64,000 nucleotides of DNA. It comes from Paenibacillus psychroresistens. Its GTDB lineage: Bacteria > Bacillota > Bacilli > Paenibacillales > NBRC-103111. Positions 1-64,000 of this stretch are shown here, in pieces. The number at the start of each line of letters is the position of its first letter. Positions within the stretch are counted from its first letter, which is position 1. A model generated the notes under the pieces. The model was given only the letters and a program-made list of their open reading frames with translations. It was not told the origin of the DNA and did not search any database. The stretch lies in assembly GCF_009728935.1 (NCBI RefSeq), contig NZ_CP034235.1, positions 4,316,001 through 4,380,000 on the forward strand, in the 5' to 3' direction. The position numbers and the translations under genes were made by a program.

Positions 1-857
1 GTATTCAGTTTTTTCCCTGAATTAGCTCCCTTCATCCATGATGGAGCTTCAAGCAATGGCTTTTTAATGCCTAAAAATGGTTTCATAGTGACTAAAGTTG
101 CTCCACTAGGTTTAAAAATAGGCGGCAGTACATACTCCACAGGTTGACTCATGGTTACTTCTGTACCGGCTTTATCTTTAGTAACTATATCCTTTGTGAA
201 AGTGGCTTTATAATCTGCTGCAAGAAAGATAAAGATCGATGCTGCAAAACCAACAATCATTAACAGTACAAACAATACAAACTCAAGACTGCGTTGTTCT
301 TTAACATCCTTGCGTTCTTTAGATTTAAAATTAATTGTACGCAATAAATACATTAGACCGCCAGCAAAGCCAACTGCAAAAAATGCTTCTCCTGTTGCGG
401 CAGTAGTTACATGAATCTTTAACCAGTAACTCTGAAGTGCAGGTATTAGCGGTTGTACCTCATGCGGAAATACTAAAGCATAGGATAAAATGATAACGCC
501 TACTGGAAGTGCGAACACCCCAATAACTAAGGAGCGGTAGATTAAAAAAATAATCACAAAAGCAGTCATAATCATCATGGCAAGAAAGGTCATGAACTCA
601 AACATATTAGCCGTTGGAATATGTCCACCACTATACCAACGGGTAAAAAAGAACATTATATGCAACACATAACCAACAAGCGATGTTATAAAAGCAATGT
701 TTCCCCAAAGTTTCATATGCTGCTCTGGTTTGCGTCCACGCCAATTTTTACCGAGAATCGATATTACAAATAGAGTAAAGCCAAGACAGTAAACAAATAA
801 AGCAATAATCAAGTAATTCATACTAATCGAGCTGATGTTATCAAAAAAAGCTGTCAT
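1..857 (-). CDS. resC: Cytochrome c maturation protein ResC/CcsA (partial, N-terminal 285 residues)
   Basis: The reading frame starts at an ATG at 857 and stays open to the window edge, so the C-terminus is missing. The protein is rich in hydrophobic segments, consistent with a polytopic membrane protein. ResC/CcsA-type proteins carry haem across the membrane and with ResB form the System II machinery that attaches haem to apocytochromes c. The tryptophan-rich haem motif (WGxxW type) expected in the C-terminal half is not reached in this window. The start overlaps the resB stop by four bases (ATGA), showing translational coupling in a resA-resB-resC operon. The assignment rests mainly on this gene order and on the membrane profile. 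Confidence 0.88.
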   Translation of the reverse strand, partial: MTAFFDNISSISMNYLIIALFVYCLGFTLFVISILGKNWRGRKPEQHMKLWGNIAFITSLVGYVLHIMFFFTRWYSGGHIPTANMFEFMTFLAMMIMTAFVIIFLIYRSLVIGVFALPVGVIILSYALVFPHEVQPLIPALQSYWLKIHVTTAATGEAFFAVGFAGGLMYLLRTINFKSKERKDVKEQRSLEFVLFVLLMIVGFAASIFIFLAADYKATFTKDIVTKDKAGTEVTMSQPVEYVLPPIFKPSGATLVTMKPFLGIKKPLLEAPSWMKGANSGKKLN

Positions 858-2539
858 GCCTGCTTCCCTCCCGTTTCTAAAGCTTTAGCATCCACTTGAA
901 CGCCTAGTTTGTTTAATGCCTTTACTGCTTCTTTACGGATCCCAAACCAATTCTTATTCGTGTGGGCACCTAAGGATAGGACATCATCATCAATCCTAAT
1001 CCAGATGCGGCGATGCTGCCAATAGAAGCCCATTATAAGCCCAAGCATGGCAATAGCGGCTCCAACCCAAATGTAGGGCATGGCTCGATCTACACGGATA
1101 TTAAGGAAGCTCGTATAATTAGCAATTTGCACATCGTTCATCGAAGGCACGGATATTTCTAATTCTTTTCCAATAGCTCCATTAATTTCATCCTGATGAT
1201 AGGTTACTTTATCAATCTGACGTGGGAAATACATGTAAACCTCACCATCAGCTGCAAGTCCTGGACCTGTTATAATAAATATAAACGCTGGAACAATCGC
1301 ATCATTGGATTTCGTTTTCGGTTTCCCATCTTCCCCAAGCTCAAAATCCCGATAATAATCTCGCAGCTGGAGCTTGTACTCCCCTACTTGAAAGCTGCTC
1401 TTGGGAGTTGTCATGGAGAGATCAAAGGTACCATAAGCTTCTCCAGTTTTTTTATTACTTAATGTAGGTTTCGCGGTAAGGATACGCGGTGTTTCTTTAA
1501 AATCAAATTGAAAGGCCATAAAGCCTTTATAATTCAGCGGTTTATTTACAATTATATCTTGTCTGTGCACTTCTTTTAAAACGGGTGTTTGGGCAGGATC
1601 ATCACACTTTTCTGTACACTGGTATAAAACTGCTTTTGTTTCATAAACCTTGGGTACATTGAGATCTTTAGCTTGAAATTGCTTCGTCATTTCTTCCTTG
1701 GTGTAATAATCAAGGATGAATTTCTCATTTTTAAGGTAATAGGATGTGTTTGGTATCTTAACCGTTTGTCCCTCTAGAAAGCCCATATATTGATCCATAT
1801 GCCAGCCTGGAATGCTTCGCATTAGAACAGCTAATAGAAATATAATTAAACCAATATGCAGAACATAAGGTCCCCAGCGGCTAAAACGGTATTTTTCCGC
1901 CAATAGCGCAGAACCATCTGTATGTACCCGATAATTCTGTTTACGAAGCTGTTTGCCCATTTCAGCAACCCATTGCTCTGTAGATTCAACCTTTGGATCA
2001 TTTTTCAAATCTAATTTAACCGTATAGGTCACCTTTTGACGAAGTATGAATTGGAGATGCTTGCGAATTTGTTGTTTATTCAAGGCACGATAAAGCGGCA
2101 ATACACGGTCTAAGCTGCAGATCACCAGTGAAGTACCGATCATAAATAACAAAAGCTTAAACCACCAAGAATCATACGTGTGCGACAAACCCAGCTGATA
2201 ATAAATGTTGCCTAATGTCCCATAATTCTGCTTATAGAATATGGCAGGATTCATATTGATAAATGTACTTTCTTGCGGGTAGATAGTACCCACCATAGAA
2301 GTGAGCAATGTAACAAGAATCATGTAAATCGCTATCTTTACAGAAGAGAAAAAATTCCAGACTCGATCAATCAGCATGGGGTTACTCTTCTGTGAGCGGC
2401 GTGCAACTCCGTCATAGCGCATTTCTAAGGTTTCTTCGCCGCCACCTGCTTCCTCGTATAGCGGCTTACCGCAGGATTCACACAATACAGTTCCCACATG
2501 ATTCTGATGACCACATTCGCATTTCGTATTCTCAAACAC
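854..2539 (-). CDS. resB: Cytochrome c biogenesis protein ResB with N-terminal zinc ribbon
   Basis: A 561-residue membrane protein of the ResB/Ccs1 family, the partner of ResC in haem delivery to and ligation of c-type cytochromes outside the membrane. Hydrophobic segments lie near residues 67-88, 125-145, 222-243 and 490-510, leaving a large extracytoplasmic domain between the third and fourth, as in the family. Unusual is a short cytoplasmic head with C7, C9, C20 and C23, arranged like a zinc ribbon, before the first membrane segment. The stop overlaps the resC start (ATGA), and resA lies 12 bases upstream. Family assignment is firm; the role of the Cys cluster is unknown. Confidence 0.93.
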   Translation of the reverse strand: MFENTKCECGHQNHVGTVLCESCGKPLYEEAGGGEETLEMRYDGVARRSQKSNPMLIDRVWNFFSSVKIAIYMILVTLLTSMVGTIYPQESTFINMNPAIFYKQNYGTLGNIYYQLGLSHTYDSWWFKLLLFMIGTSLVICSLDRVLPLYRALNKQQIRKHLQFILRQKVTYTVKLDLKNDPKVESTEQWVAEMGKQLRKQNYRVHTDGSALLAEKYRFSRWGPYVLHIGLIIFLLAVLMRSIPGWHMDQYMGFLEGQTVKIPNTSYYLKNEKFILDYYTKEEMTKQFQAKDLNVPKVYETKAVLYQCTEKCDDPAQTPVLKEVHRQDIIVNKPLNYKGFMAFQFDFKETPRILTAKPTLSNKKTGEAYGTFDLSMTTPKSSFQVGEYKLQLRDYYRDFELGEDGKPKTKSNDAIVPAFIFIITGPGLAADGEVYMYFPRQIDKVTYHQDEINGAIGKELEISVPSMNDVQIANYTSFLNIRVDRAMPYIWVGAAIAMLGLIMGFYWQHRRIWIRIDDDVLSLGAHTNKNWFGIRKEAVKALNKLGVQVDAKALETGGKQA

Positions 2540-2551
2540 TGGGTAAACCTC

Positions 2552-3073
2552 CTACTTTCCTAACATTGCAGAAAGCGATTGTTGAATATAATTCTCATCC
2601 ATACCGCCGACATTTTTTTTGGCTATTCGCCCATTTGGCTTCACAAAAAAAGTTGTGGGATATTGAATGACCCCATAGTTTTTGCGAATCTCAAAATCTT
2701 CGTCCAAAAGTACTGGAAACGTCGTCTTAAGCGGATCCAAAAAACCGTGTACTGTGATAGGGCTTTCTCCCATATTAACAGCCAGTACAACAACATCAGA
2801 TTGCTTCCATTTATCATATTGCGTCTGAATCGCTGGCATCTCTGCTTTGCAGGGAGGGCAATAAGTCCCCCAAAAATTAATGATAACTGTTTTCCCTTTA
2901 TAATCAGATAACTGATGCACCTGACCATCTAAACCAAGTAATTTAAATTTGGGAGCTTTATCGCCAACCTGAGGGATGGCATTATCACTAAACAAACCAT
3001 TAACAAGCGTATATGCGCCCACAAGAATAACGATTGAAAGGATAATTATTTGTAAGGTTTTTCTATTTCTCAT
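2552..3073 (-). CDS. resA: Thiol-disulfide oxidoreductase ResA
   Basis: 173 residues with one N-terminal membrane anchor (about residues 7-26) followed by a thioredoxin-like (TlpA/AhpC-TSA) domain. The active site is C72-P-P-C75 inside WGTYCPPCKAEMP; the well-studied B. subtilis ResA has C-E-P-C at this place, so the Glu between the cysteines is replaced. ResA reduces the haem-binding cysteines of apocytochromes c on the outer face of the membrane so that ResB/ResC can attach haem. It is the first of the three res genes and follows rluB after about 70 bases, as in B. subtilis. Confidence 0.94.
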   Translation of the reverse strand: MRNRKTLQIIILSIVILVGAYTLVNGLFSDNAIPQVGDKAPKFKLLGLDGQVHQLSDYKGKTVIINFWGTYCPPCKAEMPAIQTQYDKWKQSDVVVLAVNMGESPITVHGFLDPLKTTFPVLLDEDFEIRKNYGVIQYPTTFFVKPNGRIAKKNVGGMDENYIQQSLSAMLGK

Positions 3074-3142
3074 TAGTCATTCACCTACGTAAGCCTTAGA
3101 TTTAACTATCCTCATTATAACTAACTTTAATGCAAGCATTTA

Positions 3143-3895
3143 TTACTTATTTCGAACATTGTGTGACTGGGTCGCTGAATCCATTAATCCTTGAACTTCT
3201 TTAGGTGTTAAATAACGATATTTGCCGCGTGGAACACCTGTGAGGAATAACGATCCAAAGCTAATCCGTTTTAGGCGAATGACTGGGAAATTGATTACTT
3301 CGAACATTCTTCGAACCTGTCGATTCCGTCCTTCGTAGATAGTGATTGTTACCGTTGATTCATTCTTAACCGGATTCACGTCAAAATAATCCACCTCTGC
3401 TGGGGCTGTTAAGCCGTCATCAAGCTGGACTCCACTTTTTAGTTTTTCTAATAATGAACCATGAGGCACACCTTTTACAGTTGCATGATAGGTTTTTGGT
3501 ACATGATGCTTAGGATGTGTCAGCAAATGAGCGAAATCCCCGTCATTAGTCAGGATTAGCAGCCCTTCAGTATCGTAATCCAAGCGTCCTACTGGATACA
3601 GCCTTTCTTTAATGCCATGAATAAAATCCGTAACTACCTTGCGGCCTTCCGGATCCGATGCGCTTGTTATAACCCCTTTGGGCTTATTCATTAATAGATA
3701 AATTTTATTTTGTCGATTGATGGCTTTGCCATCTACTTTGATGATATCGTTGATAGGATCAACCTTTACCCCTAGCGTTTTGACGATTTCATCGTTTACT
3801 TCGACCCTGCCTGCAGTAATAATTTCTTCACATTTTCGACGTGACGCTATGCCAGCATTCGCCAAAACCTTTTGTAATCTTTCCATGTTTTCCAT
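3143..3895 (-). CDS. rluB: 23S rRNA pseudouridine synthase RluB
   Basis: About 250 residues. An S4 RNA-binding domain (LQKVLANAGIASRRKCEEI) at the N-terminus is followed by the RsuA/RluB-type catalytic domain with the motif GRLDYDTEGLLILTNDG, whose Asp is the catalytic residue of this family. It should isomerise a uridine in the peptidyl-transferase region of 23S rRNA. The frame is open upstream to 3937, but the ATG at 3895 has the ribosome site (GAGGTGAAGG) at a proper distance, so that start is chosen. The neighbours, spmB upstream and resA downstream, match the B. subtilis locus. Confidence 0.93.
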   Translation of the reverse strand: MENMERLQKVLANAGIASRRKCEEIITAGRVEVNDEIVKTLGVKVDPINDIIKVDGKAINRQNKIYLLMNKPKGVITSASDPEGRKVVTDFIHGIKERLYPVGRLDYDTEGLLILTNDGDFAHLLTHPKHHVPKTYHATVKGVPHGSLLEKLKSGVQLDDGLTAPAEVDYFDVNPVKNESTVTITIYEGRNRQVRRMFEVINFPVIRLKRISFGSLFLTGVPRGKYRYLTPKEVQGLMDSATQSHNVRNK

Positions 3896-3954
3896 GTTTA
3901 CCTTCACCTCAAACCTAATGATACCGATTTGGGTCATAAATCACAAGTGTCCCC

Positions 3955-4488
3955 TTAGACAAATACCCAATAACAGATAGCAATAGAGGCAATGAAACCA
4001 ATAGCATCTGAAATTAATCCCACTTTCAAGGCATACATGGCTTTTTTAATCCCTACAGCGCCAAAATAAACGGTTAATACATATAAGGTTGTATCCGTAC
4101 TTCCTTGAACTGTAGAGGCAATTCTTCCGATCAATGAATCAGGTCCAAATTGCTTGATCAAGTCTGTTGTAAACGCTAAAGATCCAGCCCCTGTAATAGG
4201 CCGTAAAAAAGCTAACGGGAGTACCTCTCCCGGAATGCCGATTCTTGCAAGAAAAGGATACATCCAGCCGGCTAATAAATCCATGGCGCCAGATGCACGA
4301 AAAACGGTGATCGCAACCATCATTCCAACTAAATGTGGCATAATTGTGATTGCGGTTTGAAATCCATCCTTTGCACCCTCTACAAAGGACTCATAGGTAG
4401 GTACTTTTTTATAGGCTGCATACAAAGGAATGAATACGATCAATAATGGAATTGCCCATGTGGAAAGCGTCGAAACGATTGCATACAC
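3955..4488 (-). CDS. spmB: Spore maturation protein SpmB
   Basis: 177 residues, almost entirely hydrophobic, of the nucleoside-recognition (Gate) family. The central stretches PTYESFVEGAKDG and GSTDTTLYVLTVYFGAVGIK are characteristic of SpmB. SpmA and SpmB are mother-cell membrane proteins needed for full dehydration of the spore core in B. subtilis; their transported substrate is not established. The start is a GTG at 4488 behind GGATGAGGG. It follows spmA by 18 bases and is probably co-transcribed from the promoter upstream of dacB. Confidence 0.94.
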   Translation of the reverse strand: MYAIVSTLSTWAIPLLIVFIPLYAAYKKVPTYESFVEGAKDGFQTAITIMPHLVGMMVAITVFRASGAMDLLAGWMYPFLARIGIPGEVLPLAFLRPITGAGSLAFTTDLIKQFGPDSLIGRIASTVQGSTDTTLYVLTVYFGAVGIKKAMYALKVGLISDAIGFIASIAICYWVFV

Positions 4489-4506
4489 GATGTACCCTCA
4501 TCCTTT

Positions 4507-5097
4507 CTAATACGACAAGCGTTCATATCGCCTTCTATACCACCTGTCCACCAATATAGCAGCCATCGTTGAGATTATGGTCGCAAGCAGCGTGGTGCCC
4601 ACGATTTCCGCTGGGTTTAAAGAATGGTAATTCATTCGTATGGCAATAAGTGTCGTAGGTATAAGTGTAATACTCGATGTATTCAAAGCTAGCAGGGTAC
4701 ACATCGCAGGACTTGCAACCTCTTTATTCGAGTTCAGCTTTTGCAGCTCCTGCATGGCTCTAATCCCCATTGGTGTTGCTGCATTACCCAATCCAAGAAT
4801 ATTAGCGCTCATATTAGACATGATATAACCAATTGCGGGATGATCTGCAGGTATGCTCGGAAATAAAAACCGCACAAAAGGATTTAATAGCTTTGCTAGC
4901 TTTTGCAATAATCCGGCATCTTCCGCAATCCGCATAATCCCTAACCAAAACACAAGAATACTTATCAAACCAAAGCAAACCGTAACCCCTGTCTTTGCCC
5001 CATCAAATACGGCTGCTGTAACCAATTCAATATTGCCTTGAATGGCAGCCACAACAAAACCGACAACTATAAAAAACAACCAAATTAAATTGACCAT
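4507..5097 (-). CDS. spmA: Spore maturation protein SpmA
   Basis: 196 residues from the ATG at 5097, which has CTGGAGGG nine bases upstream; the open frame continues to 5214 but that extension only translates the intergenic hairpin repeat. It is a multi-span Gate-domain membrane protein with the conserved MSNMSANILGLGNAATPMG stretch. With SpmB it acts in late spore maturation and core dehydration. The gap to dacB holds a two-unit hairpin repeat that ends three bases before this gene's Shine-Dalgarno sequence, which may affect translation of spmA relative to dacB. Confidence 0.94.
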   Translation of the reverse strand: MVNLIWLFFIVVGFVVAAIQGNIELVTAAVFDGAKTGVTVCFGLISILVFWLGIMRIAEDAGLLQKLAKLLNPFVRFLFPSIPADHPAIGYIMSNMSANILGLGNAATPMGIRAMQELQKLNSNKEVASPAMCTLLALNTSSITLIPTTLIAIRMNYHSLNPAEIVGTTLLATIISTMAAILVDRWYRRRYERLSY

Positions 5098-5108
5098 AAG
5101 TATCCCTC

Positions 5109-5187
5109 CAGAGGTTTTCTTTAGAAAACCAGCTTCGTAAGCATGGACAGGGCTTTCGCAAGAAAGCGAGCATTGTAAGCATAAGCT
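5109..5187 (-). repeat. Hairpin repeat array A (two units) in the dacB-spmA gap
   Basis: Two units in tandem. Hairpin one: GGTTTTC, loop TTTA, GAAAACC (5113-5130), followed by CGTAAGCAT (5136-5144). Hairpin two: GCTTTC, loop GCAA, GAAAGC (5152-5167), followed by TGTAAGCAT (5174-5182). Both arms change together between units, so the fold is preserved. On the transcribed (minus) strand the last hairpin ends three bases before the spmA GGAGGG. The same unit occurs at 29.76-29.85 and 40.34-40.44 kb. Confidence 0.85.
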
Positions 5188-5188
5188 G

Positions 5189-6346
5189 TTAAAGATTAAA
5201 TAAAGCATGAACAAAAAAATGCCAATTATCTACGAATGCCGCCTCAGGTGCTGCTATGCTTTGCTGAAAGCTAAAAGCCTGTGCATTCTGCTTATCTAGC
5301 AATGGACTTCCCTGTGTCACTAGAGGTACTGTTCCAATAATTTTATTCGATAGAGAAAGCTGGAGAATCCCTTTTGTTCCTAGTCGATATGAAAGTGAAG
5401 CAGGATCATTTAACTTTACGGAACGTGTTATAAGCTTCGACTGCTCTGGGGTTAACGGATAGTTGAAGGCTTGGAGCGTCGCCAATCCATTCTCAACAGG
5501 CTCACCTTTATCTACTAAGTGACCTATAGGGAAGTTCTTAAACCCATAATTCAATAAACGGCTATGATCTGCCCAGTCATCCGAATCATTAAGGGTAACT
5601 ACAGCTAATTGCTGTCCGTCACGTGTAGCTGAGGAAATGAGACATCTTAAAGACAGCTTGGTATAGCCTGTTTTAACGCCATCAGAGCCAGGATATAAAG
5701 AAAGCATTTTATTCTTATTAGTCCAAATATAACCCCAGGATTCGTTGGGATTAGGCACTTTTTTTATTTTGGTTTGGACGATTTCTTGAAAAATCGGGTT
5801 TTTCAGAGCGTACGCGGTTAAAATAGCCATATCATTAGCTGTTGAGTAGTGGTCTTTAACATCCAATCCATGCGGGTTCATAAAATGAGAGTTTAACATT
5901 CCTAGCATTTCTGCCTTTTGATTCATTAAATAAACGAAGCCTTCCTCCGTACCGCCAACATGTTCCGCTATTGCTGTTGCTGCATCATTTCCTGAGCGAA
6001 GCATAAGACCAAATAGCAAATGCTGCAAACTCATTTGTTCACCTAATTTAAGATAAATCGATGACCCTTCTCTACCTGCCGCTCTTTTGCTTGTAGTTAC
6101 GGAATCAGATAAATCCCCCTGCTCTATCGCAACAATAGCTGTCATAACCTTGGTTAAGCTGGCAATCCGCATCTGTTTATCCCCCAATTTGCTGTATATC
6201 ACAACACCTGAGGTAACATCAATTAAAGCAGCGGCTTGCGCATGGGTTTGAATAGATTCCGTTGCAGCCCCTGCCTTTTTAAGATCAACAGAAAAGCAAT
6301 TACTCATTATAATTAGTAAACAAAACAACAAAAAAGCTCTCTTCAT
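5189..6346 (-). CDS. dacB: D-alanyl-D-alanine carboxypeptidase DacB (PBP5*), sporulation-specific
   Basis: 385 residues from the ATG at 6346 (GGGAGGGG ribosome site). A signal peptide (about residues 1-27) precedes a penicillin-binding transpeptidase fold with S63-L-T-K66, S118-G-N and K225-T-G. DacB trims pentapeptide stems in spore cortex peptidoglycan and thereby controls cross-linking. The longer open frame to 6418 is not supported by a ribosome site. Position before spmA-spmB is the classical mother-cell operon, and a SigE-like promoter lies just upstream. DacF is the main alternative for this family, but gene order favours DacB. Confidence 0.92.
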   Translation of the reverse strand: MKRAFLLFCLLIIMSNCFSVDLKKAGAATESIQTHAQAAALIDVTSGVVIYSKLGDKQMRIASLTKVMTAIVAIEQGDLSDSVTTSKRAAGREGSSIYLKLGEQMSLQHLLFGLMLRSGNDAATAIAEHVGGTEEGFVYLMNQKAEMLGMLNSHFMNPHGLDVKDHYSTANDMAILTAYALKNPIFQEIVQTKIKKVPNPNESWGYIWTNKNKMLSLYPGSDGVKTGYTKLSLRCLISSATRDGQQLAVVTLNDSDDWADHSRLLNYGFKNFPIGHLVDKGEPVENGLATLQAFNYPLTPEQSKLITRSVKLNDPASLSYRLGTKGILQLSLSNKIIGTVPLVTQGSPLLDKQNAQAFSFQQSIAAPEAAFVDNWHFFVHALFNL

Positions 6347-6384
6347 GGTTCCCCTCCCGAATCCAACCACATATCTACTGTAAA

Positions 6385-6413
6385 AGCATATGCTTGTCTG
6401 ATTCGAAACATGT
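6385..6413 (-). promoter_or_regulatory. SigE-like promoter for dacB-spmA-spmB
   Basis: On the minus strand ACATGTT (-35, 6407-6413), a 14-base spacer, then CATATGCT (-10, 6385-6392, matching CATAnnnT). The -35 matches five of seven SigE consensus positions. It lies 39 bases before the dacB start, as expected for a mother-cell operon. Based on motif only. Confidence 0.45.
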
Positions 6414-6432
6414 CCCATAAAAAGAGCTTGTC

Positions 6433-7521
6433 TTATACTGGATTTACACTTTCAATCAATAAAGTGTGTTTTTGAGAAAGATCAATTTCATAAATTGGTT
6501 GGGCTGCTTTACCATCTGCTGTTTCAAAAATACGTACCGTCGGGCGTTGCGGATAGTTGGGATTTATTTGGGTGACTACTCCCTTTTCACCTGTGTTCAG
6601 CTTGATTGTCAGTCCAAGCGGGTAGATCGCAACATTATCACGAAACATCGCGACTTTCTTGCGGTCATAAAGCGATCCAGCGCTGCCATATAGAACCTCC
6701 ATGGCCTCATGCGGCAACATCGCAGTCCGATAAGGACGATGATTCGTCATGGCATCATAGCTGTCGGCAATCGCAATCCATTTAGCAAAATCATGGATCT
6801 CTTCGCCTTTAATTCCTCGTGGGTAGCCTGATCCATCAATACGTTCATGATGCTGGAAAGCGCAATGTGCGGCTAATAGCGGGATATTGGGTTCATCCTT
6901 AAGCAATTGGTAGCCTACCACGGTATGCTTCTGCATTTCCTTATATTCTTCAGGAGTAAAAGCCCGGTTCAGCGTAAGCAGCTCACTTGGGACTTTTGTT
7001 TTGCCAATATCGTGCAGAATCGAGCCTAATCCCAAAGCAAACAAATCATTTCGTGAGTATCCGTGCGTAATTCCTAGTGAAATACAAATGATAGCAACAT
7101 TCAGAGAGTGGTTATAAATATAGTTATTCATAACATTAATATCAGTCAGCATAATCAAAGCTTCTTTGTGATCACTTAATTCATCGATAATATTCTGCAA
7201 AACATTATTAAATGACTTACCTAAAGTTGGATTCTTAACTGCTCTTTTGCTGGCAGCTTGATCCATTAACGAGCGAAAATTATTGCGTATTTCTGTAATT
7301 GCCTTAAATCGTGTTTGCTCACTGAGTGGTGATTTAATCTCCACATCATCTGTGTTGGGATCTTGAATATATAGATAATCAATGCCCAATTGAAGTAATC
7401 GATTAATCAAATGATCGGTCAAAGACACATTGATCCCGAGAAGAATAATTCCCTCTTCGTTATATATCCCTTTTCCCAAGCGCATTCCAGCTTGGCATTG
7501 TTTGGTCGGAAGTAAACGCAT
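6433..7521 (-). CDS. HD-GYP domain protein, probable cyclic-di-GMP phosphodiesterase
   Basis: 362 residues. The C-terminal half is an HD-GYP domain: H170-D171 in SILHDIGKTKVP and the signature HHERIDGSGYP (residues 224-234) with an intact GYP triplet. HD-GYP proteins hydrolyse cyclic-di-GMP or related cyclic dinucleotides. The N-terminal 120 residues contain no recognised sensor domain, and no membrane segment is seen, so it is probably cytoplasmic. Gene-proximal SigA promoter at 7554-7582. The window also encodes a GGDEF protein (53515) with intact catalytic motif, a plausible source of the substrate. The exact substrate and physiological role cannot be read from sequence. Confidence 0.88.
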   Translation of the reverse strand: MRLLPTKQCQAGMRLGKGIYNEEGIILLGINVSLTDHLINRLLQLGIDYLYIQDPNTDDVEIKSPLSEQTRFKAITEIRNNFRSLMDQAASKRAVKNPTLGKSFNNVLQNIIDELSDHKEALIMLTDINVMNNYIYNHSLNVAIICISLGITHGYSRNDLFALGLGSILHDIGKTKVPSELLTLNRAFTPEEYKEMQKHTVVGYQLLKDEPNIPLLAAHCAFQHHERIDGSGYPRGIKGEEIHDFAKWIAIADSYDAMTNHRPYRTAMLPHEAMEVLYGSAGSLYDRKKVAMFRDNVAIYPLGLTIKLNTGEKGVVTQINPNYPQRPTVRIFETADGKAAQPIYEIDLSQKHTLLIESVNPV

Positions 7522-7553
7522 ACATAACCCCGCAGTTTCATTTTGTTAACTTT

Positions 7554-7582
7554 ACTATAAAAGATAGTTTCAAAAAGTGCAA
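7554..7582 (-). promoter_or_regulatory. SigA promoter for the HD-GYP gene
   Basis: TTGCAC (7577-7582) and TATAGT (7554-7559) on the minus strand with a 17-base spacer, about 33 bases before the start codon at 7521. Confidence 0.6.
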
Positions 7583-7604
7583 TCAAAAGAATCAGAAATT
7601 AACA

Positions 7605-7651
7605 CAAAAAAGAGGCTTCATCCAGTTTTTCACACTTTCTGATAGCCTCTT
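7605..7651 (-). terminator. Terminator after ytfJ
   Basis: Eight-base stem AAGAGGCT/AGCCTCTT (7610-7617 with 7644-7651) and a run of T residues on the minus strand after it; lies 18 bases after the ytfJ stop. Confidence 0.75.
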
Positions 7652-7668
7652 CCTATAAAATTAACTAA

Positions 7669-8163
7669 TTATTGACTCTGCCCTGTCGTATTTTTGTAAT
7701 CTTTTGAGGATGAATCAGTGAAAGCTGCATTAGCTCCTAGACCTGCATTATTGTTTTTGTTGCCTTTAAGCATGCTTTGAATTTTATCAAAAACCTGTGG
7801 AGCGGAATCGATTAATCGCTCATAAAGATGGGTTTGATTATCCAAAGGAACCACCTTTACTCCAGCTGAGTTTACCACCAGAAAAGCAATAGGAGTTATC
7901 GAAACGCCACCTCCACTACCGCCACCAAAAGGTAAAGAAACCGAAGCGTTATTAGCATCATTTTTACTGCTTGGGTCATGCTCTGATTCACCTAAAAATT
8001 CACTGCCGCCAGCAGCAAAGCCGAATCCGACTTTTGAGATCGGTAAAATCACACTGCCATCTGGCGTTTGCACAGGATCACCAACGATTGTGTTGACATC
8101 AACCATTTCTTTAATATTTTCCATTGCCGTTTTCATTAGACCTTGAATGGGATGTTCTGTCAT
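7669..8163 (-). CDS. ytfJ: Sporulation protein YtfJ (GerW family)
   Basis: 164 residues. The first about 130 residues match the YtfJ/GerW family: an N-terminal IKEMVDVNTIVGDP-like region, a central glycine-rich segment (FGGGSGGGVSITP) and PIAFLVV. The last 30 residues are Asn/Ser-rich and low in complexity. GerW homologues are forespore proteins needed for proper germination in response to some germinants in B. subtilis; the mechanism is not known. Start ATG at 8163 with AAGGAGG. A SigG-like promoter sits immediately upstream and a terminator immediately downstream, so it is likely monocistronic. Confidence 0.9.
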   Translation of the reverse strand: MTEHPIQGLMKTAMENIKEMVDVNTIVGDPVQTPDGSVILPISKVGFGFAAGGSEFLGESEHDPSSKNDANNASVSLPFGGGSGGGVSITPIAFLVVNSAGVKVVPLDNQTHLYERLIDSAPQVFDKIQSMLKGNKNNNAGLGANAAFTDSSSKDYKNTTGQSQ

Positions 8164-8187
8164 TAAAAAGCCTCCTTTTTAGGATTA

Positions 8188-8218
8188 GATTATGTTTTCT
8201 CAGCAAGCTTAACATACC
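8188..8218 (-). promoter_or_regulatory. SigG-like (forespore) promoter for ytfJ
   Basis: On the minus strand GGTATG (-35, 8213-8218; five of six to TGHATR), 18-base spacer, CATAATC (-10, 8188-8194; six of seven to CATAHTA). Spacing is exactly that of SigG promoters and the downstream gene belongs to a forespore family. Confidence 0.55.
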
Positions 8219-8233
8219 CTAAAAAGGGTGGAG

Positions 8234-10081
8234 CTATGTAAATTTGATTTGGTAAACAGACTGCTTATCTTCAATACCTCGCAATAATGCTTCAAATTTA
8301 TACGGCGTAATGTTATTTTCCTCCAGGAGTTGAACTACCTGCGGACTCTCCATGCAGCTATCACTTAGTATGATATCGTTCCCTTTACTAAGCCCTTGTA
8401 CCCTTGCGGCAATGTTAACGTTTCTGCCAAAAAAATCAATTCGATTATTGGATGTTACAGCAATAGTTGCTCCTTGATGAATTCCAATTTTTATAACCAA
8501 ATCAAGATCTTCTTCTCTATTCATTGAATTGTTGAATTGGCTAATATGTGTTTGGATATCCAATGCCGCCTTTACTCCATCCACAGGTTTTTCGAACACA
8601 GCCATGACCGCATCTCCGATCGTTTTTACAATGGTTCCCCTATTCTTATAAATCCACTCTTCCAAGAAATCAAAATGCTTGCGAACTTGTCCATAAGCAT
8701 GAGCATCGCCTACATTCTCATAAAACGATGTAGAACCTTGCAAATCACTAAACAGAATCGTCAGGTTCTCAATACTCACTTCATGTCCAGGTGCCAAAAC
8801 CTCGGATGAGAACATACGGCGGAATTCAAACATAGAACTCACTTTGGCCGCTGTTACTACAATATCATCCCAATCCACCTTCTCAAATACAACTATAATG
8901 TCATTTTCAGTATGATTATGTATGGTAATCTTATGCTGATCCTTCGTAAAGTAAATTTCTGACTCTGACCAACCTGCAGTATCATAGTTTAGACTATTTT
9001 TTCCATTCATTGGAGTTTTTTCATTATTTTGGATAAATGCTACTGATTTGTTGGCTTGAAGCACACGAATTCTGAAATTCTCCACACCATCAGGAAAAGT
9101 CAAATCGACTGGAATACCCGTTCTTATAAAAGCTTGACTATAAATATGCGGAGTAATTTGTGGACCTCCCACACAGAATACCATCTTGTATGCTTTACGA
9201 ATTATTGGATGTACGGAAAAACAAAGCTCCATGTATTTATCGAGTGAGGTTTCATAATTAACTCCGCAAAAATCACAATGATACTGGTCAGCAATATCTC
9301 CTAATGTATCTGAAGTCGATTTAGAAACACGGCAATTGGGACAAATTAAGTGCCATTTTAGATTGAAAATACCAACCTTAGTGCAATAAAGGAAAAACTT
9401 TAAGATTTCTTCGCGGTCGAAATGCCAAAGATCTGCCCAATGATAAGGGCGCATATCCGTAACCTCATCATCACCCTGCTGCAAAATATGATCACGAAAT
9501 AATGGAATAAACGATAAATTAGCATCTGTTCGTTTGAGCTCGTCGAAGAGTCGATCTAATTCTATAGTATTAATCTCAAATGTCGGTTTAAGCTGTGGTA
9601 CCGCATGGATTTTGCCTTCTGTCTTCAATCTCAGATATTCCAATGTGAAATCAAACATTTTTTTAATCGATTTATCAACTGTAGGAGGAATTAATAAATC
9701 ACCAATCCAATTAGCCGACAATACATGAGCACCTAGTACAAGGCGTGTCCCTAAGGTGCCATCGTCCATTACAGCGTCATAAACCTCAACAAGTGTCAGA
9801 AACGATTTCATTGGGCCATTATCATACTCACGCAGATTATTATAGTAATTTCCTTTGTTCCATTGGAAAGGATATTCTTTCCACTTCAACTGATAAGATC
9901 CAATAATTTTAGTGAATGTTTGGCGGTAAACCCCTGACTTGGAAGGAAATATACCCGCATATTCCACTTTAAACAAGCCAAGCACACAGTTCAAATGGTT
10001 CGTATCGGCTAGAATATTCCAGACTTCTTCTCTCGGTATGGGCAATATTCTTTCTTGGCTGAATTTCTTTAAAACGCGCAT
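8234..10081 (-). CDS. Class III adenylate/guanylate cyclase with START-like and zinc-ribbon domains (DUF5939 type)
   Basis: 615 residues from the ATG at 10081 (GAGGAGG upstream; the frame is open to 10162 but without a ribosome site). Domains in order: a START/SRPBCC-like ligand-binding region (about 1-150), a DUF5939-type region with two CxxC pairs (CPNC and CDFC, about residues 250-280) that could bind zinc, and a C-terminal class III nucleotide cyclase domain. The cyclase keeps both metal aspartates (LFSDLQGS and TIGDAVM), a Lys just before the second (VKTIGD) and the Asn/Arg pair (NVNIAARVQ), so it should be active. The product, cAMP or cGMP, cannot be decided here. No membrane segment is evident. 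The signal sensed is unknown. Confidence 0.87.
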   Translation of the reverse strand: MRVLKKFSQERILPIPREEVWNILADTNHLNCVLGLFKVEYAGIFPSKSGVYRQTFTKIIGSYQLKWKEYPFQWNKGNYYNNLREYDNGPMKSFLTLVEVYDAVMDDGTLGTRLVLGAHVLSANWIGDLLIPPTVDKSIKKMFDFTLEYLRLKTEGKIHAVPQLKPTFEINTIELDRLFDELKRTDANLSFIPLFRDHILQQGDDEVTDMRPYHWADLWHFDREEILKFFLYCTKVGIFNLKWHLICPNCRVSKSTSDTLGDIADQYHCDFCGVNYETSLDKYMELCFSVHPIIRKAYKMVFCVGGPQITPHIYSQAFIRTGIPVDLTFPDGVENFRIRVLQANKSVAFIQNNEKTPMNGKNSLNYDTAGWSESEIYFTKDQHKITIHNHTENDIIVVFEKVDWDDIVVTAAKVSSMFEFRRMFSSEVLAPGHEVSIENLTILFSDLQGSTSFYENVGDAHAYGQVRKHFDFLEEWIYKNRGTIVKTIGDAVMAVFEKPVDGVKAALDIQTHISQFNNSMNREEDLDLVIKIGIHQGATIAVTSNNRIDFFGRNVNIAARVQGLSKGNDIILSDSCMESPQVVQLLEENNITPYKFEALLRGIEDKQSVYQIKFT

Positions 10082-10143
10082 CAAAGAATCCTCCTCGCAG
10101 TATTTGTCTATTATACGACAAATATTGCGATTTGGATTCCTTT

Positions 10144-10434
10144 TTAGCGAAACATGCCCCAAAGCTTGATTAGATGAAAGGTATTGTTTGGATCAATTTT
10201 TTGAGCAATAACAAAAGCAACAATATTGTTCGACATTCGTTCCGTCAGCTTTTCTCCTAAAACCTTAGCCACCTGATCCAATAAGCGATTTAATTTAACT
10301 GAGTCCTGCAAATCGGCTTTGCTGACTCCGTTTAAGATCATTTTCACACGCTGATTTAATTGCGGGTTTTTCATTTTTATTTTGATGCGTTCTACAAAGG
10401 TTCGATCGATTCCATAATCTGCATAGCCCACCAC
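10144..10434 (-). CDS. spoVIF: Stage VI sporulation protein F-like
   Basis: About 96 residues, taking the GTG at 10434, five bases after GGAGG; the frame is open to 10446. The central segment (KADLQDSVKLNRLLDQVAKV and the following GEKLTE) resembles SpoVIF/YjcC, in which a nonvaNADf-like stretch is followed by a VRxLIxxVAxLA helix. SpoVIF is a mother-cell protein required for expression of GerE-dependent coat genes in B. subtilis. A SigE-like promoter 28 bases upstream supports a sporulation role. The similarity is over a short, helical protein, so the call is probable rather than certain. Confidence 0.7.
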   Translation of the reverse strand: MVGYADYGIDRTFVERIKIKMKNPQLNQRVKMILNGVSKADLQDSVKLNRLLDQVAKVLGEKLTERMSNNIVAFVIAQKIDPNNTFHLIKLWGMFR

Positions 10435-10461
10435 ATACACCTCCACTTGATAGCTCTGGTA

Positions 10462-10490
10462 AGTATATGAGGCATGACTTGTACATATTG
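10462..10490 (-). promoter_or_regulatory. Mother-cell (SigE-like) promoter for the spoVIF-like gene
   Basis: Minus strand: CAATATG (10484-10490), 14-base spacer, CATATACT (10462-10469). The -10 fits CATAnnnT; the -35 keeps the AATAT core. Confidence 0.5.
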
Positions 10491-10537
10491 ACTGAAAAAT
10501 CGAGAGTATTAATTAATAAGGGCTTCAATGCGTGATA

Positions 10538-12586
10538 CTAGTCAATCAAACCCTCACCAAATATTTGCTCGCGCTGGAGGAATTGACGGAAAGCAAGGTA
10601 TTCCAGCCCGGTCCAAAAATCCGTTCGCATGAGCAGTTCAGCTACATCATCACGAGCAAGCTCTAATACTTCAAAATCACTAACTAGATCTGCCAAACGA
10701 AACTCAGGAAGACCACTTTGTTTAGTGCCAAAGTAATCCCCTGGACCCCTAAGCTCTAAATCGCGCCTTGCTATCTCAAAGCCGTCATTCGTTTCTGTCA
10801 TTACCTTTAGTCGCTCTTTACTAACTTCACTTTTAGCTTCTGCAATTAAGATACAGTAGGAAGCATGCTCCCCCCGACCTACACGGCCACGTAATTGATG
10901 CAGCTGAGATAAACCGAAGCGCTGTGCGTCATAAACCACCATTATTGTGGCGTTTGGCACATCGACTCCAACCTCAATAACCGTCGTAGACACCAACACC
11001 TGTATCTTATTCTCACTAAACTCACGCATAACATGATCTTTTTCAACAGTTGGCAGACGCCCATGCAATAGACCAACACGAAAATCCGGAAAATGCTGTG
11101 TTAGCTGAGCATGAAGATCCATTGCATTCTGAACATCTACCTTTTCTGACTCTTCAATCAGTGGGCATATGAGATAAGCTTGTCTGCCTGCCAGCACTTC
11201 ACGGCTAATAAAACCTAGAACTCGTTCTAGCATGTTATGGTTAACGGAGTAGGTGCGAATTGGCTTTCTGCCTTTGGGCAACTCTCGCAAGGAGGATACA
11301 TCCATATCCCCATAAGCCGTAATCGCAAGTGTACGTGGTATAGGCGTCGCTGTCATCGTGAGGACATCAGGATGCAGACCTTTTCGCCGTAGGATACTTC
11401 TTTGTTGTACTCCAAATCGATGCTGCTCATCAATGACAACCAATCCTAAATTGTGAAAATAAACATCCTCCTGAATCAGAGCATGTGTCCCGATAAGTAT
11501 TTGCAATTCTCCTGTTTGTAAAGAGCTTATGATCCCTCTTCGTATTCTTTCAGTTAAACTTCCTGTTAATAATCCTACACTTATTCCATATGGCTCAAAT
11601 AAACGTGTTAAGGAACGATAATGCTGCTCAGCCAATATTTCCGTTGGCACCATTAAGGCACCTTGTGCACCAGTGCGGATAACAGCAAACAAAGCTACAG
11701 CGGCAACTATCGTCTTACCAGACCCCACATCACCCTGAAGTAAACGGTTCATGCTATAAGGCTGCTGCAGATCATGCATAATTTCGCCAATAACATGCTT
11801 CTGAGAATCTGTGAGTACAAAAGGCAATGCTCTTACGAAAGCACGAACAGCCGGTAAATCCACAGCAAATGCAGACCCTTCTGCTTTACTGCGCGATAAT
11901 GCCCGGTAGGCTTGGATTTTGAGCTGGAAAAAGAAGAACTCTTCGTAAACAACACGAGCGCGCGCGTGTTTCCCCTCTGTTATATCCACTGGATGATGAA
12001 TATGATAAATCGCTTGTTTACGTGGTAAAAAGTTATGCTTCAGTTTTAAATCCTGAGGTAAATTCTCCTCAATCATCTCGCCGAATTGCGAAAAGGCTTG
12101 CATCATGGTTTTACGCATCCATTGCTGTGTGATGGGTCCTGCAACGGAGTATACAGGCTGCAGTGTACCTATACGTGTAGTTCCTTGTCCAGGGAACTCC
12201 GACTCCGAAACGGAAAGATGACGTCGGCCTTGGTCCCACTTTCCAGTTAGTATAATTTCTTGGCCAAGCTTAAGCTTATCTTTTAGAAAATGACGATTAA
12301 ACCATACAGCCGTGACAAAAAAATTCTCGACAACCACTTTACAGGTTAGTCTCGATTTGGTTTTCCCATACATTTGCAGCAGAGGTTCACTATAAATGGT
12401 GCCTTGGACTGTAATTTTCTCGCCGTTCTTCACTTCCGTTAAATCACGAAGCTGATAATCCTCATAACGAAATGGATAATATTCAATGAGCTGCGCTACG
12501 GTTTGAATGCCAATCAGCAGCAGCTCCTCTGTTTTTTGTGTACCGACTCCGCGAACATTTTTCACGGGAATTGTATATAAATCCAT
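10538..12586 (-). CDS. recG: ATP-dependent DNA helicase RecG
   Basis: 682 residues, the normal length of RecG. An N-terminal OB-fold wedge domain (about 60-150) is followed by a superfamily 2 helicase core with Walker A GDVGSGKT, the DEQH box (VVIDEQHRFG), a TATPIPRT motif III and the QLRGRVGRG motif VI; the C-terminal RecG-specific region (RDLELRGPGDYFGTKQSG) is complete. RecG remodels stalled forks and Holliday junctions. The start ATG follows the degV stop directly (TAGATG). B. subtilis has recG in the same ylo neighbourhood. Confidence 0.96.
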   Translation of the reverse strand: MDLYTIPVKNVRGVGTQKTEELLLIGIQTVAQLIEYYPFRYEDYQLRDLTEVKNGEKITVQGTIYSEPLLQMYGKTKSRLTCKVVVENFFVTAVWFNRHFLKDKLKLGQEIILTGKWDQGRRHLSVSESEFPGQGTTRIGTLQPVYSVAGPITQQWMRKTMMQAFSQFGEMIEENLPQDLKLKHNFLPRKQAIYHIHHPVDITEGKHARARVVYEEFFFFQLKIQAYRALSRSKAEGSAFAVDLPAVRAFVRALPFVLTDSQKHVIGEIMHDLQQPYSMNRLLQGDVGSGKTIVAAVALFAVIRTGAQGALMVPTEILAEQHYRSLTRLFEPYGISVGLLTGSLTERIRRGIISSLQTGELQILIGTHALIQEDVYFHNLGLVVIDEQHRFGVQQRSILRRKGLHPDVLTMTATPIPRTLAITAYGDMDVSSLRELPKGRKPIRTYSVNHNMLERVLGFISREVLAGRQAYLICPLIEESEKVDVQNAMDLHAQLTQHFPDFRVGLLHGRLPTVEKDHVMREFSENKIQVLVSTTVIEVGVDVPNATIMVVYDAQRFGLSQLHQLRGRVGRGEHASYCILIAEAKSEVSKERLKVMTETNDGFEIARRDLELRGPGDYFGTKQSGLPEFRLADLVSDFEVLELARDDVAELLMRTDFWTGLEYLAFRQFLQREQIFGEGLID

Positions 12587-13441
12587 CTATTCCACCGGAA
12601 ACATGAAAACAGCCACAGTTCCGGGCCCTACATGAGCTCCGATAACGGGTCCGAGTGTCGTAAAGGATAGTGTAGTCAGCTGGAAACTCGCCTTCACTAG
12701 CTCACCAAGCTGCTCCGCTGCCTCAGGTGTATTAGAATGTGCAATCATGACATTAACCTTGGATGAAGCCATTTCACTAAGCTTGAATAGCTCAATGATT
12801 CGTTGAACCGCTGCCTTTTGACCTCTAACTTTTTCTACTGAAACCGCTTCTCCCTCTTCGACGCTTAGAATTGGTTTTATTTTTAATAGAGAACCTAGAA
12901 GCGCGGCTACCTTGCCAATACGCCCGCCTTTTTGTAAATATTCTAATGTGTCTACAAGAAAATACAGCTTAGATTGATCCATTAGTTTCTGGATGAGTAT
13001 CAGAATTGCTTCCTTACTCTTGCCTTGCCCGGCAGCAACAGCCGCAGCAACAACAATCCCTCCAAACCCGTAGGAAGCTGTGCGAGAGTCAATTGTTGTA
13101 ATATCTGCTTTCTCCTTAAGCAGCGATTTAGCTAATACTGCCGATTGGTAGGTTCCGCTGAGCTCGGAGGAAATGTGGATCGAGATGATCTGCACATCAG
13201 GCTCTTCGTTCAGCCGTTTATAAATTTCCAAAAAATCTACGGGAGACGGTTGCGAGGTTGTTGGCATTACTGGAGATTGTTTCAATAGCTCATAAAATTG
13301 CTCTGCTTGCAGAGAAACGCCATCTCTATAAGTATCATTGCCAAAATGCACCTTTAAAGGAACCACTTCAATACCCAGAGAAAGACAAACCTCGCGTGGG
13401 ATATCTGCCGTACTGTCTGTAACTAGTCTAACTATTCCCAT
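12587..13441 (-). CDS. DegV family fatty-acid-binding protein (FakB type)
   Basis: 284 residues of the DegV family, with the N-terminal VTDSTADIP motif, the TTSQPSPVDF stretch and DTLEYLQKGGRIG. DegV/FakB proteins bind a fatty acid and present it to the kinase FakA, whose product feeds phospholipid synthesis. The gene lies 26 bases after a FakA-like gene, so kinase and carrier are probably co-expressed here. The start is an ATG with AGGAGG. Which fatty acid it prefers cannot be told from sequence. Confidence 0.92.
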   Translation of the reverse strand: MGIVRLVTDSTADIPREVCLSLGIEVVPLKVHFGNDTYRDGVSLQAEQFYELLKQSPVMPTTSQPSPVDFLEIYKRLNEEPDVQIISIHISSELSGTYQSAVLAKSLLKEKADITTIDSRTASYGFGGIVVAAAVAAGQGKSKEAILILIQKLMDQSKLYFLVDTLEYLQKGGRIGKVAALLGSLLKIKPILSVEEGEAVSVEKVRGQKAAVQRIIELFKLSEMASSKVNVMIAHSNTPEAAEQLGELVKASFQLTTLSFTTLGPVIGAHVGPGTVAVFMFPVE

Positions 13442-13467
13442 TCTTTATGCCTCCTGAGCTTGTTAAA

Positions 13468-15123
13468 TCATTCAACTGAAATTATATATGAATATACAGG
13501 CTGACCACCGGAATGAACTTCAATATCAACCTCTGGATAGTTTGCTTTAATAAAGGCTTGTAGAGCATGCGTTACGTCTTCTAGAGCATCTTGTCCAGTA
13601 AGGATAGTAAGTATTTCACCTTGGTTCATGAGCATTCGCGTGATTAACTCTTGGCATGTGATTAGTAAATCAGCGTTAGCAATAATGATTTGATTATCTA
13701 ACATCCCGAGGAAATCGGCTTTTTTAATCGATATCTGATCCATCTCCGTATCACGAACTGCATAAGTAATTTGTCCGGATTGAACATGATTTAGAGCAGC
13801 TAGCATCCCATCTGTATTGGCTAATTGCGGTTTGTCGTAATTAAATGCAATCATCGCAGCCATTCCTTGGGGGATTGTCTTAGTTGGGATTACTATAATT
13901 TGTTGGCCCTCCAATAATTCCTTAGCTTGCTGGGCAGCTAAGATAATATTCGAATTGTTCGGTAAGACATAAATCGTTTTTGCGGCAATTTGTTGAATAG
14001 CCTGCACAATGTCTTCTGTACTTGGATTCATAGTCTGGCCGCCGGCAAGGACAATATCTGCACCTAAGCTGCTAAAAATCGCCGAAATTCCTTCACCTGC
14101 ACCAATGGCAACAATGCCATATTCTTTTAAAACTGCGGATACTTGAACTTCATTAAATTCCGACATAAGAATATGAGAATGCTGCTCTCGCATATTCTCA
14201 ATCTTGATTTTGATTAATTCACCATATTTCATTGCATAGTCCATAACTTGCCCTGGATATTCTGCATGGATATGTACCTTAACTAATTCATCATCGGCAA
14301 CAACTAATAATGAATCGCCAAATTGAGCAAGATCTTGGCGAAACAGTGATTCTTGGAATAGAGTCTTTTGTGGTTGTTTTGGATCTAATTTCACCAAAAA
14401 CTCCGTACAATAGCCATGCTCAATGGAGTCCGTAGCTAAATGGGCTTGCGCGCTCTTTATTGGCATTGGAGCAATAATAGGTGAATTAAAATCTGCCTTT
14501 ACTCCTAGAAGAACTTCCATGAAACCTTCATATATATAAATTAAACCTTGGCCACCTGCATCCACTACACCGACTTTTTTCAATATCGGAAGCAGCTCAG
14601 GAGTCCTAGCTAAGGCTTGACTGCCTTGCAGCAATGTATCCTGCATCACTTGTTCTATGTTATCCACTCGCCGAGATGACGTCAATGCCCCTTTAGCGGC
14701 TTCTTTAGCCACTGTAAGAATAGTTCCTTCAACGGGTTTAATTACTGCCTTATAGGCCATCTCTACCCCTTGTTGGAGTGCTACAGCAAATTGCGGGGCA
14801 TTAATTTCTTCGAAGTCATGCACAGCCTTAGCAAATCCACGAAATAACTGAGATAGAATAACACCTGAATTCCCTCTCGCGCCTAACAGCAAGCCTTTGG
14901 CAAGGGTTTCTGCCGCTTGTCCTATGTGCAAGCTCTTCTTACTGCTTAATTCCTCTAATCCGGAGGCAAAGGTAAGATTCATATTCGTCCCTGTATCCCC
15001 ATCAGGCACGGGAAATACGTTAAGACCGTTTACATACTCCATATTTTCTTGCAATTTTTGGGCTCCGGAGGCAATCATTTGATAGAAGTCAGAACCATCC
15101 AGTTTAATAAAGCGCTTTCGCAA
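13468..15123 (-). CDS. fakA: DAK2-domain protein YloV, FakA-type fatty acid kinase
   Basis: 551 residues, full length for YloV/FakA. The N-terminal DhaL-like kinase domain carries the Mg-ATP loop FPVPDGDTGTNM near residue 40 and GARGNSGVILSQ; a middle domain and a C-terminal EDD/DegV-like region (AGGQTMNPSTEDI) follow. FakA phosphorylates fatty acids held by FakB/DegV proteins. The start is TTG at 15123 (GGAAAGGGGAAA upstream). It follows yloU by 18 bases as in B. subtilis, and a degV gene follows, which strengthens the fatty-acid-kinase reading. Confidence 0.92.
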   Translation of the reverse strand: MRKRFIKLDGSDFYQMIASGAQKLQENMEYVNGLNVFPVPDGDTGTNMNLTFASGLEELSSKKSLHIGQAAETLAKGLLLGARGNSGVILSQLFRGFAKAVHDFEEINAPQFAVALQQGVEMAYKAVIKPVEGTILTVAKEAAKGALTSSRRVDNIEQVMQDTLLQGSQALARTPELLPILKKVGVVDAGGQGLIYIYEGFMEVLLGVKADFNSPIIAPMPIKSAQAHLATDSIEHGYCTEFLVKLDPKQPQKTLFQESLFRQDLAQFGDSLLVVADDELVKVHIHAEYPGQVMDYAMKYGELIKIKIENMREQHSHILMSEFNEVQVSAVLKEYGIVAIGAGEGISAIFSSLGADIVLAGGQTMNPSTEDIVQAIQQIAAKTIYVLPNNSNIILAAQQAKELLEGQQIIVIPTKTIPQGMAAMIAFNYDKPQLANTDGMLAALNHVQSGQITYAVRDTEMDQISIKKADFLGMLDNQIIIANADLLITCQELITRMLMNQGEILTILTGQDALEDVTHALQAFIKANYPEVDIEVHSGGQPVYSYIISVE

Positions 15124-15141
15124 ATTGATTTCCCCTTTCCC

Positions 15142-15501
15142 TTAAAGCATGACTCGCACACCTTGAACAATAATATGTATATGCCTAACATTTAACCCAA
15201 TAATTTCATTCAAAACATACTTCACCCTGTTTTGTACATTTAGGGCAACTTCTGATATTCGGGTACCGTAGCTCACAATAATATATAAATCAATGTGCAC
15301 CTCGTTTTGTACTAACCGCACATCTACTCCGCGACTTAAGTTTTCTTTTCCCAATAATTCGGCAATTCCATCCTTTAGCTGCTTTCTCGATGCCATTCCA
15401 ACCAAACCGTAACATTCCAATGCTGATGAACCTGCAATTACAGAGATGACCTCGTTGCTAATATGGATTTTTCCCCATTCACTCACCATCTGATAGGACA
15501 T
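15142..15501 (-). CDS. yloU: Asp23/Gls24 family protein YloU
   Basis: 119 residues from the ATG at 15501, placed nine bases after TGGAGG; the frame is open to 15546 without a ribosome site. The Asp23/Gls24 (alkaline-shock) fold is shown by GKIHISNEVISVIAG at the N-terminus and the VDVRLVQNEVHIDLYI stretch. Members of this family are small cytoplasmic proteins often associated with envelope stress; function is poorly defined. It is the first gene of yloU-yloV-degV-recG and has its own SigA promoter. A second paralogue lies at 50134. Confidence 0.88.
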   Translation of the reverse strand: MSYQMVSEWGKIHISNEVISVIAGSSALECYGLVGMASRKQLKDGIAELLGKENLSRGVDVRLVQNEVHIDLYIIVSYGTRISEVALNVQNRVKYVLNEIIGLNVRHIHIIVQGVRVML

Positions 15502-15549
15502 CCTTTTTAACCTCCATCCATGTAGAGCTTTAGGACTACAACCCATTGT

Positions 15550-15578
15550 ACTATATTCAATTCTAGAAATAAATGCAA
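15550..15578 (-). promoter_or_regulatory. SigA promoter for yloU-yloV-degV-recG
   Basis: TTGCAT (15573-15578) and TATAGT (15550-15555) on the minus strand with a 17-base spacer, about 50 bases before the yloU start. Confidence 0.6.
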
Positions 15579-15596
15579 TTTTGGTTTTTCTTTGGG

Positions 15597-15626
15597 TTGA
15601 CTCAGCTTCTTTTACTATGATATTAT
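15597..15626 (+). promoter_or_regulatory. SigA promoter for rpmB
   Basis: TTGACT (15597-15602), 18-base spacer, TATTAT (15621-15626); divergent from the yloU promoter. Confidence 0.55.
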
Positions 15627-15696
15627 ATTCTAGTATGTTTTGCGAGCGCTAATTATCTAAGTTTTTCTCCGAAAGCTTACAGAGGGGGTGTCATAT

Positions 15697-15885
15697 ATGT
15701 CACGCAAATGTTATATTACAGGTAAATCACCAAAATCGGGAAATAACGTTTCACATGCTAATAATAAAAACAAACGTACTTGGGGTATCAATGTACAAAA
15801 GGTTCGCATTCTTGTAGATGGTAAAATTAAACGTGTTTACGTTAGTACGCGTGCTTTAAAATCCGGGAAACTAACTCGTGTATAA
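15697..15885 (+). CDS. rpmB: 50S ribosomal protein L28
   Basis: 62 residues, the usual length. It begins [20 protein letters not shown], typical for L28, and has the [15 protein letters not shown] core. A single N-terminal Cys and no paired CxxC sets: the cysteine-free (non-zinc) form. The ATG at 15697 is preceded by GAGGGGGTG, so the upstream in-frame GTG at 15688 is not used. A strong terminator follows at once, so the gene is monocistronic and sits divergent to yloU and convergent to spoVM, as in B. subtilis. Confidence 0.96.
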
Positions 15886-15897
15886 TTAATTTGCACG

Positions 15898-15928
15898 CAA
15901 AAAGCACCTCATTGTAGGTGCTTTTTTT
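15898..15928 (+). terminator. Terminator after rpmB
   Basis: Stem AAAGCACCT/AGGTGCTTT (15901-15909 with 15916-15924) and seven T residues; can also serve spoVM on the other strand because the stem is flanked by A and T runs. Confidence 0.88.
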
Positions 15929-15975
15929 CATTTCTATAAAAGGCGGTTTGCATGCACCTATCCCCCGTTTCACCC

Positions 15976-16056
15976 TTAGTTTTTACTAAAGGTGTTGAGA
16001 ACTGCTTTCACAACGCCGCCCAAAATTTTTGGGAGCTTAATGGTGTAAAATTTCAT
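15976..16056 (-). CDS. spoVM: Stage V sporulation protein M, 26-residue spore membrane peptide
   Basis: A 26-codon gene beginning MKFYTIKLPKILGGVV, nearly identical to B. subtilis SpoVM at the N-terminus, and ending in SKN. SpoVM is an amphipathic helix made in the mother cell that recognises the positive curvature of the forespore membrane and anchors SpoIVA for coat assembly. The Pro at position 9, needed for function in B. subtilis, is present. AAGGAGGGG lies seven bases before the ATG. It is between rpmB and rpe as in B. subtilis, but thiN, usually found next to it there, is absent. Too short for standard gene finders. Confidence 0.96.
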   Translation of the reverse strand: MKFYTIKLPKILGGVVKAVLNTFSKN

Positions 16057-16201
16057 CTCTACCCCTCCTTCATATCGACATCCGCCATGGCTTCTGCTTT
16101 AATGGATACTCCTAGTATATTCATCTAGTCTCACTACGTGCATGGACAAGGATAAACCTCAGTCAAGGCCGCCAATCGAAATTGAGTTTAACTGTTTAAA
16201 C
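16057..16201 (-). other. Leader of spoVM, no gene
   Basis: About 145 bases between the rpe-operon terminator and the spoVM ribosome site. No conserved ORF on either strand; the plus-strand open frame starting at 16142 is only the complement of rpe. The SigE transcript would carry a leader of about 170 bases. Confidence 0.5.
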
Positions 16202-16235
16202 AAAAAGGCTACAGAAGCAGTCCGCCCCTGTAACC
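16202..16235 (-). terminator. Terminator of the rpe operon, overlapping the spoVM start point
   Basis: Minus strand: GGTTACAG (16235-16228), 13-base loop, CTGTAGCC (16214-16207), then TTTTTGTTT. Eight pairs including one G-U. It lies 25 bases after the rpe stop and right after the SigE -10 box. Confidence 0.75.
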
Positions 16236-16236
16236 C

Positions 16237-16265
16237 ATTGTATGATTTCATATTTTCTTTTATGC
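16237..16265 (-). promoter_or_regulatory. SigE promoter for spoVM
   Basis: Minus strand: GCATAAA (16259-16265), spacer of exactly 14, CATACAAT (16237-16244), which matches the SigE -10 CATACAnT fully. The -35 overlaps the rpe stop codon. spoVM is a SigE gene in B. subtilis. Confidence 0.7.
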
Positions 16266-16934
16266 TTTTATTGTTTGTGCAGCTGCACGAATCTTATCCA
16301 TCGAAAGCTTTCGATTTTCCTGGCCAAATACAGCTTGGCCGGCAACTAATACATTTGCCCCTGCCTCAACTACTAGAGGAGCTGTCTTCTCATTAATTCC
16401 ACCGTCCACTTCCAGGTGAACATGAGTCAGTCCACGTTCGTTCAACATCTCTCTAAGCCGCTTTATTTTGGACAGCATTTCAGGTATAAACGCCTGCCCG
16501 CCAAAACCCGGATTTACCGTCATGATTAAGATTAAGTCTACTTGTGATAAAACAAGCTCAATGGCAGACAACGGGGTAGCCGGATTTAATACTACACCCG
16601 CTTTCACACCATGTTCACGGATCAAACTTAGTGAACGGTGCAAATGAACGCAAGCCTCTGCATGAATACTAATATAATCGGCCCCAGCTTCTGCGAAAGC
16701 AGGTATATAGGAATCCGGCTGCTCGATCATTAAATGCACATCCAAAGGAAGCTTAGTAAGCGGTCTAATGCTTGCAACCACTAGTGGACCAATTGTGATA
16801 TTCGGCACAAAATGGCCGTCCATTACATCAACATGCAGCCAATTGGCTCCTCCAGCTTCTACTTCCTTGATTTCTGAACCTAACTTAGAAAAATCCGCAG
16901 ACAAGATTGAAGGTGCTATATATAGATTACTCAT
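16260..16934 (-). CDS. rpe: Ribulose-phosphate 3-epimerase
   Basis: 224 residues from the ATG at 16934 (ACGGAGG upstream). A TIM-barrel enzyme with SILSADFSKLG, HVDVMDGHFVPNITIGP, LMIEQPDSYI, MTVNPGFGGQAF and LEVDGGI, which include the conserved metal-binding His/Asp residues. It interconverts ribulose 5-phosphate and xylulose 5-phosphate in the pentose phosphate pathway. It overlaps nothing but lies directly after rsgA (one base gap), as in B. subtilis, and ends the long ylo-type operon. Confidence 0.96.
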   Translation of the reverse strand: MSNLYIAPSILSADFSKLGSEIKEVEAGGANWLHVDVMDGHFVPNITIGPLVVASIRPLTKLPLDVHLMIEQPDSYIPAFAEAGADYISIHAEACVHLHRSLSLIREHGVKAGVVLNPATPLSAIELVLSQVDLILIMTVNPGFGGQAFIPEMLSKIKRLREMLNERGLTHVHLEVDGGINEKTAPLVVEAGANVLVAGQAVFGQENRKLSMDKIRAAAQTIKA

Positions 16935-16935
16935 A

Positions 16936-17883
16936 TTAATACCTCCGTTTACGCTCTTTAATTTCAACGAGAAATTGAATGTAATGCTCATACCGAGAAG
17001 CTGCGATTGTGCCTAGAGCAAGTGCATCCTTAACACGGCAGTCTGGTTCATTCTGATGCAAGCATCCACGAAATTTACAGCCTTCCGACAATGCTTGAAA
17101 TTCAATGAAGCAAGAGCTTAACTCTTCAGCTTCCAATTGTAAGAAATCCAATTGACTGAATCCCGGTGTATCTGCGACCCAGCCTCCATTACCTAGAGGA
17201 ATCAGTTCCACATGACGAGTAGTATGTTTTCCCCTGCCTAGCTTATGACTAATGATATTGGTCTCTAATTGCAAGCTTGGCATCATTGCATTCAATAGGG
17301 AGGATTTCCCCACTCCAGATTGTCCTGAGAATACGCTAATAACCCCTTGCAAGCGATCCAGCACCGCTTCAATGCCTTCTTGCTTCAATGCACTAGTTGT
17401 CAGAACGTTATAGCCCATGGACTTGTACAATTGATATACCTTCGATGTTTCGGAAACGAATTCTGCAGAGCTATCTTCCGCCGACATTATTAAATCCTGT
17501 TTAGTAAAGCAAATTAATGTTTCAAGCCCTGCATGCTCAATATGCACCAAAAACTTATCCAAAAGCTGGAGATTAAGTGCTGGCTCATTGAGTGAGAATA
17601 CAAGTACAGCTAAGGAAACATTGGCAATTGGCGGCCGAATTAGCTCAGTCGATCGAGGCATAATCTCATCAACCATACCTTCACCGTTCTCGGTTAATTC
17701 ATAAATAACACGATCTCCAACTAACGGAGATGTTTTGTTCTTTCGCAATATCCCTCTTCCACGACATTGAATGAGATTGTGATCTTTACCTATCTCGGCC
17801 TGTGATTCGCCTCTTTGAACTAAATTCTCAGGCAGCACATAATAATAGCCACTTAGCGCTTTCACAATCATTCCCTGAGCCAT
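16936..17883 (-). CDS. rsgA: Small ribosomal subunit biogenesis GTPase RsgA
   Basis: 315 residues. N-terminal OB-fold, then a circularly permuted GTPase domain: CFTKQDL (G4), the P-loop GQSGVGKSSLLN (G1) and DTPGFSQLD (G3) in that order, then a C-terminal zinc-binding motif (CKFRGCLHQNEPDC) . It helps mature the 30S subunit. The ATG is three bases after the prkC stop, and its ribosome site lies within the last codons of prkC. In B. subtilis the same arrangement prpC-prkC-rsgA-rpe is found. Confidence 0.95.
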   Translation of the reverse strand: MAQGMIVKALSGYYYVLPENLVQRGESQAEIGKDHNLIQCRGRGILRKNKTSPLVGDRVIYELTENGEGMVDEIMPRSTELIRPPIANVSLAVLVFSLNEPALNLQLLDKFLVHIEHAGLETLICFTKQDLIMSAEDSSAEFVSETSKVYQLYKSMGYNVLTTSALKQEGIEAVLDRLQGVISVFSGQSGVGKSSLLNAMMPSLQLETNIISHKLGRGKHTTRHVELIPLGNGGWVADTPGFSQLDFLQLEAEELSSCFIEFQALSEGCKFRGCLHQNEPDCRVKDALALGTIAASRYEHYIQFLVEIKERKRRY

Positions 17884-17886
17884 TTA

Positions 17887-20004
17887 TTAGCCTCCCGCTG
17901 AAATGACAGGTATTGGTGTTGGACTTGGATCAGCTGAAGCAGCCGGATCTCCAGGAATAGGAGTTGGTGATGGTGATTGGCCATCGATTGTTGGTGCAGG
18001 TGACGCCGTTGGTGTTGGTAATGTCGTATAATCTAAATAACTCTGGTAAGTGTAATTTTGGGTGTCATATAAAGCATTATCACGATAGATATTGACTACC
18101 GCTTTAGTATCCTTAGTCACGGTTACTTTAATATTCTCAATCTGCGTTTCAGAAACATCAATTGTTTTTAAATCAACATTATCATTTCTAGCATCAGTCA
18201 GATTGATTCGGAAAGTGGAGGACGTTCCTTCTTTAGCAGGCTTTAAAGTAACCGAGGTAGTCATATCGCCGGCATCCGCTGGATCACCCGTACTTATCCA
18301 AATAACAATTTTATCCATTCCAGGATCGATATCTTCTCCGGGTTTTAATGGAAATTGATCAAAAATCTTATCCTTAGGCTGTTGAAAGCTTGGTTTGTAA
18401 ATAACACCTACTTTTTCACGCTTATCCAGAGAAAGGCTTTGTAGTGCAAGTATATTGATCGCTTCTTGTTTGGTTTTCCCCGTCAAATCTGGCATTGCGA
18501 TCTTTTCACTGCCTTGACTTACAGTAAATTTGTAAACGACTTTTTTTGGATCAAATTCATCCCCCTCTGGAGGGTCTTGATTCACAATCGTATCTTTCTC
18601 TTCTGTTAAGAATTGTAGATCTGTAATAATTTGAGTTTCTGGATCAAGTCCCAAGTCAGTTAATTCAGCAACAACCTCTGAAATTTTTCTGCCTTTGTAA
18701 TTCTCAACTTTAGCCTTTTCAATTCCACTGCTAATAAATAGCGTAATATTAGCGCCTTCTTTAACTTTCATGCCTTTTGGATCTTGGTTAATTATAGTAT
18801 CTAGAGGTATTTCAGTACTCGCTTGTAATTTCTCGATCGGCTTAAATCCAGCCTTGGTAAGCATGTCTTCCGCATCGACCTTTAACATTCCTATTACATT
18901 AGGGACATCAACATCCTTGGGAGCTCCACTATCCTTAATCATTGGCAAAACGACGTACCATAATACACCTATGGTTACCAGAAAAATAATAAACCAAACC
19001 AATGGCCCAATCCAATAATTTTTTTTGTTAGCTTCCTCTACGGCATCCGCAATAGGTGTATAGTTTGTGCTGGCATTTTTGGCCGTATTCGGATTGCTGC
19101 TAACGCGAATGGCAGGAATGACTCTAGTCTTCTCATCATCATGCTCATCGAGATTTAGAAATACAACTTTAGCTTCATTACGTCTTAAAACGGTTAAACA
19201 AGTTTCCAAATCAATCAGCATTTCTTTAGCGGACTGATAGCGCTCTTGTTCATTCTTGCGGACGGCTTTAAGGATAATATTCTCTACACTTTGTGGAATT
19301 AACGCATTAACTTTACGAGGGTCTACAATCGACTCTTGCAGATGCTTAAGTGCAACACTAATCGGACTATCTCCAATAAAAGGAAGCTTAGCCGTTAACA
19401 TTTGATAGAGCACTATCCCTAATGAGTAGAGATCTGATTTAGCACCAGTCGTGGTGCCCTTAGCATGCTCTGGTGAAAAATAATGAACAGAACCAACAAC
19501 AGAGCCAGTCTGAGTAATGGAGGATGAACTAGTAGCCCGAGCAATACCAAAATCAGTTACTTTCACTCTGCCATTCTTGCCAATTAGAATATTATGCGGT
19601 TTAATATCTCGATGTATGATTTGATTCACATGAGCATGGTCAAGCGCATCACAAATTTGGCTTGCAAAATGAACAGCCTCTTCTACCTGCAAGGGTGCTC
19701 TTTCTTTAATCACATCATTTAAAGTAACACCTTCTACATATTCCATTACGATATAATGGACTTCAAGCTCTTGTCCCACATCATAGATGCTGACAATATT
19801 AGGGTGGGAAAGCGATGCTGCAGATTGAGCTTCACGGCGAAATCTACGAATAAATTCCTCATCGTTTACATACTGCTGTCTGAGAACTTTAACAGCTACG
19901 TATCGATTTAATAGAATGTCATGTGCTTTATATACAAGCGCCATCCCGCCGCCGCCGATGCGACCTAAAATCTCGTATCTACCACCTAGCTGCCGACCTA
20001 TCAC
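17887..20004 (-). CDS. prkC: Serine/threonine protein kinase PrkC with PASTA domains
   Basis: 705 residues. Cytoplasmic kinase domain (about 10-270) with glycine loop GRIGGGGMALVYKA, catalytic HRDIKPHNIL and DFGIARA; one membrane helix (about 330-355); then three PASTA repeats outside the cell, beginning near DVPNVIGM, VENYKGRK and AMPDLTGK. A further C-terminal extracellular region ends in a Pro/Ser/Thr-rich low-complexity tail (TPTASPAP, PSPTPIPG). PrkC binds muropeptides and peptidoglycan and in B. subtilis triggers spore germination and acts in stationary phase. The prpC stop overlaps this start by four bases (ATGA), coupling kinase to phosphatase. Confidence 0.95.
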   Translation of the reverse strand: MIGRQLGGRYEILGRIGGGGMALVYKAHDILLNRYVAVKVLRQQYVNDEEFIRRFRREAQSAASLSHPNIVSIYDVGQELEVHYIVMEYVEGVTLNDVIKERAPLQVEEAVHFASQICDALDHAHVNQIIHRDIKPHNILIGKNGRVKVTDFGIARATSSSSITQTGSVVGSVHYFSPEHAKGTTTGAKSDLYSLGIVLYQMLTAKLPFIGDSPISVALKHLQESIVDPRKVNALIPQSVENIILKAVRKNEQERYQSAKEMLIDLETCLTVLRRNEAKVVFLNLDEHDDEKTRVIPAIRVSSNPNTAKNASTNYTPIADAVEEANKKNYWIGPLVWFIIFLVTIGVLWYVVLPMIKDSGAPKDVDVPNVIGMLKVDAEDMLTKAGFKPIEKLQASTEIPLDTIINQDPKGMKVKEGANITLFISSGIEKAKVENYKGRKISEVVAELTDLGLDPETQIITDLQFLTEEKDTIVNQDPPEGDEFDPKKVVYKFTVSQGSEKIAMPDLTGKTKQEAINILALQSLSLDKREKVGVIYKPSFQQPKDKIFDQFPLKPGEDIDPGMDKIVIWISTGDPADAGDMTTSVTLKPAKEGTSSTFRINLTDARNDNVDLKTIDVSETQIENIKVTVTKDTKAVVNIYRDNALYDTQNYTYQSYLDYTTLPTPTASPAPTIDGQSPSPTPIPGDPAASADPSPTPIPVISAGG

Positions 20005-20756
20005 GAATGATCACCCCTCAATATCGGTTCGTTCCCAAGCAAAATAACGGAAATATTATCGTCTCCGCCAGCCCCTAAAGCTTCTTTTACAAGCTGGTCT
20101 GCTTTCCAGTTTAAATCTTCTTCCTTATGTAAAATAGTAAATATTTCATGACTGTCCAACTGCCCGCTTAACCCATCACTGCACATCAGAACAATATCAT
20201 TCTGCTGCCATTCATAGTGGCCAACCTCAGCCTCAACAAAAGCATCTGTCCCAAGTGCTCGAGTTAATACATTTCTTCGTGGATGATGATCAGCTTCTTC
20301 TGCAGTAATTTGTCCACTTTTTAACAGCTCGGTTACCAAGGAATGGTCCTCTGTCAGCTGTGTCATATTATCCGTAGTTATAAGATAAGCACGACTGTCG
20401 CCAATATGTCCGATAGCCAGAAACTGCTCATTAGCCAAAATCGCCACTACTGTAGTGCCCATCCCATGATATTGCTCTCTGCTCTGGGCAAATTCATAGA
20501 TGGTTCGATTTGCTAACACAATAGCACTCTGCAAAGCGGCTTTGCACATATCGATAGACATGTCCTTTTCAAGCGTCTGCAGCTGATTTTGAATCACTTC
20601 GATAGCCATTTGACTTGCGATATCACCAGCCTGATGTCCACCCATACCATCAGCAACAATCGCTAACACAAAGCCATTTAATTCCATTTGGACTACCGAG
20701 CGATCTTCGTTTACTAAACGAATTCGCCCAATGTCCGTTTTATTGGCTACTTTCAC
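20001..20756 (-). CDS. prpC: PP2C-type protein phosphatase PrpC
   Basis: 251 residues of the PPM/PP2C family with D36-G-M-G-G-H (metal site), GHIGDSRAYLI, LTEDHSLV and GGDDNISVILL. It removes phosphates placed by PrkC. The start ATG is six bases after the rlmN stop and the stop overlaps prkC by four bases. Order rlmN-prpC-prkC is that of B. subtilis. Confidence 0.95.
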   Translation of the reverse strand: MKVANKTDIGRIRLVNEDRSVVQMELNGFVLAIVADGMGGHQAGDIASQMAIEVIQNQLQTLEKDMSIDMCKAALQSAIVLANRTIYEFAQSREQYHGMGTTVVAILANEQFLAIGHIGDSRAYLITTDNMTQLTEDHSLVTELLKSGQITAEEADHHPRRNVLTRALGTDAFVEAEVGHYEWQQNDIVLMCSDGLSGQLDSHEIFTILHKEEDLNWKADQLVKEALGAGGDDNISVILLGNEPILRGDHS

Positions 20757-20762
20757 TTAAAT

Positions 20763-21812
20763 TCACCTCGCACTTGACTCCATATGTTGTGCACGCAATT
20801 GACCGCATGCAGCGGCTATGTCACTACCATGTTCTCTACGAATCGTTGCATTAACTTTATTCCGTTCAAGAATACGTTGAAACGTAAAAATATCATCGCG
20901 TGGCGTACGTTTAAAATCACGTTCAGCTACAAAGTTTACTGGAATTAGATTCACATAGCTTAACGGCATTTCTTTCAAAACCTGAGCAAGCTCTTCCGCA
21001 TGCTCGGGTTGATCGTTGACTCCGCCCATCAAAGCATATTCAAAAGTAAGGCGTCTTCCTGTCTTTTCGATGTAATATTTGCAAGCTTCAATTAAATCGG
21101 CAAACGGAAATCTGCGGTTTACTGGCATTAGCTTCGAACGCAATGCATCATTAGGAGCATGAATCGAAATAGCCAGGTTAACTTGTGTATTCTCATCTGC
21201 AAAACGATAAATATTCGGAACTATCCCGCTTGTGGAAACGGTGATATGGCGTTGGCCTATATTCAATCCCTTTTCATGGACCATAACCTTCAAGAATTTC
21301 ATCATTGCATCGTAATTCTCAAACGGCTCGCCAATACCCATAATAACAATACTGCTGACTCTCTCTTCTGTAACGTCCATCAATTTTTGTGCTTTCACCA
21401 CTTGTGAAATAATTTCACCCGAGGTTAAATCACGCTTCAGTCCGCCTAAGGTAGAAGCACAAAAAGTGCAGCCTACTCTACAGCCTACTTGAGTCGTTAC
21501 ACAAACACTGTTTCCATAGCTATGCTTCATAATTACCGTCTCAATGGCATTCTTGTCATATAGCTCAAACAAGAATTTAACTGTGCCATCTTTAGACTCA
21601 TGACGTGCAATTTCATGTAGCGTAACAAATTGGAATTGATCCGCTAGCTTTTCTCGCAAGGATTTGGACAAATTGCTCATATCTTCAAAGTTATCCACGC
21701 GTTTAACATAAAGCCAATCAAAGATCTGACCAGCTCTAAAAGCGGATTCCCCGTTGTCTATCACCCATTGCTGCCATTGTTCAAACGTTAAATCATAAAT
21801 AAATGGTTTCAT
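20763..21812 (-). CDS. rlmN: Dual-specificity RNA methyltransferase RlmN
   Basis: 349 residues, a radical SAM enzyme with C111-x3-C115-x2-C118 in [11 protein letters not shown] for the iron-sulfur cluster and a second catalytic Cys near residue 338 (AAACGQLR). RlmN methylates C2 of an adenosine in 23S rRNA and in some tRNAs. Start ATG at 21812; preceded by a gap of about 100 bases after rsmB containing no clear terminator. Neighbours rsmB and prpC match B. subtilis. Confidence 0.95.
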
Positions 21813-21911
21813 CTGCTCACAACCTGCTTTTTTACTTTATATTGTTGCTTAACCTGTCTAGTTTATCACAAAAGTGATAAATAAATAAGCTCCACTCATT
21901 TTAGGGAAAAT

Positions 21912-23294
21912 TTATGCTTGTTTCTTGCGCATCCGAGCGATGAAAAACCCATCTGAATTATATTGATGCGGAAGAATTTGCAGCATTCCTATTGTAGCCG
22001 AATCGGCACTAATCTCCGCTAATTGATCATTAGGAAAAGCTTCTAATGAAAACTGCGGCTGCAGCTCGATAAACTGTTTAACCATCCCTTGATTCTCGGT
22101 GTATTCCATTGTGCATGTACTATAGACCAGAATACCACCTGGCTTTAGTAAGCTGTGAACCGCATTTAATAGACTGCGCTGAATGATACAAATTGCCGCT
22201 ATTTCTTGCTCCTGCTTCGCCCATTTAAGATCAGGCTTACGGCGGATCACCCCTAACCCCGAGCATGGCGCATCCAGCAATATACAATCAAAGGATTCTG
22301 CTTCATAATGCTTGGATAAATCAATCGCATCACTAAACACAGTTTCAATCGACTTCAACTGCAAACGATTAGCTTGTTCACGGATTAAGGCGATTTTATG
22401 CTCATGTATGTCACAGGCGACAATACTTCCTGTATCTTTCATCTTCTCGGCTAGATGCGTTGTTTTACCGCCAGGAGCTGCACAGCAATCCAAAACTCGC
22501 ATACCGGGCTGTGGATTCACCGCTTCAGCAACCAACATCGAGCTTTCATCCTGAACCGTGATGCTTCCTTCACCAAACCAGCGAGTAAACGCTAAATTAC
22601 CAGCGTGCTCCATAATAATTCCGTCTGGTGCAAGCTTTGATGCTCTTGCTTCTATACCTTCTAGCTGCATAGCTGCAAGCATTTCAGCTGGGGTAAATTT
22701 CAAAGTATTAACACGAGCACTTGTTGAAGGTGATGAGTTGTTAGCTGCGCAAATGAGTTCCGTAGTTGGCTCACCAAATTGTTTAATCCAACGTGCTACC
22801 ATCCACTTCGGATGTGAATATTGCAAAGAAATACGCCCAGCAGGTGGAAGGTCGGTTGGGAGCTTTAATTGATCTTTTTGGCGAATGACATTACGCAGAA
22901 CACCATTTACCATGCCCGAAATCCCTTGATGCCCCTTGATCTTAGCTATATTCACAGCCTCGTTAACAATGGCATGATCGGGTATCCGTTCCAAATAAAC
23001 AACCTGGTAAAGGCTTAAACGCAGCAAGCTGCGAACCCAAGGCTCCAGCTTCTTAAGCCCTTTTGCAACAAAAGAATTCAGATAATAATCAATTGTATTT
23101 AAATGCTGGATCGTTCCATATACAATTTCAGTAACCAAGCCCGCATCAGCTCGTTCAAGCGGATGCTTCTGCAGCATTTGATTCAATAACAAATTACTGT
23201 AAGACTTGTCCTGCTCCACTCGTGTCAGAATTTCTAAAGCCATTTCCCGAGCAGACATGGGGCGCTTCTTATTTATTGGCGACTTGTTGTTCAA
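21912..23294 (-). CDS. rsmB: 16S rRNA (cytosine-5)-methyltransferase RsmB
   Basis: 460 residues. An N-terminal NusB-like RNA-binding domain (about 15-145) is joined to a SAM-dependent methyltransferase with VLDCCAAPGGKTTHLAE, LDAPCSGLGVIRRKPDLKW and the catalytic YSTCTM. It methylates C967 (E. coli numbering) of 16S rRNA. Its start overlaps the fmt stop by four bases. The order def-fmt-rsmB is widely conserved in Firmicutes. Confidence 0.95.
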   Translation of the reverse strand: MNNKSPINKKRPMSAREMALEILTRVEQDKSYSNLLLNQMLQKHPLERADAGLVTEIVYGTIQHLNTIDYYLNSFVAKGLKKLEPWVRSLLRLSLYQVVYLERIPDHAIVNEAVNIAKIKGHQGISGMVNGVLRNVIRQKDQLKLPTDLPPAGRISLQYSHPKWMVARWIKQFGEPTTELICAANNSSPSTSARVNTLKFTPAEMLAAMQLEGIEARASKLAPDGIIMEHAGNLAFTRWFGEGSITVQDESSMLVAEAVNPQPGMRVLDCCAAPGGKTTHLAEKMKDTGSIVACDIHEHKIALIREQANRLQLKSIETVFSDAIDLSKHYEAESFDCILLDAPCSGLGVIRRKPDLKWAKQEQEIAAICIIQRSLLNAVHSLLKPGGILVYSTCTMEYTENQGMVKQFIELQPQFSLEAFPNDQLAEISADSATIGMLQILPHQYNSDGFFIARMRKKQA

Positions 23295-24280
23295 TTCGAA
23301 TCCCCTTTCTCTAAAGGCAATCCAAGAATTGTACCTGCTTGCATACTTGCTCCAAGTCTAAACTGGGCAGCGTCCATTGCTTTTTTGCCAGACGGTTGAA
23401 TCTCGGTTAACCATAAGGTACCTTCACCAGTCGTAATCTCAATACCATCTTCAGTCACCTGTAAGACAGTGCCTGGAGTTGCTGTAGGGAAGCTTGCTGC
23501 AGCACTTTCATGTTTCAAAGGTTGCTTGCGGCTAGCCCAGATTTTGAAATTCTCTCCGTTCCATAATGTGCATGCTCCCGGCCATGGGCTGAGACCGCGA
23601 ATTTGATTGAATAATTCTGCAGCTGCACGACTCCAATTGATCTGCTCATCCTCACGTGAAATATTCGGCGCTAATGTCGCTTGACTGTTGTCTTGAGGAA
23701 TGGCTTGTATATGTCCAGCCAGCAACTCAGGCAGTGTAGAGCGCAAAAGCTCTTTTCCAGCTTGGCTTAGCTTTAAGAACATGGTGCCTGTATTATCTGC
23801 TTCTGTAATGATAACCTCGGATTTGCGGATCATATCCCCTGTGTCCAAGCCTGCAGCCATATACATTAAGGTAACACCCGTTACAGGATCACCATTCATA
23901 ATAGCCCGTTGAATTGGTGCCCCGCCCCGATAGTTAGGCAGCAAGGAACCGTGGACATTCAAACAACCATACTGAGGCAATTCAAGGATAGACTTAGGTA
24001 GAATCTGACCATAAGCCGCTGTTACGATTAAATCAGGCTGCAAAGCGCTGATTTGTGCCACCGCATCAGGATGCCGCAGCTTTTCAGGTTGAATCACAGG
24101 GATAAGCTGCCTCAGGGCTTCTTCTTTAACAGGAGAAGGTGTCATAATTCGTTTTCTACCTTTTGGACGATCAGGCTGCGTCACAACGGCGAGAATAGGA
24201 TAACCTTCTTCGACTAACATTTGTAGAATGGGTACGGCAAAATCAGGTGTACCCATGAATATAAGCTTTGGTTTTGTCAT
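23291..24280 (-). CDS. fmt: Methionyl-tRNA formyltransferase
   Basis: 329 residues. The N-terminal formyl-transfer domain has [12 protein letters not shown], the conserved [19 protein letters not shown] (catalytic Asn and His) and [16 protein letters not shown]; the C-terminal OB-like domain is complete. It formylates initiator Met-tRNA. It overlaps both def (upstream) and rsmB (downstream) by four bases, giving tight coupling. Confidence 0.96.
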
Positions 24281-24759
24281 TCCTCTTCTTCATCTTCTTT
24301 CGGTGTACGGTAAACTTTCTCTGCTAAATCTGTATAGAGCACTCCGTTTAAGTGATCGACCTCATGGAGAATACAACGCGCCAATAAATCACTGCCTTCT
24401 ATAATCCGTTCTTTGCCTTCGCGGTCCAAGCCTTTAACTGTTACCGTTAAAGCTCTTAGAACGTCTCCTGTTAAACCAGGAATACTCAAGCAGCCTTCAG
24501 GTCCAAACTGCTCGCCTACTTCGGCTATAACCTCCGGATTAATTAGCTCGATCAAGCCATTCTCATCGCCAATATCCATGACAATGACACGCTTTAAGAT
24601 GCCTATTTGCGGAGCAGCCAAGCCGACACCGGGAGCATCATACATCGTATCTGCCATATCGTTCAATAATTTAATGATATTAGGCGTTATTTTTGGAACA
24701 GGTTTTGCGATTTCCCGTAATACGGGATCTGGATCTTTAACAATAATACGTATGGCCAT
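24277..24759 (-). CDS. def: Peptide deformylase
   Basis: 160 residues from ATG at 24759 (GGGAAGG eight bases upstream; an in-frame GTG at 24768 is less well placed). All three motifs are present: [18 protein letters not shown] and HEVDHLNG, giving Cys and two His metal ligands plus the catalytic Glu. It removes the N-formyl group from new proteins, reversing the action of fmt, which overlaps it. Confidence 0.96.
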
Positions 24760-24788
24760 GATTAACACCTTCCCTAGCTTTAATAATT

Positions 24789-27293
24789 TTATTGTAACAA
24801 TTGCGGATCGACATCTACACTAATCTGTAAATTTTGCTGGCGGCACAGGTCATCGAAAAATGCTGTAGCTTTTCTGACGAGATTCGAAATATGTGCCTCT
24901 CCCCGATATTTTAGCATGCATTGGAACCGATATCTATCTTTGATTCGTGGAATCGGTGAAGCTACTGGTCCCATAATATCTAACTCAGGTACCTGATTAG
25001 AATTGCCAGTATACATAATAATCCCAGCTTCTCTCGCTAATTCCTTAATTCGGCTCACATAGGATTCTGCTGTTCTAACAAGCAAAGCAAGCTGCTCATG
25101 TGAAAGTGTAACAAGAATCAAACGATAATAAGGTGGATATCCACGGGAATGACGCAAATCAAGCTCTGTATCAATAAAAGCATGGTAATCATGCTGGCTG
25201 GCACTTTGGATGCTGTAATGCTCGGGAGTATAGGTTTGGATAAATACTTCGCCAGGCAGCTGATGTCTTCCTGCTCGACCTGCAACCTGAGTTAACAATT
25301 GAAATGTTCGTTCCCCTGCACGGAAATCTGGTAAATTTAATACCGTATCTGCAGCAATAACGCCAACTAAAGTCACATCAGGAAAATCCAAGCCCTTAGC
25401 GACCATTTGTGTACCTAACAATACATCTGCTTTTCGATCGCGGAATAAATTCAACCATTTTTCATGCGAGCCCTTTTCCGTTGTTGTATCCACATCCATT
25501 CGGATGACTCGAATACCCGGAAACAGCTTGCTTAATTCATCCTCTACCTTCTGAGTTCCTGTCCCAAAATAACGGATATGCTCACTTTTGCAGCTTGGGC
25601 ATTCATGAGGCTGAGGCTCGGTGTACCCACAATAATGGCAGCGCAATCGCTTGCTGTTCTGATGATAAGTCAATGAAATATCACAATGCGGGCAGCCTAC
25701 CGTGTATCCACAAGTGCGACACATCACAAAAGTAGAATATCCACGCCGATTTAACAAAAGCACGGTTTGTTCTTTCTTGTTTAACCGTTCTTCGATCGCT
25801 TTATACAACCCGCGGCTAAACATCGAACGATTGCCTTCCTTCAGCTCTTCTCGCATATCAACAATGTGCACAGGCGGCATTGGTCTTCCTTGTACTCGTT
25901 CGGCCATTGTCAATAGTTTATAATTGCTGTCTTCGTTAGGAATCCCTGTACCAATCGCTTGGTAATAGCTTTCTAAAGAAGGAGTAGCCGAGCCTAGAAT
26001 AACCGATGCATTCTGCCTTCTGGCACGTTCTATCGCGACATCGCGGGCATGATATTTGGGGCTTTCTTCTTGTTTGTAAGAAGCTTCGTGTTCTTCATCA
26101 ATAATAATCAGACCTAGCTTTGTAAAAGGTGCAAATACAGCTGATCTTGCTCCGATTACCACCATGACTTGCTTCAAGGAGATTTTACGCCATTCATCAT
26201 ATCTCTCGCCTTGTGACAATCGGCTATGCAATACCGCTACTTTATCTCCAAACCGACCTTTAAAGCGTTCGACCATTTGGGGAGTTAAGGAGATTTCCGG
26301 AACGAGTACAATCGCTTCTTTATCTTGATCCAAGCATTGTTGAATCGATTGCAGGTATACTTCTGTTTTACCACTGCCCGTTACGCCATGCAAGAGAAAT
26401 ACCTGATGCCGACTAGCTCTTACAGCTTCACTTATCGGATTAAAAACCTGCTGCTGCTCTTCCGTAAATAGCAAGGGCTGCGTTCTGGGAAAGCTGCGGT
26501 TAGCATAAGGATCGCGATAAACCTCAATCTCCTTAAGCTCCACCCAGCCTTTATCTGCCAGGCTTTTGACCGCACTAGCTCCAACATCAAGCTTCAACAT
26601 CAACTCCGTTAAAGGAATAGGCTGTGAATTTTCTAACAGGAATTGCAGAATTTCTTTTTGACGTTTAGCTTTATCGCTCAACTGCTCCATCTGGGAGGCA
26701 AGCTGTGATAAATCCGTTGGCGGGAAAATCGTTAAAACTTTTTTCTTAGCCATGCGGTCTTTGACAATTTGAGATTCAATAAGGAATCCTGTACGGAGCA
26801 ATTGTTTTATCCAAGGTCCTTGCTCTGGAAAGATGGCTAACAACGCTTCAAAAGTCACACTGCCTTTATTTTTTATATGAGCAATGAGTTGATTTTGTTC
26901 TGGAAAAGATAATAAAGCTTCTTCCTCTTCCCTAAGCGGGCTCCAAGATAGCTGCCGTTCATATTTGGCTTTCAATGCACCTGGAATCATTACCTGCAGG
27001 GCTGTGATTTCATGGCAAAGATAGGTCTCACTAATCCAGTGCGCCAATTCAACAAGCTCTGGAGTTAGTGGGGGCTCCAGATCCAATACATGCTCAATTG
27101 ATTTTATCTTAGAAGCTTCATAGTCGGATTGTTCAAAAACTTCTACTACAAAGCCTTGCAAGGTTCGTGGTCCAAAAGAAACCGCAACTCTGCTGCCTAC
27201 CTCAACCCACTCCAACAATACATCCGGGATCTTATAATCAAATGGACGATTTGTTTGTTTGGCTGGTACATCCACTATAACCTTCGCGAACAT
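24789..27293 (-). CDS. priA: Primosomal replication helicase PriA
   Basis: 834 residues. N-terminal DNA-binding domain (about 1-110), winged-helix region, then a superfamily 2 helicase with Walker [13 protein letters not shown] and [12 protein letters not shown]; between the lobes is a zinc module with paired cysteines (CRTCG, CPHC, CHYCG, CPSCKS). PriA reloads the replisome at collapsed forks. The start overlaps the coaBC stop by one base (TAATG). The order coaBC-priA-def-fmt is that of B. subtilis. Confidence 0.96.
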
Positions 27294-28507
27294 TATTCAT
27301 CGCTCCCTGGAGCGGCTGTACGTTCTGCAATTAGAGTGAGCAAATGTTTAGCGGCCGCTTTCTTATCCATTAGAGGCAATGCCACAACAAGCCCTGATCG
27401 ATCATAAATCCGGATGATGTTCGTATCTGTGCCAAAGCCAGCACCAGTCTGTGTGACATCATTAGCAACAACTAAATCACAATTTTTGCTTTTCAGCTTA
27501 GATATTGCATGGGCTTCTAAATTTTCCGTTTCTGCTGCAAATCCAACTACAAACTGATGAGTTTTTTGTTTGCCTATAGTTTGAAGTATATCTATATTCT
27601 TAACGAAGGTTATGGTAAGCCGTTCATCCGTCTTCTTTATTTTATGTGGTGAGATTTCCTCGGCTCTATAATCAGCAACAGCTGCTGCTTTGATGACAAT
27701 GTCCATTTGAGGCAGCTTGCTCAAGACAGCATTTAACATATCATTAGCGGATTCAATTGAAATCAACTCAACTCCCTGAGGCGGTTCGACGGTCGTAGCT
27801 CCATAAACGACAGTAACCTCTGCACCCATTTCTTTCGCAGCTTCAGCTATTGCAAACCCCATTTTCCCAGAGGAATCGTTGGTCATATAACGGACAGGAT
27901 CCAAGCGTTCTTTCGTTCCACCAGCAGTAACAAGTATTTTCCTGCCTTTTAAAGGTTTATTCTCAGCAAATTTAGCTTCAATTATAGCTACAATTTCTTC
28001 TGGCTCTGCCAATCTGCCTTTTCCAACATACCCACAAGCTAACTGGCCTTCTCCTGGTTCAATAAACCTTACACCACGTGCTCGTAAAATCCCCATATTC
28101 TGCACCACTGCCGGATGGGCGTACATATGCACATTCATCGCAGGAGCTACCATGATCGGTGCTTCTGCGGCAAGTAAAGTAGTGCTCAGCATATCATCAG
28201 CCAGACCATAAGCCATTTTCGCAATCATATTCGCCGTCGCTGGCGCAATAATAATCAAATCGGCATGATCTGCCAAATGAATATGGGTAACTACCGAAGG
28301 ATCCATTTCTGCAAAAGTATCCACGGTAACATGATTTCTCGATAAGGTTTGGAACGTTAAGGGGGCAATGAACTTGATCGCAGAGGCAGTCATAATAACA
28401 TGAACCTCAGCTCCAGCTTGAACTAACTTACTGCAAAGTGCAGCTGCTTTATATGCAGCAATCCCACCGCAAACGCCCAGTACAATTGTTTTGCCTTTTA
28501 GTGTCAT
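27293..28507 (-). CDS. coaBC: Phosphopantothenoylcysteine decarboxylase / phosphopantothenate-cysteine ligase
   Basis: 404 residues, bifunctional. The N-terminal CoaC flavoprotein part has GVCGGIAAYKA, PAMNVHMY and the ACGYVGKGRLAEPEEI substrate loop; the C-terminal CoaB part has TAGGTKERLDPVRYMTNDSSGKMG split by the usual nucleotide-binding residues. It carries out two consecutive steps of coenzyme A synthesis. A hairpin terminator lies between rpoZ and this gene, which may lower expression relative to gmk-rpoZ. Confidence 0.95.
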   Translation of the reverse strand: MTLKGKTIVLGVCGGIAAYKAAALCSKLVQAGAEVHVIMTASAIKFIAPLTFQTLSRNHVTVDTFAEMDPSVVTHIHLADHADLIIIAPATANMIAKMAYGLADDMLSTTLLAAEAPIMVAPAMNVHMYAHPAVVQNMGILRARGVRFIEPGEGQLACGYVGKGRLAEPEEIVAIIEAKFAENKPLKGRKILVTAGGTKERLDPVRYMTNDSSGKMGFAIAEAAKEMGAEVTVVYGATTVEPPQGVELISIESANDMLNAVLSKLPQMDIVIKAAAVADYRAEEISPHKIKKTDERLTITFVKNIDILQTIGKQKTHQFVVGFAAETENLEAHAISKLKSKNCDLVVANDVTQTGAGFGTDTNIIRIYDRSGLVVALPLMDKKAAAKHLLTLIAERTAAPGSDE

Positions 28508-28555
28508 CTCTAAACCTCCCCCATTTGCTTAATTAAATATTTCTTATAATTTGAG

Positions 28556-28590
28556 AAAAAAATAACAACCGCTAGGGTTGTTATTTTTTT
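28556..28590 (-). terminator. Terminator between rpoZ and coaBC
   Basis: Ten-pair stem AATAACAACC/GGTTGTTATT (28561-28570 with 28576-28585) flanked by A and T runs; on the minus strand it follows rpoZ by 30 bases. Confidence 0.8.
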
Positions 28591-28619
28591 GCTGTTAACC
28601 GCCAACACATAAGCGTCAC

Positions 28620-28847
28620 CTATTGTTGTTTGGACTTGATGCCTTCTTTTTCAGGAAGCTTCTCGTATGAAATGTAATCTCCGTATAATTCTTCTAACGC
28701 CACGCCAACCTGTTTAAATGATTTAGGGTTGCGAAGCTCCGATTTAGATCCGTCTCTTAACGAGCGAGCTCGCTTGGAAGCCGCAACAACCAAAGAATAC
28801 TTGCTGTCTACTTTATCTAATAATTTGTCGATTGAAGGATACAACAT
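28620..28847 (-). CDS. rpoZ: RNA polymerase omega subunit
   Basis: 75 residues, slightly longer than B. subtilis YloH (67). It has MLYPSIDKLLDKVDSKYSLV and the AASKRAR helix typical of omega, followed by the ALEELYGDYI region. Omega helps assemble the beta-prime subunit. It lies four bases after gmk, as in most Firmicutes. Confidence 0.94.
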   Translation of the reverse strand: MLYPSIDKLLDKVDSKYSLVVAASKRARSLRDGSKSELRNPKSFKQVGVALEELYGDYISYEKLPEKEGIKSKQQ

Positions 28848-28850
28848 AAC

Positions 28851-29489
28851 CTACACCTCATCCATCCATTTTTTTATTTTGTGCAGCACTCGTTCTTGCC
28901 GGCACCGCTCGGCGACTAGAATGGATTGGATCCGACGGCATGCCGCCTCCACCTCATCATTAACTATAGCATAATCGTAATGCTCTAACAGTCGCATCTC
29001 TGCTTTTGCTACAGACATTCGGTTACGAATCGATTCTTCACTCTCTGTCCCTCTTGTTTCGATGCGGTTTTGCAGCTCATCTAACGAAGGAGGCAATAAA
29101 AAAGTGAATACACCCTCTGGGAATTTATGCTTCACCTTTAAAGCGCCTTGCACTTCAATCTCAAGGATAATATCCTTGCCTGAGGCTAAGACCTCTTCAA
29201 CAAAATAGCGCGGAGTGCCGTAATAATTACCAACATATTCAGCCCATTCCAATAATTCATCATCCGCAATCATTTGAAGGAACTGTTCCTTCGTCCTAAA
29301 AAAATAGTTCACGCCATCGACTTCACCTTGACGAGGTTCTCGTGTAGTTGCCGATACGGAATATACCAAGTCATTTGTGCTTTTTCGAAGTGCAGCGCAT
29401 ACGGTTCCTTTGCCAACGCCGGATGGACCGGATAAGACCATAAGGATCCCTTTGTCACTGACCAAATCAGCCACTTTCTTATTCGTCAT
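28851..29489 (-). CDS. gmk: Guanylate kinase
   Basis: About 212 residues from the ATG at 29489 (AAGGA eight bases upstream); ATG at 29495 is an alternative and the frame is open to 29561. P-loop [30 protein letters not shown] and the lid region are present. It phosphorylates GMP to GDP. The start lies within the last codons of remA in another frame, an 11-base overlap that suggests coupled translation. Confidence 0.95.
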
Positions 29490-29739
29490 GATCATCGTCC
29501 TTGTTCGATAGTCGATGTGCAACAGTTTCGGGCTGCACAGCTGATAAAATGACATGATCACTATCAGTTATAATAACGGCACGCGTTCTTCTACCATATG
29601 TTGCATCAATCAGCATATGACGATCACGGGCTTCTTGAATAATTCTTTTGATCGGTGCAGATTCTGGACTGACAATCGAAATTATGCGATTAGCGGAAAC
29701 AATGTTCCCAAAACCAATATTAATTAGCTTGATAGCCAT
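29479..29739 (-). CDS. remA: Extracellular matrix regulatory protein RemA
   Basis: 86 residues of the RemA/DUF370 family, with [20 protein letters not shown] and the [12 protein letters not shown] stretch. RemA forms ring-like oligomers that bind DNA and activate biofilm matrix and osmoprotection genes in B. subtilis. It has GGGGGA as ribosome site, placed four bases after the last hairpin of repeat array B. Order yicC-remA-gmk-rpoZ is conserved. Confidence 0.95.
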
Positions 29740-29754
29740 TCTTTAGATCCCCCT

Positions 29755-29855
29755 AAGAGTTTTCGTTAGAAAACTTTCTTCGTAAGCACCAGCTGAGTTT
29801 TGCGTTAGCAAAACTTGCATCGTAAGCATAATCTGAGTTTTCGCTAGAAAACTTA
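29755..29855 (-). repeat. Hairpin repeat array B (three hairpins) in the yicC-remA gap
   Basis: Three hairpins: AGTTTTC-GTTA-GAAAACT (29758-29775), AGTTTTGC-GTTA-GCAAAACT (29796-29815), AGTTTTC-GCTA-GAAAACT (29836-29853), separated by CGTAAGCA (29781-29788) and CGTAAGCAT (29821-29829). On the minus strand the array begins inside the yicC stop codon and ends just before the remA ribosome site, so it fills the whole gap. The G-C to C-G closing changes are compensated. Confidence 0.88.
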
Positions 29856-30734
29856 CTGAATATTTTGGACCTGTTCACGCATTTTTTCCAATTCAGCTTT
29901 CATTTCCACTACATCGTTGATCAGGTCACTATCATTTGCTTTGGAGCCTATGGTATTGACTTCACGATTCATCTCTTGCAATAAGAAATCAAGCTTTCTT
30001 CCTACTGGCTCTATTGCTTGAAGCAGCTGGCTAAATTGTTGAAAATGGCTCTCAAGTCGAGTTAACTCTTCATCTACATTGGTTCGGTCTATATGTAAGG
30101 CGACTTCCTGCAGCAGTCGTTGCTCGTCGTAAGGAATTCCTTCGAGAGCATCCTGCAAACGAATTCGTAATTTCTGTCGATATTGTTCAATCACTTTAGG
30201 TGCCAATAGCTGCATCGATTGATGCAAAGCACGTAGCGCAGCCAATCTCGTCGCTAAGTCCGTTTGTAAATGCTTGCCTTCGGTCTGTCGCATTAGATTT
30301 AATTCTACTAAAGCTTCATCCAAACATGAAAGCATTTGATCTTGAAGTAAAGGATCGACATCGTTAGATGGTTCTCCTAGCTTAATTAACTCAGGAATTT
30401 GCAAAAGATCCTGAATCGTTAATGTGTCTGGCAAGCCAAATTTAGTTCGCAGCTGCTGTGCCGCATTATAGTAAGCCTCAGCAAGCGACCAATCAAGTGT
30501 AACAACATGATTCTCTGCTGTCTGACGAACAATGCTGACAAACGCATCTAATTTCCCGCGTTGGAGACTAGAACGAACCCGCTGTTTAACCGCATCTTCT
30601 AATCGCGACCATTGTCTTGGCAATCGTATTGTCATTTCCAAATAACGATGATTCACAGATTTCAATTCAACCTGAAGCTGATACTCTTTAAATGCTAATG
30701 ACGCTTGTCCAAACCCAGTCATGCTCTGAATCAA
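29853..30734 (-). CDS. yloC: YicC/YloC family endoribonuclease-like protein
   Basis: About 293 residues of the YicC family, with the N-terminal IQSMTGFGQAS, the KSVNHRYLEMTIRLP stretch and the C-terminal LDFLLQEMNREVNTIGSKA signature. E. coli YicC is an RNase; the B. subtilis relative YloC is little studied. The start is uncertain: TTG at 30734 agrees with the usual family N-terminus, while GTG at 30743 and TTG at 30749 are also in frame and none has a strong ribosome site. The stop codon is part of the first hairpin of repeat array B. Confidence 0.88.
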   Translation of the reverse strand: MIQSMTGFGQASLAFKEYQLQVELKSVNHRYLEMTIRLPRQWSRLEDAVKQRVRSSLQRGKLDAFVSIVRQTAENHVVTLDWSLAEAYYNAAQQLRTKFGLPDTLTIQDLLQIPELIKLGEPSNDVDPLLQDQMLSCLDEALVELNLMRQTEGKHLQTDLATRLAALRALHQSMQLLAPKVIEQYRQKLRIRLQDALEGIPYDEQRLLQEVALHIDRTNVDEELTRLESHFQQFSQLLQAIEPVGRKLDFLLQEMNREVNTIGSKANDSDLINDVVEMKAELEKMREQVQNIQ

Positions 30735-30801
30735 TTCACTCACATCCAAGAAGCCTGCCGAAGCAAACCGTCATTAAGAACATATATCCTACCATTTTAA
30801 T

Positions 30802-32697
30802 TCATTTCGCTGGCGGGTACAAGGGCAAATCGACACGATTTGATTTTTTCCAAATATATTGGGTTAATTCTACCGTCATTTCATAGAAAGTCATCGTCGT
30901 CATTAGATAAATCCCATTGAAATATTGCATAGCCGCATCAACCAGCTCTTTCGCTATGATTACACCCATCCGTCTGCCCGCTTCGCCTTCTAAACCAGCC
31001 ATACGTTTGCGTATATCATCCGAAATTCGAATGCCAGGTACCTCATTATGCAAAAATTCCGCATTTCTTCCGCTCACCAAAGGCATAATCCCAAGAAAAA
31101 TCGGGATATCAATATGCTTTGAGGCAAGATAAAATTTCTCAATCTGCGTCACATCAAATATCGGCTGAGTCATGAAATAATCAGCACCTGCAGCCACCTT
31201 TTTCTCCATACGCTGGATGCCTTTATCCAAATGTTTAATGTTGGGATCAAAAGCAGCACCGACAATAAAATTCGACTTTTGTTTTAACAGCTTACCCGAA
31301 AAGGCTATGCCTTCATTCAATTGCTTAGTCATCCGGATTAAATCAAATGAAGTTAGATCATAAACAGAGCTGGAACCAGGCAGATCCCCTACTCTTGCCG
31401 GATCTCCAGTAATCGCTAGGATATGGTTGATTCCAAGCGCATGTAACCCCATTAAATGAGATTGTGTGCCAATTAAGTTGCGGTCCCTGCAAGCCACATG
31501 CAGCAACGGCCTTGCTCCAATCCGATCTTTAATTAAATGCCCCATCGACATATTGCTGATTCGCGTTTGAGCCAATGAATTATCAGCAAGCGTGATAGCA
31601 TCAGCACCAACATCCTTTAAGGCCTGGGAACCCTTCATAAACTTCTCAATTGCTAAGTCGCGCGGAGAATCCCATTCCACAATAACGGTGTGACGTTTTT
31701 TGACTAGCTCCAGAATCGAAGGCTCCGCTACTGGAAGCTCGACTTCTGGCTTTGCTTCAACCACTTTATGCTCATTAATTACGATAACTTGAGATTTAGG
31801 AGTAGTATCTGTGGAAGGAATATACAATTCTAATGCTTTAGCCATCGCAGCCACATGCTCTGGTGTAGTCCCGCAGCAGCCGCCAATAATCCGCGCCCCT
31901 AAATCAGCAAATTGCAAAGCAGTTTCTGCAAAATATTGAGGTGTCGCACGATACATATAACGTCCATCTACATAACCAGGTAACCCAGCATTCGAGAATA
32001 CCGAATAAGGTCCATTCACAAATGGAGTTATTTTCTCCAGGGCTCGTAAAATCCCATTCGGGCCGCTATGACAGTTAAACCCAACAACAGAAGCCCCATT
32101 TGCTTGCAGCTGCTGAAAAGCTTCAACAAATGGGATGCCATCTCTTGTAAGACCGCTATCTTCTGTAGCAAATTGACAGATTACCGGAACGTCGCTTATC
32201 TTACGAATAATCGCAAGTGCTGACTTGATTTCCGAGAAGTCTGAAAAGGTTTCAAGCAGAATTCCGTCCGCCTCAGCCGATAGCAAGGCTTCGATTTGCT
32301 GCTGTAAATCGTAGTCGACTTGGACTGTAGTTATATTGGTTTGTCTACCTGAACGGACAGAACCCACAGCTCCAACCACATAAGCATCTGCGCCCACAGC
32401 TTGTCGAGCTAAGCGGACACCAGCCTGGTTGATGGCTACTACATCATTCTCCAGACCATATCTCGAAAGCTTCTCGCGATTGGCGGAGAAGGTATTCGTT
32501 TCAATCAAACGTGCACCTGCCTCATAATAGAGACGGTGCACTTCCATAATATTAGCTGGTTTTAATAAATTAAACTCTTCATAGGAAACACCAATTGGAT
32601 GGCCTAATTGATATAGATAGGTCCCCATCGCACCATCACCAATGATGATTCGCTGCTTTAAGGCGTCTCGCAGATCTAGCTTCTCATCAGGATTCAT
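30802..32697 (-). CDS. yitJ: Bifunctional homocysteine S-methyltransferase / methylenetetrahydrofolate reductase
   Basis: 631 residues. The first about 300 residues form a zinc-dependent homocysteine methyltransferase barrel with the Cys ligands in VVGFNCHSG and GGCCGTTPEH; the rest is a MetF-type 5,10-methylenetetrahydrofolate reductase with ITLADNSLAQTR, LLHVACRDRNL and AITGDPAR. It links one-carbon metabolism to methionine synthesis, probably together with other methionine enzymes outside the window. It follows dapF by one base and sits where B. subtilis has no such gene, between yloB and yloC. Confidence 0.92.
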   Translation of the reverse strand: MNPDEKLDLRDALKQRIIIGDGAMGTYLYQLGHPIGVSYEEFNLLKPANIMEVHRLYYEAGARLIETNTFSANREKLSRYGLENDVVAINQAGVRLARQAVGADAYVVGAVGSVRSGRQTNITTVQVDYDLQQQIEALLSAEADGILLETFSDFSEIKSALAIIRKISDVPVICQFATEDSGLTRDGIPFVEAFQQLQANGASVVGFNCHSGPNGILRALEKITPFVNGPYSVFSNAGLPGYVDGRYMYRATPQYFAETALQFADLGARIIGGCCGTTPEHVAAMAKALELYIPSTDTTPKSQVIVINEHKVVEAKPEVELPVAEPSILELVKKRHTVIVEWDSPRDLAIEKFMKGSQALKDVGADAITLADNSLAQTRISNMSMGHLIKDRIGARPLLHVACRDRNLIGTQSHLMGLHALGINHILAITGDPARVGDLPGSSSVYDLTSFDLIRMTKQLNEGIAFSGKLLKQKSNFIVGAAFDPNIKHLDKGIQRMEKKVAAGADYFMTQPIFDVTQIEKFYLASKHIDIPIFLGIMPLVSGRNAEFLHNEVPGIRISDDIRKRMAGLEGEAGRRMGVIIAKELVDAAMQYFNGIYLMTTMTFYEMTVELTQYIWKKSNRVDLPLYPPAK

Positions 32698-32698
32698 G

Positions 32699-33535
32699 CT
32701 AGATTTCCACCGATCCTTTATAAACTTCCTGCGCGGGTCCAGTCATATAAACATGATTGTCCACTTCATTCCATTCAATAAATAAATTACCGCCTTTTAA
32801 GGAGATCGTAGCTTCACGATCCGTTACTCCATTTAGCACAGATGCAACTAAAGTAGCACAAGCACCAGTTCCACAAGCCAATGTTGGACCCGCTCCGCGT
32901 TCCCATACACGCATATCCGCATAATCACGAGATTTAACGGTAACAAATTCTACATTGATTTTACGTGGAAACATTGGATGAGTCTCAAGCTTAGGGCCCC
33001 AAGTTTGCAGATCCATATTAATCGCATCATCCACGTAAATCACACAATGGGGATTGCCCATTGACACGGCTGTAAAGCGAAATTCACGCCCATCCACTTC
33101 AATTGGATAATCCTTAACAATGTCTTGATCCACAGTCGTTGGTACTTGAGTACCTTTTAGAATCGGTTGTCCCATATCGACGCGAACGGTATCAACTTTG
33201 CCATCCTTGAGAAATAGCTGCACATTTTGTTTGCCCGCGCCGATGGTTTCAATCGAAATTTCCGTTTGCCCAATCATTCCATGATCATAAACATATTTAG
33301 ATACACAACGAATCGCATTGCCGCATTGCTCAGCTTCCGATCCATCTGAATTCATAATTCTCATCATAAAATCTGCTTTTTCTGAAGGCAGAATATACAC
33401 CAATCCGTCAGCACCAATTCCAAAAAAACGATCACACAGCTTGATAGCTAATTCAGCTGCCTGTTCAGGTAATTTTGGCTCGCCAGTAACTATAATAAAA
33501 TCGTTGCCTAATCCATGCATTTTTGTAAAATTCAT
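32699..33535 (-). CDS. dapF: Diaminopimelate epimerase
   Basis: 278 residues from the ATG at 33535, nine bases after AGGGGTG; an in-frame GTG at 33547 is a poorer start. Both catalytic cysteines are seen, in SEAEQCGNAIRCV and GPTLACGTGACATL, as well as the N-terminal FTKMHGLGNDF. It converts LL- to meso-diaminopimelate for lysine and peptidoglycan synthesis. The 5' gap contains one copy of a 74-base repeat. Confidence 0.95.
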   Translation of the reverse strand: MNFTKMHGLGNDFIIVTGEPKLPEQAAELAIKLCDRFFGIGADGLVYILPSEKADFMMRIMNSDGSEAEQCGNAIRCVSKYVYDHGMIGQTEISIETIGAGKQNVQLFLKDGKVDTVRVDMGQPILKGTQVPTTVDQDIVKDYPIEVDGREFRFTAVSMGNPHCVIYVDDAINMDLQTWGPKLETHPMFPRKINVEFVTVKSRDYADMRVWERGAGPTLACGTGACATLVASVLNGVTDREATISLKGGNLFIEWNEVDNHVYMTGPAQEVYKGSVEI

Positions 33536-33578
33536 TGTAGGATACACCCCTGATTATAATATGTGTAAGGATAAAAGA

Positions 33579-33652
33579 CTACGCCGTCATTCTGAAAGAA
33601 GACGGTCCTTTTGTCCGAAAATATAAGATCTGTATATAGGTGAAACTTATAC
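33579..33652. repeat. 74-nt structured repeat, copy 1 (upstream of dapF)
   Basis: Same length as the copy at 52195-52268 and 66 of 74 bases identical, with no gap. It contains a first hairpin (CCGTC/GACGG, 33584-33605) and a second stem TATAAG/CTTATA (33622-33651). Four of the eight differences to copy 2 fall in the first stem and preserve or improve pairing. No ORF. A TATAAT lies about 20 bases further, toward dapF. Confidence 0.85.
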
Positions 33653-33733
33653 AATCTTATATTTTAAAGACATTTAGACTTTATCATATCGTAAAACCTT
33701 GGGAATGCATAGCCTTAGGCAAGCATTTACTAT

Positions 33734-36508
33734 CTAACGAGTTACAGACTTTGTACGATAGCTTAATCTCTTACGGCTTGAAGGAGTTTGGAGCACACTG
33801 CCAATCCCCATTAAGAATGTTGGGATACCCGCTGCAATCAAGACAAGAATCCAATCCTCCCAGTCCAGTGAAACGGTTTTGAAGATCGGTTGAAGCGCGC
33901 TAATATATAAGACCCCAAGCAATAGAACCACTGAAGAGAATACGGAAACAACCAAATATTTATTCTGAAAAGGATTGCGATGAAAAATCGAGCGCGAGCT
34001 GCGGCAATCAAATACATGAATTAACTGAGCCATGACTAAAGTTGCAAAAGCAACCGATTGGGCTTTTAATAAACTAGCTGCATTATCAGGCAGACTATGC
34101 AGAGTCAACCAAAAAGCTCCAAGTGTACATATCCCGATTAAAAATCCTCGACTAATTATTTTCCAGCCTAATCTTCGCGCAAATATATTTTCTTTAGCCG
34201 AACGCGGATGATGCTGCATTAAATCTTTTTCAGCTTGATCGACACCAAGTGCCATCGCAGGCAACCCATCGGTTACCAGATTGACCCACAAAATTTGAAT
34301 CGGCAGTAAAGGCAAAGGCAGAGCAAGCATCATCGCGAAAAACATCGTCAGAATTTCTCCAACATTGGATGCAAGCAAATAACGAATGAATTTACGAATA
34401 TTCTCATAAATACCGCGACCTTCTTCAATCGCTGCAACAATCGTTGCAAAATTATCATCGCTGAGAATTAAGGATGACGCTTCCTTAGCCACGTCTGTCC
34501 CACTAATCCCCATGGCAATCCCAATATCCGCCGCTTTAATCGCTGGTGCATCATTAACTCCATCTCCTGTCATGGCTACAACATGTCCTTTACGCTGCAA
34601 GGCTTTGACAATATTAAGCTTATGCTCAGGAGATACTCGCGCATATACATAAACATCCTCAACTACAGCATCTAGCTGCTGCTCATTCATCAAAGCTAGC
34701 TGTTTGCCCTCTAAGGTTAGTCCCTTTGGCGGCAGCATCCCCAATTGTTTAGCAATCGCTTCAGCCGTTGTACGATGATCCCCTGTAATCATTATGGTAC
34801 GAATGCCAGCTTTTCTGCATTTACTGATAGCTTCCCGCACTTCTTTGCGAGGTGGATCGATCATCCCCGTTAGACCGATGAAGACTAAATTACTCTCGGC
34901 CTGATCTGCTTGGTCTAATGTTTCAGCTGTTTTCATTTCGCGATAAGCCATACCTAACACCCGTAGTGCCGACCTCGCCATGCCTTCATTAGCGGACATC
35001 ACTTTATTGCGCAATGTAGCCGTAAACGGAATGACTTTGTTATCCCAGAGAATGTAATTACATTGATCTAATAGAACATCTGGAGCGCCTTTGGTATAAA
35101 TCAAAGCTCCACCCGGATAGGTCACTGCAATTGACATCCGTTTACGATCGGAGTCAAAAGGGAATTCTTTCGTACGTTGAAACCCCTGCAGAGCAGCTTC
35201 ATTAACTCCGGCTTTGGCTCCTAGGACTACTAAAGCCCCTTCCGTTGGATCTCCTTTAATACTCCAAATATGATTGGCTGCTTGCTTACCCTTTTTCCCG
35301 CTTGCTTCAACCACTTCTTCGTTCAAAGTGGCATTATTGCAGAGAACCGATGCATGCATCAACCTCCGCAGCATCTCATTGTTGCGGATAGAGACTGGAC
35401 TTCCTTCACCAGTTATCTCACCATTAGGATCATAGCCATCTCCAGTCACCTCTAACACTTGCCCGCCTAACCAAATATGTGTAACGGTCATTTTATTCTG
35501 AGTCAAAGTACCTGTTTTATCCGAGCATATTACTGAAGCACAACCTAATGTCTCTACGGATGGCAGCTTTCGGACAATTGCCTTGCGTTTAATCATCCGT
35601 TGAACGCCTAATGCTAACGCTATAGTAACAATCGCTGGCAAGCCTTCTGGAATGGCTGCTACTGCTAAGCTAACTCCTGAGAGGAACATCGAGTAAGGTG
35701 GCTGTCCGTGTAAAATCCCTGCTACAACGACAAGAATAGTTAGGCCAATTGCAACCACAATCAATATTTTACCTAGCTGCTCCAACCTGTGCTGCAGCGG
35801 AGTTTCCATCGATTCTGTCCCTTGGATTAAGCCAGCGATTTTTCCCATTTCTGTTTTCATTGCTGTGCGAATAACAATGCCTGTTCCTGTACCGCGTGTC
35901 ACCATTGTCCCCATAAAACCTAAATTCTTCTGATCACCAAGCGGCAGTAGATCGTCGGAAATAGGTTCTGTATGCTTATTAACCGAAATCGACTCACCGG
36001 TAAGCGCTGATTCTTCCACATAAACACTATTCGCTTTCATCCATCGAATGTCTGCAGGTATGCGATCTCCGCTCTCCAATACCACTAAATCACCGGGTAC
36101 CAGCTCTTTTGCCGGAATCTGATGAATAGTTCCTTCTCGAATAACTTTTGCTGTCGGAGCCGATAACGCCTTTAACGCAATTAACGAACGTTCTGCACGA
36201 AACTCTTGCACAAACCCTAGGACACCATTCATCACAATGATCGCGACAATCGTAATCGCATCTAAGTATTCGCCTAATAACCCTGAGATTAAAGTTGCTC
36301 CCATCAGCACCAAAACCATAAAATCTTTAAATTGATTCAAAAGCAATTTGATTGATGATGCTCGCTTTCCTTCTGAGAGTGCATTCTCCCCTACAAGACC
36401 CTTGCGTTTATTTGCTTCTTCCCAATGTAATCCCTGCGTTGGCAGTGTTTGCTGCTCGTGTAAGGTTTCGTTTACGGATAATTGGTATTCTTGCTTCTGC
36501 TGCTCCAT
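33734..36508 (-). CDS. yloB: P-type calcium-transporting ATPase (YloB type)
   Basis: About 924 residues from the ATG at 36508 (CAAGGAGG upstream; frame open to 36541). A P2A-type cation pump: ALTGESISV (actuator), phosphorylation site CSDKTGTLTQNKM, KGDPTEGAL (nucleotide domain) and MTGDGVNDAPAIKAADIG, with ten expected membrane segments; the fourth segment PEGLP is present (VAAIPEGLPAIV). In B. subtilis YloB is a calcium pump expressed during sporulation. It lies next to rqcH (YloA) as there, in divergent orientation here. Confidence 0.93.
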   Translation of the reverse strand: MEQQKQEYQLSVNETLHEQQTLPTQGLHWEEANKRKGLVGENALSEGKRASSIKLLLNQFKDFMVLVLMGATLISGLLGEYLDAITIVAIIVMNGVLGFVQEFRAERSLIALKALSAPTAKVIREGTIHQIPAKELVPGDLVVLESGDRIPADIRWMKANSVYVEESALTGESISVNKHTEPISDDLLPLGDQKNLGFMGTMVTRGTGTGIVIRTAMKTEMGKIAGLIQGTESMETPLQHRLEQLGKILIVVAIGLTILVVVAGILHGQPPYSMFLSGVSLAVAAIPEGLPAIVTIALALGVQRMIKRKAIVRKLPSVETLGCASVICSDKTGTLTQNKMTVTHIWLGGQVLEVTGDGYDPNGEITGEGSPVSIRNNEMLRRLMHASVLCNNATLNEEVVEASGKKGKQAANHIWSIKGDPTEGALVVLGAKAGVNEAALQGFQRTKEFPFDSDRKRMSIAVTYPGGALIYTKGAPDVLLDQCNYILWDNKVIPFTATLRNKVMSANEGMARSALRVLGMAYREMKTAETLDQADQAESNLVFIGLTGMIDPPRKEVREAISKCRKAGIRTIMITGDHRTTAEAIAKQLGMLPPKGLTLEGKQLALMNEQQLDAVVEDVYVYARVSPEHKLNIVKALQRKGHVVAMTGDGVNDAPAIKAADIGIAMGISGTDVAKEASSLILSDDNFATIVAAIEEGRGIYENIRKFIRYLLASNVGEILTMFFAMMLALPLPLLPIQILWVNLVTDGLPAMALGVDQAEKDLMQHHPRSAKENIFARRLGWKIISRGFLIGICTLGAFWLTLHSLPDNAASLLKAQSVAFATLVMAQLIHVFDCRSSRSIFHRNPFQNKYLVVSVFSSVVLLLGVLYISALQPIFKTVSLDWEDWILVLIAAGIPTFLMGIGSVLQTPSSRKRLSYRTKSVTR

Positions 36509-36732
36509 TTGATTGCCTCCTTGAGTAATTTCGCCAAACAATAAAAACTTTTATCGGATAACCTATAGAGTTTTCTGCAAAAACTAGGGACAGACTCTTA
36601 GCGTAAATGTATTCAGACAAGCTGCAAATTATCCCTCAAGGGAAAAAATAGGTATACTAAAGCTATAGCTTAAGTTTTTCTGCAAGATGTGGCATTATAT
36701 AGAATAGCTTTGTACAAGAATGGAGATTGGTT
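36509..36732. other. Divergent yloB-rqcH control region
   Basis: 224 bases between two outward-facing genes. It contains one degenerate copy of the hairpin repeat (AGTTTT-CTGCA-AAAACT, 36569-36585, with GCGTAAATG following at 36601) and two TATA-like boxes toward rqcH (TATACT near 36652 and TATATAGAAT near 36695). No ORF. Confidence 0.5.
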
Positions 36733-38466
36733 ATGTCATTAGATGGTTTAGTCGTACATGCAATTGTTCAAGAGCTTCAAGCCTGCGTTGGCGGGCGTAT
36801 TAGCAAAATTCATATGCCTTCAGGAAACGATATTATATTTCAGCTTCGTGCACAGAATAATAATGTACGTTTATTGTTATCTGCAAATCCGACCTATCCG
36901 CGGGTTCATTTCACCCAGCATACCTATGCAAACCCGACAGATGCTCCCATGTTCTGCATGCTGCTCCGCAAATATTGTGAGGGTGGAATCATTGAAGGCG
37001 TTGAGCAAATCGGCTTAGAACGTATGCTGCGAATGCATATTCGCCATCGTGATGAGTTGGGTGATTTAAGCTTGAAAACCATCCATATCGAAATCATGGG
37101 ACGGCATAGCAATATTATTCTGTTGAATCCAGATAATGGAGTGATCCTGGATGGGATTCATCATGTTACTCCCGCTATCAGCAGTCACCGTATTGTTCTG
37201 CCGGGAAGCACCTTTGTTGCTCCACCCGATCAGGGCAAGCATGACCCCTTAACAATCGATAAGGCTGGCTTTCAAGAACTGTTCTGGAATCGTCCACTTG
37301 AAGAAACCGGCGATCAACGAATTGTGCAATTATTCAGTGGGCTAAGCCCGCTTGTTGCCAAGGAAATCATCTATCGTGCTCAATCCGAGCAAGAGGTTGA
37401 GCTGATCTGGAATGCTTTTTCTAGTGTCATGACCCAAATTCGCGAGCATAAATATACACCATCACTCGTAACCAAAAAGGATAATGGGAAAGCTTATTTC
37501 TCTGTTGTCGAATTGACTCATCTTAATGGAGAAGTGGAGCGCTTCAATACGATTAGTGAATGTTTAGAGGCTTTTTATGGGGACAAAGCACAACGAGATA
37601 CTGTAAAGCAAAGAATGGCAGATCTACTTCGTTTCCTACAGAATGAGAAGAACAAAAATGTTAAAAAGCTCGATAAACTCGCAGAGACTTTAGAAGAAGC
37701 CAAGGATGCTGATAAATGGCGTGTGCTTGGTGAACTTCTGACATCTTCGATGCATTTATTTAAAAAAGGCGATTCCAGTGTGGAAGCGGTCAATTATTAC
37801 GACGAAGATCAGCAAACGGTAAAAGTTGCATTAGATCCTTTATTAACACCATCGCAGAATGCGCAGCGCTATTATAAAAAATATGCTAAAAGCAAAAACA
37901 GCTTACTGATAGTGGAAGAACAAATTAATAATACTCATACTGAAATTACTTATCTGGAATCACTTTTGCAGCAAATTGCCGCTGCATCTTTGGCCGATAT
38001 CGTCGAAATTCGTGAAGAGCTTATTGAACAAGGCTATATCCGCGACCGCAGCAAAAAGAAGGGTAAAAAGAAAAAAATCGAGAAACCAAATATTGCTTGC
38101 TTCACTTCAAGTGAAGGTATCCCAATTTATGTAGGTAAAAACAACACTCAGAACGATTACCTGACGAATCGTCTTGCTCAATCCTCTGATACTTGGCTGC
38201 ATACTAAGGATATCCCTGGCTCACATGTCGTCATTCGTTCTACTACGTTTGGTGAACAAACCTTGCTTGAAGCAGCATCGCTTTCTGCTTATTACAGCCA
38301 AGCTAAGGAATCCAGCCAGGTTCCCGTAGATTATACGCAAATTCGCCATGTCCATAAACCGAATGGGGCCAAGCCTGGGTTCGTCATTTACGATCATCAA
38401 AAAACACTTTTCGTCACGCCAAATGAACAGAGCATAAAACAAATGCAACCGATTATTAAGCGCTAA
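36733..38466 (+). CDS. rqcH: Ribosome-rescue factor RqcH (NFACT protein)
   Basis: 577 residues from ATG at 36733, ten bases after GGAG. NFACT-N domain (about 1-260), helical coiled-coil region (about 280-430) and C-terminal NFACT-R domain with WLHTKDIPGSHVVIR. A lysine-rich patch (KKKGKKKKIEKPN) precedes NFACT-R. RqcH binds obstructed 50S subunits with peptidyl-tRNA and adds C-terminal alanine tails that mark proteins for degradation. Older annotations call it fibronectin-binding protein. It is the YloA gene of the ylo locus. Confidence 0.95.
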   Translation: MSLDGLVVHAIVQELQACVGGRISKIHMPSGNDIIFQLRAQNNNVRLLLSANPTYPRVHFTQHTYANPTDAPMFCMLLRKYCEGGIIEGVEQIGLERMLRMHIRHRDELGDLSLKTIHIEIMGRHSNIILLNPDNGVILDGIHHVTPAISSHRIVLPGSTFVAPPDQGKHDPLTIDKAGFQELFWNRPLEETGDQRIVQLFSGLSPLVAKEIIYRAQSEQEVELIWNAFSSVMTQIREHKYTPSLVTKKDNGKAYFSVVELTHLNGEVERFNTISECLEAFYGDKAQRDTVKQRMADLLRFLQNEKNKNVKKLDKLAETLEEAKDADKWRVLGELLTSSMHLFKKGDSSVEAVNYYDEDQQTVKVALDPLLTPSQNAQRYYKKYAKSKNSLLIVEEQINNTHTEITYLESLLQQIAAASLADIVEIREELIEQGYIRDRSKKKGKKKKIEKPNIACFTSSEGIPIYVGKNNTQNDYLTNRLAQSSDTWLHTKDIPGSHVVIRSTTFGEQTLLEAASLSAYYSQAKESSQVPVDYTQIRHVHKPNGAKPGFVIYDHQKTLFVTPNEQSIKQMQPIIKR

Positions 38467-38493
38467 ATTTATTGAAAGACTTTTTAATAGCTC

Positions 38494-38537
38494 AAAAAAA
38501 GCGTCCGAAACTATTAATTAGTTTAGGACGCTTTTTG
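38494..38537. terminator. Bidirectional terminator between rqcH and galU
   Basis: Stem AAAAAGCGTCC/GGACGCTTTTT (38496-38506 with 38526-38536), extended by an inner AAACTA/TAGTTT stem. The T runs on both strands suit both convergent genes. Confidence 0.9.
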
Positions 38538-38541
38538 TTAT

Positions 38542-39414
38542 TTATGGCCACCGTTTCATTAATTCCCTCAAATATGCCAGCAATTGCGGCTGCAGCTCCT
38601 CGCGCTTCAAAGCAAATTCAATCGTCGCTTCGATATACCCGAATTTATCCCCGACATCATAACGTTTACCTTGCTGCATATAAGCTACCATCGCTTTTTG
38701 CTGATTTAAGATACGCAAGGCATCCGTTAGCTGAATTTCGCCGCCTCTACCAGGCTGACAATGCTCAAGAATCGCAAAAATCTCTGGTTCAATTACATAA
38801 CGTCCAATCACAGCCATATTCGATGGAGCTTGGTCACGGTCCGGCTTCTCAATTAAATCACTTATGTATTGCAGCTTGCCTTCAAGCGCAGCGGGTGAAA
38901 TGATCCCATATTTGTTAACATCCTCCCATGGAATCGTTTGTGCGGCAATCACGGAGGTTTGTGCTTCTTCATATAGATCCATCATTTGCTTCAAGCAAGG
39001 AGGATCGGAATCGATGATGTCATCGCCCAGCAATATAGCGAAAGGCTCATCTCCAATAAACCTCCTTGCACATAATACAGCATGCCCCAACCCTAAAGGC
39101 TGCTTTTGACGAATATAATGTACATTGACTAAGTTCGATACATTTTGCACAATCTCCAATAGCTCTTGATTGCCTTTCTCAGCCAATAGCATCTCAAGCT
39201 CGATTGATTTATCAAAATGATCTTCAATCGCCCGCTTATTGCGACCCGTGACAATAATGATATCCTCTATACCTGAGTTAATAGCCTCTTCTACTATGTA
39301 TTGAATTGCTGGTTTATCTACGATTGGCAGCATTTCCTTAGGCTGTGCTTTCGTTGCTGGCAGAAACCTTGTCCCTAGTCCAGCTGCTGGTATAATTGCT
39401 TTACGAATTTTCAT
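38542..39414 (-). CDS. galU: UTP-glucose-1-phosphate uridylyltransferase
   Basis: 290 residues from the ATG at 39414 (AAAGGAG nine bases upstream). The nucleotidyl-transfer motif GLGTRFLPATKAQPKEML, the VDKPAIQYIVEEA stretch, and the ILLGDDIID metal site identify the GalU/GtaB family. It makes UDP-glucose for teichoic-acid, capsule and glycolipid synthesis. The start lies 14 bases inside the end of a LysR-type gene, an unusual coupling. Confidence 0.95.
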   Translation of the reverse strand: MKIRKAIIPAAGLGTRFLPATKAQPKEMLPIVDKPAIQYIVEEAINSGIEDIIIVTGRNKRAIEDHFDKSIELEMLLAEKGNQELLEIVQNVSNLVNVHYIRQKQPLGLGHAVLCARRFIGDEPFAILLGDDIIDSDPPCLKQMMDLYEEAQTSVIAAQTIPWEDVNKYGIISPAALEGKLQYISDLIEKPDRDQAPSNMAVIGRYVIEPEIFAILEHCQPGRGGEIQLTDALRILNQQKAMVAYMQQGKRYDVGDKFGYIEATIEFALKREELQPQLLAYLRELMKRWP

Positions 39415-40330
39415 CCAATAAACTCCTTTGCTTCTCAAAATGGTCACGAAAGAAACTTAAAAATACTACTGCCGATAACGGAAGCAAGGTAGAGCGCAGA
39501 TAAATTGAATAAAAGCTGCGTATGAAACGAAGCCCTGTAATCTTCTTCGTTGTTAACAAACCAAGCGTCAGCTCATGTTTGATTGATGACTGAGACAGAA
39601 TGGTAATGCCTAAATTAGCTTCGACTGCAGACTTGATTGCCCCAGTACTGCCTAGTTCCATTATAATCTTTAAATTTGCTAAATCAAAACCATTGCGCAC
39701 CAGCTCATCTTCCATAACCTTTCTAGTGCCTGAGCCTTGCTCACGAAGAATAAAAGGAAATTTAAGTACATCGAACCAAGTAATTGTGTCTTTGCTAGCC
39801 AGCTCATGCTTTATGGGAAGAATCAGCAATAATTCATCACTCAGGATTGCATCCGTTTGTACATCAGGATGATCAATAGGGGCCTCTATGAGTCCAAAAT
39901 TTAATTGATTATGAATAATTTCATCGACTATTTGAGATGTGTTCATGACCTTCATACTGAGCGAAATGTGTGGATGCTGAATTCCAAAAGGACCCAAAAG
40001 CTGGGGTAAAATAAACTCACCCATTGTTAAGCTTGCTCCAAGCTGTAATCTACCTTTCAGCATATGAGTAAATTTGGCCATAGACGATTCGGTTTCTTTC
40101 ATCAATACAATGCTTCTAAGCGCATAAGGCAGCAAAGTCCGCCCCGCTTCAGTCAACTCAATTTTCTTTGTCGTCCGCGCAAACATCTTACTGCCAAAAT
40201 GCTCCTCTAAAGCCTGCACCTGCATAGTTACAGCTGGTTGAGTCATATAGAGTGCCTGAGCAGCGGCAGAAAAGCTGCCTTTCTCGGCAACCGTATAAAA
40301 AATATGCAGCTGATGAAAATTAAACGCCAT
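39401..40330 (-). CDS. LysR-type transcriptional regulator
   Basis: 309 residues. N-terminal winged helix-turn-helix (FNFHQLHIFYTVAEKGSFS, then AAQALYMTQPAVTMQVQALE) and a LysR substrate-binding domain. It resembles the CysL/YwfK group more than the general family, but the effector cannot be inferred. The end overlaps galU by 14 bases, so it is transcribed with galU. The start ATG (40330) has GAGGAGG six bases before; that site abuts the last hairpin of repeat array C. Confidence 0.88.
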   Translation of the reverse strand: MAFNFHQLHIFYTVAEKGSFSAAAQALYMTQPAVTMQVQALEEHFGSKMFARTTKKIELTEAGRTLLPYALRSIVLMKETESSMAKFTHMLKGRLQLGASLTMGEFILPQLLGPFGIQHPHISLSMKVMNTSQIVDEIIHNQLNFGLIEAPIDHPDVQTDAILSDELLLILPIKHELASKDTITWFDVLKFPFILREQGSGTRKVMEDELVRNGFDLANLKIIMELGSTGAIKSAVEANLGITILSQSSIKHELTLGLLTTKKITGLRFIRSFYSIYLRSTLLPLSAVVFLSFFRDHFEKQRSLLDENS

Positions 40331-40341
40331 ATGTTCCTCCT

Positions 40342-40438
40342 CAGAGTTTTCTTCAGAAAACTCACATCGTAAGCATAAACCTAGTTTTCTTTAGAAAACT
40401 CACATCGTAAGCATAAACCTAGTTTTCGTTACAAAACT
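40342..40438 (-). repeat. Hairpin repeat array C (three hairpins) upstream of the LysR gene
   Basis: Hairpins GAGTTTTC-TTCA-GAAAACTC (40344-40363), AGTTTTC-TTTA-GAAAACT (40383-40400) and AGTTTT-CGTTAC-AAAACT (40421-40438). The first two are each followed by CACATCGTAAGCATAAACCT, giving a 38-base unit. On the transcribed minus strand the last hairpin is followed at once by TGAGGAGG, the ribosome site of the LysR gene. Confidence 0.9.
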
Positions 40439-40480
40439 AAAAAAGCATACAGAAACTCCTGCATGCTCCACATGAATATA

Positions 40481-40918
40481 TTATTTACGCTTGCGGCTAT
40501 TTTTAATTAAGGTCATTCTTCGGGAATGGCGGAGCCAAGAATAATAAGATTTCAAATCGCGTAATTCGATCGTTTCTGACATACGCCCTAGAAAAGTTAC
40601 AATGATCATCTTATGCAAAGGATTTCCTGCGATATCAATTTCATTCTCAATTAAGGCAAATTCTGCAACCATAACCAAGTCATCATCAATCAAATAGACA
40701 TCTTCTTCGTTGCGATAATAAGATTCAATCTTGTTATTCTTCAACTTGTCCCACAGGAAAGCACAAATGTCTTCGAATCCTGTTTTTTCAGTTTCAACAC
40801 GATCGACCCATCGCACTCGAGCATGATTGGTAATGACAATATCAGCAATTTTTTTATCAGCAAGTTCGACAAAAAAGGGTTCATAGGTGTTCCAACGATT
40901 CATCATTTTGTCTCTCAT
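40481..40918 (-). CDS. Conserved hypothetical protein, 145 residues
   Basis: No family recognised. The start is taken as ATG at 40918 because AGGAGAGGAG lies about ten bases upstream; the frame is open to 40966. The sequence is charged, with no signal peptide or membrane segment, alternating predicted helix and strand (for example DIVITNHARVRWVDRVETEK and VYLIDDDLVMVAEFALIENE). It ends in a basic tail (SRRMTLIKNSRKRK) that might bind nucleic acid; that is speculation. It precedes the LysR-galU pair and follows ylbG on the same strand. Confidence 0.75.
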   Translation of the reverse strand: MRDKMMNRWNTYEPFFVELADKKIADIVITNHARVRWVDRVETEKTGFEDICAFLWDKLKNNKIESYYRNEEDVYLIDDDLVMVAEFALIENEIDIAGNPLHKMIIVTFLGRMSETIELRDLKSYYSWLRHSRRMTLIKNSRKRK

Positions 40919-41026
40919 TATCGCAACTCCTCTCCTATAAAAAAAGGCCTTATAGACTATATACATTCCATATACCTATATTACTCTAAAACAGAATGAT
41001 TTCCAAATATTATTTTTTTTGTATCC

Positions 41027-41290
41027 TTATTGTGAATAGAGCTTCGCTTTATCGGATGGATTACTACTATATTCCGTTTTTATTTCTGTGCGATAAGATC
41101 TTTCAACATTTTTTACATAAGGCAGTTTTTGCAGGTTTCGCACCGTTTCATCCAACACTTCTGCATGTACATACATAACAACATATTGCATTTTTTTGGA
41201 AGTATAATGCACGGTACCATAACGTTCTAAGTTTTTTGTTGCTTTAAGATCATTTACCCAAATAATAAGACCACAGCGTTCTGTAAACAT
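41027..41290 (-). CDS. ylbG: YlbG family protein (DUF2129)
   Basis: 87 residues matching YlbG/DUF2129: CGLIIWVNDLKATKNLERYG and RNLQKLPYVKNVERSYR. A small cytoplasmic protein of unknown function, always found next to ylbF in Bacillales, as here (ricF ends 62 bases upstream). The ribosome site GGGAGG lies in the loop and arm of a short hairpin (AAAACC/GGTTTT, 41292-41311), which could reduce translation. Confidence 0.88.
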   Translation of the reverse strand: MFTERCGLIIWVNDLKATKNLERYGTVHYTSKKMQYVVMYVHAEVLDETVRNLQKLPYVKNVERSYRTEIKTEYSSNPSDKAKLYSQ

Positions 41291-41352
41291 AAAAACCTCC
41301 CTTTAGGTTTTAATTCATTTTATGCTTATCTTTGTTAATAAAGTCATTCATT

Positions 41353-41811
41353 TTATCCGCACTTACCGCTGCATCCGCCACCCGTACTGCAGCCCCCAGA
41401 GCTGCAACCGTTGTCTGGCTGCATCACATTGCTTGGAACTTTAATCGTCATCGAAACAGAATGTGCAATCGTTTTGGAAACGGTATATAGTAAATCGTCC
41501 AGCTGATGCTCAGCTTGATTGAATCGACTCCATACTTGATTTTGCTCCATTTGCTCTTGGACCTTTTGGACTTGCTCCATAGCCGAGTTGTAATCAGGAT
41601 GAAAATGGCCAAAACGCTCGCATTCTTCGAATAATTCCTTCTTCTTAGCAAATGAACGAATTATTTCTTTCACACTATTGTCATGCTCCATCTCATGCTT
41701 AGCCTGTAAATACTCAGCAACCTCAACAGAGCCATTAATCCAATCGCCTAATTCATAAGCCTGCAACAAAATCGTTGACATATCTAAAGCATTCGCTTCC
41801 ATTAACGCCAT
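41353..41811 (-). CDS. ricF: RicF (YlbF), regulator of biofilm, competence and sporulation
   Basis: 152 residues of the YlbF/YmcA family (DUF964), mostly helical, with a C-terminal tail holding C136, C141, C147 and C151 among Gly and Ser. RicF with RicA and RicT forms a complex carrying [4Fe-4S] clusters that promotes RNase Y-dependent mRNA maturation and Spo0A activation in B. subtilis. Cysteine-rich tails of this kind supply cluster ligands. Start ATG at 41811 with AAGGAAGTG; the next Met is codon 4. Confidence 0.9.
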   Translation of the reverse strand: MALMEANALDMSTILLQAYELGDWINGSVEVAEYLQAKHEMEHDNSVKEIIRSFAKKKELFEECERFGHFHPDYNSAMEQVQKVQEQMEQNQVWSRFNQAEHQLDDLLYTVSKTIAHSVSMTIKVPSNVMQPDNGCSSGGCSTGGGCSGKCG

Positions 41812-41836
41812 ATCTTCACTTCCTTAGTTGAGAGAG

Positions 41837-43558
41837 TTAATTAATAATTAAATCATCGAATCCAGGCAGGATCAGCTGTATTGTTTGCCACTGATCCGCC
41901 GTATATGAAATTAAATCGGACTGTGCCCATCCATATAAAACCCAACCTTCCTCACAATCCTTAACCTCTTTAGGATTGAAAGTCCATGTTCTGTTCGCCG
42001 TACTGAGCTTTAATGTAGCCTTCCATTCAATCGCTTGATAAGCGATTTCTTTCTGTGTCGATGGATGATAAGCTCTGCCTTCTCTCCACCATAATGGAGG
42101 GACAGTTTGCCACCCTGGATATACTTGATCTCTTGATGGAATATCCACGACTAGCTCGTAAATGCCTGAATCTATTGTGCCTCGAAAAGCTGTTGAAACC
42201 GTAACCGTATTGCCCGGCTCCAAACTGGCTTGATTTCGAGGTAATAATAGACTTTGCCCCACTGTTCGCGCCCATTGCTTTAACGCAGATTGAATCGAAT
42301 CCGGAATATCATAAAAGCAATGCTCCTTTAAAAAAATCAAGCATTGTTCCAAAGTTCTATCATTCGATAGTGCACGCTGCAAACTCTGTTCACTCAAACG
42401 GTAAATCCCGACCTGATCTGTGCGAATATGATCCGCCCAATAACTTAGCTCCCACCTAACAGCGAATGAAACATCTGGTGGAACCAATATTTCATAATCC
42501 GCCTGCACATAAAACCTGCCTTGCGGAACAATTTCGTCAAACGAATTTTCTTGATTGAGCATCCAACGAAAGATAGCTCTACCTTGTTGATCAAGCCCCT
42601 GTTCAATCCAACTGAATGCTTCCAGAACATCCATCCAATTATTAAACATCATTATTATATCATATTCTTGCAGCCAGGAAGAGAAATCTTCGTGCAAATA
42701 CCACTTTTGGAATGATAATGCAGTTAATTTCGCTAAAAAGTGCTCATCTGCTGCCGAGTTTGGCACAAACACCTCTTGAAATATAGCATAAATACGATTC
42801 GTCATTTCGTGCTTCGACAGCTGCAGCCATTGCTGTAGATTAGATCTGCTAAGACCCAGCTCACTCAAACCCCAGTAAATCAGATTTAATCGATCAGCAA
42901 GCTCAATAACTAATGACATTTGCAGCGGGTATAGAACCATATATTCAGGTTTAGGCTTCCATATGCATGGAAATTCATCGCTCCACTGCAGTTGCTGCAC
43001 TATTTTATTAATATGCCGTTTCGGTATTTCTCGCCTTTTGGTCAAAACAACTTCGTTTAATTCGATATATTTTAAAAATAGCATTAGATTGACCAACACT
43101 AGGCTTGGGGCTTCCATGACAGATAAGACGTCTTGATCCTCTGTCTCTTCCCAGCGAGGTGTTGATTCCATAACTATGTTATGCCAGATAGGCAGCATAT
43201 CTGTAGGTAAAGCGTAGCTGCTCTCTCCCCAATGTTTACGCATCGCATAGATAATCCCTTTCTTCCGCAAACCAGCTAAGCCAACTGTAACTTCTGCACC
43301 AGATATTCCAGTTCCATAAGCAATTTCCTGAAGACTCGACAATTCAAATGGACGTGCAGCAAAATGACAGACAATTAGCTTGATGGTTTGTTTCTCCCAT
43401 AGTTTCATTGCTTGATATAAGCTAGTGTAAGTCTTTTCTGAGAGCATGATTTCAGACAACAAAACCCCATCCTGCAAAAGCGATGAGATAGGTTCATTTT
43501 TAATAATCAATTCCAGTAATTGCTGTGGGATTTGTTCAGTGATTAGAGAGATTTTCAT
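41837..43558 (-). CDS. XPB-companion protein with helicase-associated N-domain
   Basis: About 573 residues from the ATG at 43558, which overlaps the XPB stop by one base (TAATG) and has GGAG at the right spacing; ATG at 43564 is an alternative. No Walker motifs. It contains a winged-helix-like region (SSLQEIAYGTGISGAEVTVG, about 75-105) and a C-terminal region that resembles the N-terminal domain of XPB/Ssl2 helicases (helicase C-3 type family). I infer that it is a partner of the neighbouring XPB helicase, perhaps supplying the DNA-binding or regulatory part. Function is not known. Confidence 0.7.
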   Translation of the reverse strand: MKISLITEQIPQQLLELIIKNEPISSLLQDGVLLSEIMLSEKTYTSLYQAMKLWEKQTIKLIVCHFAARPFELSSLQEIAYGTGISGAEVTVGLAGLRKKGIIYAMRKHWGESSYALPTDMLPIWHNIVMESTPRWEETEDQDVLSVMEAPSLVLVNLMLFLKYIELNEVVLTKRREIPKRHINKIVQQLQWSDEFPCIWKPKPEYMVLYPLQMSLVIELADRLNLIYWGLSELGLSRSNLQQWLQLSKHEMTNRIYAIFQEVFVPNSAADEHFLAKLTALSFQKWYLHEDFSSWLQEYDIIMMFNNWMDVLEAFSWIEQGLDQQGRAIFRWMLNQENSFDEIVPQGRFYVQADYEILVPPDVSFAVRWELSYWADHIRTDQVGIYRLSEQSLQRALSNDRTLEQCLIFLKEHCFYDIPDSIQSALKQWARTVGQSLLLPRNQASLEPGNTVTVSTAFRGTIDSGIYELVVDIPSRDQVYPGWQTVPPLWWREGRAYHPSTQKEIAYQAIEWKATLKLSTANRTWTFNPKEVKDCEEGWVLYGWAQSDLISYTADQWQTIQLILPGFDDLIIN

Positions 43559-45276
43559 TAGCATTTCTCCATTAATAAACGCTCGTTTGGCAAATCGTTA
43601 TATAACGTCCCAACTGCCTTTTGTAAATACTCATACCCTTGTTCAATCAAGAATAATTGGCGTTTTTGCGAAAAAACCTGCTCTTTAGAATCCTCTGTGA
43701 CCAAAGAATAGAAGTAAGCATCGTTGCTGCCAACCATCGGACGCATAATTCTCCCTAATCTCTGGGCTTCCTCTTGTCTGGAGCCAAAGCTCCCCGAAAT
43801 TTGGATAGCTACAGCAGCATTAGGTAAATCAACAGCAAAATTAGCCACTTTAGAGACAATAAGCTGCTTCAATACCCCAGATTTAAATAAATTATATAAA
43901 CGTTCTCTTTCTTCATGAGGGGTTTTACCGCAAATTAAAGGGACACCTAAACAGGAAGATAAAATCTCAAGCTGATCCACGTACTGGCCAATAATGAGAA
44001 TAGAGTCCTCCTGATGCTGCGTAATAATCGTGCTAACTACAGATTGCTTAGAAGAATTTTCGCAGGCAATTCGAAATTTATCTTTGTTTTCTGCGTTCTC
44101 ATACAAGCTTCGTTCTTCATCTGACAGCTCAATTAACACTTCGATACAGGTAGCTTTTGCAATCCAGCCTTGGGCTTCCAATCGCTTCCATGGCACGTCA
44201 TGACGTTTAGGGCCGATTAATGAAAAGACATCCTCTTCACGCCCATCTTCTCGAACTAAGGTTGCTGTTAATCCTAATCTTCTTGTAGCTTGAATATCTG
44301 CGGTTGCGCGAAATATTGGAGCCGGTAGTAAATGAACTTCATCGTAAATAATGAAACCCCAGTCCCGTTGCTGAAACAATTCCATATGAGTAAATAAGTC
44401 TTCTTTTGATTTCCGATGCGTTAAAATTTGATAAGTTGCTATTGTAATGGGGCGCACTTGTTTCAGAGATCCGCAATACTCCCCGATTTGTTCCTCCGTT
44501 ACTGTTGTTTTCTCCAAAATCTCAGTTTTCCATTGTTTTACTGAAGTCGTATTCGTAGTGAGAATTAAGGTTGCACAGCTTAATCGTTCCATTATTGCTA
44601 ATCCAATAATCGTTTTACCTGAACCGCAAGGAAGCACAATAACCCCGCTCCCCTGGTCTTCAGAACCTCTTCGATAGAATGCATCCACTGCACTCCACTG
44701 ATAATCTCGAAGCTGTAAACGATCGCCATTAGCTAAATGATGCTTTAATTGAATTGGGAATGCTTCTCCTGCATGATAACCTAATTGATCTTCAATGGGA
44801 TAACCCGATTTTAAAAATTCTTGTTTTAATAGGCCTCTATAAGTCGCGTGGATCTCCACTAAGTCTTCCGTTACCCATTGTTTAATAAATCCCCCCCTAG
44901 AGGGAAGCTTAAAAAGCTCTGGCAAAAGCTTATGTTGAGCTGACACAAGCATTAATTTCCCTTCTTGTCTGATCAGCTTCAAACAACCATATCGATTCAT
45001 CCAGATCACGATCTGCTCATGAACCATTTTGGGTATACCCCACTTGCTGTTCTGGCTCAAAAACGCAACGATTTCTTCCAGTCGTTTTCCTAGCGCTGCA
45101 GCGTTCCAAAGACTTAATGATGAGATGCGATACGTATGTATATGGGAAGGACTTTTTACTAAATCAGCAAATTCATTCAGCTGCTGCCGCACCGTTAAAA
45201 AGCTGGGATGGTCCGCTTCTAGCCAAACGGTAAAATCATTTTGTAATAATAAAGGCTTTTGCTCCTGACGAGTCAT
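43558..45276 (-). CDS. DNA repair helicase XPB, bacterial type
   Basis: About 572 residues from the ATG at 45276 (AAGGAG, eight bases). A damage-recognition-like N-terminal region (about 10-190) is followed by a superfamily 2 helicase: VLPCGSGKTIIGL (Walker A), IIYDEVHLLPA (DEVH), GLTATLVREDGREEDVF (motif III and the RED-like loop), and EEAQRLGRIMRP (motif VI). Its homologue in eukaryotes is the TFIIH translocase; bacterial XPB is a 3'-5' DNA helicase of uncertain repair role. It overlaps the companion gene by one base, so both are made together. Confidence 0.88.
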   Translation of the reverse strand: MTRQEQKPLLLQNDFTVWLEADHPSFLTVRQQLNEFADLVKSPSHIHTYRISSLSLWNAAALGKRLEEIVAFLSQNSKWGIPKMVHEQIVIWMNRYGCLKLIRQEGKLMLVSAQHKLLPELFKLPSRGGFIKQWVTEDLVEIHATYRGLLKQEFLKSGYPIEDQLGYHAGEAFPIQLKHHLANGDRLQLRDYQWSAVDAFYRRGSEDQGSGVIVLPCGSGKTIIGLAIMERLSCATLILTTNTTSVKQWKTEILEKTTVTEEQIGEYCGSLKQVRPITIATYQILTHRKSKEDLFTHMELFQQRDWGFIIYDEVHLLPAPIFRATADIQATRRLGLTATLVREDGREEDVFSLIGPKRHDVPWKRLEAQGWIAKATCIEVLIELSDEERSLYENAENKDKFRIACENSSKQSVVSTIITQHQEDSILIIGQYVDQLEILSSCLGVPLICGKTPHEERERLYNLFKSGVLKQLIVSKVANFAVDLPNAAVAIQISGSFGSRQEEAQRLGRIMRPMVGSNDAYFYSLVTEDSKEQVFSQKRQLFLIEQGYEYLQKAVGTLYNDLPNERLLMEKC

Positions 45277-45326
45277 AAGCATGCTCCTTCAAAGATCATT
45301 TTTTCTTTAGTATTCCCCAAAATGTT

Positions 45327-46058
45327 TCATTCACAACCAACACCATCTCCATCACGATCCAACAATCGGCTATATCCAGGGTCAGCTTTATGAATCGGCG
45401 CCTTTCCAGCAGCACGGACTGCTGCGCAGCTTGCATACTCCACATTTTGATTTGAGGATGTTGCCTTTGTTGTTGCTGCAGGCTCAAACCCATTATCCTT
45501 TACATAATTCTCTAGACTCCATATGCCAATCTTGGCTTCCTGGGCCTTTTTCTGTACAGCTCTGAATGCTTCGACATATTTAACATCCGGAGGAAATACG
45601 GCGACTCTAGCAAGTCCTTTTTCAAGTAAAATTTCGTTAACCATTTGACCGTTCAACCAGACATATTTGAGCAGCCTGCCATACCGATCCGTTGCCGAAA
45701 CATCTTGCTCCAGCTTGACGACTTTTCCCTCCAATAATTCTTTAGTAAATTTAGAGGCTTCCGGGCCAAAGGGCTCAATCGGCTTAGTTGGATGTTTAGT
45801 TTCTGGTGTATCTACAAGCACCAGACGAACGGTTTCTTTTTTATTATTAATTAAAACATGAAGGGTATCGCCGTCAACAACTGAAGTTACAAGTGCATCT
45901 ATGTATGGCGTTTTATCGTCCATTTTTAGAATAGAGGAAGCAGATACTGAAGCCGTATTATCTACTTTCTGATGTATGCTTTTATAACCGATATAACTTA
46001 TTAATACAATAAAGAGCACTAAAAACCAAATTGATTTAACTCTTTTTCTCTGTTTCAT
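45327..46058 (-). CDS. Anchored thermonuclease with Excalibur domain
   Basis: 243 residues. N-terminal membrane anchor or signal (about 8-26), a staphylococcal-nuclease-like domain (about 55-190) with VDGDTLHVLI, RLVLVDTPETKHP and DRYGRLLKYVWLNG, and a C-terminal Excalibur calcium-binding motif (YASCAAVRAAG, ending SRLLDRDGDGVGCE). The nuclease Arg and Asp/Glu residues are present, so it should be active on nucleic acids outside the cell in a calcium-dependent way. It is upstream of XPB on the same strand but 50 bases apart. Confidence 0.9.
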   Translation of the reverse strand: MKQRKRVKSIWFLVLFIVLISYIGYKSIHQKVDNTASVSASSILKMDDKTPYIDALVTSVVDGDTLHVLINNKKETVRLVLVDTPETKHPTKPIEPFGPEASKFTKELLEGKVVKLEQDVSATDRYGRLLKYVWLNGQMVNEILLEKGLARVAVFPPDVKYVEAFRAVQKKAQEAKIGIWSLENYVKDNGFEPAATTKATSSNQNVEYASCAAVRAAGKAPIHKADPGYSRLLDRDGDGVGCE

Positions 46059-46091
46059 TATGTACTCCTTCTCAAGTTGCGCACAAGTAAG

Positions 46092-46125
46092 AAGTCAGTC
46101 CAGCATACGATCACCAGACTGACTT
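46092..46125 (-). terminator. Hairpin after the CBS gene
   Basis: Nine-pair stem AAGTCAGTC/GACTGACTT (46092-46100 with 46117-46125), followed on the minus strand by CTTACTTG, only a weak T tail. Confidence 0.5.
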
Positions 46126-46158
46126 AATCACCTGAACTATTAATGTTGTTAATGATTG

Positions 46159-46599
46159 TTACTTCGCACTGCCCGCTAATACCTTATTGGATTCTGAGAT
46201 CTTTCCTAAGGCTTCTCCTGCCTCATTCTCAAATTTATCACGGACCGCCAAGTCACCGATGGCAATAATACCAACAAGCTCCCCATTGTCTACCACAGGA
46301 AGACGTCTTACTTTTTCTCTAGCCATTATTTGACTAGCTTCGTCTACAGATGTGCTTGAAGGAATTGAGGTTATTTTTTTACTTACTACATGTTCAACTG
46401 CTGTAGAACCTTCTCTTTTTTCCGCATAACCCCGAACAACAAGATCTCGGTCTGTTACGACCCCAATCAGCTTTTTACCATCTACTACTGGGACAAATCC
46501 GATATCGTGTTGTTTCATTTTCACAGCAATTTCATAGACATTATCTTGCAAAGTAACAGTTATGCAATCCTTGGTCATGATTTCTTTAACGGTTTTCAT
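46159..46599 (-). CDS. CBS-domain protein
   Basis: 146 residues with two CBS motifs in tandem (about 7-60 and 72-125; for example VVDGKKLIGVVTDRDLVVRG and VDNGELVGIIAIGDLAVRDK). CBS pairs bind adenine nucleotides such as AMP, ATP or SAM. Without another domain, the protein is probably a small regulator; B. subtilis YhcV/YkuL are comparable. ATG at 46599 with AAAGGAGG. Confidence 0.87.
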   Translation of the reverse strand: MKTVKEIMTKDCITVTLQDNVYEIAVKMKQHDIGFVPVVDGKKLIGVVTDRDLVVRGYAEKREGSTAVEHVVSKKITSIPSSTSVDEASQIMAREKVRRLPVVDNGELVGIIAIGDLAVRDKFENEAGEALGKISESNKVLAGSAK

Positions 46600-46650
46600 C
46601 TTTAGCTCAGCCTCCTTTAGTGGGTATACACCCCTAGGATAACCTGTCTG

Positions 46651-47829
46651 CTAAAAATCATTCGATTCAAAATAATCCAGAGCCATCCCAGCTAACAACA
46701 AAGCTGCATTACGCATGGATTCTTCATCAATATCGAAGGATGGATGGTGGTGAGGAGCCCAAACGCCTTTATCCGCATTCCCAGCCCCAACAAACATGAA
46801 GATGCCCGGAACCTTTTGTAAGTAGTAGGCAAAATCCTCACCAGCCATGATTAGAGGTGATTCCAAGGTAGCCTCGCTCCCGAAAATCTCCTTGCCTACT
46901 TTGAAAAATCGTTCTGCTTCCTTGGCATGATTACTTACTGGAGGATACCCCACTTTATAATCAAACTCACAAGAAGCTCCATAAGCCTCACAAATGGAAT
47001 GGGACATATCTTTCATTCGTTTCTGGATCTGGTCGCGGACTTCGCTATTAAAAGTTCGGACGGTTCCCAAAAGTGAGCAGCGTTCGGCAATCACATTGAA
47101 GCTTTTACCAGCATGGATGGAGCCTACGGAAACAACTGCCGGCTCCGTTGGATTAACGTTGCGGCTAACGATGGTTTGCAGGCTTGTTACTAGCTGTGCA
47201 CCAATCATAACACTGTCGATCGTCTCATGAGGCAAGCCGCCATGTCCACCTTTCCCTTGGATTTCAACCGAAAATTCATCAGCCGCAGCCATAAACGGTC
47301 CAGCTTTGCTGTACACTTTCCCTACTGGGAATGGAGTCCAAAGATGTACGCCAAAGATAACATCAACATCATCCAGCACTCCATTCTGGATTAAGGGCAG
47401 CGCTCCACCCGGACTAACTTCTTCAGCCGGTTGAAAAATAAATTTGATTGAGCCAGCGAGTGTACTGCGCATTTCACTAAAAATATAAGCTAAGCCCAAT
47501 AATGTAGAGGTGTGAGCATCATGGCCACATGCATGCATCACCCCTGGCACTTGTGAGGCATATTCATTTGTTTTCTCATCTTGGATGGGTAGAGCGTCCA
47601 TATCGGCGCGCAAAGCTACGGTAGGACCTGGTAAGTCTCCTACTAATAAGCCAATTACTCCATGTCCGCCAACATCGGCTTGCACCTGCAACCCAAGCTG
47701 CTGCAAATGGCCAGCAACAAAAGCTGCCGTTTGGCTCTCCTGATAGGATAATTCTGGATGTTGATGCAGGTATCTACGCCATTGAATCATTTGGGGAAAT
47801 AATTGATTTATTTTCTCTGCTAATTTCAT
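46651..47829 (-). CDS. M20 family metal-dependent amidohydrolase
   Basis: 392 residues from ATG at 47829 (ACGGAGG upstream). M20D peptidase fold: RADMDALPI, the metal site PGVMHACGHDAHTS, AEEVSPGGALPLI with the catalytic Glu, and PLIMAGEDFAYYLQ. It is an N-acyl-amino-acid or hippurate-type amidohydrolase; close relatives include N-acetyl-diaminopimelate deacetylase and HipO. The exact substrate is not determinable. Divergent to yugN. Confidence 0.9.
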   Translation of the reverse strand: MKLAEKINQLFPQMIQWRRYLHQHPELSYQESQTAAFVAGHLQQLGLQVQADVGGHGVIGLLVGDLPGPTVALRADMDALPIQDEKTNEYASQVPGVMHACGHDAHTSTLLGLAYIFSEMRSTLAGSIKFIFQPAEEVSPGGALPLIQNGVLDDVDVIFGVHLWTPFPVGKVYSKAGPFMAAADEFSVEIQGKGGHGGLPHETIDSVMIGAQLVTSLQTIVSRNVNPTEPAVVSVGSIHAGKSFNVIAERCSLLGTVRTFNSEVRDQIQKRMKDMSHSICEAYGASCEFDYKVGYPPVSNHAKEAERFFKVGKEIFGSEATLESPLIMAGEDFAYYLQKVPGIFMFVGAGNADKGVWAPHHHPSFDIDEESMRNAALLLAGMALDYFESNDF

Positions 47830-48024
47830 TCGCGTCGACCTCCGTTTGTTATATTTTATCAAATAATGGGTTTGGTTTCACGCATTAATAGATTTGCCAC
47901 AAAATAGCCACATAATATTGGGGCTACTAAATTGGTTTAGGGTTGCAGAAGTTATGGAAACATACTATCATGAAAATGATAAAGACACATCCACAATTAA
48001 AAATTCCACGGGAGGCGTTAAAAC
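47830..48024. other. Divergent M20-yugN region
   Basis: 195 bases between outward-facing genes, AT-rich. No ORF, no repeat of the two families found here. A ribosome site ACGGGAGGCG precedes the yugN GTG. No promoter stands out clearly. Confidence 0.4.
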
Positions 48025-48372
48025 GTGATTATTGAAAATACAGGACTAAAAGGCTTAAAAAGTGACCTTGCTCACTTAGATGAAGTAACGACCCAATTAG
48101 GCTTTGTCCGTTGGCAATGGGAATATTATCGCGCTACATACGATTTGAAATTTGAAGATACGGCAAACCAAGCTGAATATTTCTTGCGCTTGAATGCACG
48201 TGTTGAAACAGGTAAATTGGAAAGCCCTTACGCTATACTTAATGTTGAAGATGCTTATATGGGTAAGACAACTTTCCCACATGGTTTAGATTATGTCTCT
48301 CCAATTCCACCAGCCATTCTTAATGCTGCTCAACAAAAGCTTGATCAACTCAAAGCTAAATTGTCAGTATAG
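48025..48372 (+). CDS. yugN: YugN-like family protein
   Basis: 115 residues resembling YugN: GLKGLKSDLAHLDEVTTQLG, FVRWQWEYYRATYD, and FPHGLDYVSPIP. A small cytoplasmic protein of Bacillales of unknown function. The start is GTG at 48025 with GGGAGG upstream. The next gene, ftsW-like, begins 12 bases after the stop. Confidence 0.82.
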   Translation: MIIENTGLKGLKSDLAHLDEVTTQLGFVRWQWEYYRATYDLKFEDTANQAEYFLRLNARVETGKLESPYAILNVEDAYMGKTTFPHGLDYVSPIPPAILNAAQQKLDQLKAKLSV

Positions 48373-48383
48373 CAGGCGCTCCT

Positions 48384-49547
48384 ATGAATCCTTCGCGAAG
48401 AGGCACGCCTGATTTCTTGCTTCTAATCATGACATTTGCTTTGATTGCGTTTGGCCTTTTAATGGTATATAGCGCAAGCTCAATGTCCGCTTCAATCAAT
48501 TATCAAGATTCCTTACACTACATCAAAAGACAGGCTATCGCGGTTGCGCTTGGCCTGATTTTTATGGTGTTTTTTATGAACCTCCACTATAGCAAGCTAA
48601 AAAAATGGGCTGTTCCACTTTTTATTCTCGTTTTGGGTTTGCTTTTTTTAGTTCCATTCATTGGAGTTGAAAACAAAGGTGCTACAAGCTGGTTTGCCTT
48701 AGGCCCTTTAAACCTCCAGCCGGCAGAATTCGCAAAGCTTACTCTTATTATTTACCTTGCTGCTTTAATCCATAAAAAAGGCGAGCGCTTTTACGAATTC
48801 AAAAAAGGTCTGCTGCCAACGCTTATTATTATTGGTCTTTATTGTGGATTAATAATGCTTCAGCCTGATTTCGGATCCACTGTTGTTCTGGGATTAATTG
48901 CTGGTTTAGTTATTCTCATTGGAGGAGCCAATCTAAAGCATTTTTTCAGTTTATCCTTTTGCGGAATATTACTCGCTTCTTTAGTTGTTCTAGTCCCTTA
49001 TCTCATGGATCGCAATTCATTTCGTTCAGACCGGATATTAGCCTATATCAATCCTTGGGCAGATCAGCTAGGCTATGGATTTCATATTACTCAATCCCTA
49101 ATGGCTTTTGGCCATGGCGGAATAAGAGGTGCAGGTTTTGGACAAAGCATTCAGAAGCTCGGATTCCTTCCAGCACCTCATAATGATTTTATTTTCGCAA
49201 TCATTGGTGAAGAGCTTGGTTTTATTGGTTGCACGCTTTTTCTATTGTTTTACCTATTATTTCTTTGGCGCGGTATTCTCATCTCATTACGCTGTAAGGA
49301 TTCATTTGGCTCTTTAGTCGGAGTGAGTATTATGGGGATGATTGGAATTCAAGCATTGATCAATTTAGGTGGAGTAACGAATACAATCCCATTAACTGGG
49401 GTTACATTACCTTTTATAAGCTACGGAGGGTCCTCCGTACTCGTTTTAATGGCTAGTATAGGGATTGTGCTTGGGCTATCAAGAGAACAGAACAAAGACG
49501 AGGCAGAGCCCGCTCAGGAGGCTTCCAGATGGAAGACAGAATTGTAA
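48384..49547 (+). CDS. ftsW: FtsW/RodA/SpoVE family peptidoglycan polymerase
   Basis: 387 residues with about ten membrane segments. SEDS signatures: AEFAKLTLIIYLA, GYGFHITQSLMAFGHGG, PAPHNDFIFAIIGEELGFIG and the C-terminal TLPFISYGGSSVLV. SEDS proteins polymerise lipid II with a partner PBP. FtsW, RodA and SpoVE are not separable from this sequence alone; the division form is the best guess. The ribosome site is weak (GCAGGCG). The end overlaps the next gene by 19 bases. Confidence 0.85.
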   Translation: MNPSRRGTPDFLLLIMTFALIAFGLLMVYSASSMSASINYQDSLHYIKRQAIAVALGLIFMVFFMNLHYSKLKKWAVPLFILVLGLLFLVPFIGVENKGATSWFALGPLNLQPAEFAKLTLIIYLAALIHKKGERFYEFKKGLLPTLIIIGLYCGLIMLQPDFGSTVVLGLIAGLVILIGGANLKHFFSLSFCGILLASLVVLVPYLMDRNSFRSDRILAYINPWADQLGYGFHITQSLMAFGHGGIRGAGFGQSIQKLGFLPAPHNDFIFAIIGEELGFIGCTLFLLFYLLFLWRGILISLRCKDSFGSLVGVSIMGMIGIQALINLGGVTNTIPLTGVTLPFISYGGSSVLVLMASIGIVLGLSREQNKDEAEPAQEASRWKTEL

Positions 49548-50104
49548 CCAAGCGATTACATTTACGACCTTTCCTCTTAAGTGATGCAAATGCTATTTAT
49601 ACCCTATGTAATGACATCGAAGTGGCACGGACAACTTTATTAATTCCACATCCTTACTCTACTGATGCGGCAGAAGCGTCAATTCTAAGTAACCAAGCCG
49701 CTTTCCTTAACGGCACTCGTTATGCTTTTGCCATTGAAAGTCTAATGGATGCTTGCCTAATCGGCAGCATCAGCTTAATTATCGATAAACAACATAAACG
49801 TGCAGAACTGTCTTATTGGTTTGGAAAAGCTCACTGGGGACAAGGCTATGCAACAGAGGCAGCTAGCAGTATAATTCATTTTGGCTTTGAGAACCTTCAG
49901 CTGCATCGAATATGGGCCGCATCCATGACGAAGAATATAAATTCCATTCGGGTTTTGCTCAAAATGAATATGCAGTATGAAGGAATCTTCCGTCAACATA
50001 TTCTAAAATGGGATGATTACGAGGATGTTTCCTTTTATGGAATTTTGAAATCAGAATATAAGCATACTACAACCGTAGATATATCGAAAAAGCTGCTGTC
50101 ATAA
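49529..50104 (+). CDS. GNAT N-acetyltransferase, RimJ/RimL type
   Basis: 191 residues. GNAT fold: TKRLHLRPFLLSDANAIY at the N-terminus, and acetyl-CoA binding region ELSYWFGKAHWGQGYATEAA with the Q/RxxGxG-like GQGYAT. It may acetylate the N-terminal amine of a protein or an antibiotic or metabolite; the target is unknown. GGAGG lies in the end of ftsW, seven bases before the ATG. The stop codon is inside the 5' region of a long terminator hairpin. Confidence 0.88.
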   Translation: MEDRIVTKRLHLRPFLLSDANAIYTLCNDIEVARTTLLIPHPYSTDAAEASILSNQAAFLNGTRYAFAIESLMDACLIGSISLIIDKQHKRAELSYWFGKAHWGQGYATEAASSIIHFGFENLQLHRIWAASMTKNINSIRVLLKMNMQYEGIFRQHILKWDDYEDVSFYGILKSEYKHTTTVDISKKLLS

Positions 50105-50128
50105 ATTCTGACAGCAGCTTTTTCGATA
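50082..50128. terminator. Long bidirectional terminator, starting inside the GNAT gene
   Basis: Nearly perfect stem TCGAAAAAGCTGCTGTC / GACAGCAGCTTTTTCGA (50084-50100 with 50110-50126), extended by AT pairs. It includes the last codons and the stop of the GNAT gene and serves the convergent Asp23 gene as well. Confidence 0.9.
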
Positions 50129-50133
50129 ATCTA

Positions 50134-50514
50134 TTATTTCACTCGATGCAAGTCTTCCGGCAGCTCATCTTCTTTAAAATGAACATCTTCCACTTTTACA
50201 TTAACTTCAACAACTCTTAGGCCCGTCATATTCTCAATTGCTTCACGTACGTTATATTGTAGCTCTCGGCACACGTTCTGGATTTGAGAACCATAATGGA
50301 CGATCACACGCAGATCAACCGCTGCTTCTAATTGCCCAACTTCCACTGAAACTCCCTTTTGCACATTGCGTCCACTCAATCGTTTGGCTATACCTTCTGA
50401 GATACCGCCTGACATAGCTGAAATTCCTGGTGTTTCTAACGCGGCTAAACCTGCAATTGTCGCCACAACATCATCAGAGATGCGGATAACCCCTGTTTCA
50501 ATATCTTCGGACAT
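50134..50514 (-). CDS. Asp23/Gls24 family protein (second paralogue)
   Basis: 126 residues from ATG at 50514, eight bases after AAGGAG; an in-frame GTG at 50523 is less likely. Asp23 fold: GVIRISDDVVATIAGLAALE, GVSVEVGQLEAAVDLRVIVH, and VVEVNVKVEDVHF. Related to B. subtilis YqhY, an essential-context regulator of acetyl-CoA carboxylase activity; with two paralogues in the window I do not assign a symbol. Divergent from the exchanger gene. Confidence 0.87.
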   Translation of the reverse strand: MSEDIETGVIRISDDVVATIAGLAALETPGISAMSGGISEGIAKRLSGRNVQKGVSVEVGQLEAAVDLRVIVHYGSQIQNVCRELQYNVREAIENMTGLRVVEVNVKVEDVHFKEDELPEDLHRVK

Positions 50515-50655
50515 TGGATTCACTCCTTCGCAAATCGGTTTATATGCTTATTATAATGATATCAGCCAATTAGAGTCAACGAACAACTACAAACTAGACA
50601 TTTCCATTCTTTGTAGTAAAATGAGAGTACATTTTGAAACCATACATAGAAAGCG

Positions 50656-51738
50656 GTGAAGGATTTGCGCGAGAAATTGTTTTATTACGGATTGGTTACA
50701 GCAGTAGCTGCAAGTGCCATTACCCATTATGCTGGGATGTCGGCAGTCCTGCAGTTTTGTATTGCGGGAGTAGCTATTATTTTTGTAGCTGGCTTCTTAG
50801 GCAAAGCTACTGAAAGTGTTGCCCATTATGCGGGTGAACGTATTGGCGGATTTCTAAATGCTACGTTTGGGAATGCAGCTGAACTCATTATTGCCATTGT
50901 ATTGATTCAAAAAGCTGTAAACGGCGAGACACACTTATTCGACATGGTTAAAGCAAGCATTACAGGCTCCATCATTGGAAATATGCTCTTAGTCTTAGGG
51001 CTAAGCGTACTGGCGGGTGGTTTGAAATTTAAATCCCAGCATTTTAATATCAAGCTAGCCGGTCATAACGCTTCCCTGATGATCTTAGCTGTGATAGCAC
51101 TATTCATCCCTGCGGTGTTTGCTAAAGGCTTAACCGTGGAGCATACGAATACTCTGAGCATTATTGTTTCAGTTATCTTAATCCTCAGCTACCTGCTCTG
51201 GATATTCTTCTCCATGGTCACACATAAAGAAGAATTGAAGGATCATAAAGAAACAACCGAAGAGGTACATAGCTTGGCTCCCTGGTCCCTCAAACGGTCC
51301 ATGCTATTTTTATTTATTGCAACGGTGTTAGTCGGCTTTGTTAGTGAATGGCTTGTTGGAACAATCGATCAATTTTCAGCGAAATTCGGTTTGTCGGAAT
51401 TATTTGTTGGAGCCTTTTTAATTGCTATCATTGGTAATGCAGCTGAGCATTCTGCGGCAATAATGATGGCCATGAAAAACAAAATGGGAGCCGCTGTGGA
51501 AATTGCCATAGGAAGCAGCCTGCAAATTGCTTTGTTTGTCGCCCCGCTCTTGGTCATCATCAGCTTTTTCATGGGTGAGACGATGAATATGGTTTTCACA
51601 ACTTACGAGCTTGTCGCAATCGGAGTAGCTGTATTCATAGCTAAATCCATATCACAAGACGGCTCTACGAATTGGTTCGAAGGCGTTCTGTTGCTAGTTG
51701 TATATGTTATACTGGGCATTGCCTTTTACTTGGTTTAA
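50656..51738 (+). CDS. cax: Calcium/proton exchanger (CaCA family)
   Basis: 360 residues, about eleven membrane segments. The two alpha repeats carry GNAAELIIAIVLIQKA and GNAAEHSAAIMMAMKN with the essential Glu residues of the Cax family. It exports calcium in exchange for protons. The start may be GTG at 50656 or TTG at 50665; GTGAAGGA upstream of TTG resembles a ribosome site. A terminator follows. Confidence 0.92.
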   Translation: MKDLREKLFYYGLVTAVAASAITHYAGMSAVLQFCIAGVAIIFVAGFLGKATESVAHYAGERIGGFLNATFGNAAELIIAIVLIQKAVNGETHLFDMVKASITGSIIGNMLLVLGLSVLAGGLKFKSQHFNIKLAGHNASLMILAVIALFIPAVFAKGLTVEHTNTLSIIVSVILILSYLLWIFFSMVTHKEELKDHKETTEEVHSLAPWSLKRSMLFLFIATVLVGFVSEWLVGTIDQFSAKFGLSELFVGAFLIAIIGNAAEHSAAIMMAMKNKMGAAVEIAIGSSLQIALFVAPLLVIISFFMGETMNMVFTTYELVAIGVAVFIAKSISQDGSTNWFEGVLLLVVYVILGIAFYLV

Positions 51739-51763
51739 ACCGAGTATAATTTACAAGACCTAC

Positions 51764-51801
51764 AAAAAAACGAAGTAACCTCGGCGGTTACTTCGTTTTT
51801 T
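51764..51801. terminator. Bidirectional terminator between cax and ylaN
   Basis: Stem AAAAAACGAAGTAACC / GGTTACTTCGTTTTTT with a loop TCGGC, in a convergent gap; T runs on both strands. Confidence 0.92.
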
Positions 51802-52087
51802 ACAGCTTAATGTCCAAAGCTTCGTATAATTGAGCAAGATTGCGTTCAAGCTTACTTAGGATCATTTTGCCTGCCTGATCTGCAACTAACCCTGCGCGAA
51901 TTGCAAAATCTACCTCTCTTGATAAGCCGTACATTTGCGTATCCAATACTTCTTCGTACAATGGACATTTACGTGTGGTTAAATTCTCCATTTGAACTTC
52001 GATCAGCTTGGCAATTTTATCGGCATCTTCTTGAAGAAGATTATAGGCTCTTATGTTTAAATTGATCATTAATTCAGATGATGACAT
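51800..52087 (-). CDS. ylaN: YlaN family protein (DUF1507)
   Basis: 95 residues from ATG at 52087 (GGGGGG-type ribosome site). Conserved stretch [20 protein letters not shown] matches YlaN, a small protein reported to bind Fe(II) and relieve Fur repression in Bacillus and Staphylococcus. The frame is open to 52150 but the extension is not supported. The upstream promoter TTGTGT-17-TAAAAT (52129-52157) is plausible. Confidence 0.93.
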
Positions 52088-52128
52088 TCCGCTTCCCCCC
52101 ATTACGTTAACAATAATCCTTACCCCAT

Positions 52129-52157
52129 ATTTTAGTCGAAAACCAAGCAATACACAA
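52129..52157 (-). promoter_or_regulatory. SigA-like promoter for ylaN
   Basis: TTGTGT (52152-52157), 17-base spacer, TAAAAT (52129-52134) on the minus strand, about 40 bases before the start. Confidence 0.5.
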
Positions 52158-52194
52158 GAGAATCCCTATTTCCATTATACGCAAGTATAAACAG

Positions 52195-52268
52195 CTACGC
52201 CGCCTTTCTGAAAGAAGGTGGTGCGTTTGTCCGGAAATATAAGAACTGTATATAGGTGAAACTTATAC
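52195..52268. repeat. 74-nt structured repeat, copy 2 (upstream of ylaN)
   Basis: Eight differences in 74 bases to copy 1 and no gap. First hairpin: CCGCCTT/AAGGTGG (52200-52221); second stem TATAAG/CTTATA (52238-52267). The first stem gains a T-A pair and changes T-A to C-G compared with copy 1. Lies between the HPr-like gene's terminator and the ylaN promoter, and a TATAAT appears about 15 bases after it on the minus strand. Confidence 0.85.
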
Positions 52269-52283
52269 TTACTTAAATTTCAA

Positions 52284-52317
52284 AAAAAAGGCACCCCTTC
52301 AACAGGGGTACCTTTTT
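52284..52317 (-). terminator. Terminator after the HPr-like gene
   Basis: Stem of 12 pairs in 13 positions (AAAAAGGCACCCC with GGGGTACCTTTTT), loop TTCAACA; on the minus strand it follows the HPr-like stop by about eight bases and ends in T residues. Confidence 0.82.
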
Positions 52318-52324
52318 AGACCAT

Positions 52325-52573
52325 TTAATCGTTTACAACTTGAATTTTCATTTCGTGTTTAACAAAAACGTCCTTAATGGCTTGCTTCGCTTCTTCAGCA
52401 TCTGGACCATGTACATGCAGATTATATTCTCCTGCTTGCAGCAAAGTTGTGAATAATCCTAGAATACTTTTTACATCGATAAATTTGTTTTCAAACTGCA
52501 ATACAATTGACGAACGAAATTTGTTGGCTGTTTGCGAGATTTCAACAATCGCAGCGTTATTCGAGTTTGACAT
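52325..52573 (-). CDS. HPr-like protein without the catalytic His
   Basis: 82 residues with an HPr fold: the IDVKSILGLFTTLLQAGEYN segment keeps the Ser (Ser46 region) and its neighbours, and the EEAKQAIKDVF helix is typical. The HARPA-type His15 site is absent; that part reads QTANKFRSSIV. It therefore cannot accept phosphate from enzyme I at that residue. It may be a regulatory cousin, as Crh is in B. subtilis (which has Gln there), but even the flanking pattern is different. Function is unknown. Start ATG with GGAGGG. Confidence 0.75.
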   Translation of the reverse strand: MSNSNNAAIVEISQTANKFRSSIVLQFENKFIDVKSILGLFTTLLQAGEYNLHVHGPDAEEAKQAIKDVFVKHEMKIQVVND

Positions 52574-52696
52574 TTGGATTTCCCTCCATTAATTGCTAAT
52601 TGACAAGATATTAAATGAACCTATTGTAATGATACATTGGATTACCCTGATTATGCAACCATCCTTTTTACAATTGTTTAAACCAATGCTAGCTTT

Positions 52697-53395
52697 CTAG
52701 GTTCTCTCACTGCTTCGCCTTCTTGAGCTGCGGGTTCTAATCCAGTTTCCAATGATGATAAGTAGAATAAGAAAACTAATCAAGAGGAGCACTCTTCCAC
52801 GGTATTGCTTCCAATGCTGAAGATCGTGTGCGATTAAACATTCAATAAAAATAATTGGAAACTTGCCTAATAAGGTTGCCAGAACAAAATCACGCATTTT
52901 TATTTTTGAAATACCCCCGCCATAGTTAACAATGGAGGAGGGGAAAAACGAAATCAATCTTCCCAAAAGCACATAAAAAAAACCTTCCGTTTCCATACGT
53001 TTATTGAATTCATGCATCTTAGGGAACCGTGCCATTTTGCGTTCTACCCAATCTCTGCCTATGTAACGAGCGAACAAAAAAGCCAAGTAAGCCCCTAAAC
53101 AGGCAGCAATGTAATTAATAATTAAACCGCGAGTAAACCCAAAAACGAGTACATTCGCAGCAGCTAATAAAATAAATGGTGAAAATGGAATAAAGGTTTG
53201 AAGCAGAATGGCTAATATTCCAAATATCAACGCGTATGATCCATATGACCTCAAATAGGCTGACATTTCATCTATATTTGTATGAGTTAATTTATACCCG
53301 GATGGGGTGAACAATAAAAAATAAATAAAACCAATGATCAATGCAGCAATGCCTATATTAAGTAAACTCCATCTTATCTTTGTCGATGTTTTCAA
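52697..53395 (-). CDS. TVP38/TMEM64 family membrane protein
   Basis: About 232 residues from TTG at 53395 (GAGGAGGGG upstream); GTG at 53410 is an alternative. Polytopic with a SNARE-associated Golgi protein/DedA-like domain: FIPFSPFILLAAANVLVFG, and LGRLISFFPSSIVNYGGGIS. Such proteins are thought to move lipids across membranes or take part in membrane integrity; the substrate here is unknown. Confidence 0.88.
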   Translation of the reverse strand: MKTSTKIRWSLLNIGIAALIIGFIYFLLFTPSGYKLTHTNIDEMSAYLRSYGSYALIFGILAILLQTFIPFSPFILLAAANVLVFGFTRGLIINYIAACLGAYLAFLFARYIGRDWVERKMARFPKMHEFNKRMETEGFFYVLLGRLISFFPSSIVNYGGGISKIKMRDFVLATLLGKFPIIFIECLIAHDLQHWKQYRGRVLLLISFLILLIIIGNWIRTRSSRRRSSERT

Positions 53396-53458
53396 GCTGC
53401 CCCTCCTCACTTCGTACCTTTATTCTTAGTTTAATATAGCAAAACATGCATAATAAGC

Positions 53459-53495
53459 CAAAAAAACTCCCTCGTCACTTAGATAAGGGAGTTTA
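53459..53495 (-). terminator. Terminator after the GGDEF gene
   Basis: Stem AAACTCCCT/AGGGAGTTT (53464-53472 with 53486-53494), then seven T residues on the minus strand. Confidence 0.85.
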
Positions 53496-53514
53496 AATCA
53501 ATTGCGATAGCTTA

Positions 53515-55401
53515 TTAGCCAACTTTAATTTGATTCTTGCCATCGTGTTTAGCTTTATATAAAGCCATGTCTGATTTATAGAACAGAAGCTCAACACTTA
53601 TTTTCTCATCTTCCCAATGCCAATCCGATACTCCACAGGATACCGTAACCTTAGGCTGGGTTTCGTTAAAGACACGATTGCGAATTCGCTCTGCAATGCG
53701 CACAGCTTGATCAATCGACACTTGAGGTAAATAAATCGCCAACTCTTCGCCGCCCCACCGAGCTGCAATGTCGCTATCCCGGATACAGGTTTTGATAATG
53801 CTACTCACTTGGATTAATATTTTATCGCCAATTTGATGGCCAAAAGTGTCATTAACACCTTTAAAATTATCGATATCTACTACAATCAAAGAACCACAGA
53901 AGTCTTTTTTCTGGTAAAAATTAACCTGCTCATCTAAATAATGTCTAGCATATAAGCCGGTTAAATTATCTGTAATTACCATACGCTTGACTTCAGCATG
54001 TAAAGAAGCATTAGCGATAGTAAGACCAATATGCCCTGATAATACCTGCAGTAATTTATAATTATCATAGGAGAAGAAATTAGGATAACGGTGTGTAACA
54101 AGAATAACACCCATTACTTCATTATTAACCAGTATAGGTGATGCTATCATCGATCTTGAACCGGTTACTTCCATTAGCTTAGATTGCACAACTGGATTAG
54201 ACCAATAATCAGATATAATAATTGGCTCTTTGGTTGTATAAACAAGTCCAGAAAAACCATAATCTACCGAGAACTTCTCTTGAAACATAGTGGGTAAATT
54301 ACTTGCTTGAACGACCATCTCGTTCTCGGTCTTGTCCATTTGCAGAACACAGCTAAAGTCAGCACCAAAAATGTTGATTAACTCGCTAGAGGCGAAACTG
54401 AATATTTCACTTAATTTTAAGCTTTGGTTCAATTTAATGGTAATATCGTTAATCAGGCGTAGTTCATTAACCAGAAAGTTAGATTGTTCGTAAAGCTTAG
54501 CGTTCTCAAATGCTGCACCAGCACTGCTTGCAAGCAATCGAATAAATTGAATATCATTATGATCAAAATGGATCGGAAGAACATGAAGATGTAAAACTCC
54601 ATAAACTCCTTGTTTTCCAGAAAGCGGTGCAGCAACCTCAGCATCTACTTCTCCTATAGCAGGATTATAAATCAGTTCGCCTTCCATAAAAGCTCTTGTA
54701 CAAATGTCATTCTCTGCACTTGTGAAATTCAGTGGTTTAACTGGCAAGGAGGAGCTTTGATTATCCTGTGACAACAATAAACTCACCTGTACTAATGGGT
54801 ATAGCTTTCCAATACGATCAATAACTTCCGTCAATACAGATTCGACATCATTTAAGGAATGCAGCGTTTGCACGACTTCAAAAAGCATTTCTGTAATATT
54901 GAATTTCTGTTCAGCTTCCTGCTGATGAACGAGCAACCGTTTATTTTCCATTTTCTCTGCTTGCAGCAATATATGAGGCAAGAAGGAACTTAATATTCTC
55001 GGAGTTGAAAATTTTGACTGATCCATGTTGTATATTATTCCTACACTGCCGATAAGCTGGTTACCTACTGCATGTATAGGAAGAACCCCTAATTTAAAAG
55101 CTTGATCTCTTTCATTAACTGCGTATTCCATCTCCCCCGCTTCATTAGCAGCACGGGTGGCTCGAATAATTAAATCTTGATTGATTGGCAAGGAATTATC
55201 CGGAGAACTTATGTGCAACATATTATAATCACTAGAGCAAACAAAGTATGTATTCGCAGTAAAAGAACTGAAAACACTTAATTGCTCTATCCAATGGATA
55301 AAGCTTGCAGTGAGCATTTCATCTAATTGAGTTGGTTTGTAATCAAGCAATTGATCAATTGAAATATGTTCAAGCTTATCATTCTGAAGATTACTCGTCA
55401 T
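53515..55401 (-). CDS. GAF-domain diguanylate cyclase
   Basis: 628 residues. Two GAF-type sensor regions (about 165-310 and 320-465), no membrane segment, and a C-terminal GGDEF domain (about 470-625). The active site is WGGEELAIYLP, and RDSD five residues before it matches the RxxD allosteric I-site, so an active and product-inhibited cyclic-di-GMP synthase is likely. In B. subtilis the gene at the same position next to rpsD (ytrP) has a degenerate GGDEF. GAAAGGGGG before ATG. Confidence 0.9.
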   Translation of the reverse strand: MTSNLQNDKLEHISIDQLLDYKPTQLDEMLTASFIHWIEQLSVFSSFTANTYFVCSSDYNMLHISSPDNSLPINQDLIIRATRAANEAGEMEYAVNERDQAFKLGVLPIHAVGNQLIGSVGIIYNMDQSKFSTPRILSSFLPHILLQAEKMENKRLLVHQQEAEQKFNITEMLFEVVQTLHSLNDVESVLTEVIDRIGKLYPLVQVSLLLSQDNQSSSLPVKPLNFTSAENDICTRAFMEGELIYNPAIGEVDAEVAAPLSGKQGVYGVLHLHVLPIHFDHNDIQFIRLLASSAGAAFENAKLYEQSNFLVNELRLINDITIKLNQSLKLSEIFSFASSELINIFGADFSCVLQMDKTENEMVVQASNLPTMFQEKFSVDYGFSGLVYTTKEPIIISDYWSNPVVQSKLMEVTGSRSMIASPILVNNEVMGVILVTHRYPNFFSYDNYKLLQVLSGHIGLTIANASLHAEVKRMVITDNLTGLYARHYLDEQVNFYQKKDFCGSLIVVDIDNFKGVNDTFGHQIGDKILIQVSSIIKTCIRDSDIAARWGGEELAIYLPQVSIDQAVRIAERIRNRVFNETQPKVTVSCGVSDWHWEDEKISVELLFYKSDMALYKAKHDGKNQIKVG

Positions 55402-55777
55402 GTAGCAACCCCCTTTCTACGAAGAAAGCACTAAATTCTTACATTTCATTCTTAAACCATGTAGTTCAATAATACTATGTAATTGACAAACATGCACTAC
55501 ATTTCAATCAAAATTAATAAATCAGCTCTGACTGCTGCTTTTGGATCCACCTAAAAATTACACCTTGACTTTCTTCTATAATTTCATATAATATAATATG
55601 TTGAGTAGGAAGTAGTAATAGTGATTCTTGGATGAATATATTGTGTCACCCTCACTGATTTTGTTGCTGACAGGACAGCGGCTGAACTCTCTTGTCAGAA
55701 AGTACCTAAACAAAGTCGGGCACAACGCATTATCCCTTTCAAACTCTAAAACCAACCATTAAAGGAGTAATTCATAC
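55402..55777 (+). other. rpsD leader and divergent region, no gene
   Basis: 376 bases. A SigA promoter is at 55565-55592, and about 185 bases of transcribed leader precede rpsD. The leader is rich in GC-poor and GC-rich blocks (for example GACAGGACAGCGGCTGAAC). In B. subtilis S4 represses its own mRNA by binding the leader; this leader could do the same. No ORF and no repeat of either family. Confidence 0.5.
55565..55592 (+). promoter_or_regulatory. SigA promoter for rpsD
   Basis: TTGACT (55565-55570), 16-base spacer, TATAAT (55587-55592); a second TATAAT overlaps at 55592. Confidence 0.7.
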
Positions 55778-56380
55778 ATGTCACGTTATACAGGTCCTAA
55801 ATTTAAATTAAGTCGTCGTCTTGGTATTTCCCTAAGCGGCACTGGTAAAGAAATCGCAAAACGTCCTTTCCCTCCAGGTCAACATGGTCCAGGCCAAAAG
55901 AAAAAAATCAGTGGATATGGTATGCAATTGCAAGAAAAGCAAAAGCTACGCCACATGTACGGTTTGAATGAAAAACAATTCCGCAATCTATTTGATAAAG
56001 CGGATAAAATGAAAGGCATGACTGGGGAGAACTTTATGGTTCTTTTGGAAAGCCGTTTAGACAACTTGATTTACCGTCTTGGTTTCTCAAACTCACGTGC
56101 TGGCGCTCGTCAATTGGTAGCTCATGGTCACGTGCTTATCAACGGCAAAAAAGTAGATATCCCTTCCTTTACTGTAAGCACAACTGATGTTATTGGTTTA
56201 CGCGAAAGAAGCAGAAACTTATCAACGATAAAAGAAGCTTTGACTAACCGTCATCACATTCCTACTTATGTTGAATTCAATGAAGCAGCTATGGAAGGCA
56301 GATACCTTCGTCTACCTGAACGTTCAGAGTTGCCGCAAGAAATTGATGAAAAACAAATTGTCGAGTTCTACAGCAGATAA
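55778..56380 (+). CDS. rpsD: 30S ribosomal protein S4
   Basis: 200 residues. Starts [20 protein letters not shown] and has the S4 domain ([38 protein letters not shown]). There is no CxxC set at the N-terminus, so it is the zinc-free form. It binds the 16S rRNA 5' domain early in assembly. AAAGGAG eleven bases before ATG. A terminator follows, then tyrS. Confidence 0.97.
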
Positions 56381-56399
56381 TAAAAGTATTACCGCGATG

Positions 56400-56430
56400 A
56401 ACTCGTTCCTCTTTGGGGGACGGGTTTTTT
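56400..56430 (+). terminator. Terminator between rpsD and tyrS
   Basis: Stem AACTCGTTCC/GGGGACGGGTT with G-U pairs (56400-56409 with 56416-56426), followed by TTTTTTG. Confidence 0.75.
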
Positions 56431-56460
56431 GTTTCTATATTGTTAAAGGGAGCGAGTCAA

Positions 56461-57723
56461 ATGGATATTCTCCAAGATCTGATGGATCGTGGTTTATTAC
56501 ACCAGGTAACCGATCAAGACGGATTAAATAAGAAGCTTAATGAAGGTCCCATTACCTTATACGCAGGATTTGATCCAACAGCTGATAGCTTGCATATTGG
56601 CAGTCTTGTTCCTATTCTTTGCTTGGTTCGTTTTCAAAAAGCGGGCCATATCCCTGTTGCTCTAGTTGGTGGAGGCACTGGTTTAATTGGTGATCCCAGC
56701 GGCAAAGCGTCGGAGCGTACATTGAATACTGCTGAGGTTGTCGATCAATGGACCGAAAAGCTGCGTATTCAGTTATCTCGCTTTTTAGATTTTAACGCTG
56801 ATCAGAACCCTGCGCAAATGGCAAACAATTACGATTGGTTTAAGCAATTGAATGTCATTGAGTTTTTAAGAGATATTGGCAAGCACTTTCCCCTTAACTA
56901 TATGTTAGCTAAGGATTCTGTTGATTCTCGTCTGAGCAAAGGAATATCCTTCACTGAATTCAGTTATATGATCCTGCAAGCCTACGATTTCCTTAAACTG
57001 AGTCAAGAAAACAATTGCTCGCTCCAAATTGGCGGCAGTGATCAGTGGGGTAATATTACAGCTGGAATGGAATTGATTGGGCGAACTACTGGCAATTCTG
57101 CTTTTGGCCTTACCTTCCCGCTTGTTACAAAAAGTGATGGAACTAAATTTGGCAAAACAGAATCAGGTACCATTTGGTTGGATGCCAGCAAAACAAGCCC
57201 TTACCAATTCTATCAGTTTTGGCTGAATGTCGATGATCAAGATGTAATCCGCTTTCTTAAATATTTCACCTTCCTTTCTATCGAGGAAATTCGCGAATTA
57301 GAGGGTGAATTAAAGCTTAGTCCCGAATTGAGAACTGCCCAACGAGCTCTAGCGCGTGAAGTTACTGCATTAGTTCACGGAGATCAAGCTGTAGCCAGCT
57401 CAGAGAATATTTCACAGCTTCTGTTCAATGGCCAGATAGAACAATTATCCGGAGACGAAATTGAGCAAGCATTTCAAGATGTTCCTTCCGTTGAGATAAC
57501 GAATTCCGAAGCTATCGGATTGGTTGATCTATTAATAACGGCTCAAGCTAGCCCCTCCAAAAGACAAGCCAGACAAGATATTGAAAGCGGCGCAATCTAT
57601 ATTAATGGAGCAAGGGTTATCGAGGTTGATAAATTATTAGCACACGAAGATCGCCTTAGCGGTAAATATATTGTCATTAGACGCGGCAAAAAGAATTATT
57701 ATTTGGTCAAGTTTATTCAGTAA
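56461..57723 (+). CDS. tyrS: Tyrosyl-tRNA synthetase
   Basis: 420 residues from ATG at 56461 (AAAGGGAGCG). Class I synthetase: YAGFDPTADSLHIGSLVPIL includes the HIGH-like site, KFGKTESGTIW is the KMSKS-like loop, and a C-terminal S4 RNA-binding domain completes the protein. It charges tRNA-Tyr. The gap to rpsD holds a terminator only and is too short for a full T-box leader. Confidence 0.96.
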   Translation: MDILQDLMDRGLLHQVTDQDGLNKKLNEGPITLYAGFDPTADSLHIGSLVPILCLVRFQKAGHIPVALVGGGTGLIGDPSGKASERTLNTAEVVDQWTEKLRIQLSRFLDFNADQNPAQMANNYDWFKQLNVIEFLRDIGKHFPLNYMLAKDSVDSRLSKGISFTEFSYMILQAYDFLKLSQENNCSLQIGGSDQWGNITAGMELIGRTTGNSAFGLTFPLVTKSDGTKFGKTESGTIWLDASKTSPYQFYQFWLNVDDQDVIRFLKYFTFLSIEEIRELEGELKLSPELRTAQRALAREVTALVHGDQAVASSENISQLLFNGQIEQLSGDEIEQAFQDVPSVEITNSEAIGLVDLLITAQASPSKRQARQDIESGAIYINGARVIEVDKLLAHEDRLSGKYIVIRRGKKNYYLVKFIQ

Positions 57724-57755
57724 TTCTGCTGCTTTTCTTGTAGGTCTTACTAATT

Positions 57756-57781
57756 AAAGCGCCTTTAATGGCGCTTTTTTG
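57756..57781 (+). terminator. Terminator after tyrS
   Basis: Stem AAAGCGCC/GGCGCTTT (57756-57763 with 57770-57777) with T run. Confidence 0.88.
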
Positions 57782-57850
57782 TTGTGAATTTAGCCTTATT
57801 TACCAATTATATGTTATAATAAGTGGGCGAATTCAAGGGGGATGCTGAAA

Positions 57851-60800
57851 TTGAGAAAAGTGTTACACTACATAATAAAAATAATAACCAGCACAGCAGT
57901 AACAAGGCCTTTATTAATCATTTTTCTAACAATCAAATGGATGCTTATCTTGGTCATTATTGCTGGTTTGCTCGCAGCAGGCGCTGCTTTTGGTTATGCT
58001 TCAGCATTAGTTAAAGATGATCCGGTGCGCAGTAAAGACATGATTTACGATTTGATGTCTGAGAACTCTACAACTGGCTTTGTTTATTTTAATGATAATA
58101 CTACCTTGCTAGGGCAATTACGTACGGAAGAAGACCGCAGACTTGCTACTTTGGATGAAATTCCACAGATTATCAAGGATGCCACTCTTTCCATCGAAGA
58201 CAAGAATTTCTACGAAAATAATGGAGTAGATATGAATGGATTGCTTCGTGCTGTGGAACAAAGGCTGCGTCATGAAGAGATACAAACAGGCGGCAGTACC
58301 ATTACGCAGCAGCTGGTAAGAAGAACTTTCTTAACCTTAGATCGTGAGGACAGCCGTAAATTCAAGGAAATCTTACTTTCTATGCGTGTGACACGGATTA
58401 TGTCCAAAGATGAAATTCTGTTGGCCTATCTTAATAAGATCCCTTATGGAAATGGTTCATCTGGTTATAATTTATCTGGTATTAAAGCTGCTGCAAAGGG
58501 CATTTTTGATAAAGATAAACTCATTGATTTGAACATTGCCCAAAGTGCTTATCTTGCTGGCTTACCGCAATCCCCAAGCAATTATTCTGCCTTTAACGGT
58601 AAAGGTGAATTTGATAATGAAGCGTTTGAGAAAGCCGTGAACCGTGAAGAATTGGTTTTAAGGCGGATGCTAGAAGAGAATAAAATTACTCAAGCCGAAT
58701 ATGATGATGCCTTAGCATTCGATTTAAAGAAATCTCTTGCTAAAACCAAAGCAAAGGCATATACCACCTATCCTTACTTAATGATTGAAGTTGAAAACAA
58801 TGCTGCCGATGCAATCCTAAAACAGCAATATCCCGATTTAGTTCTTGATACAGACAGTAAAAAAGCCGCTTACAATGAAGCTCTCAAAGATGTTCATTTA
58901 CAAATGCAGCGTGGCGGATACAAAATTTACACAACGATTGATAAAACTATTTATGATTCTATGCAAGTCATCGCCAAGAACCCGAAGAACTTTTCTCCGG
59001 ATGACAAGGTTAAAGGAACGGAACAAATTGGTGCCCTGATGATTGACAACAACAATGGTGCTATTCTCGGTATGATTGAAGGCAGGAATTTCTATGAAGA
59101 ACAGCTGAATCATGCGACCCAAGCGTTCCGACAGCCTGGTTCCACTATGAAGCCACTTGCCGCATATGGTCCAGGGATTGAAATGGGACTTGTATACCCT
59201 GCAGCAATAATCGATGATTCACCAATCGTGCTTAAAGATCAAAGCTCAGCATCTGGTTTCCATGTTCCAATGAACTGGAACTCCAAGTTTCAGGGCTTGA
59301 TTACAGCCAGAAAAGCCTTAAACATGTCTTATAACATACCTGCTCTACGTATTTTCCTTAATGAAGTTGGAATGAAGAATGCCTGGGATTACGTAAAAAA
59401 ACTAGGAATTAATTCACTTACTCCAGACGATTATCTCTATGCTCAAACGGGTGTAATCGGTGGTTTATCCAAAGGTGTTAGTGTAAAGGAAATGACAGCA
59501 GCTTATAGTACCTTTGCCAACAAAGGTGTCCATAACGATGCGTATCTGATCAGTAAAATTGTCGATGGCAATGGCAAGGTCATTTTTGAACATCAGAAAA
59601 AGCCAACTAATGTTTTCACGGCAGAAACAGCCTTCTTAATGACTGATATGATGCGTACTGTTATTACCGCTGGTACGGCAACAGATTTAATGAAAAAGTT
59701 TAAAAATTATGGTAAAATCCCGATTGTCGGAAAAACGGGATCCACTCAAGACGACGGAGATGCTTGGTTTATGGGTTATACACCTGATATAACGGTCGGT
59801 GTTTGGGCTGGATATGATCAGTTTGTCCATAAGTTAAGCAAGCCAGGCGGAACAAACCGTGCTAAGGATATATGGGCCCTTATAATGGATACGGCTATTA
59901 GCAAGAAGCCGGCTCTGTTCCCAACTAAAACATTTGAAAAGCCAGCCAATATCATTACCATGGCCGTTTCTAATTTATCCGGTTTATTACCAAGTGAGCT
60001 AACTAAAGCATCTGGTCATACTGTTTCGGATTTAATCAACAAAAAACAAATTCCGACCAAGGAAGATGATGTTCTGGTCAAGATGAAATTCTTGGTTTAT
60101 AACAAACTCAATTACCTGCCTAACCCATTAACACCTGAAGAATTCTTGCAGGAAAAGGTAGTTGTCAAACGTAAGGAATCTTTAACCGCTACACTTAAAC
60201 AAATCAAAGAAATCATGGCTAAGACTCCTGCTAGCAAACGCAGATCAATGGATGCTTTCATCCCATTGGATATCGCTGCCAATGCACCAGAGGAGATTGA
60301 TCCGCGTATCGATGACAATCTGGTGCCCGATGCTCCAGCCAATGTCATTCTCAAAAGCACTGCAGCTGAGAACAAGCTTACTTTCTCACCAAGCTTAAAT
60401 CCTAATATTGTCGGTTATCGAATATATCGTTCACTGGATGGTGTAACCTTTGAAAAGCAAGCTAAAGTGATTACAACAGATCAGCCATCATCATTCATTG
60501 ATCCGGCTCTACCAGGTGGTAATGCCGTAGGATATTATATAACTTCGGTAAATATAGTAGGTAAGGAATCCGTTCCAAGTTCAACTGTACTCTCAGCAGG
60601 AACAGTGGTTGGGCCAATTACGGAGAATACAGACGACCCTGATCCAGACACTGGAGCTATTGTTATTGCTCCCGCTCCAACAACACCAATTGAGCTATCG
60701 TTTCAAATGAACGGAGTTAATCTCCAAATTGATTGGACGCCAAATCCAGCCATTGAACAAATCACACAATATGATGTTTACTTTAGTGAGACGGAAACTG

Positions 60801-60946
60801 GAAATTATCAAAAAATTGGTACAGCCTTCCAGCCGCAATTTGAATACTTCTCCGGCCTTTACAAAGGGTATTACAGTATTATTGCGATCAACAATACTGG
60901 GGAATCTTCTTCCTCAACACCAGTTGCCTACTCGACCGAACAATAA
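57851..60946 (+). CDS. pbp1A: Class A penicillin-binding protein (PBP1A type) with C-terminal FN3 domain
   Basis: About 1031 residues. TTG at 57851 has GGGGG at the right distance, whereas ATG at 57842 follows it without spacing. One membrane anchor (about 25-55), a glycosyltransferase domain with IEDKNFYENNGVD and TGGSTITQQLVRRTF, a transpeptidase domain with RQPGSTMKPLAAY, SYNIPALR and GKTGSTQDDGDAW, and one or two fibronectin type III modules in the last 200 residues (YRIYRSLDGVTF, YDVYFSETET). It makes and cross-links cell-wall peptidoglycan. Confidence 0.92.
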   Translation: MRKVLHYIIKIITSTAVTRPLLIIFLTIKWMLILVIIAGLLAAGAAFGYASALVKDDPVRSKDMIYDLMSENSTTGFVYFNDNTTLLGQLRTEEDRRLATLDEIPQIIKDATLSIEDKNFYENNGVDMNGLLRAVEQRLRHEEIQTGGSTITQQLVRRTFLTLDREDSRKFKEILLSMRVTRIMSKDEILLAYLNKIPYGNGSSGYNLSGIKAAAKGIFDKDKLIDLNIAQSAYLAGLPQSPSNYSAFNGKGEFDNEAFEKAVNREELVLRRMLEENKITQAEYDDALAFDLKKSLAKTKAKAYTTYPYLMIEVENNAADAILKQQYPDLVLDTDSKKAAYNEALKDVHLQMQRGGYKIYTTIDKTIYDSMQVIAKNPKNFSPDDKVKGTEQIGALMIDNNNGAILGMIEGRNFYEEQLNHATQAFRQPGSTMKPLAAYGPGIEMGLVYPAAIIDDSPIVLKDQSSASGFHVPMNWNSKFQGLITARKALNMSYNIPALRIFLNEVGMKNAWDYVKKLGINSLTPDDYLYAQTGVIGGLSKGVSVKEMTAAYSTFANKGVHNDAYLISKIVDGNGKVIFEHQKKPTNVFTAETAFLMTDMMRTVITAGTATDLMKKFKNYGKIPIVGKTGSTQDDGDAWFMGYTPDITVGVWAGYDQFVHKLSKPGGTNRAKDIWALIMDTAISKKPALFPTKTFEKPANIITMAVSNLSGLLPSELTKASGHTVSDLINKKQIPTKEDDVLVKMKFLVYNKLNYLPNPLTPEEFLQEKVVVKRKESLTATLKQIKEIMAKTPASKRRSMDAFIPLDIAANAPEEIDPRIDDNLVPDAPANVILKSTAAENKLTFSPSLNPNIVGYRIYRSLDGVTFEKQAKVITTDQPSSFIDPALPGGNAVGYYITSVNIVGKESVPSSTVLSAGTVVGPITENTDDPDPDTGAIVIAPAPTTPIELSFQMNGVNLQIDWTPNPAIEQITQYDVYFSETETGNYQKIGTAFQPQFEYFSGLYKGYYSIIAINNTGESSSSTPVAYSTEQ

Positions 60947-60964
60947 ATGATAGCAATAATTATG

Positions 60965-61010
60965 AATAAAACCCGTATCTCGGATAATCATCCAAGATAC
61001 GGGTTTTATT
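60965..61010. terminator. Bidirectional terminator between the PBP gene and acsA
   Basis: Sixteen-pair stem AATAAAACCCGTATCT/AGATACGGGTTTTATT (60965-60980 with 60995-61010) in a convergent gap. Confidence 0.9.
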
Positions 61011-61033
61011 ATTCATGTGTTATATCTTATTAA

Positions 61034-62758
61034 TTAATCTTCAATCGTAGATAAATCACCTGTCGGGAGATTTAATTCCCAGGCTTTAAGCACTCGGCGC
61101 ATTATCTTTCCACTGCGCGTCTTAGGGAGTTTGTCTTTAAATTCAATTTCACGTGGAGCTGCGTGTGCAGATAAGCCTTCTTTTACAAATTTGGCGATAT
61201 CAGCCTTAAGCTCCTCAGACGCTACAAAGCCTTCTCTAAGCGAGATAAATGCTTTGATAACCTCACCCCTCAACGGATCAGGTTTGCCGATTACACCAGC
61301 TTCTGCGACGGCTGGATGCTCGACTAGCTTACTTTCCACTTCGAATGGCCCTACTCGTTCCCCGGAAGTGTTAATTACATCATCGACTCGACCTTGAAAC
61401 CAAAAATATCCATCATCATCCAAGTAAGCGGAATCTCCCGAAACATACCAGCCATCCAATCTAAAATACTCCTCAAATTTATTGGGATTATTCCATATTT
61501 TGCGCATTATTGATGGCCATGGAGTTTTAATTGCTAGATTCCCCATACGATATGTAGGCAGAACATTGCCAGAATCATCTATAATGGCAGCTTCAACTCC
61601 AGGAAGCGGTTTGCCCATAGAACCAGGTTTAATCGTCATAGACGGGTAATTACAGATTAGCTGAGCCCCAGTTTCTGTCATCCACCAGGTATCATGGATT
61701 CTTTGTTTATATACTTTTATTCCCCAGCGAACCACTTCAGGATTCAACGGTTCCCCCACACTTAATACATGGCGAAGTGATGATAAATCATGTGCTTCTA
61801 CCGTATCATCTCCTGCTCCCATTAGCATGCGGAATGCAGTTGGAGCACTATACCAAACTGTCACTTTGTAGCGTTCAATCGTTTGGTACCAATCCTTGGG
61901 ACTGAAGCGTCCACCACGAATGACATTAGTCGCCCCGTTCAACCAAGGCGCAAAAATGCCGTATGAAGTTCCTGTTACCCAGCCTGGATCGGCTGTACAC
62001 CAATAAATATCATCTTCTTGCAGGTCAAGGACAATCCGTCCTGTATAGTAGTGCTGAATCATTGCATTCTGAACATGGAAGACTCCCTTAGGCTTGCCGG
62101 TTGATCCAGAAGTATAATGGATGATTAGTCCATCTTCTAGACCTAACCATTCAATCTCAAGCTCTGGTGAAGCATCTTTCATGACTTTATAATAATCAAT
62201 ATATCCCGGTTTTGTTTCAATTCCATCTCCAACCAGAAAAATATGTTTCAGATGAGGTAAATCCGCAGTCGCAATACGCGGCAATAAAGCTGGAGTTGTC
62301 ACTATAGCTATAGCTTCACTATCTTCCAACCGATCCTTGACAGCTGTTTCCATGAATGCTTCAAACATCGGGCCCACAATAGCTCCAACCTTTAATGCTC
62401 CCAACAATGAAAAATAGAGCTCCGGTGTCCGCGGCATGAAAATAAATACCCGATCCCCTTTGCCGATTCCCTGTGATCGCAGCACATTGCCAAAACGATT
62501 GGATTCATTCTTGATCTCTGAGAAAGTGTATTTTTCATCACGAGTCGCATCACTATAGTAAAGTGCGATTTTGTCGCTGCGCGATGATTCAGCATGACGA
62601 TCAATGGCTTCATAAGCCATATTTACCTTCCCTGTTTGCGACCATGAAAACTGTTGTTGCACTTCTTCCCAGCTGAAGTTCTCTTTTGCAGTATCATAAT
62701 TACCTAGATTGGACTTAGTTGCTGTAGCAACAATTTTCTCGTCATGCATGTTTTCCAT
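61034..62758 (-). CDS. acsA: Acetyl-CoA synthetase AcsA
   Basis: 574 residues. AMP-forming enzyme with YTSGSTGKPKGV (P-loop), CTADPGWVTGTSYGIF, WWMTETGAQ, YVSGDSAYLDDDGYFWFQGR and the C-terminal PKTRSGKIMRRVLK with the Lys that AcuA acetylates in relatives. It activates acetate to acetyl-CoA. GGAGGG before the ATG at 62758. A cre-like site is about 31-45 bases upstream. Divergent to acuA-acuC, which control its activity. Confidence 0.95.
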   Translation of the reverse strand: MENMHDEKIVATATKSNLGNYDTAKENFSWEEVQQQFSWSQTGKVNMAYEAIDRHAESSRSDKIALYYSDATRDEKYTFSEIKNESNRFGNVLRSQGIGKGDRVFIFMPRTPELYFSLLGALKVGAIVGPMFEAFMETAVKDRLEDSEAIAIVTTPALLPRIATADLPHLKHIFLVGDGIETKPGYIDYYKVMKDASPELEIEWLGLEDGLIIHYTSGSTGKPKGVFHVQNAMIQHYYTGRIVLDLQEDDIYWCTADPGWVTGTSYGIFAPWLNGATNVIRGGRFSPKDWYQTIERYKVTVWYSAPTAFRMLMGAGDDTVEAHDLSSLRHVLSVGEPLNPEVVRWGIKVYKQRIHDTWWMTETGAQLICNYPSMTIKPGSMGKPLPGVEAAIIDDSGNVLPTYRMGNLAIKTPWPSIMRKIWNNPNKFEEYFRLDGWYVSGDSAYLDDDGYFWFQGRVDDVINTSGERVGPFEVESKLVEHPAVAEAGVIGKPDPLRGEVIKAFISLREGFVASEELKADIAKFVKEGLSAHAAPREIEFKDKLPKTRSGKIMRRVLKAWELNLPTGDLSTIED

Positions 62759-62788
62759 AAATTACCCTCCATTTGATGCAAATAATAT

Positions 62789-62803
62789 ATGAAACGCTTA
62801 CAT
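62789..62803 (-). promoter_or_regulatory. Possible CcpA cre site for acsA / acuAC
   Basis: Minus strand ATGTAAGCGTTTCAT agrees with WTGNAANCGNWNNCW at all but one position. B. subtilis acsA is repressed by CcpA, so the setting fits. Confidence 0.5.
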
Positions 62804-62946
62804 ATAAACGTCTAAGCTAACGACGACAACATAAACATTTCCAAGCTTCTAGATCCCAAACAACAATTCCAATTATAACATAGCCCTCTCATGTCGCCTA
62901 CCCTTTTTTCATTTTATGAAAATTAATTACCTAAAAAGATTTAAAT

Positions 62947-62974
62947 TTGCGAAAAATATTTTCTCCTGTATATT
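62947..62974 (+). promoter_or_regulatory. Possible SigA promoter for acuA
   Basis: TTGCGA (62947-62952), 16-base spacer, TATATT (62969-62974), in the very AT-rich gap before acuA. Confidence 0.4.
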
Positions 62975-63030
62975 TTATATTATATTTGTTATAAGTAGTA
63001 TATAGGATGAACAAAGGGGCTGCTGTTACT

Positions 63031-63663
63031 GTGGAACATAAAAAGGTTTACCAATCCCATACTATTCATCGCTTAAGTCAGTCTATCGTTCTTGAAGGTC
63101 CGCTCACCTCTGAGCATTTCAGAGCTTATACTATGCACACGGAGCTTGATGCATTTCGTCGCCCCAAAGACCAGCAGGTTGCCTTACTTGAAATTGCTGA
63201 TCTACCAGAAGGAAGAATTCTGATTGCTCGAGATGCGGAAACCATAGTGGGTTATGTTACGTTTCATTATCCTGATGAGATGGAGCGGTGGTCCGAAGGA
63301 AGCCTCGATGATTTAGTTGAGCTCGGAGCTATTGAAGTAGCTAATGCTTATCGTTCCATGGGAATTGGCAAGCAATTAATTGCACTTGCTTTTGCAAATG
63401 GGCAATTCGACAACACAATTGTCTTCACTACCGAATACTATTGGCATTGGGATTTACAAAGCAGTGGCTTGAACGTATGGCAATATCGTAAAATGATGCA
63501 AAGCTTGATGGAAAGCGTTGGCATGTCGCTCTTCGCAACCGATGATCCTGAGATTTGTTCACATCCAGCCAATTGCCTTATGGTCAAAATTGGCCACGAG
63601 GTTCCACATTCCTCCATAGTACGATTTGATCGACTTCGGTTTCAAAGAAGAATTATGTACTAA
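63031..63663 (+). CDS. acuA: Acetyltransferase AcuA (regulates acetyl-CoA synthetase)
   Basis: 210 residues from GTG at 63031, eleven bases after AAAGGGG; ATG at 63007 would add eight residues without family support. GNAT fold with ALLEIADLPEGRILIARDAE, YVTFHYPDEMERWSEGS, ELGAIEVANAYRSMGIGKQL and TEYYWHWDL as in B. subtilis AcuA. It acetylates a Lys of AcsA and so inactivates it. acuC follows and reverses the modification. Confidence 0.94.
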   Translation: MEHKKVYQSHTIHRLSQSIVLEGPLTSEHFRAYTMHTELDAFRRPKDQQVALLEIADLPEGRILIARDAETIVGYVTFHYPDEMERWSEGSLDDLVELGAIEVANAYRSMGIGKQLIALAFANGQFDNTIVFTTEYYWHWDLQSSGLNVWQYRKMMQSLMESVGMSLFATDDPEICSHPANCLMVKIGHEVPHSSIVRFDRLRFQRRIMY

Positions 63664-63706
63664 AGCTGCAGATGATGATTTATAGACCAACAGGAGGCGA
63701 GTGAGC

Positions 63707-64000
63707 TTGGCTGCCATTGAGAATGCCTTATTTTACTATACCGATAATGAAATGAAATATCATTTTTATGAGGGGCATCCCTTCAACCAGCATCGGCTTA
63801 AACTAACCGAAGATCTGCTACGGCGAGTTGGAGCAATACCAGCAGAAATTTTACGATTACCTGATCAGGCATCTGACGAAGAGCTTGCTCTTGTACATAG
63901 CTTACCTTATATCCAAGCTGTGCGTGCTTTAAGTCAAACAGCGATAAATGAGGATTGGTTAAAAAAAGCATGCTCTTTTGGACTGGATCTCGAAGGAGAT
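63707..64000 (+). CDS. acuC: Acetoin utilisation deacetylase AcuC (partial, N-terminal 98 residues)
   Basis: The frame runs off the right edge. The start is probably TTG at 63707, nine bases after AGGAGG; GTG at 63701 is too near. The N-terminus has HFYEGHPFNQHRLKLTEDLL and LVHSLPYIQAV of class I histone-deacetylase-like AcuC. It removes the acetyl group from AcsA. The B. subtilis gene order acuA-acuB-acuC lacks acuB here. Confidence 0.9.
   Translation, partial: MAAIENALFYYTDNEMKYHFYEGHPFNQHRLKLTEDLLRRVGAIPAEILRLPDQASDEELALVHSLPYIQAVRALSQTAINEDWLKKACSFGLDLEGD

What the first reader, a model, noticed from the sequence alone, without database searches (positions are those of the whole stretch)
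33579..33652. A 74-nt structured repeat, two copies (33.6 and 52.2 kb) with pairing kept
The two copies are the same length and 66/74 identical. Four of the eight differences lie in the first stem: one T-A to C-G double change, one G-C to G-U, and one A-A mismatch replaced by T-A. The second stem TATAAG/CTTATA is unchanged. Both copies stand upstream of a leftward gene (dapF, ylaN) and have a TATAAT 15-20 bases further on. It resembles no riboswitch or terminator I know; a small RNA, a promoter-linked element or a short mobile repeat are possible.
Basis: partly seen in the sequence, partly recalled or inferred. Interest (0 to 1): 0.72.

Follow-up and report, generated by a model that had tools for sequence, protein, structure and literature searches.

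The report
Mobile double-hairpin repeat beside gene terminators
The two look-alike stretches belong to a family of about 100-base, two-hairpin jumping DNA repeats, present in dozens to about a hundred copies in many Paenibacillus-group bacteria, that insert cleanly next to the stop signals at gene ends; the family seems undescribed and the enzyme that moves it is unknown.

Summary
Both hairpins are supported by strong covariation across 38 copies. About 50 copies lie in this genome, and copies occur in 147 of 399 sampled genomes of the order; none matches Rfam. At seven sites in two close relatives (about 95% identical) the unit is present in one and absent in the other; at two of these it is gained or lost exactly to the base, with no target-site duplication and no terminal inverted repeats. 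The window copy at 52.2 kb is missing from the orthologous site in the congener. The right (H2) end abuts an A-tract, in many copies followed by an intrinsic-terminator hairpin; in about 80% the neighbouring gene's 3' end faces it. Head-to-tail tandems also occur. So it is a non-autonomous mobile DNA element that inserts beside terminators, not a small RNA, riboswitch or promoter element. The mobilising enzyme is unknown: no Y1 (IS200/RAYT) transposase was found in five of seven copy-rich genomes. A hairpin-recognising, single-strand mechanism is inferred, not shown. It works like REP/IS200-type elements but fails their membership tests.

The parts
33566..33664 (+). Copy 1 of the mobile unit (TAAG + H1 + H2); R1 model score 118 bits over 33567-33668
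   Evidence: boundaries from empty-site comparison of relatives
33569..33616 (+). Hairpin H1 of copy 1 (outer stem GGATAAAAG/CTTTTGTCC, inner CCGTC/GACGG)
33618..33665 (+). Hairpin H2 of copy 1 (outer stem AAATATAAGA/TCTTATATTT, inner GTATA/TATAC)
52182..52280 (+). Copy 2 of the mobile unit (CAAG + H1 + H2); R1 model score 108 bits over 52183-52284
   Evidence: absent from the orthologous site in congener G001 and in G003
52282..52289 (+). A-tract abutting the right end of copy 2 = complement of the T-tract of the HPr-like gene's terminator (insertion target)
52290..52317 (.). Bidirectional intrinsic terminator of the HPr-like gene next to copy 2
33734..36541 (-). P-type cation ATPase gene whose 3' end faces the right end of copy 1 (no canonical terminator found between)
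32699..33547 (-). dapF, 5' end faces the left end of copy 1
52325..52573 (-). HPr-like gene whose 3' end faces the right end of copy 2
51800..52150 (-). ylaN (PF07408), 5' end faces the left end of copy 2

Best explanation
It is a small non-autonomous mobile DNA element of Paenibacillales: a unit of about 88-104 bp made of CAAG, hairpin H1 and hairpin H2 in fixed order and orientation, without coding capacity, terminal inverted repeats or target duplication. It inserts precisely at the 5' edge of a short A-tract, typically one that stands before the hairpin of an intrinsic terminator (equivalently, just downstream of a gene's terminator T-tract), or before the CAAG-H1 hairpin of another copy, giving tandems. 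[Shown: dispersal, presence/absence, precise ends, terminator adjacency, covariation.] Most likely an enzyme encoded elsewhere recognises an 'xAAx + hairpin' site in single-stranded DNA, both at the element end (CAAG-H1) and in the target (A-tract + terminator hairpin), cuts beside it and joins the unit in, in the manner of IS200/IS605 or REP systems. [Inferred; enzyme not found.] No host function is needed to explain it.
For: About 50 copies in own genome; 147/399 genomes of the order, 20/50 genera; named carriers are Paenibacillus species. Covariation: 15 of 23 pairs with double changes, 54 double-change cells against 11.9 in shuffles, slid controls far lower. Presence/absence between G335 and G177 at seven sites; exact at two (AATAAT^GAAAAAGG, allowing one A of the homopolymer, and CACTAA^TGAAAAAGGG); six-species alignment of one site with two filled and four empty. 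Window copy 2 absent from orthologous, A-tract + terminator-bearing sites in G001 and G003. Right flank A at about 73-79% in positions +3 to +6, MFE <= -10 in 42% of right flanks against 13% left and 9% shuffled, p = 3e-9; long perfect stems 21 against 1 and 0. Right-hand gene points towards the element in about 79/100 copies. Two copies flank one bidirectional terminator from both sides. Tandem units join as ...AATT|CAAGG.... G.T = A.C mismatches in H2 speaks for DNA, not RNA.
Against: No mobilising enzyme identified; the single-strand step is analogy only. Presence/absence alone does not exclude precise loss instead of gain. Copy 1 in the window has no canonical terminator next to it, and half of all copies lack a strong right-flank hairpin, so the target may be the A-tract itself. 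Some sites show small extra changes at the left junction, and one right-hand tetranucleotide differs (ATAG/TTAA). The replichore-linked orientation is confounded with gene orientation.
Confidence: 0.75

Rival explanations
1. A REP/REPIN-like element moved by a RAYT or other Y1 (HUH) transposase encoded in the genome.
For: Extragenic palindromes in high copy with a tetranucleotide (CAAG) at the hairpin foot, no target duplication, replichore-linked orientation; REP features as described in PMC6006769 and PMC3733652.
Against: No PF01797 match in G000, G335, G177, G126, G045, although G335/G177 differ by recent insertions, while the controls ring. The tag is CAAG, not GTAG/GTGG, and two unlike hairpins stand in direct order instead of inverted REPs.
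Confidence: 0.12
2. A transcribed cis-regulatory or small RNA, for instance a 3'-UTR stabiliser or antitermination element, kept for function.
For: Strong covariation and folding z-score down to -7.6 on the + strand; position next to gene ends.
Against: Absent at orthologous sites in close relatives without other change; unlinked to gene function; both orientations occur; G.T not favoured over A.C; no Rfam family.
Confidence: 0.08
3. A derivative of a group IIC-type retroelement that reverse-splices after terminator hairpins.
For: [quoted passage not shown] here the target is the same and the orientation relative to the T-tract fits.
Against: About 99 nt with no domain V-like catalytic hairpin recognised by Rfam, no GUGYG 5' end in either reading; G.T not above A.C.
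Confidence: 0.05
4. A classical MITE mobilised by a DDE insertion sequence.
For: Short, non-coding, palindromic, dispersed, high copy.
Against: The ends CAAGGATAAACG and CTTATATTT are not inverted repeats of each other; no target duplication at the empty sites.
Confidence: 0.04
5. The association with terminators is caused by selection or by leading-strand gene bias, not by target choice: insertions are random and survive only in harmless 3' regions.
For: Intergenic 3' regions are tolerant; orientation follows the replichore.
Against: The right end, not the left, sits at the A-tract within a few bases; two copies approach one terminator symmetrically; the empty sites already have the A-tract and hairpin.
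Confidence: 0.15

Closest known systems
REP/REPIN elements with RAYT (TnpAREP) transposases
   Same: High-copy extragenic palindromes, a tetranucleotide at the foot of a hairpin, non-autonomous, no duplication of target
   Different: CAAG instead of GTAG/GTGG; two different hairpins in direct order; no Y1 gene in five copy-rich genomes; sits beside terminators
CGTC-tagged REPs (PMC3733652)
   Same: Palindromic repeats described as lacking a dedicated transposase
   Different: Different tag and structure; that paper does not mention Paenibacillus in the text searched
IS200/IS605 family and its non-autonomous derivatives
   Same: Hairpin near each end, no TIR, no target duplication, insertion polarity, orientation linked to replication direction
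   Different: No TnpA in five of seven hosts checked; the target is an A-tract plus hairpin, not a fixed tetranucleotide
Group IIC introns
   Same: Target the stem-loop/T-tract of intrinsic terminators in a fixed orientation
   Different: No ribozyme or reverse transcriptase in the unit, about 99 nt
BOX, RUP and SPRITE repeats of pneumococcus; Bcr1 of Bacillus cereus
   Same: Short structured interspersed repeats of Firmicutes, some modular or tandem
   Different: BOX and RUP have TIR and target duplications (PMC3049150); sequences were not compared directly here

Membership tests
REP/REPIN (RAYT-mobilised) | Multicopy extragenic palindrome | tested here: met
   About 50 copies in own genome, nearly all between genes
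REP/REPIN (RAYT-mobilised) | GTAG/GTGG tetranucleotide at hairpin foot | tested here: not met
   Conserved tetranucleotide is CAAG
REP/REPIN (RAYT-mobilised) | Y1 tyrosine transposase gene in the genome | tested here: not met
   No PF01797 in G000, G335, G177, G126, G045
IS200/IS605 derivative | Subterminal hairpins, no TIR, no target duplication | tested here: met
IS200/IS605 derivative | Specific tetranucleotide target next to the cleaved end | tested here: not met
   Target tetranucleotide varies (TAAA 24, AAAA 14, TTAA 11 of 140)
IS200/IS605 derivative | Insertion into lagging-strand template | tested here: inconclusive
   Strong replichore bias (61/70, 69/80, 41/50) but confounded with gene orientation
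MITE of a DDE transposon | Terminal inverted repeats | tested here: not met
   Ends CAAGGATAAACG and CTTATATTT
MITE of a DDE transposon | Target-site duplication | tested here: not met
   Empty/filled pairs
IS91/Y2 element | Y2 transposase in host | tested here: not met
   No PF04986 in G000, G335, G045, G031, G017
IS110 (DEDD, bridge RNA) | DEDD transposase in every copy-rich host | tested here: not met
   Absent from G017 (P. contaminans), which has many copies; present in six others
Group IIC intron | Insertion after a terminator stem-loop | tested here: met
Group IIC intron | Intron RNA catalytic domains | tested here: not met
   No Rfam match
Known riboswitch or other Rfam RNA | Covariance-model match above gathering score | tested here: not met
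   (the only hit, c-di-GMP-I in L079, lies outside the element)
Intrinsic terminator | GC-rich stem followed by T-run within the unit | tested here: not met
   No terminator-like site in copy 1, only the adjacent one at copy 2

The most novel reading that the evidence does not exclude
A terminator-homing mobile DNA family whose transposition is driven by an enzyme outside the known Y1/Y2, DEDD and DDE classes, or by a host factor, that recognises 'A-tract + hairpin' single-stranded DNA both in the element and in the target, so that every intrinsic terminator of the cell is a landing pad.
Probability: 0.25. Interest if true: 0.78.

Novelty: new variant of a known kind. Interest (0 to 1): 0.52.

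Why it matters
A small mobile repeat that is abundant in a large, applied bacterial group, seems undescribed in the papers searched, moves without an identified enzyme and chooses terminators gives a testable case for structure-guided insertion. The exact empty/filled pairs make the reaction definable to the base. It also explains why structured, 'RNA-like' conserved repeats near gene ends in Paenibacillus should not be annotated as riboswitches or small RNAs.

Tried and rejected
Rfam at gathering and at loose thresholds: nothing relevant. Promoter link: no promoter-like site above shuffles. DDE-type target duplication: sought in flanks and in empty/filled pairs, not found; the apparent YAAG repeat at one site is best read as the unit's own CAAG meeting a YAAG target. 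Y1, Y2 and IS110 partner enzymes: not consistently present, and their loci carry no clear element ends; a copy beside the Y1 fragment in G017 (L192) is an ordinary complete unit. Search for an autonomous version with a gene between H1 and H2 in 2.6 Mb of fetched DNA: none seen; 'solo' H1 hits were mostly units with a diverged H2. Replication-strand targeting as sole cause of orientation: not separable from gene direction. Two non-Paenibacillus pattern hits (Ruegeria, Ruminococcus) match only the 23-base pattern and are not the element. Literature searches for such repeats in Paenibacillus found nothing.

Full report
Observation. The two stretches are real, equally oriented and 66/74 identical, with exactly the compensating changes reported. 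The repeat finder extends the similarity to about 121 nt at 79%, and genome searches fix the shared unit at about 99-102 nt: 33566-33664 and 52182-52280. Consensus: CAAGGATAAACGGCTACGCCGTCTTTCTGAAAGAAGACGGTGCGTTTGTCCGGAAATATAAGATCTGTATATAGGTGAAACTTATACTTTCTTATATTT.

Copy number and range. The own genome (8.1 Mb, one contig) has 47 matches below E = 1e-4 with a first covariance model, and about 50 in all. A second model, built on 38 copies from seven genomes, finds the unit in 147 of 399 genomes of the order, in 20 of 50 genera, densest in one genus (g32), where two complete genomes give 96-97 matches each. Named carriers are Paenibacillus species such as P. contaminans, P. piri and P. alkalitolerans. 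Rfam has no matching family.

Structure. Two successive hairpins. On the 38-sequence alignment, 91% of pair cells are standard pairs (83% in shuffles), 15 of 23 pairs have double changes and there are 54 double-change cells (11.9 in shuffles); sliding the partner by one base drops paired cells to 39-45%. The outer stem of H2 appears as AAATATAAG/CTTATATTT, AATTCTAAG/CTTAGAATT, AATTATAAG/CTTATAATT, AAATATCAG/CTGATATTT, AAAGATAAG/CTTATCTTT. In H2, G.T and A.C mismatches are equally common (16 and 16), so the pairing constraint shows no preference for one strand as RNA; this is what a DNA hairpin would give, though the numbers are small.

Mobility. G335 and G177 are syntenic at about 95% identity. 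Seven single-unit presence/absence sites were read, together with one tandem difference; one further candidate (site 2) was not clean. At two sites the change is exactly the unit: AATAAT^GAAAAAGG (apart from one A of the homopolymer) and CACTAA^TGAAAAAGGG, where ^ is filled by CAAG...CTTATATTT. No target duplication appears. Other sites show one or a few extra changes, mostly on the left. At one site six species can be aligned: G335 and G099 filled; G045, G177, G239 and G077 empty with A-tract and terminator hairpin in place. In the window itself, copy 2 stands in the HPr-ylaN gap; in the congener G001 and in G003 the same gap has the A-tract and a terminator hairpin but no unit. Units also occur head to tail, joined directly (...ACAATT|CAAGGATAAACGG..., 88-nt period, three units in P. 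contaminans; a double unit in G177 where G335 has one). Whether a given difference is gain or precise loss is not settled, but both are mobility.

Target. Downstream of the H2 end, A stands at about 73-79% in positions 3-6. Folding energies of the 45 nt to the right are far lower than to the left (MFE <= -10: 42% against 13%; shuffled 9%; p = 3e-9), and long perfect GC-rich stems occur 21 times to the right, once to the left. In about 79 of 100 copies the right-hand gene reads towards the unit, its stop often 20-60 nt away. In the minority orientation the unit often lies between a gene's stop codon and its own terminator, again with the right end at the A-tract. In G335 and G177 two units approach one bidirectional terminator from both sides. 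The simplest common site is 'xAAx followed by a hairpin'; the unit's own left end, CAAG-H1, has the same form, which would explain tandem insertion. This last step is inference.

Orientation. In three complete genomes the orientation flips near mid-chromosome (G335 2+/28- then 33+/7-; G177 4/25 then 44/7; G000 9/23 then 18/0). Leading-strand gene bias plus terminator targeting could explain most of this; lagging-strand targeting as in IS200/IS605 (PMC6006769) is not excluded.

Enzyme. A search for Y1 transposases (PF01797) found none in G000, G335, G177, G126 and G045, with positive controls. Y2 (PF04986) and IS110 (PF01548) transposases are not present in all copy-rich genomes. No autonomous version with a gene between the hairpins was seen in 2.6 Mb. 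So the mechanism 'single-stranded, hairpin-recognising, HUH-like' is an analogy supported by the lack of TIRs and duplications, the hairpin at each end and the hairpin beside the target, not a demonstrated pathway.

Placement. It works like REP/REPIN and IS200-type elements and shares the terminator target with group IIC introns (PMC7923331), but fails a defining test of each (tag, enzyme, catalytic RNA). CGTC-tagged REPs (PMC3733652) are a precedent for palindromic repeats without a known dedicated enzyme. I found no paper describing it; subscription literature was not searchable. It is therefore filed as a new variant of a known kind: small non-autonomous mobile palindromic repeats.

Noticed in passing
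window 5114-5165, 29759-29850, 40346-40435: A second repeat family of about 40-nt tandem units, GTTTTCnTTAGAAAACTnnCATCGTAAGCATAAnCT, in gaps between genes. The related motif TTCGAAGAAAGCGACTTCGTAAGCATA sits inside the H1 loop of the 102-nt element in P. contaminans (L262, L274, L282, L310, L331), so one repeat is nested in the other.
   Followed up: partly
G000:C1:5865360, 5852827, 279743; G001:C244:8776, C123:21367: A subfamily whose H1 apical loop carries an extra 30-40 nt hairpin around GCTAACGAGTAACAATATTGTTACTCGTTAGC with covarying arms.
   Followed up: no
G335 3540672+/3540806-; G177 3492092+/3492226-: Two copies flank one bidirectional terminator from both sides, both with their H2 ends towards it.
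   Followed up: partly
L358 2818-2897 (G177, about 1.065 Mb): Where G335 has a normal unit, G177 has a perfect palindrome made of the H1 end and its reverse complement (CAAGCAAAAACGCC...GGCGTTTTTGCTTG), a possible snap-back product.
   Followed up: no
whole chromosomes of G000, G335, G177: Orientation of the copies flips near mid-chromosome, marking the two replichores. The window lies just past that switch in G000, so probably near the terminus.
   Followed up: partly
L079 1623-1709 (-): A c-di-GMP-I riboswitch lies directly to the right of a copy of the element in G045.
   Followed up: no
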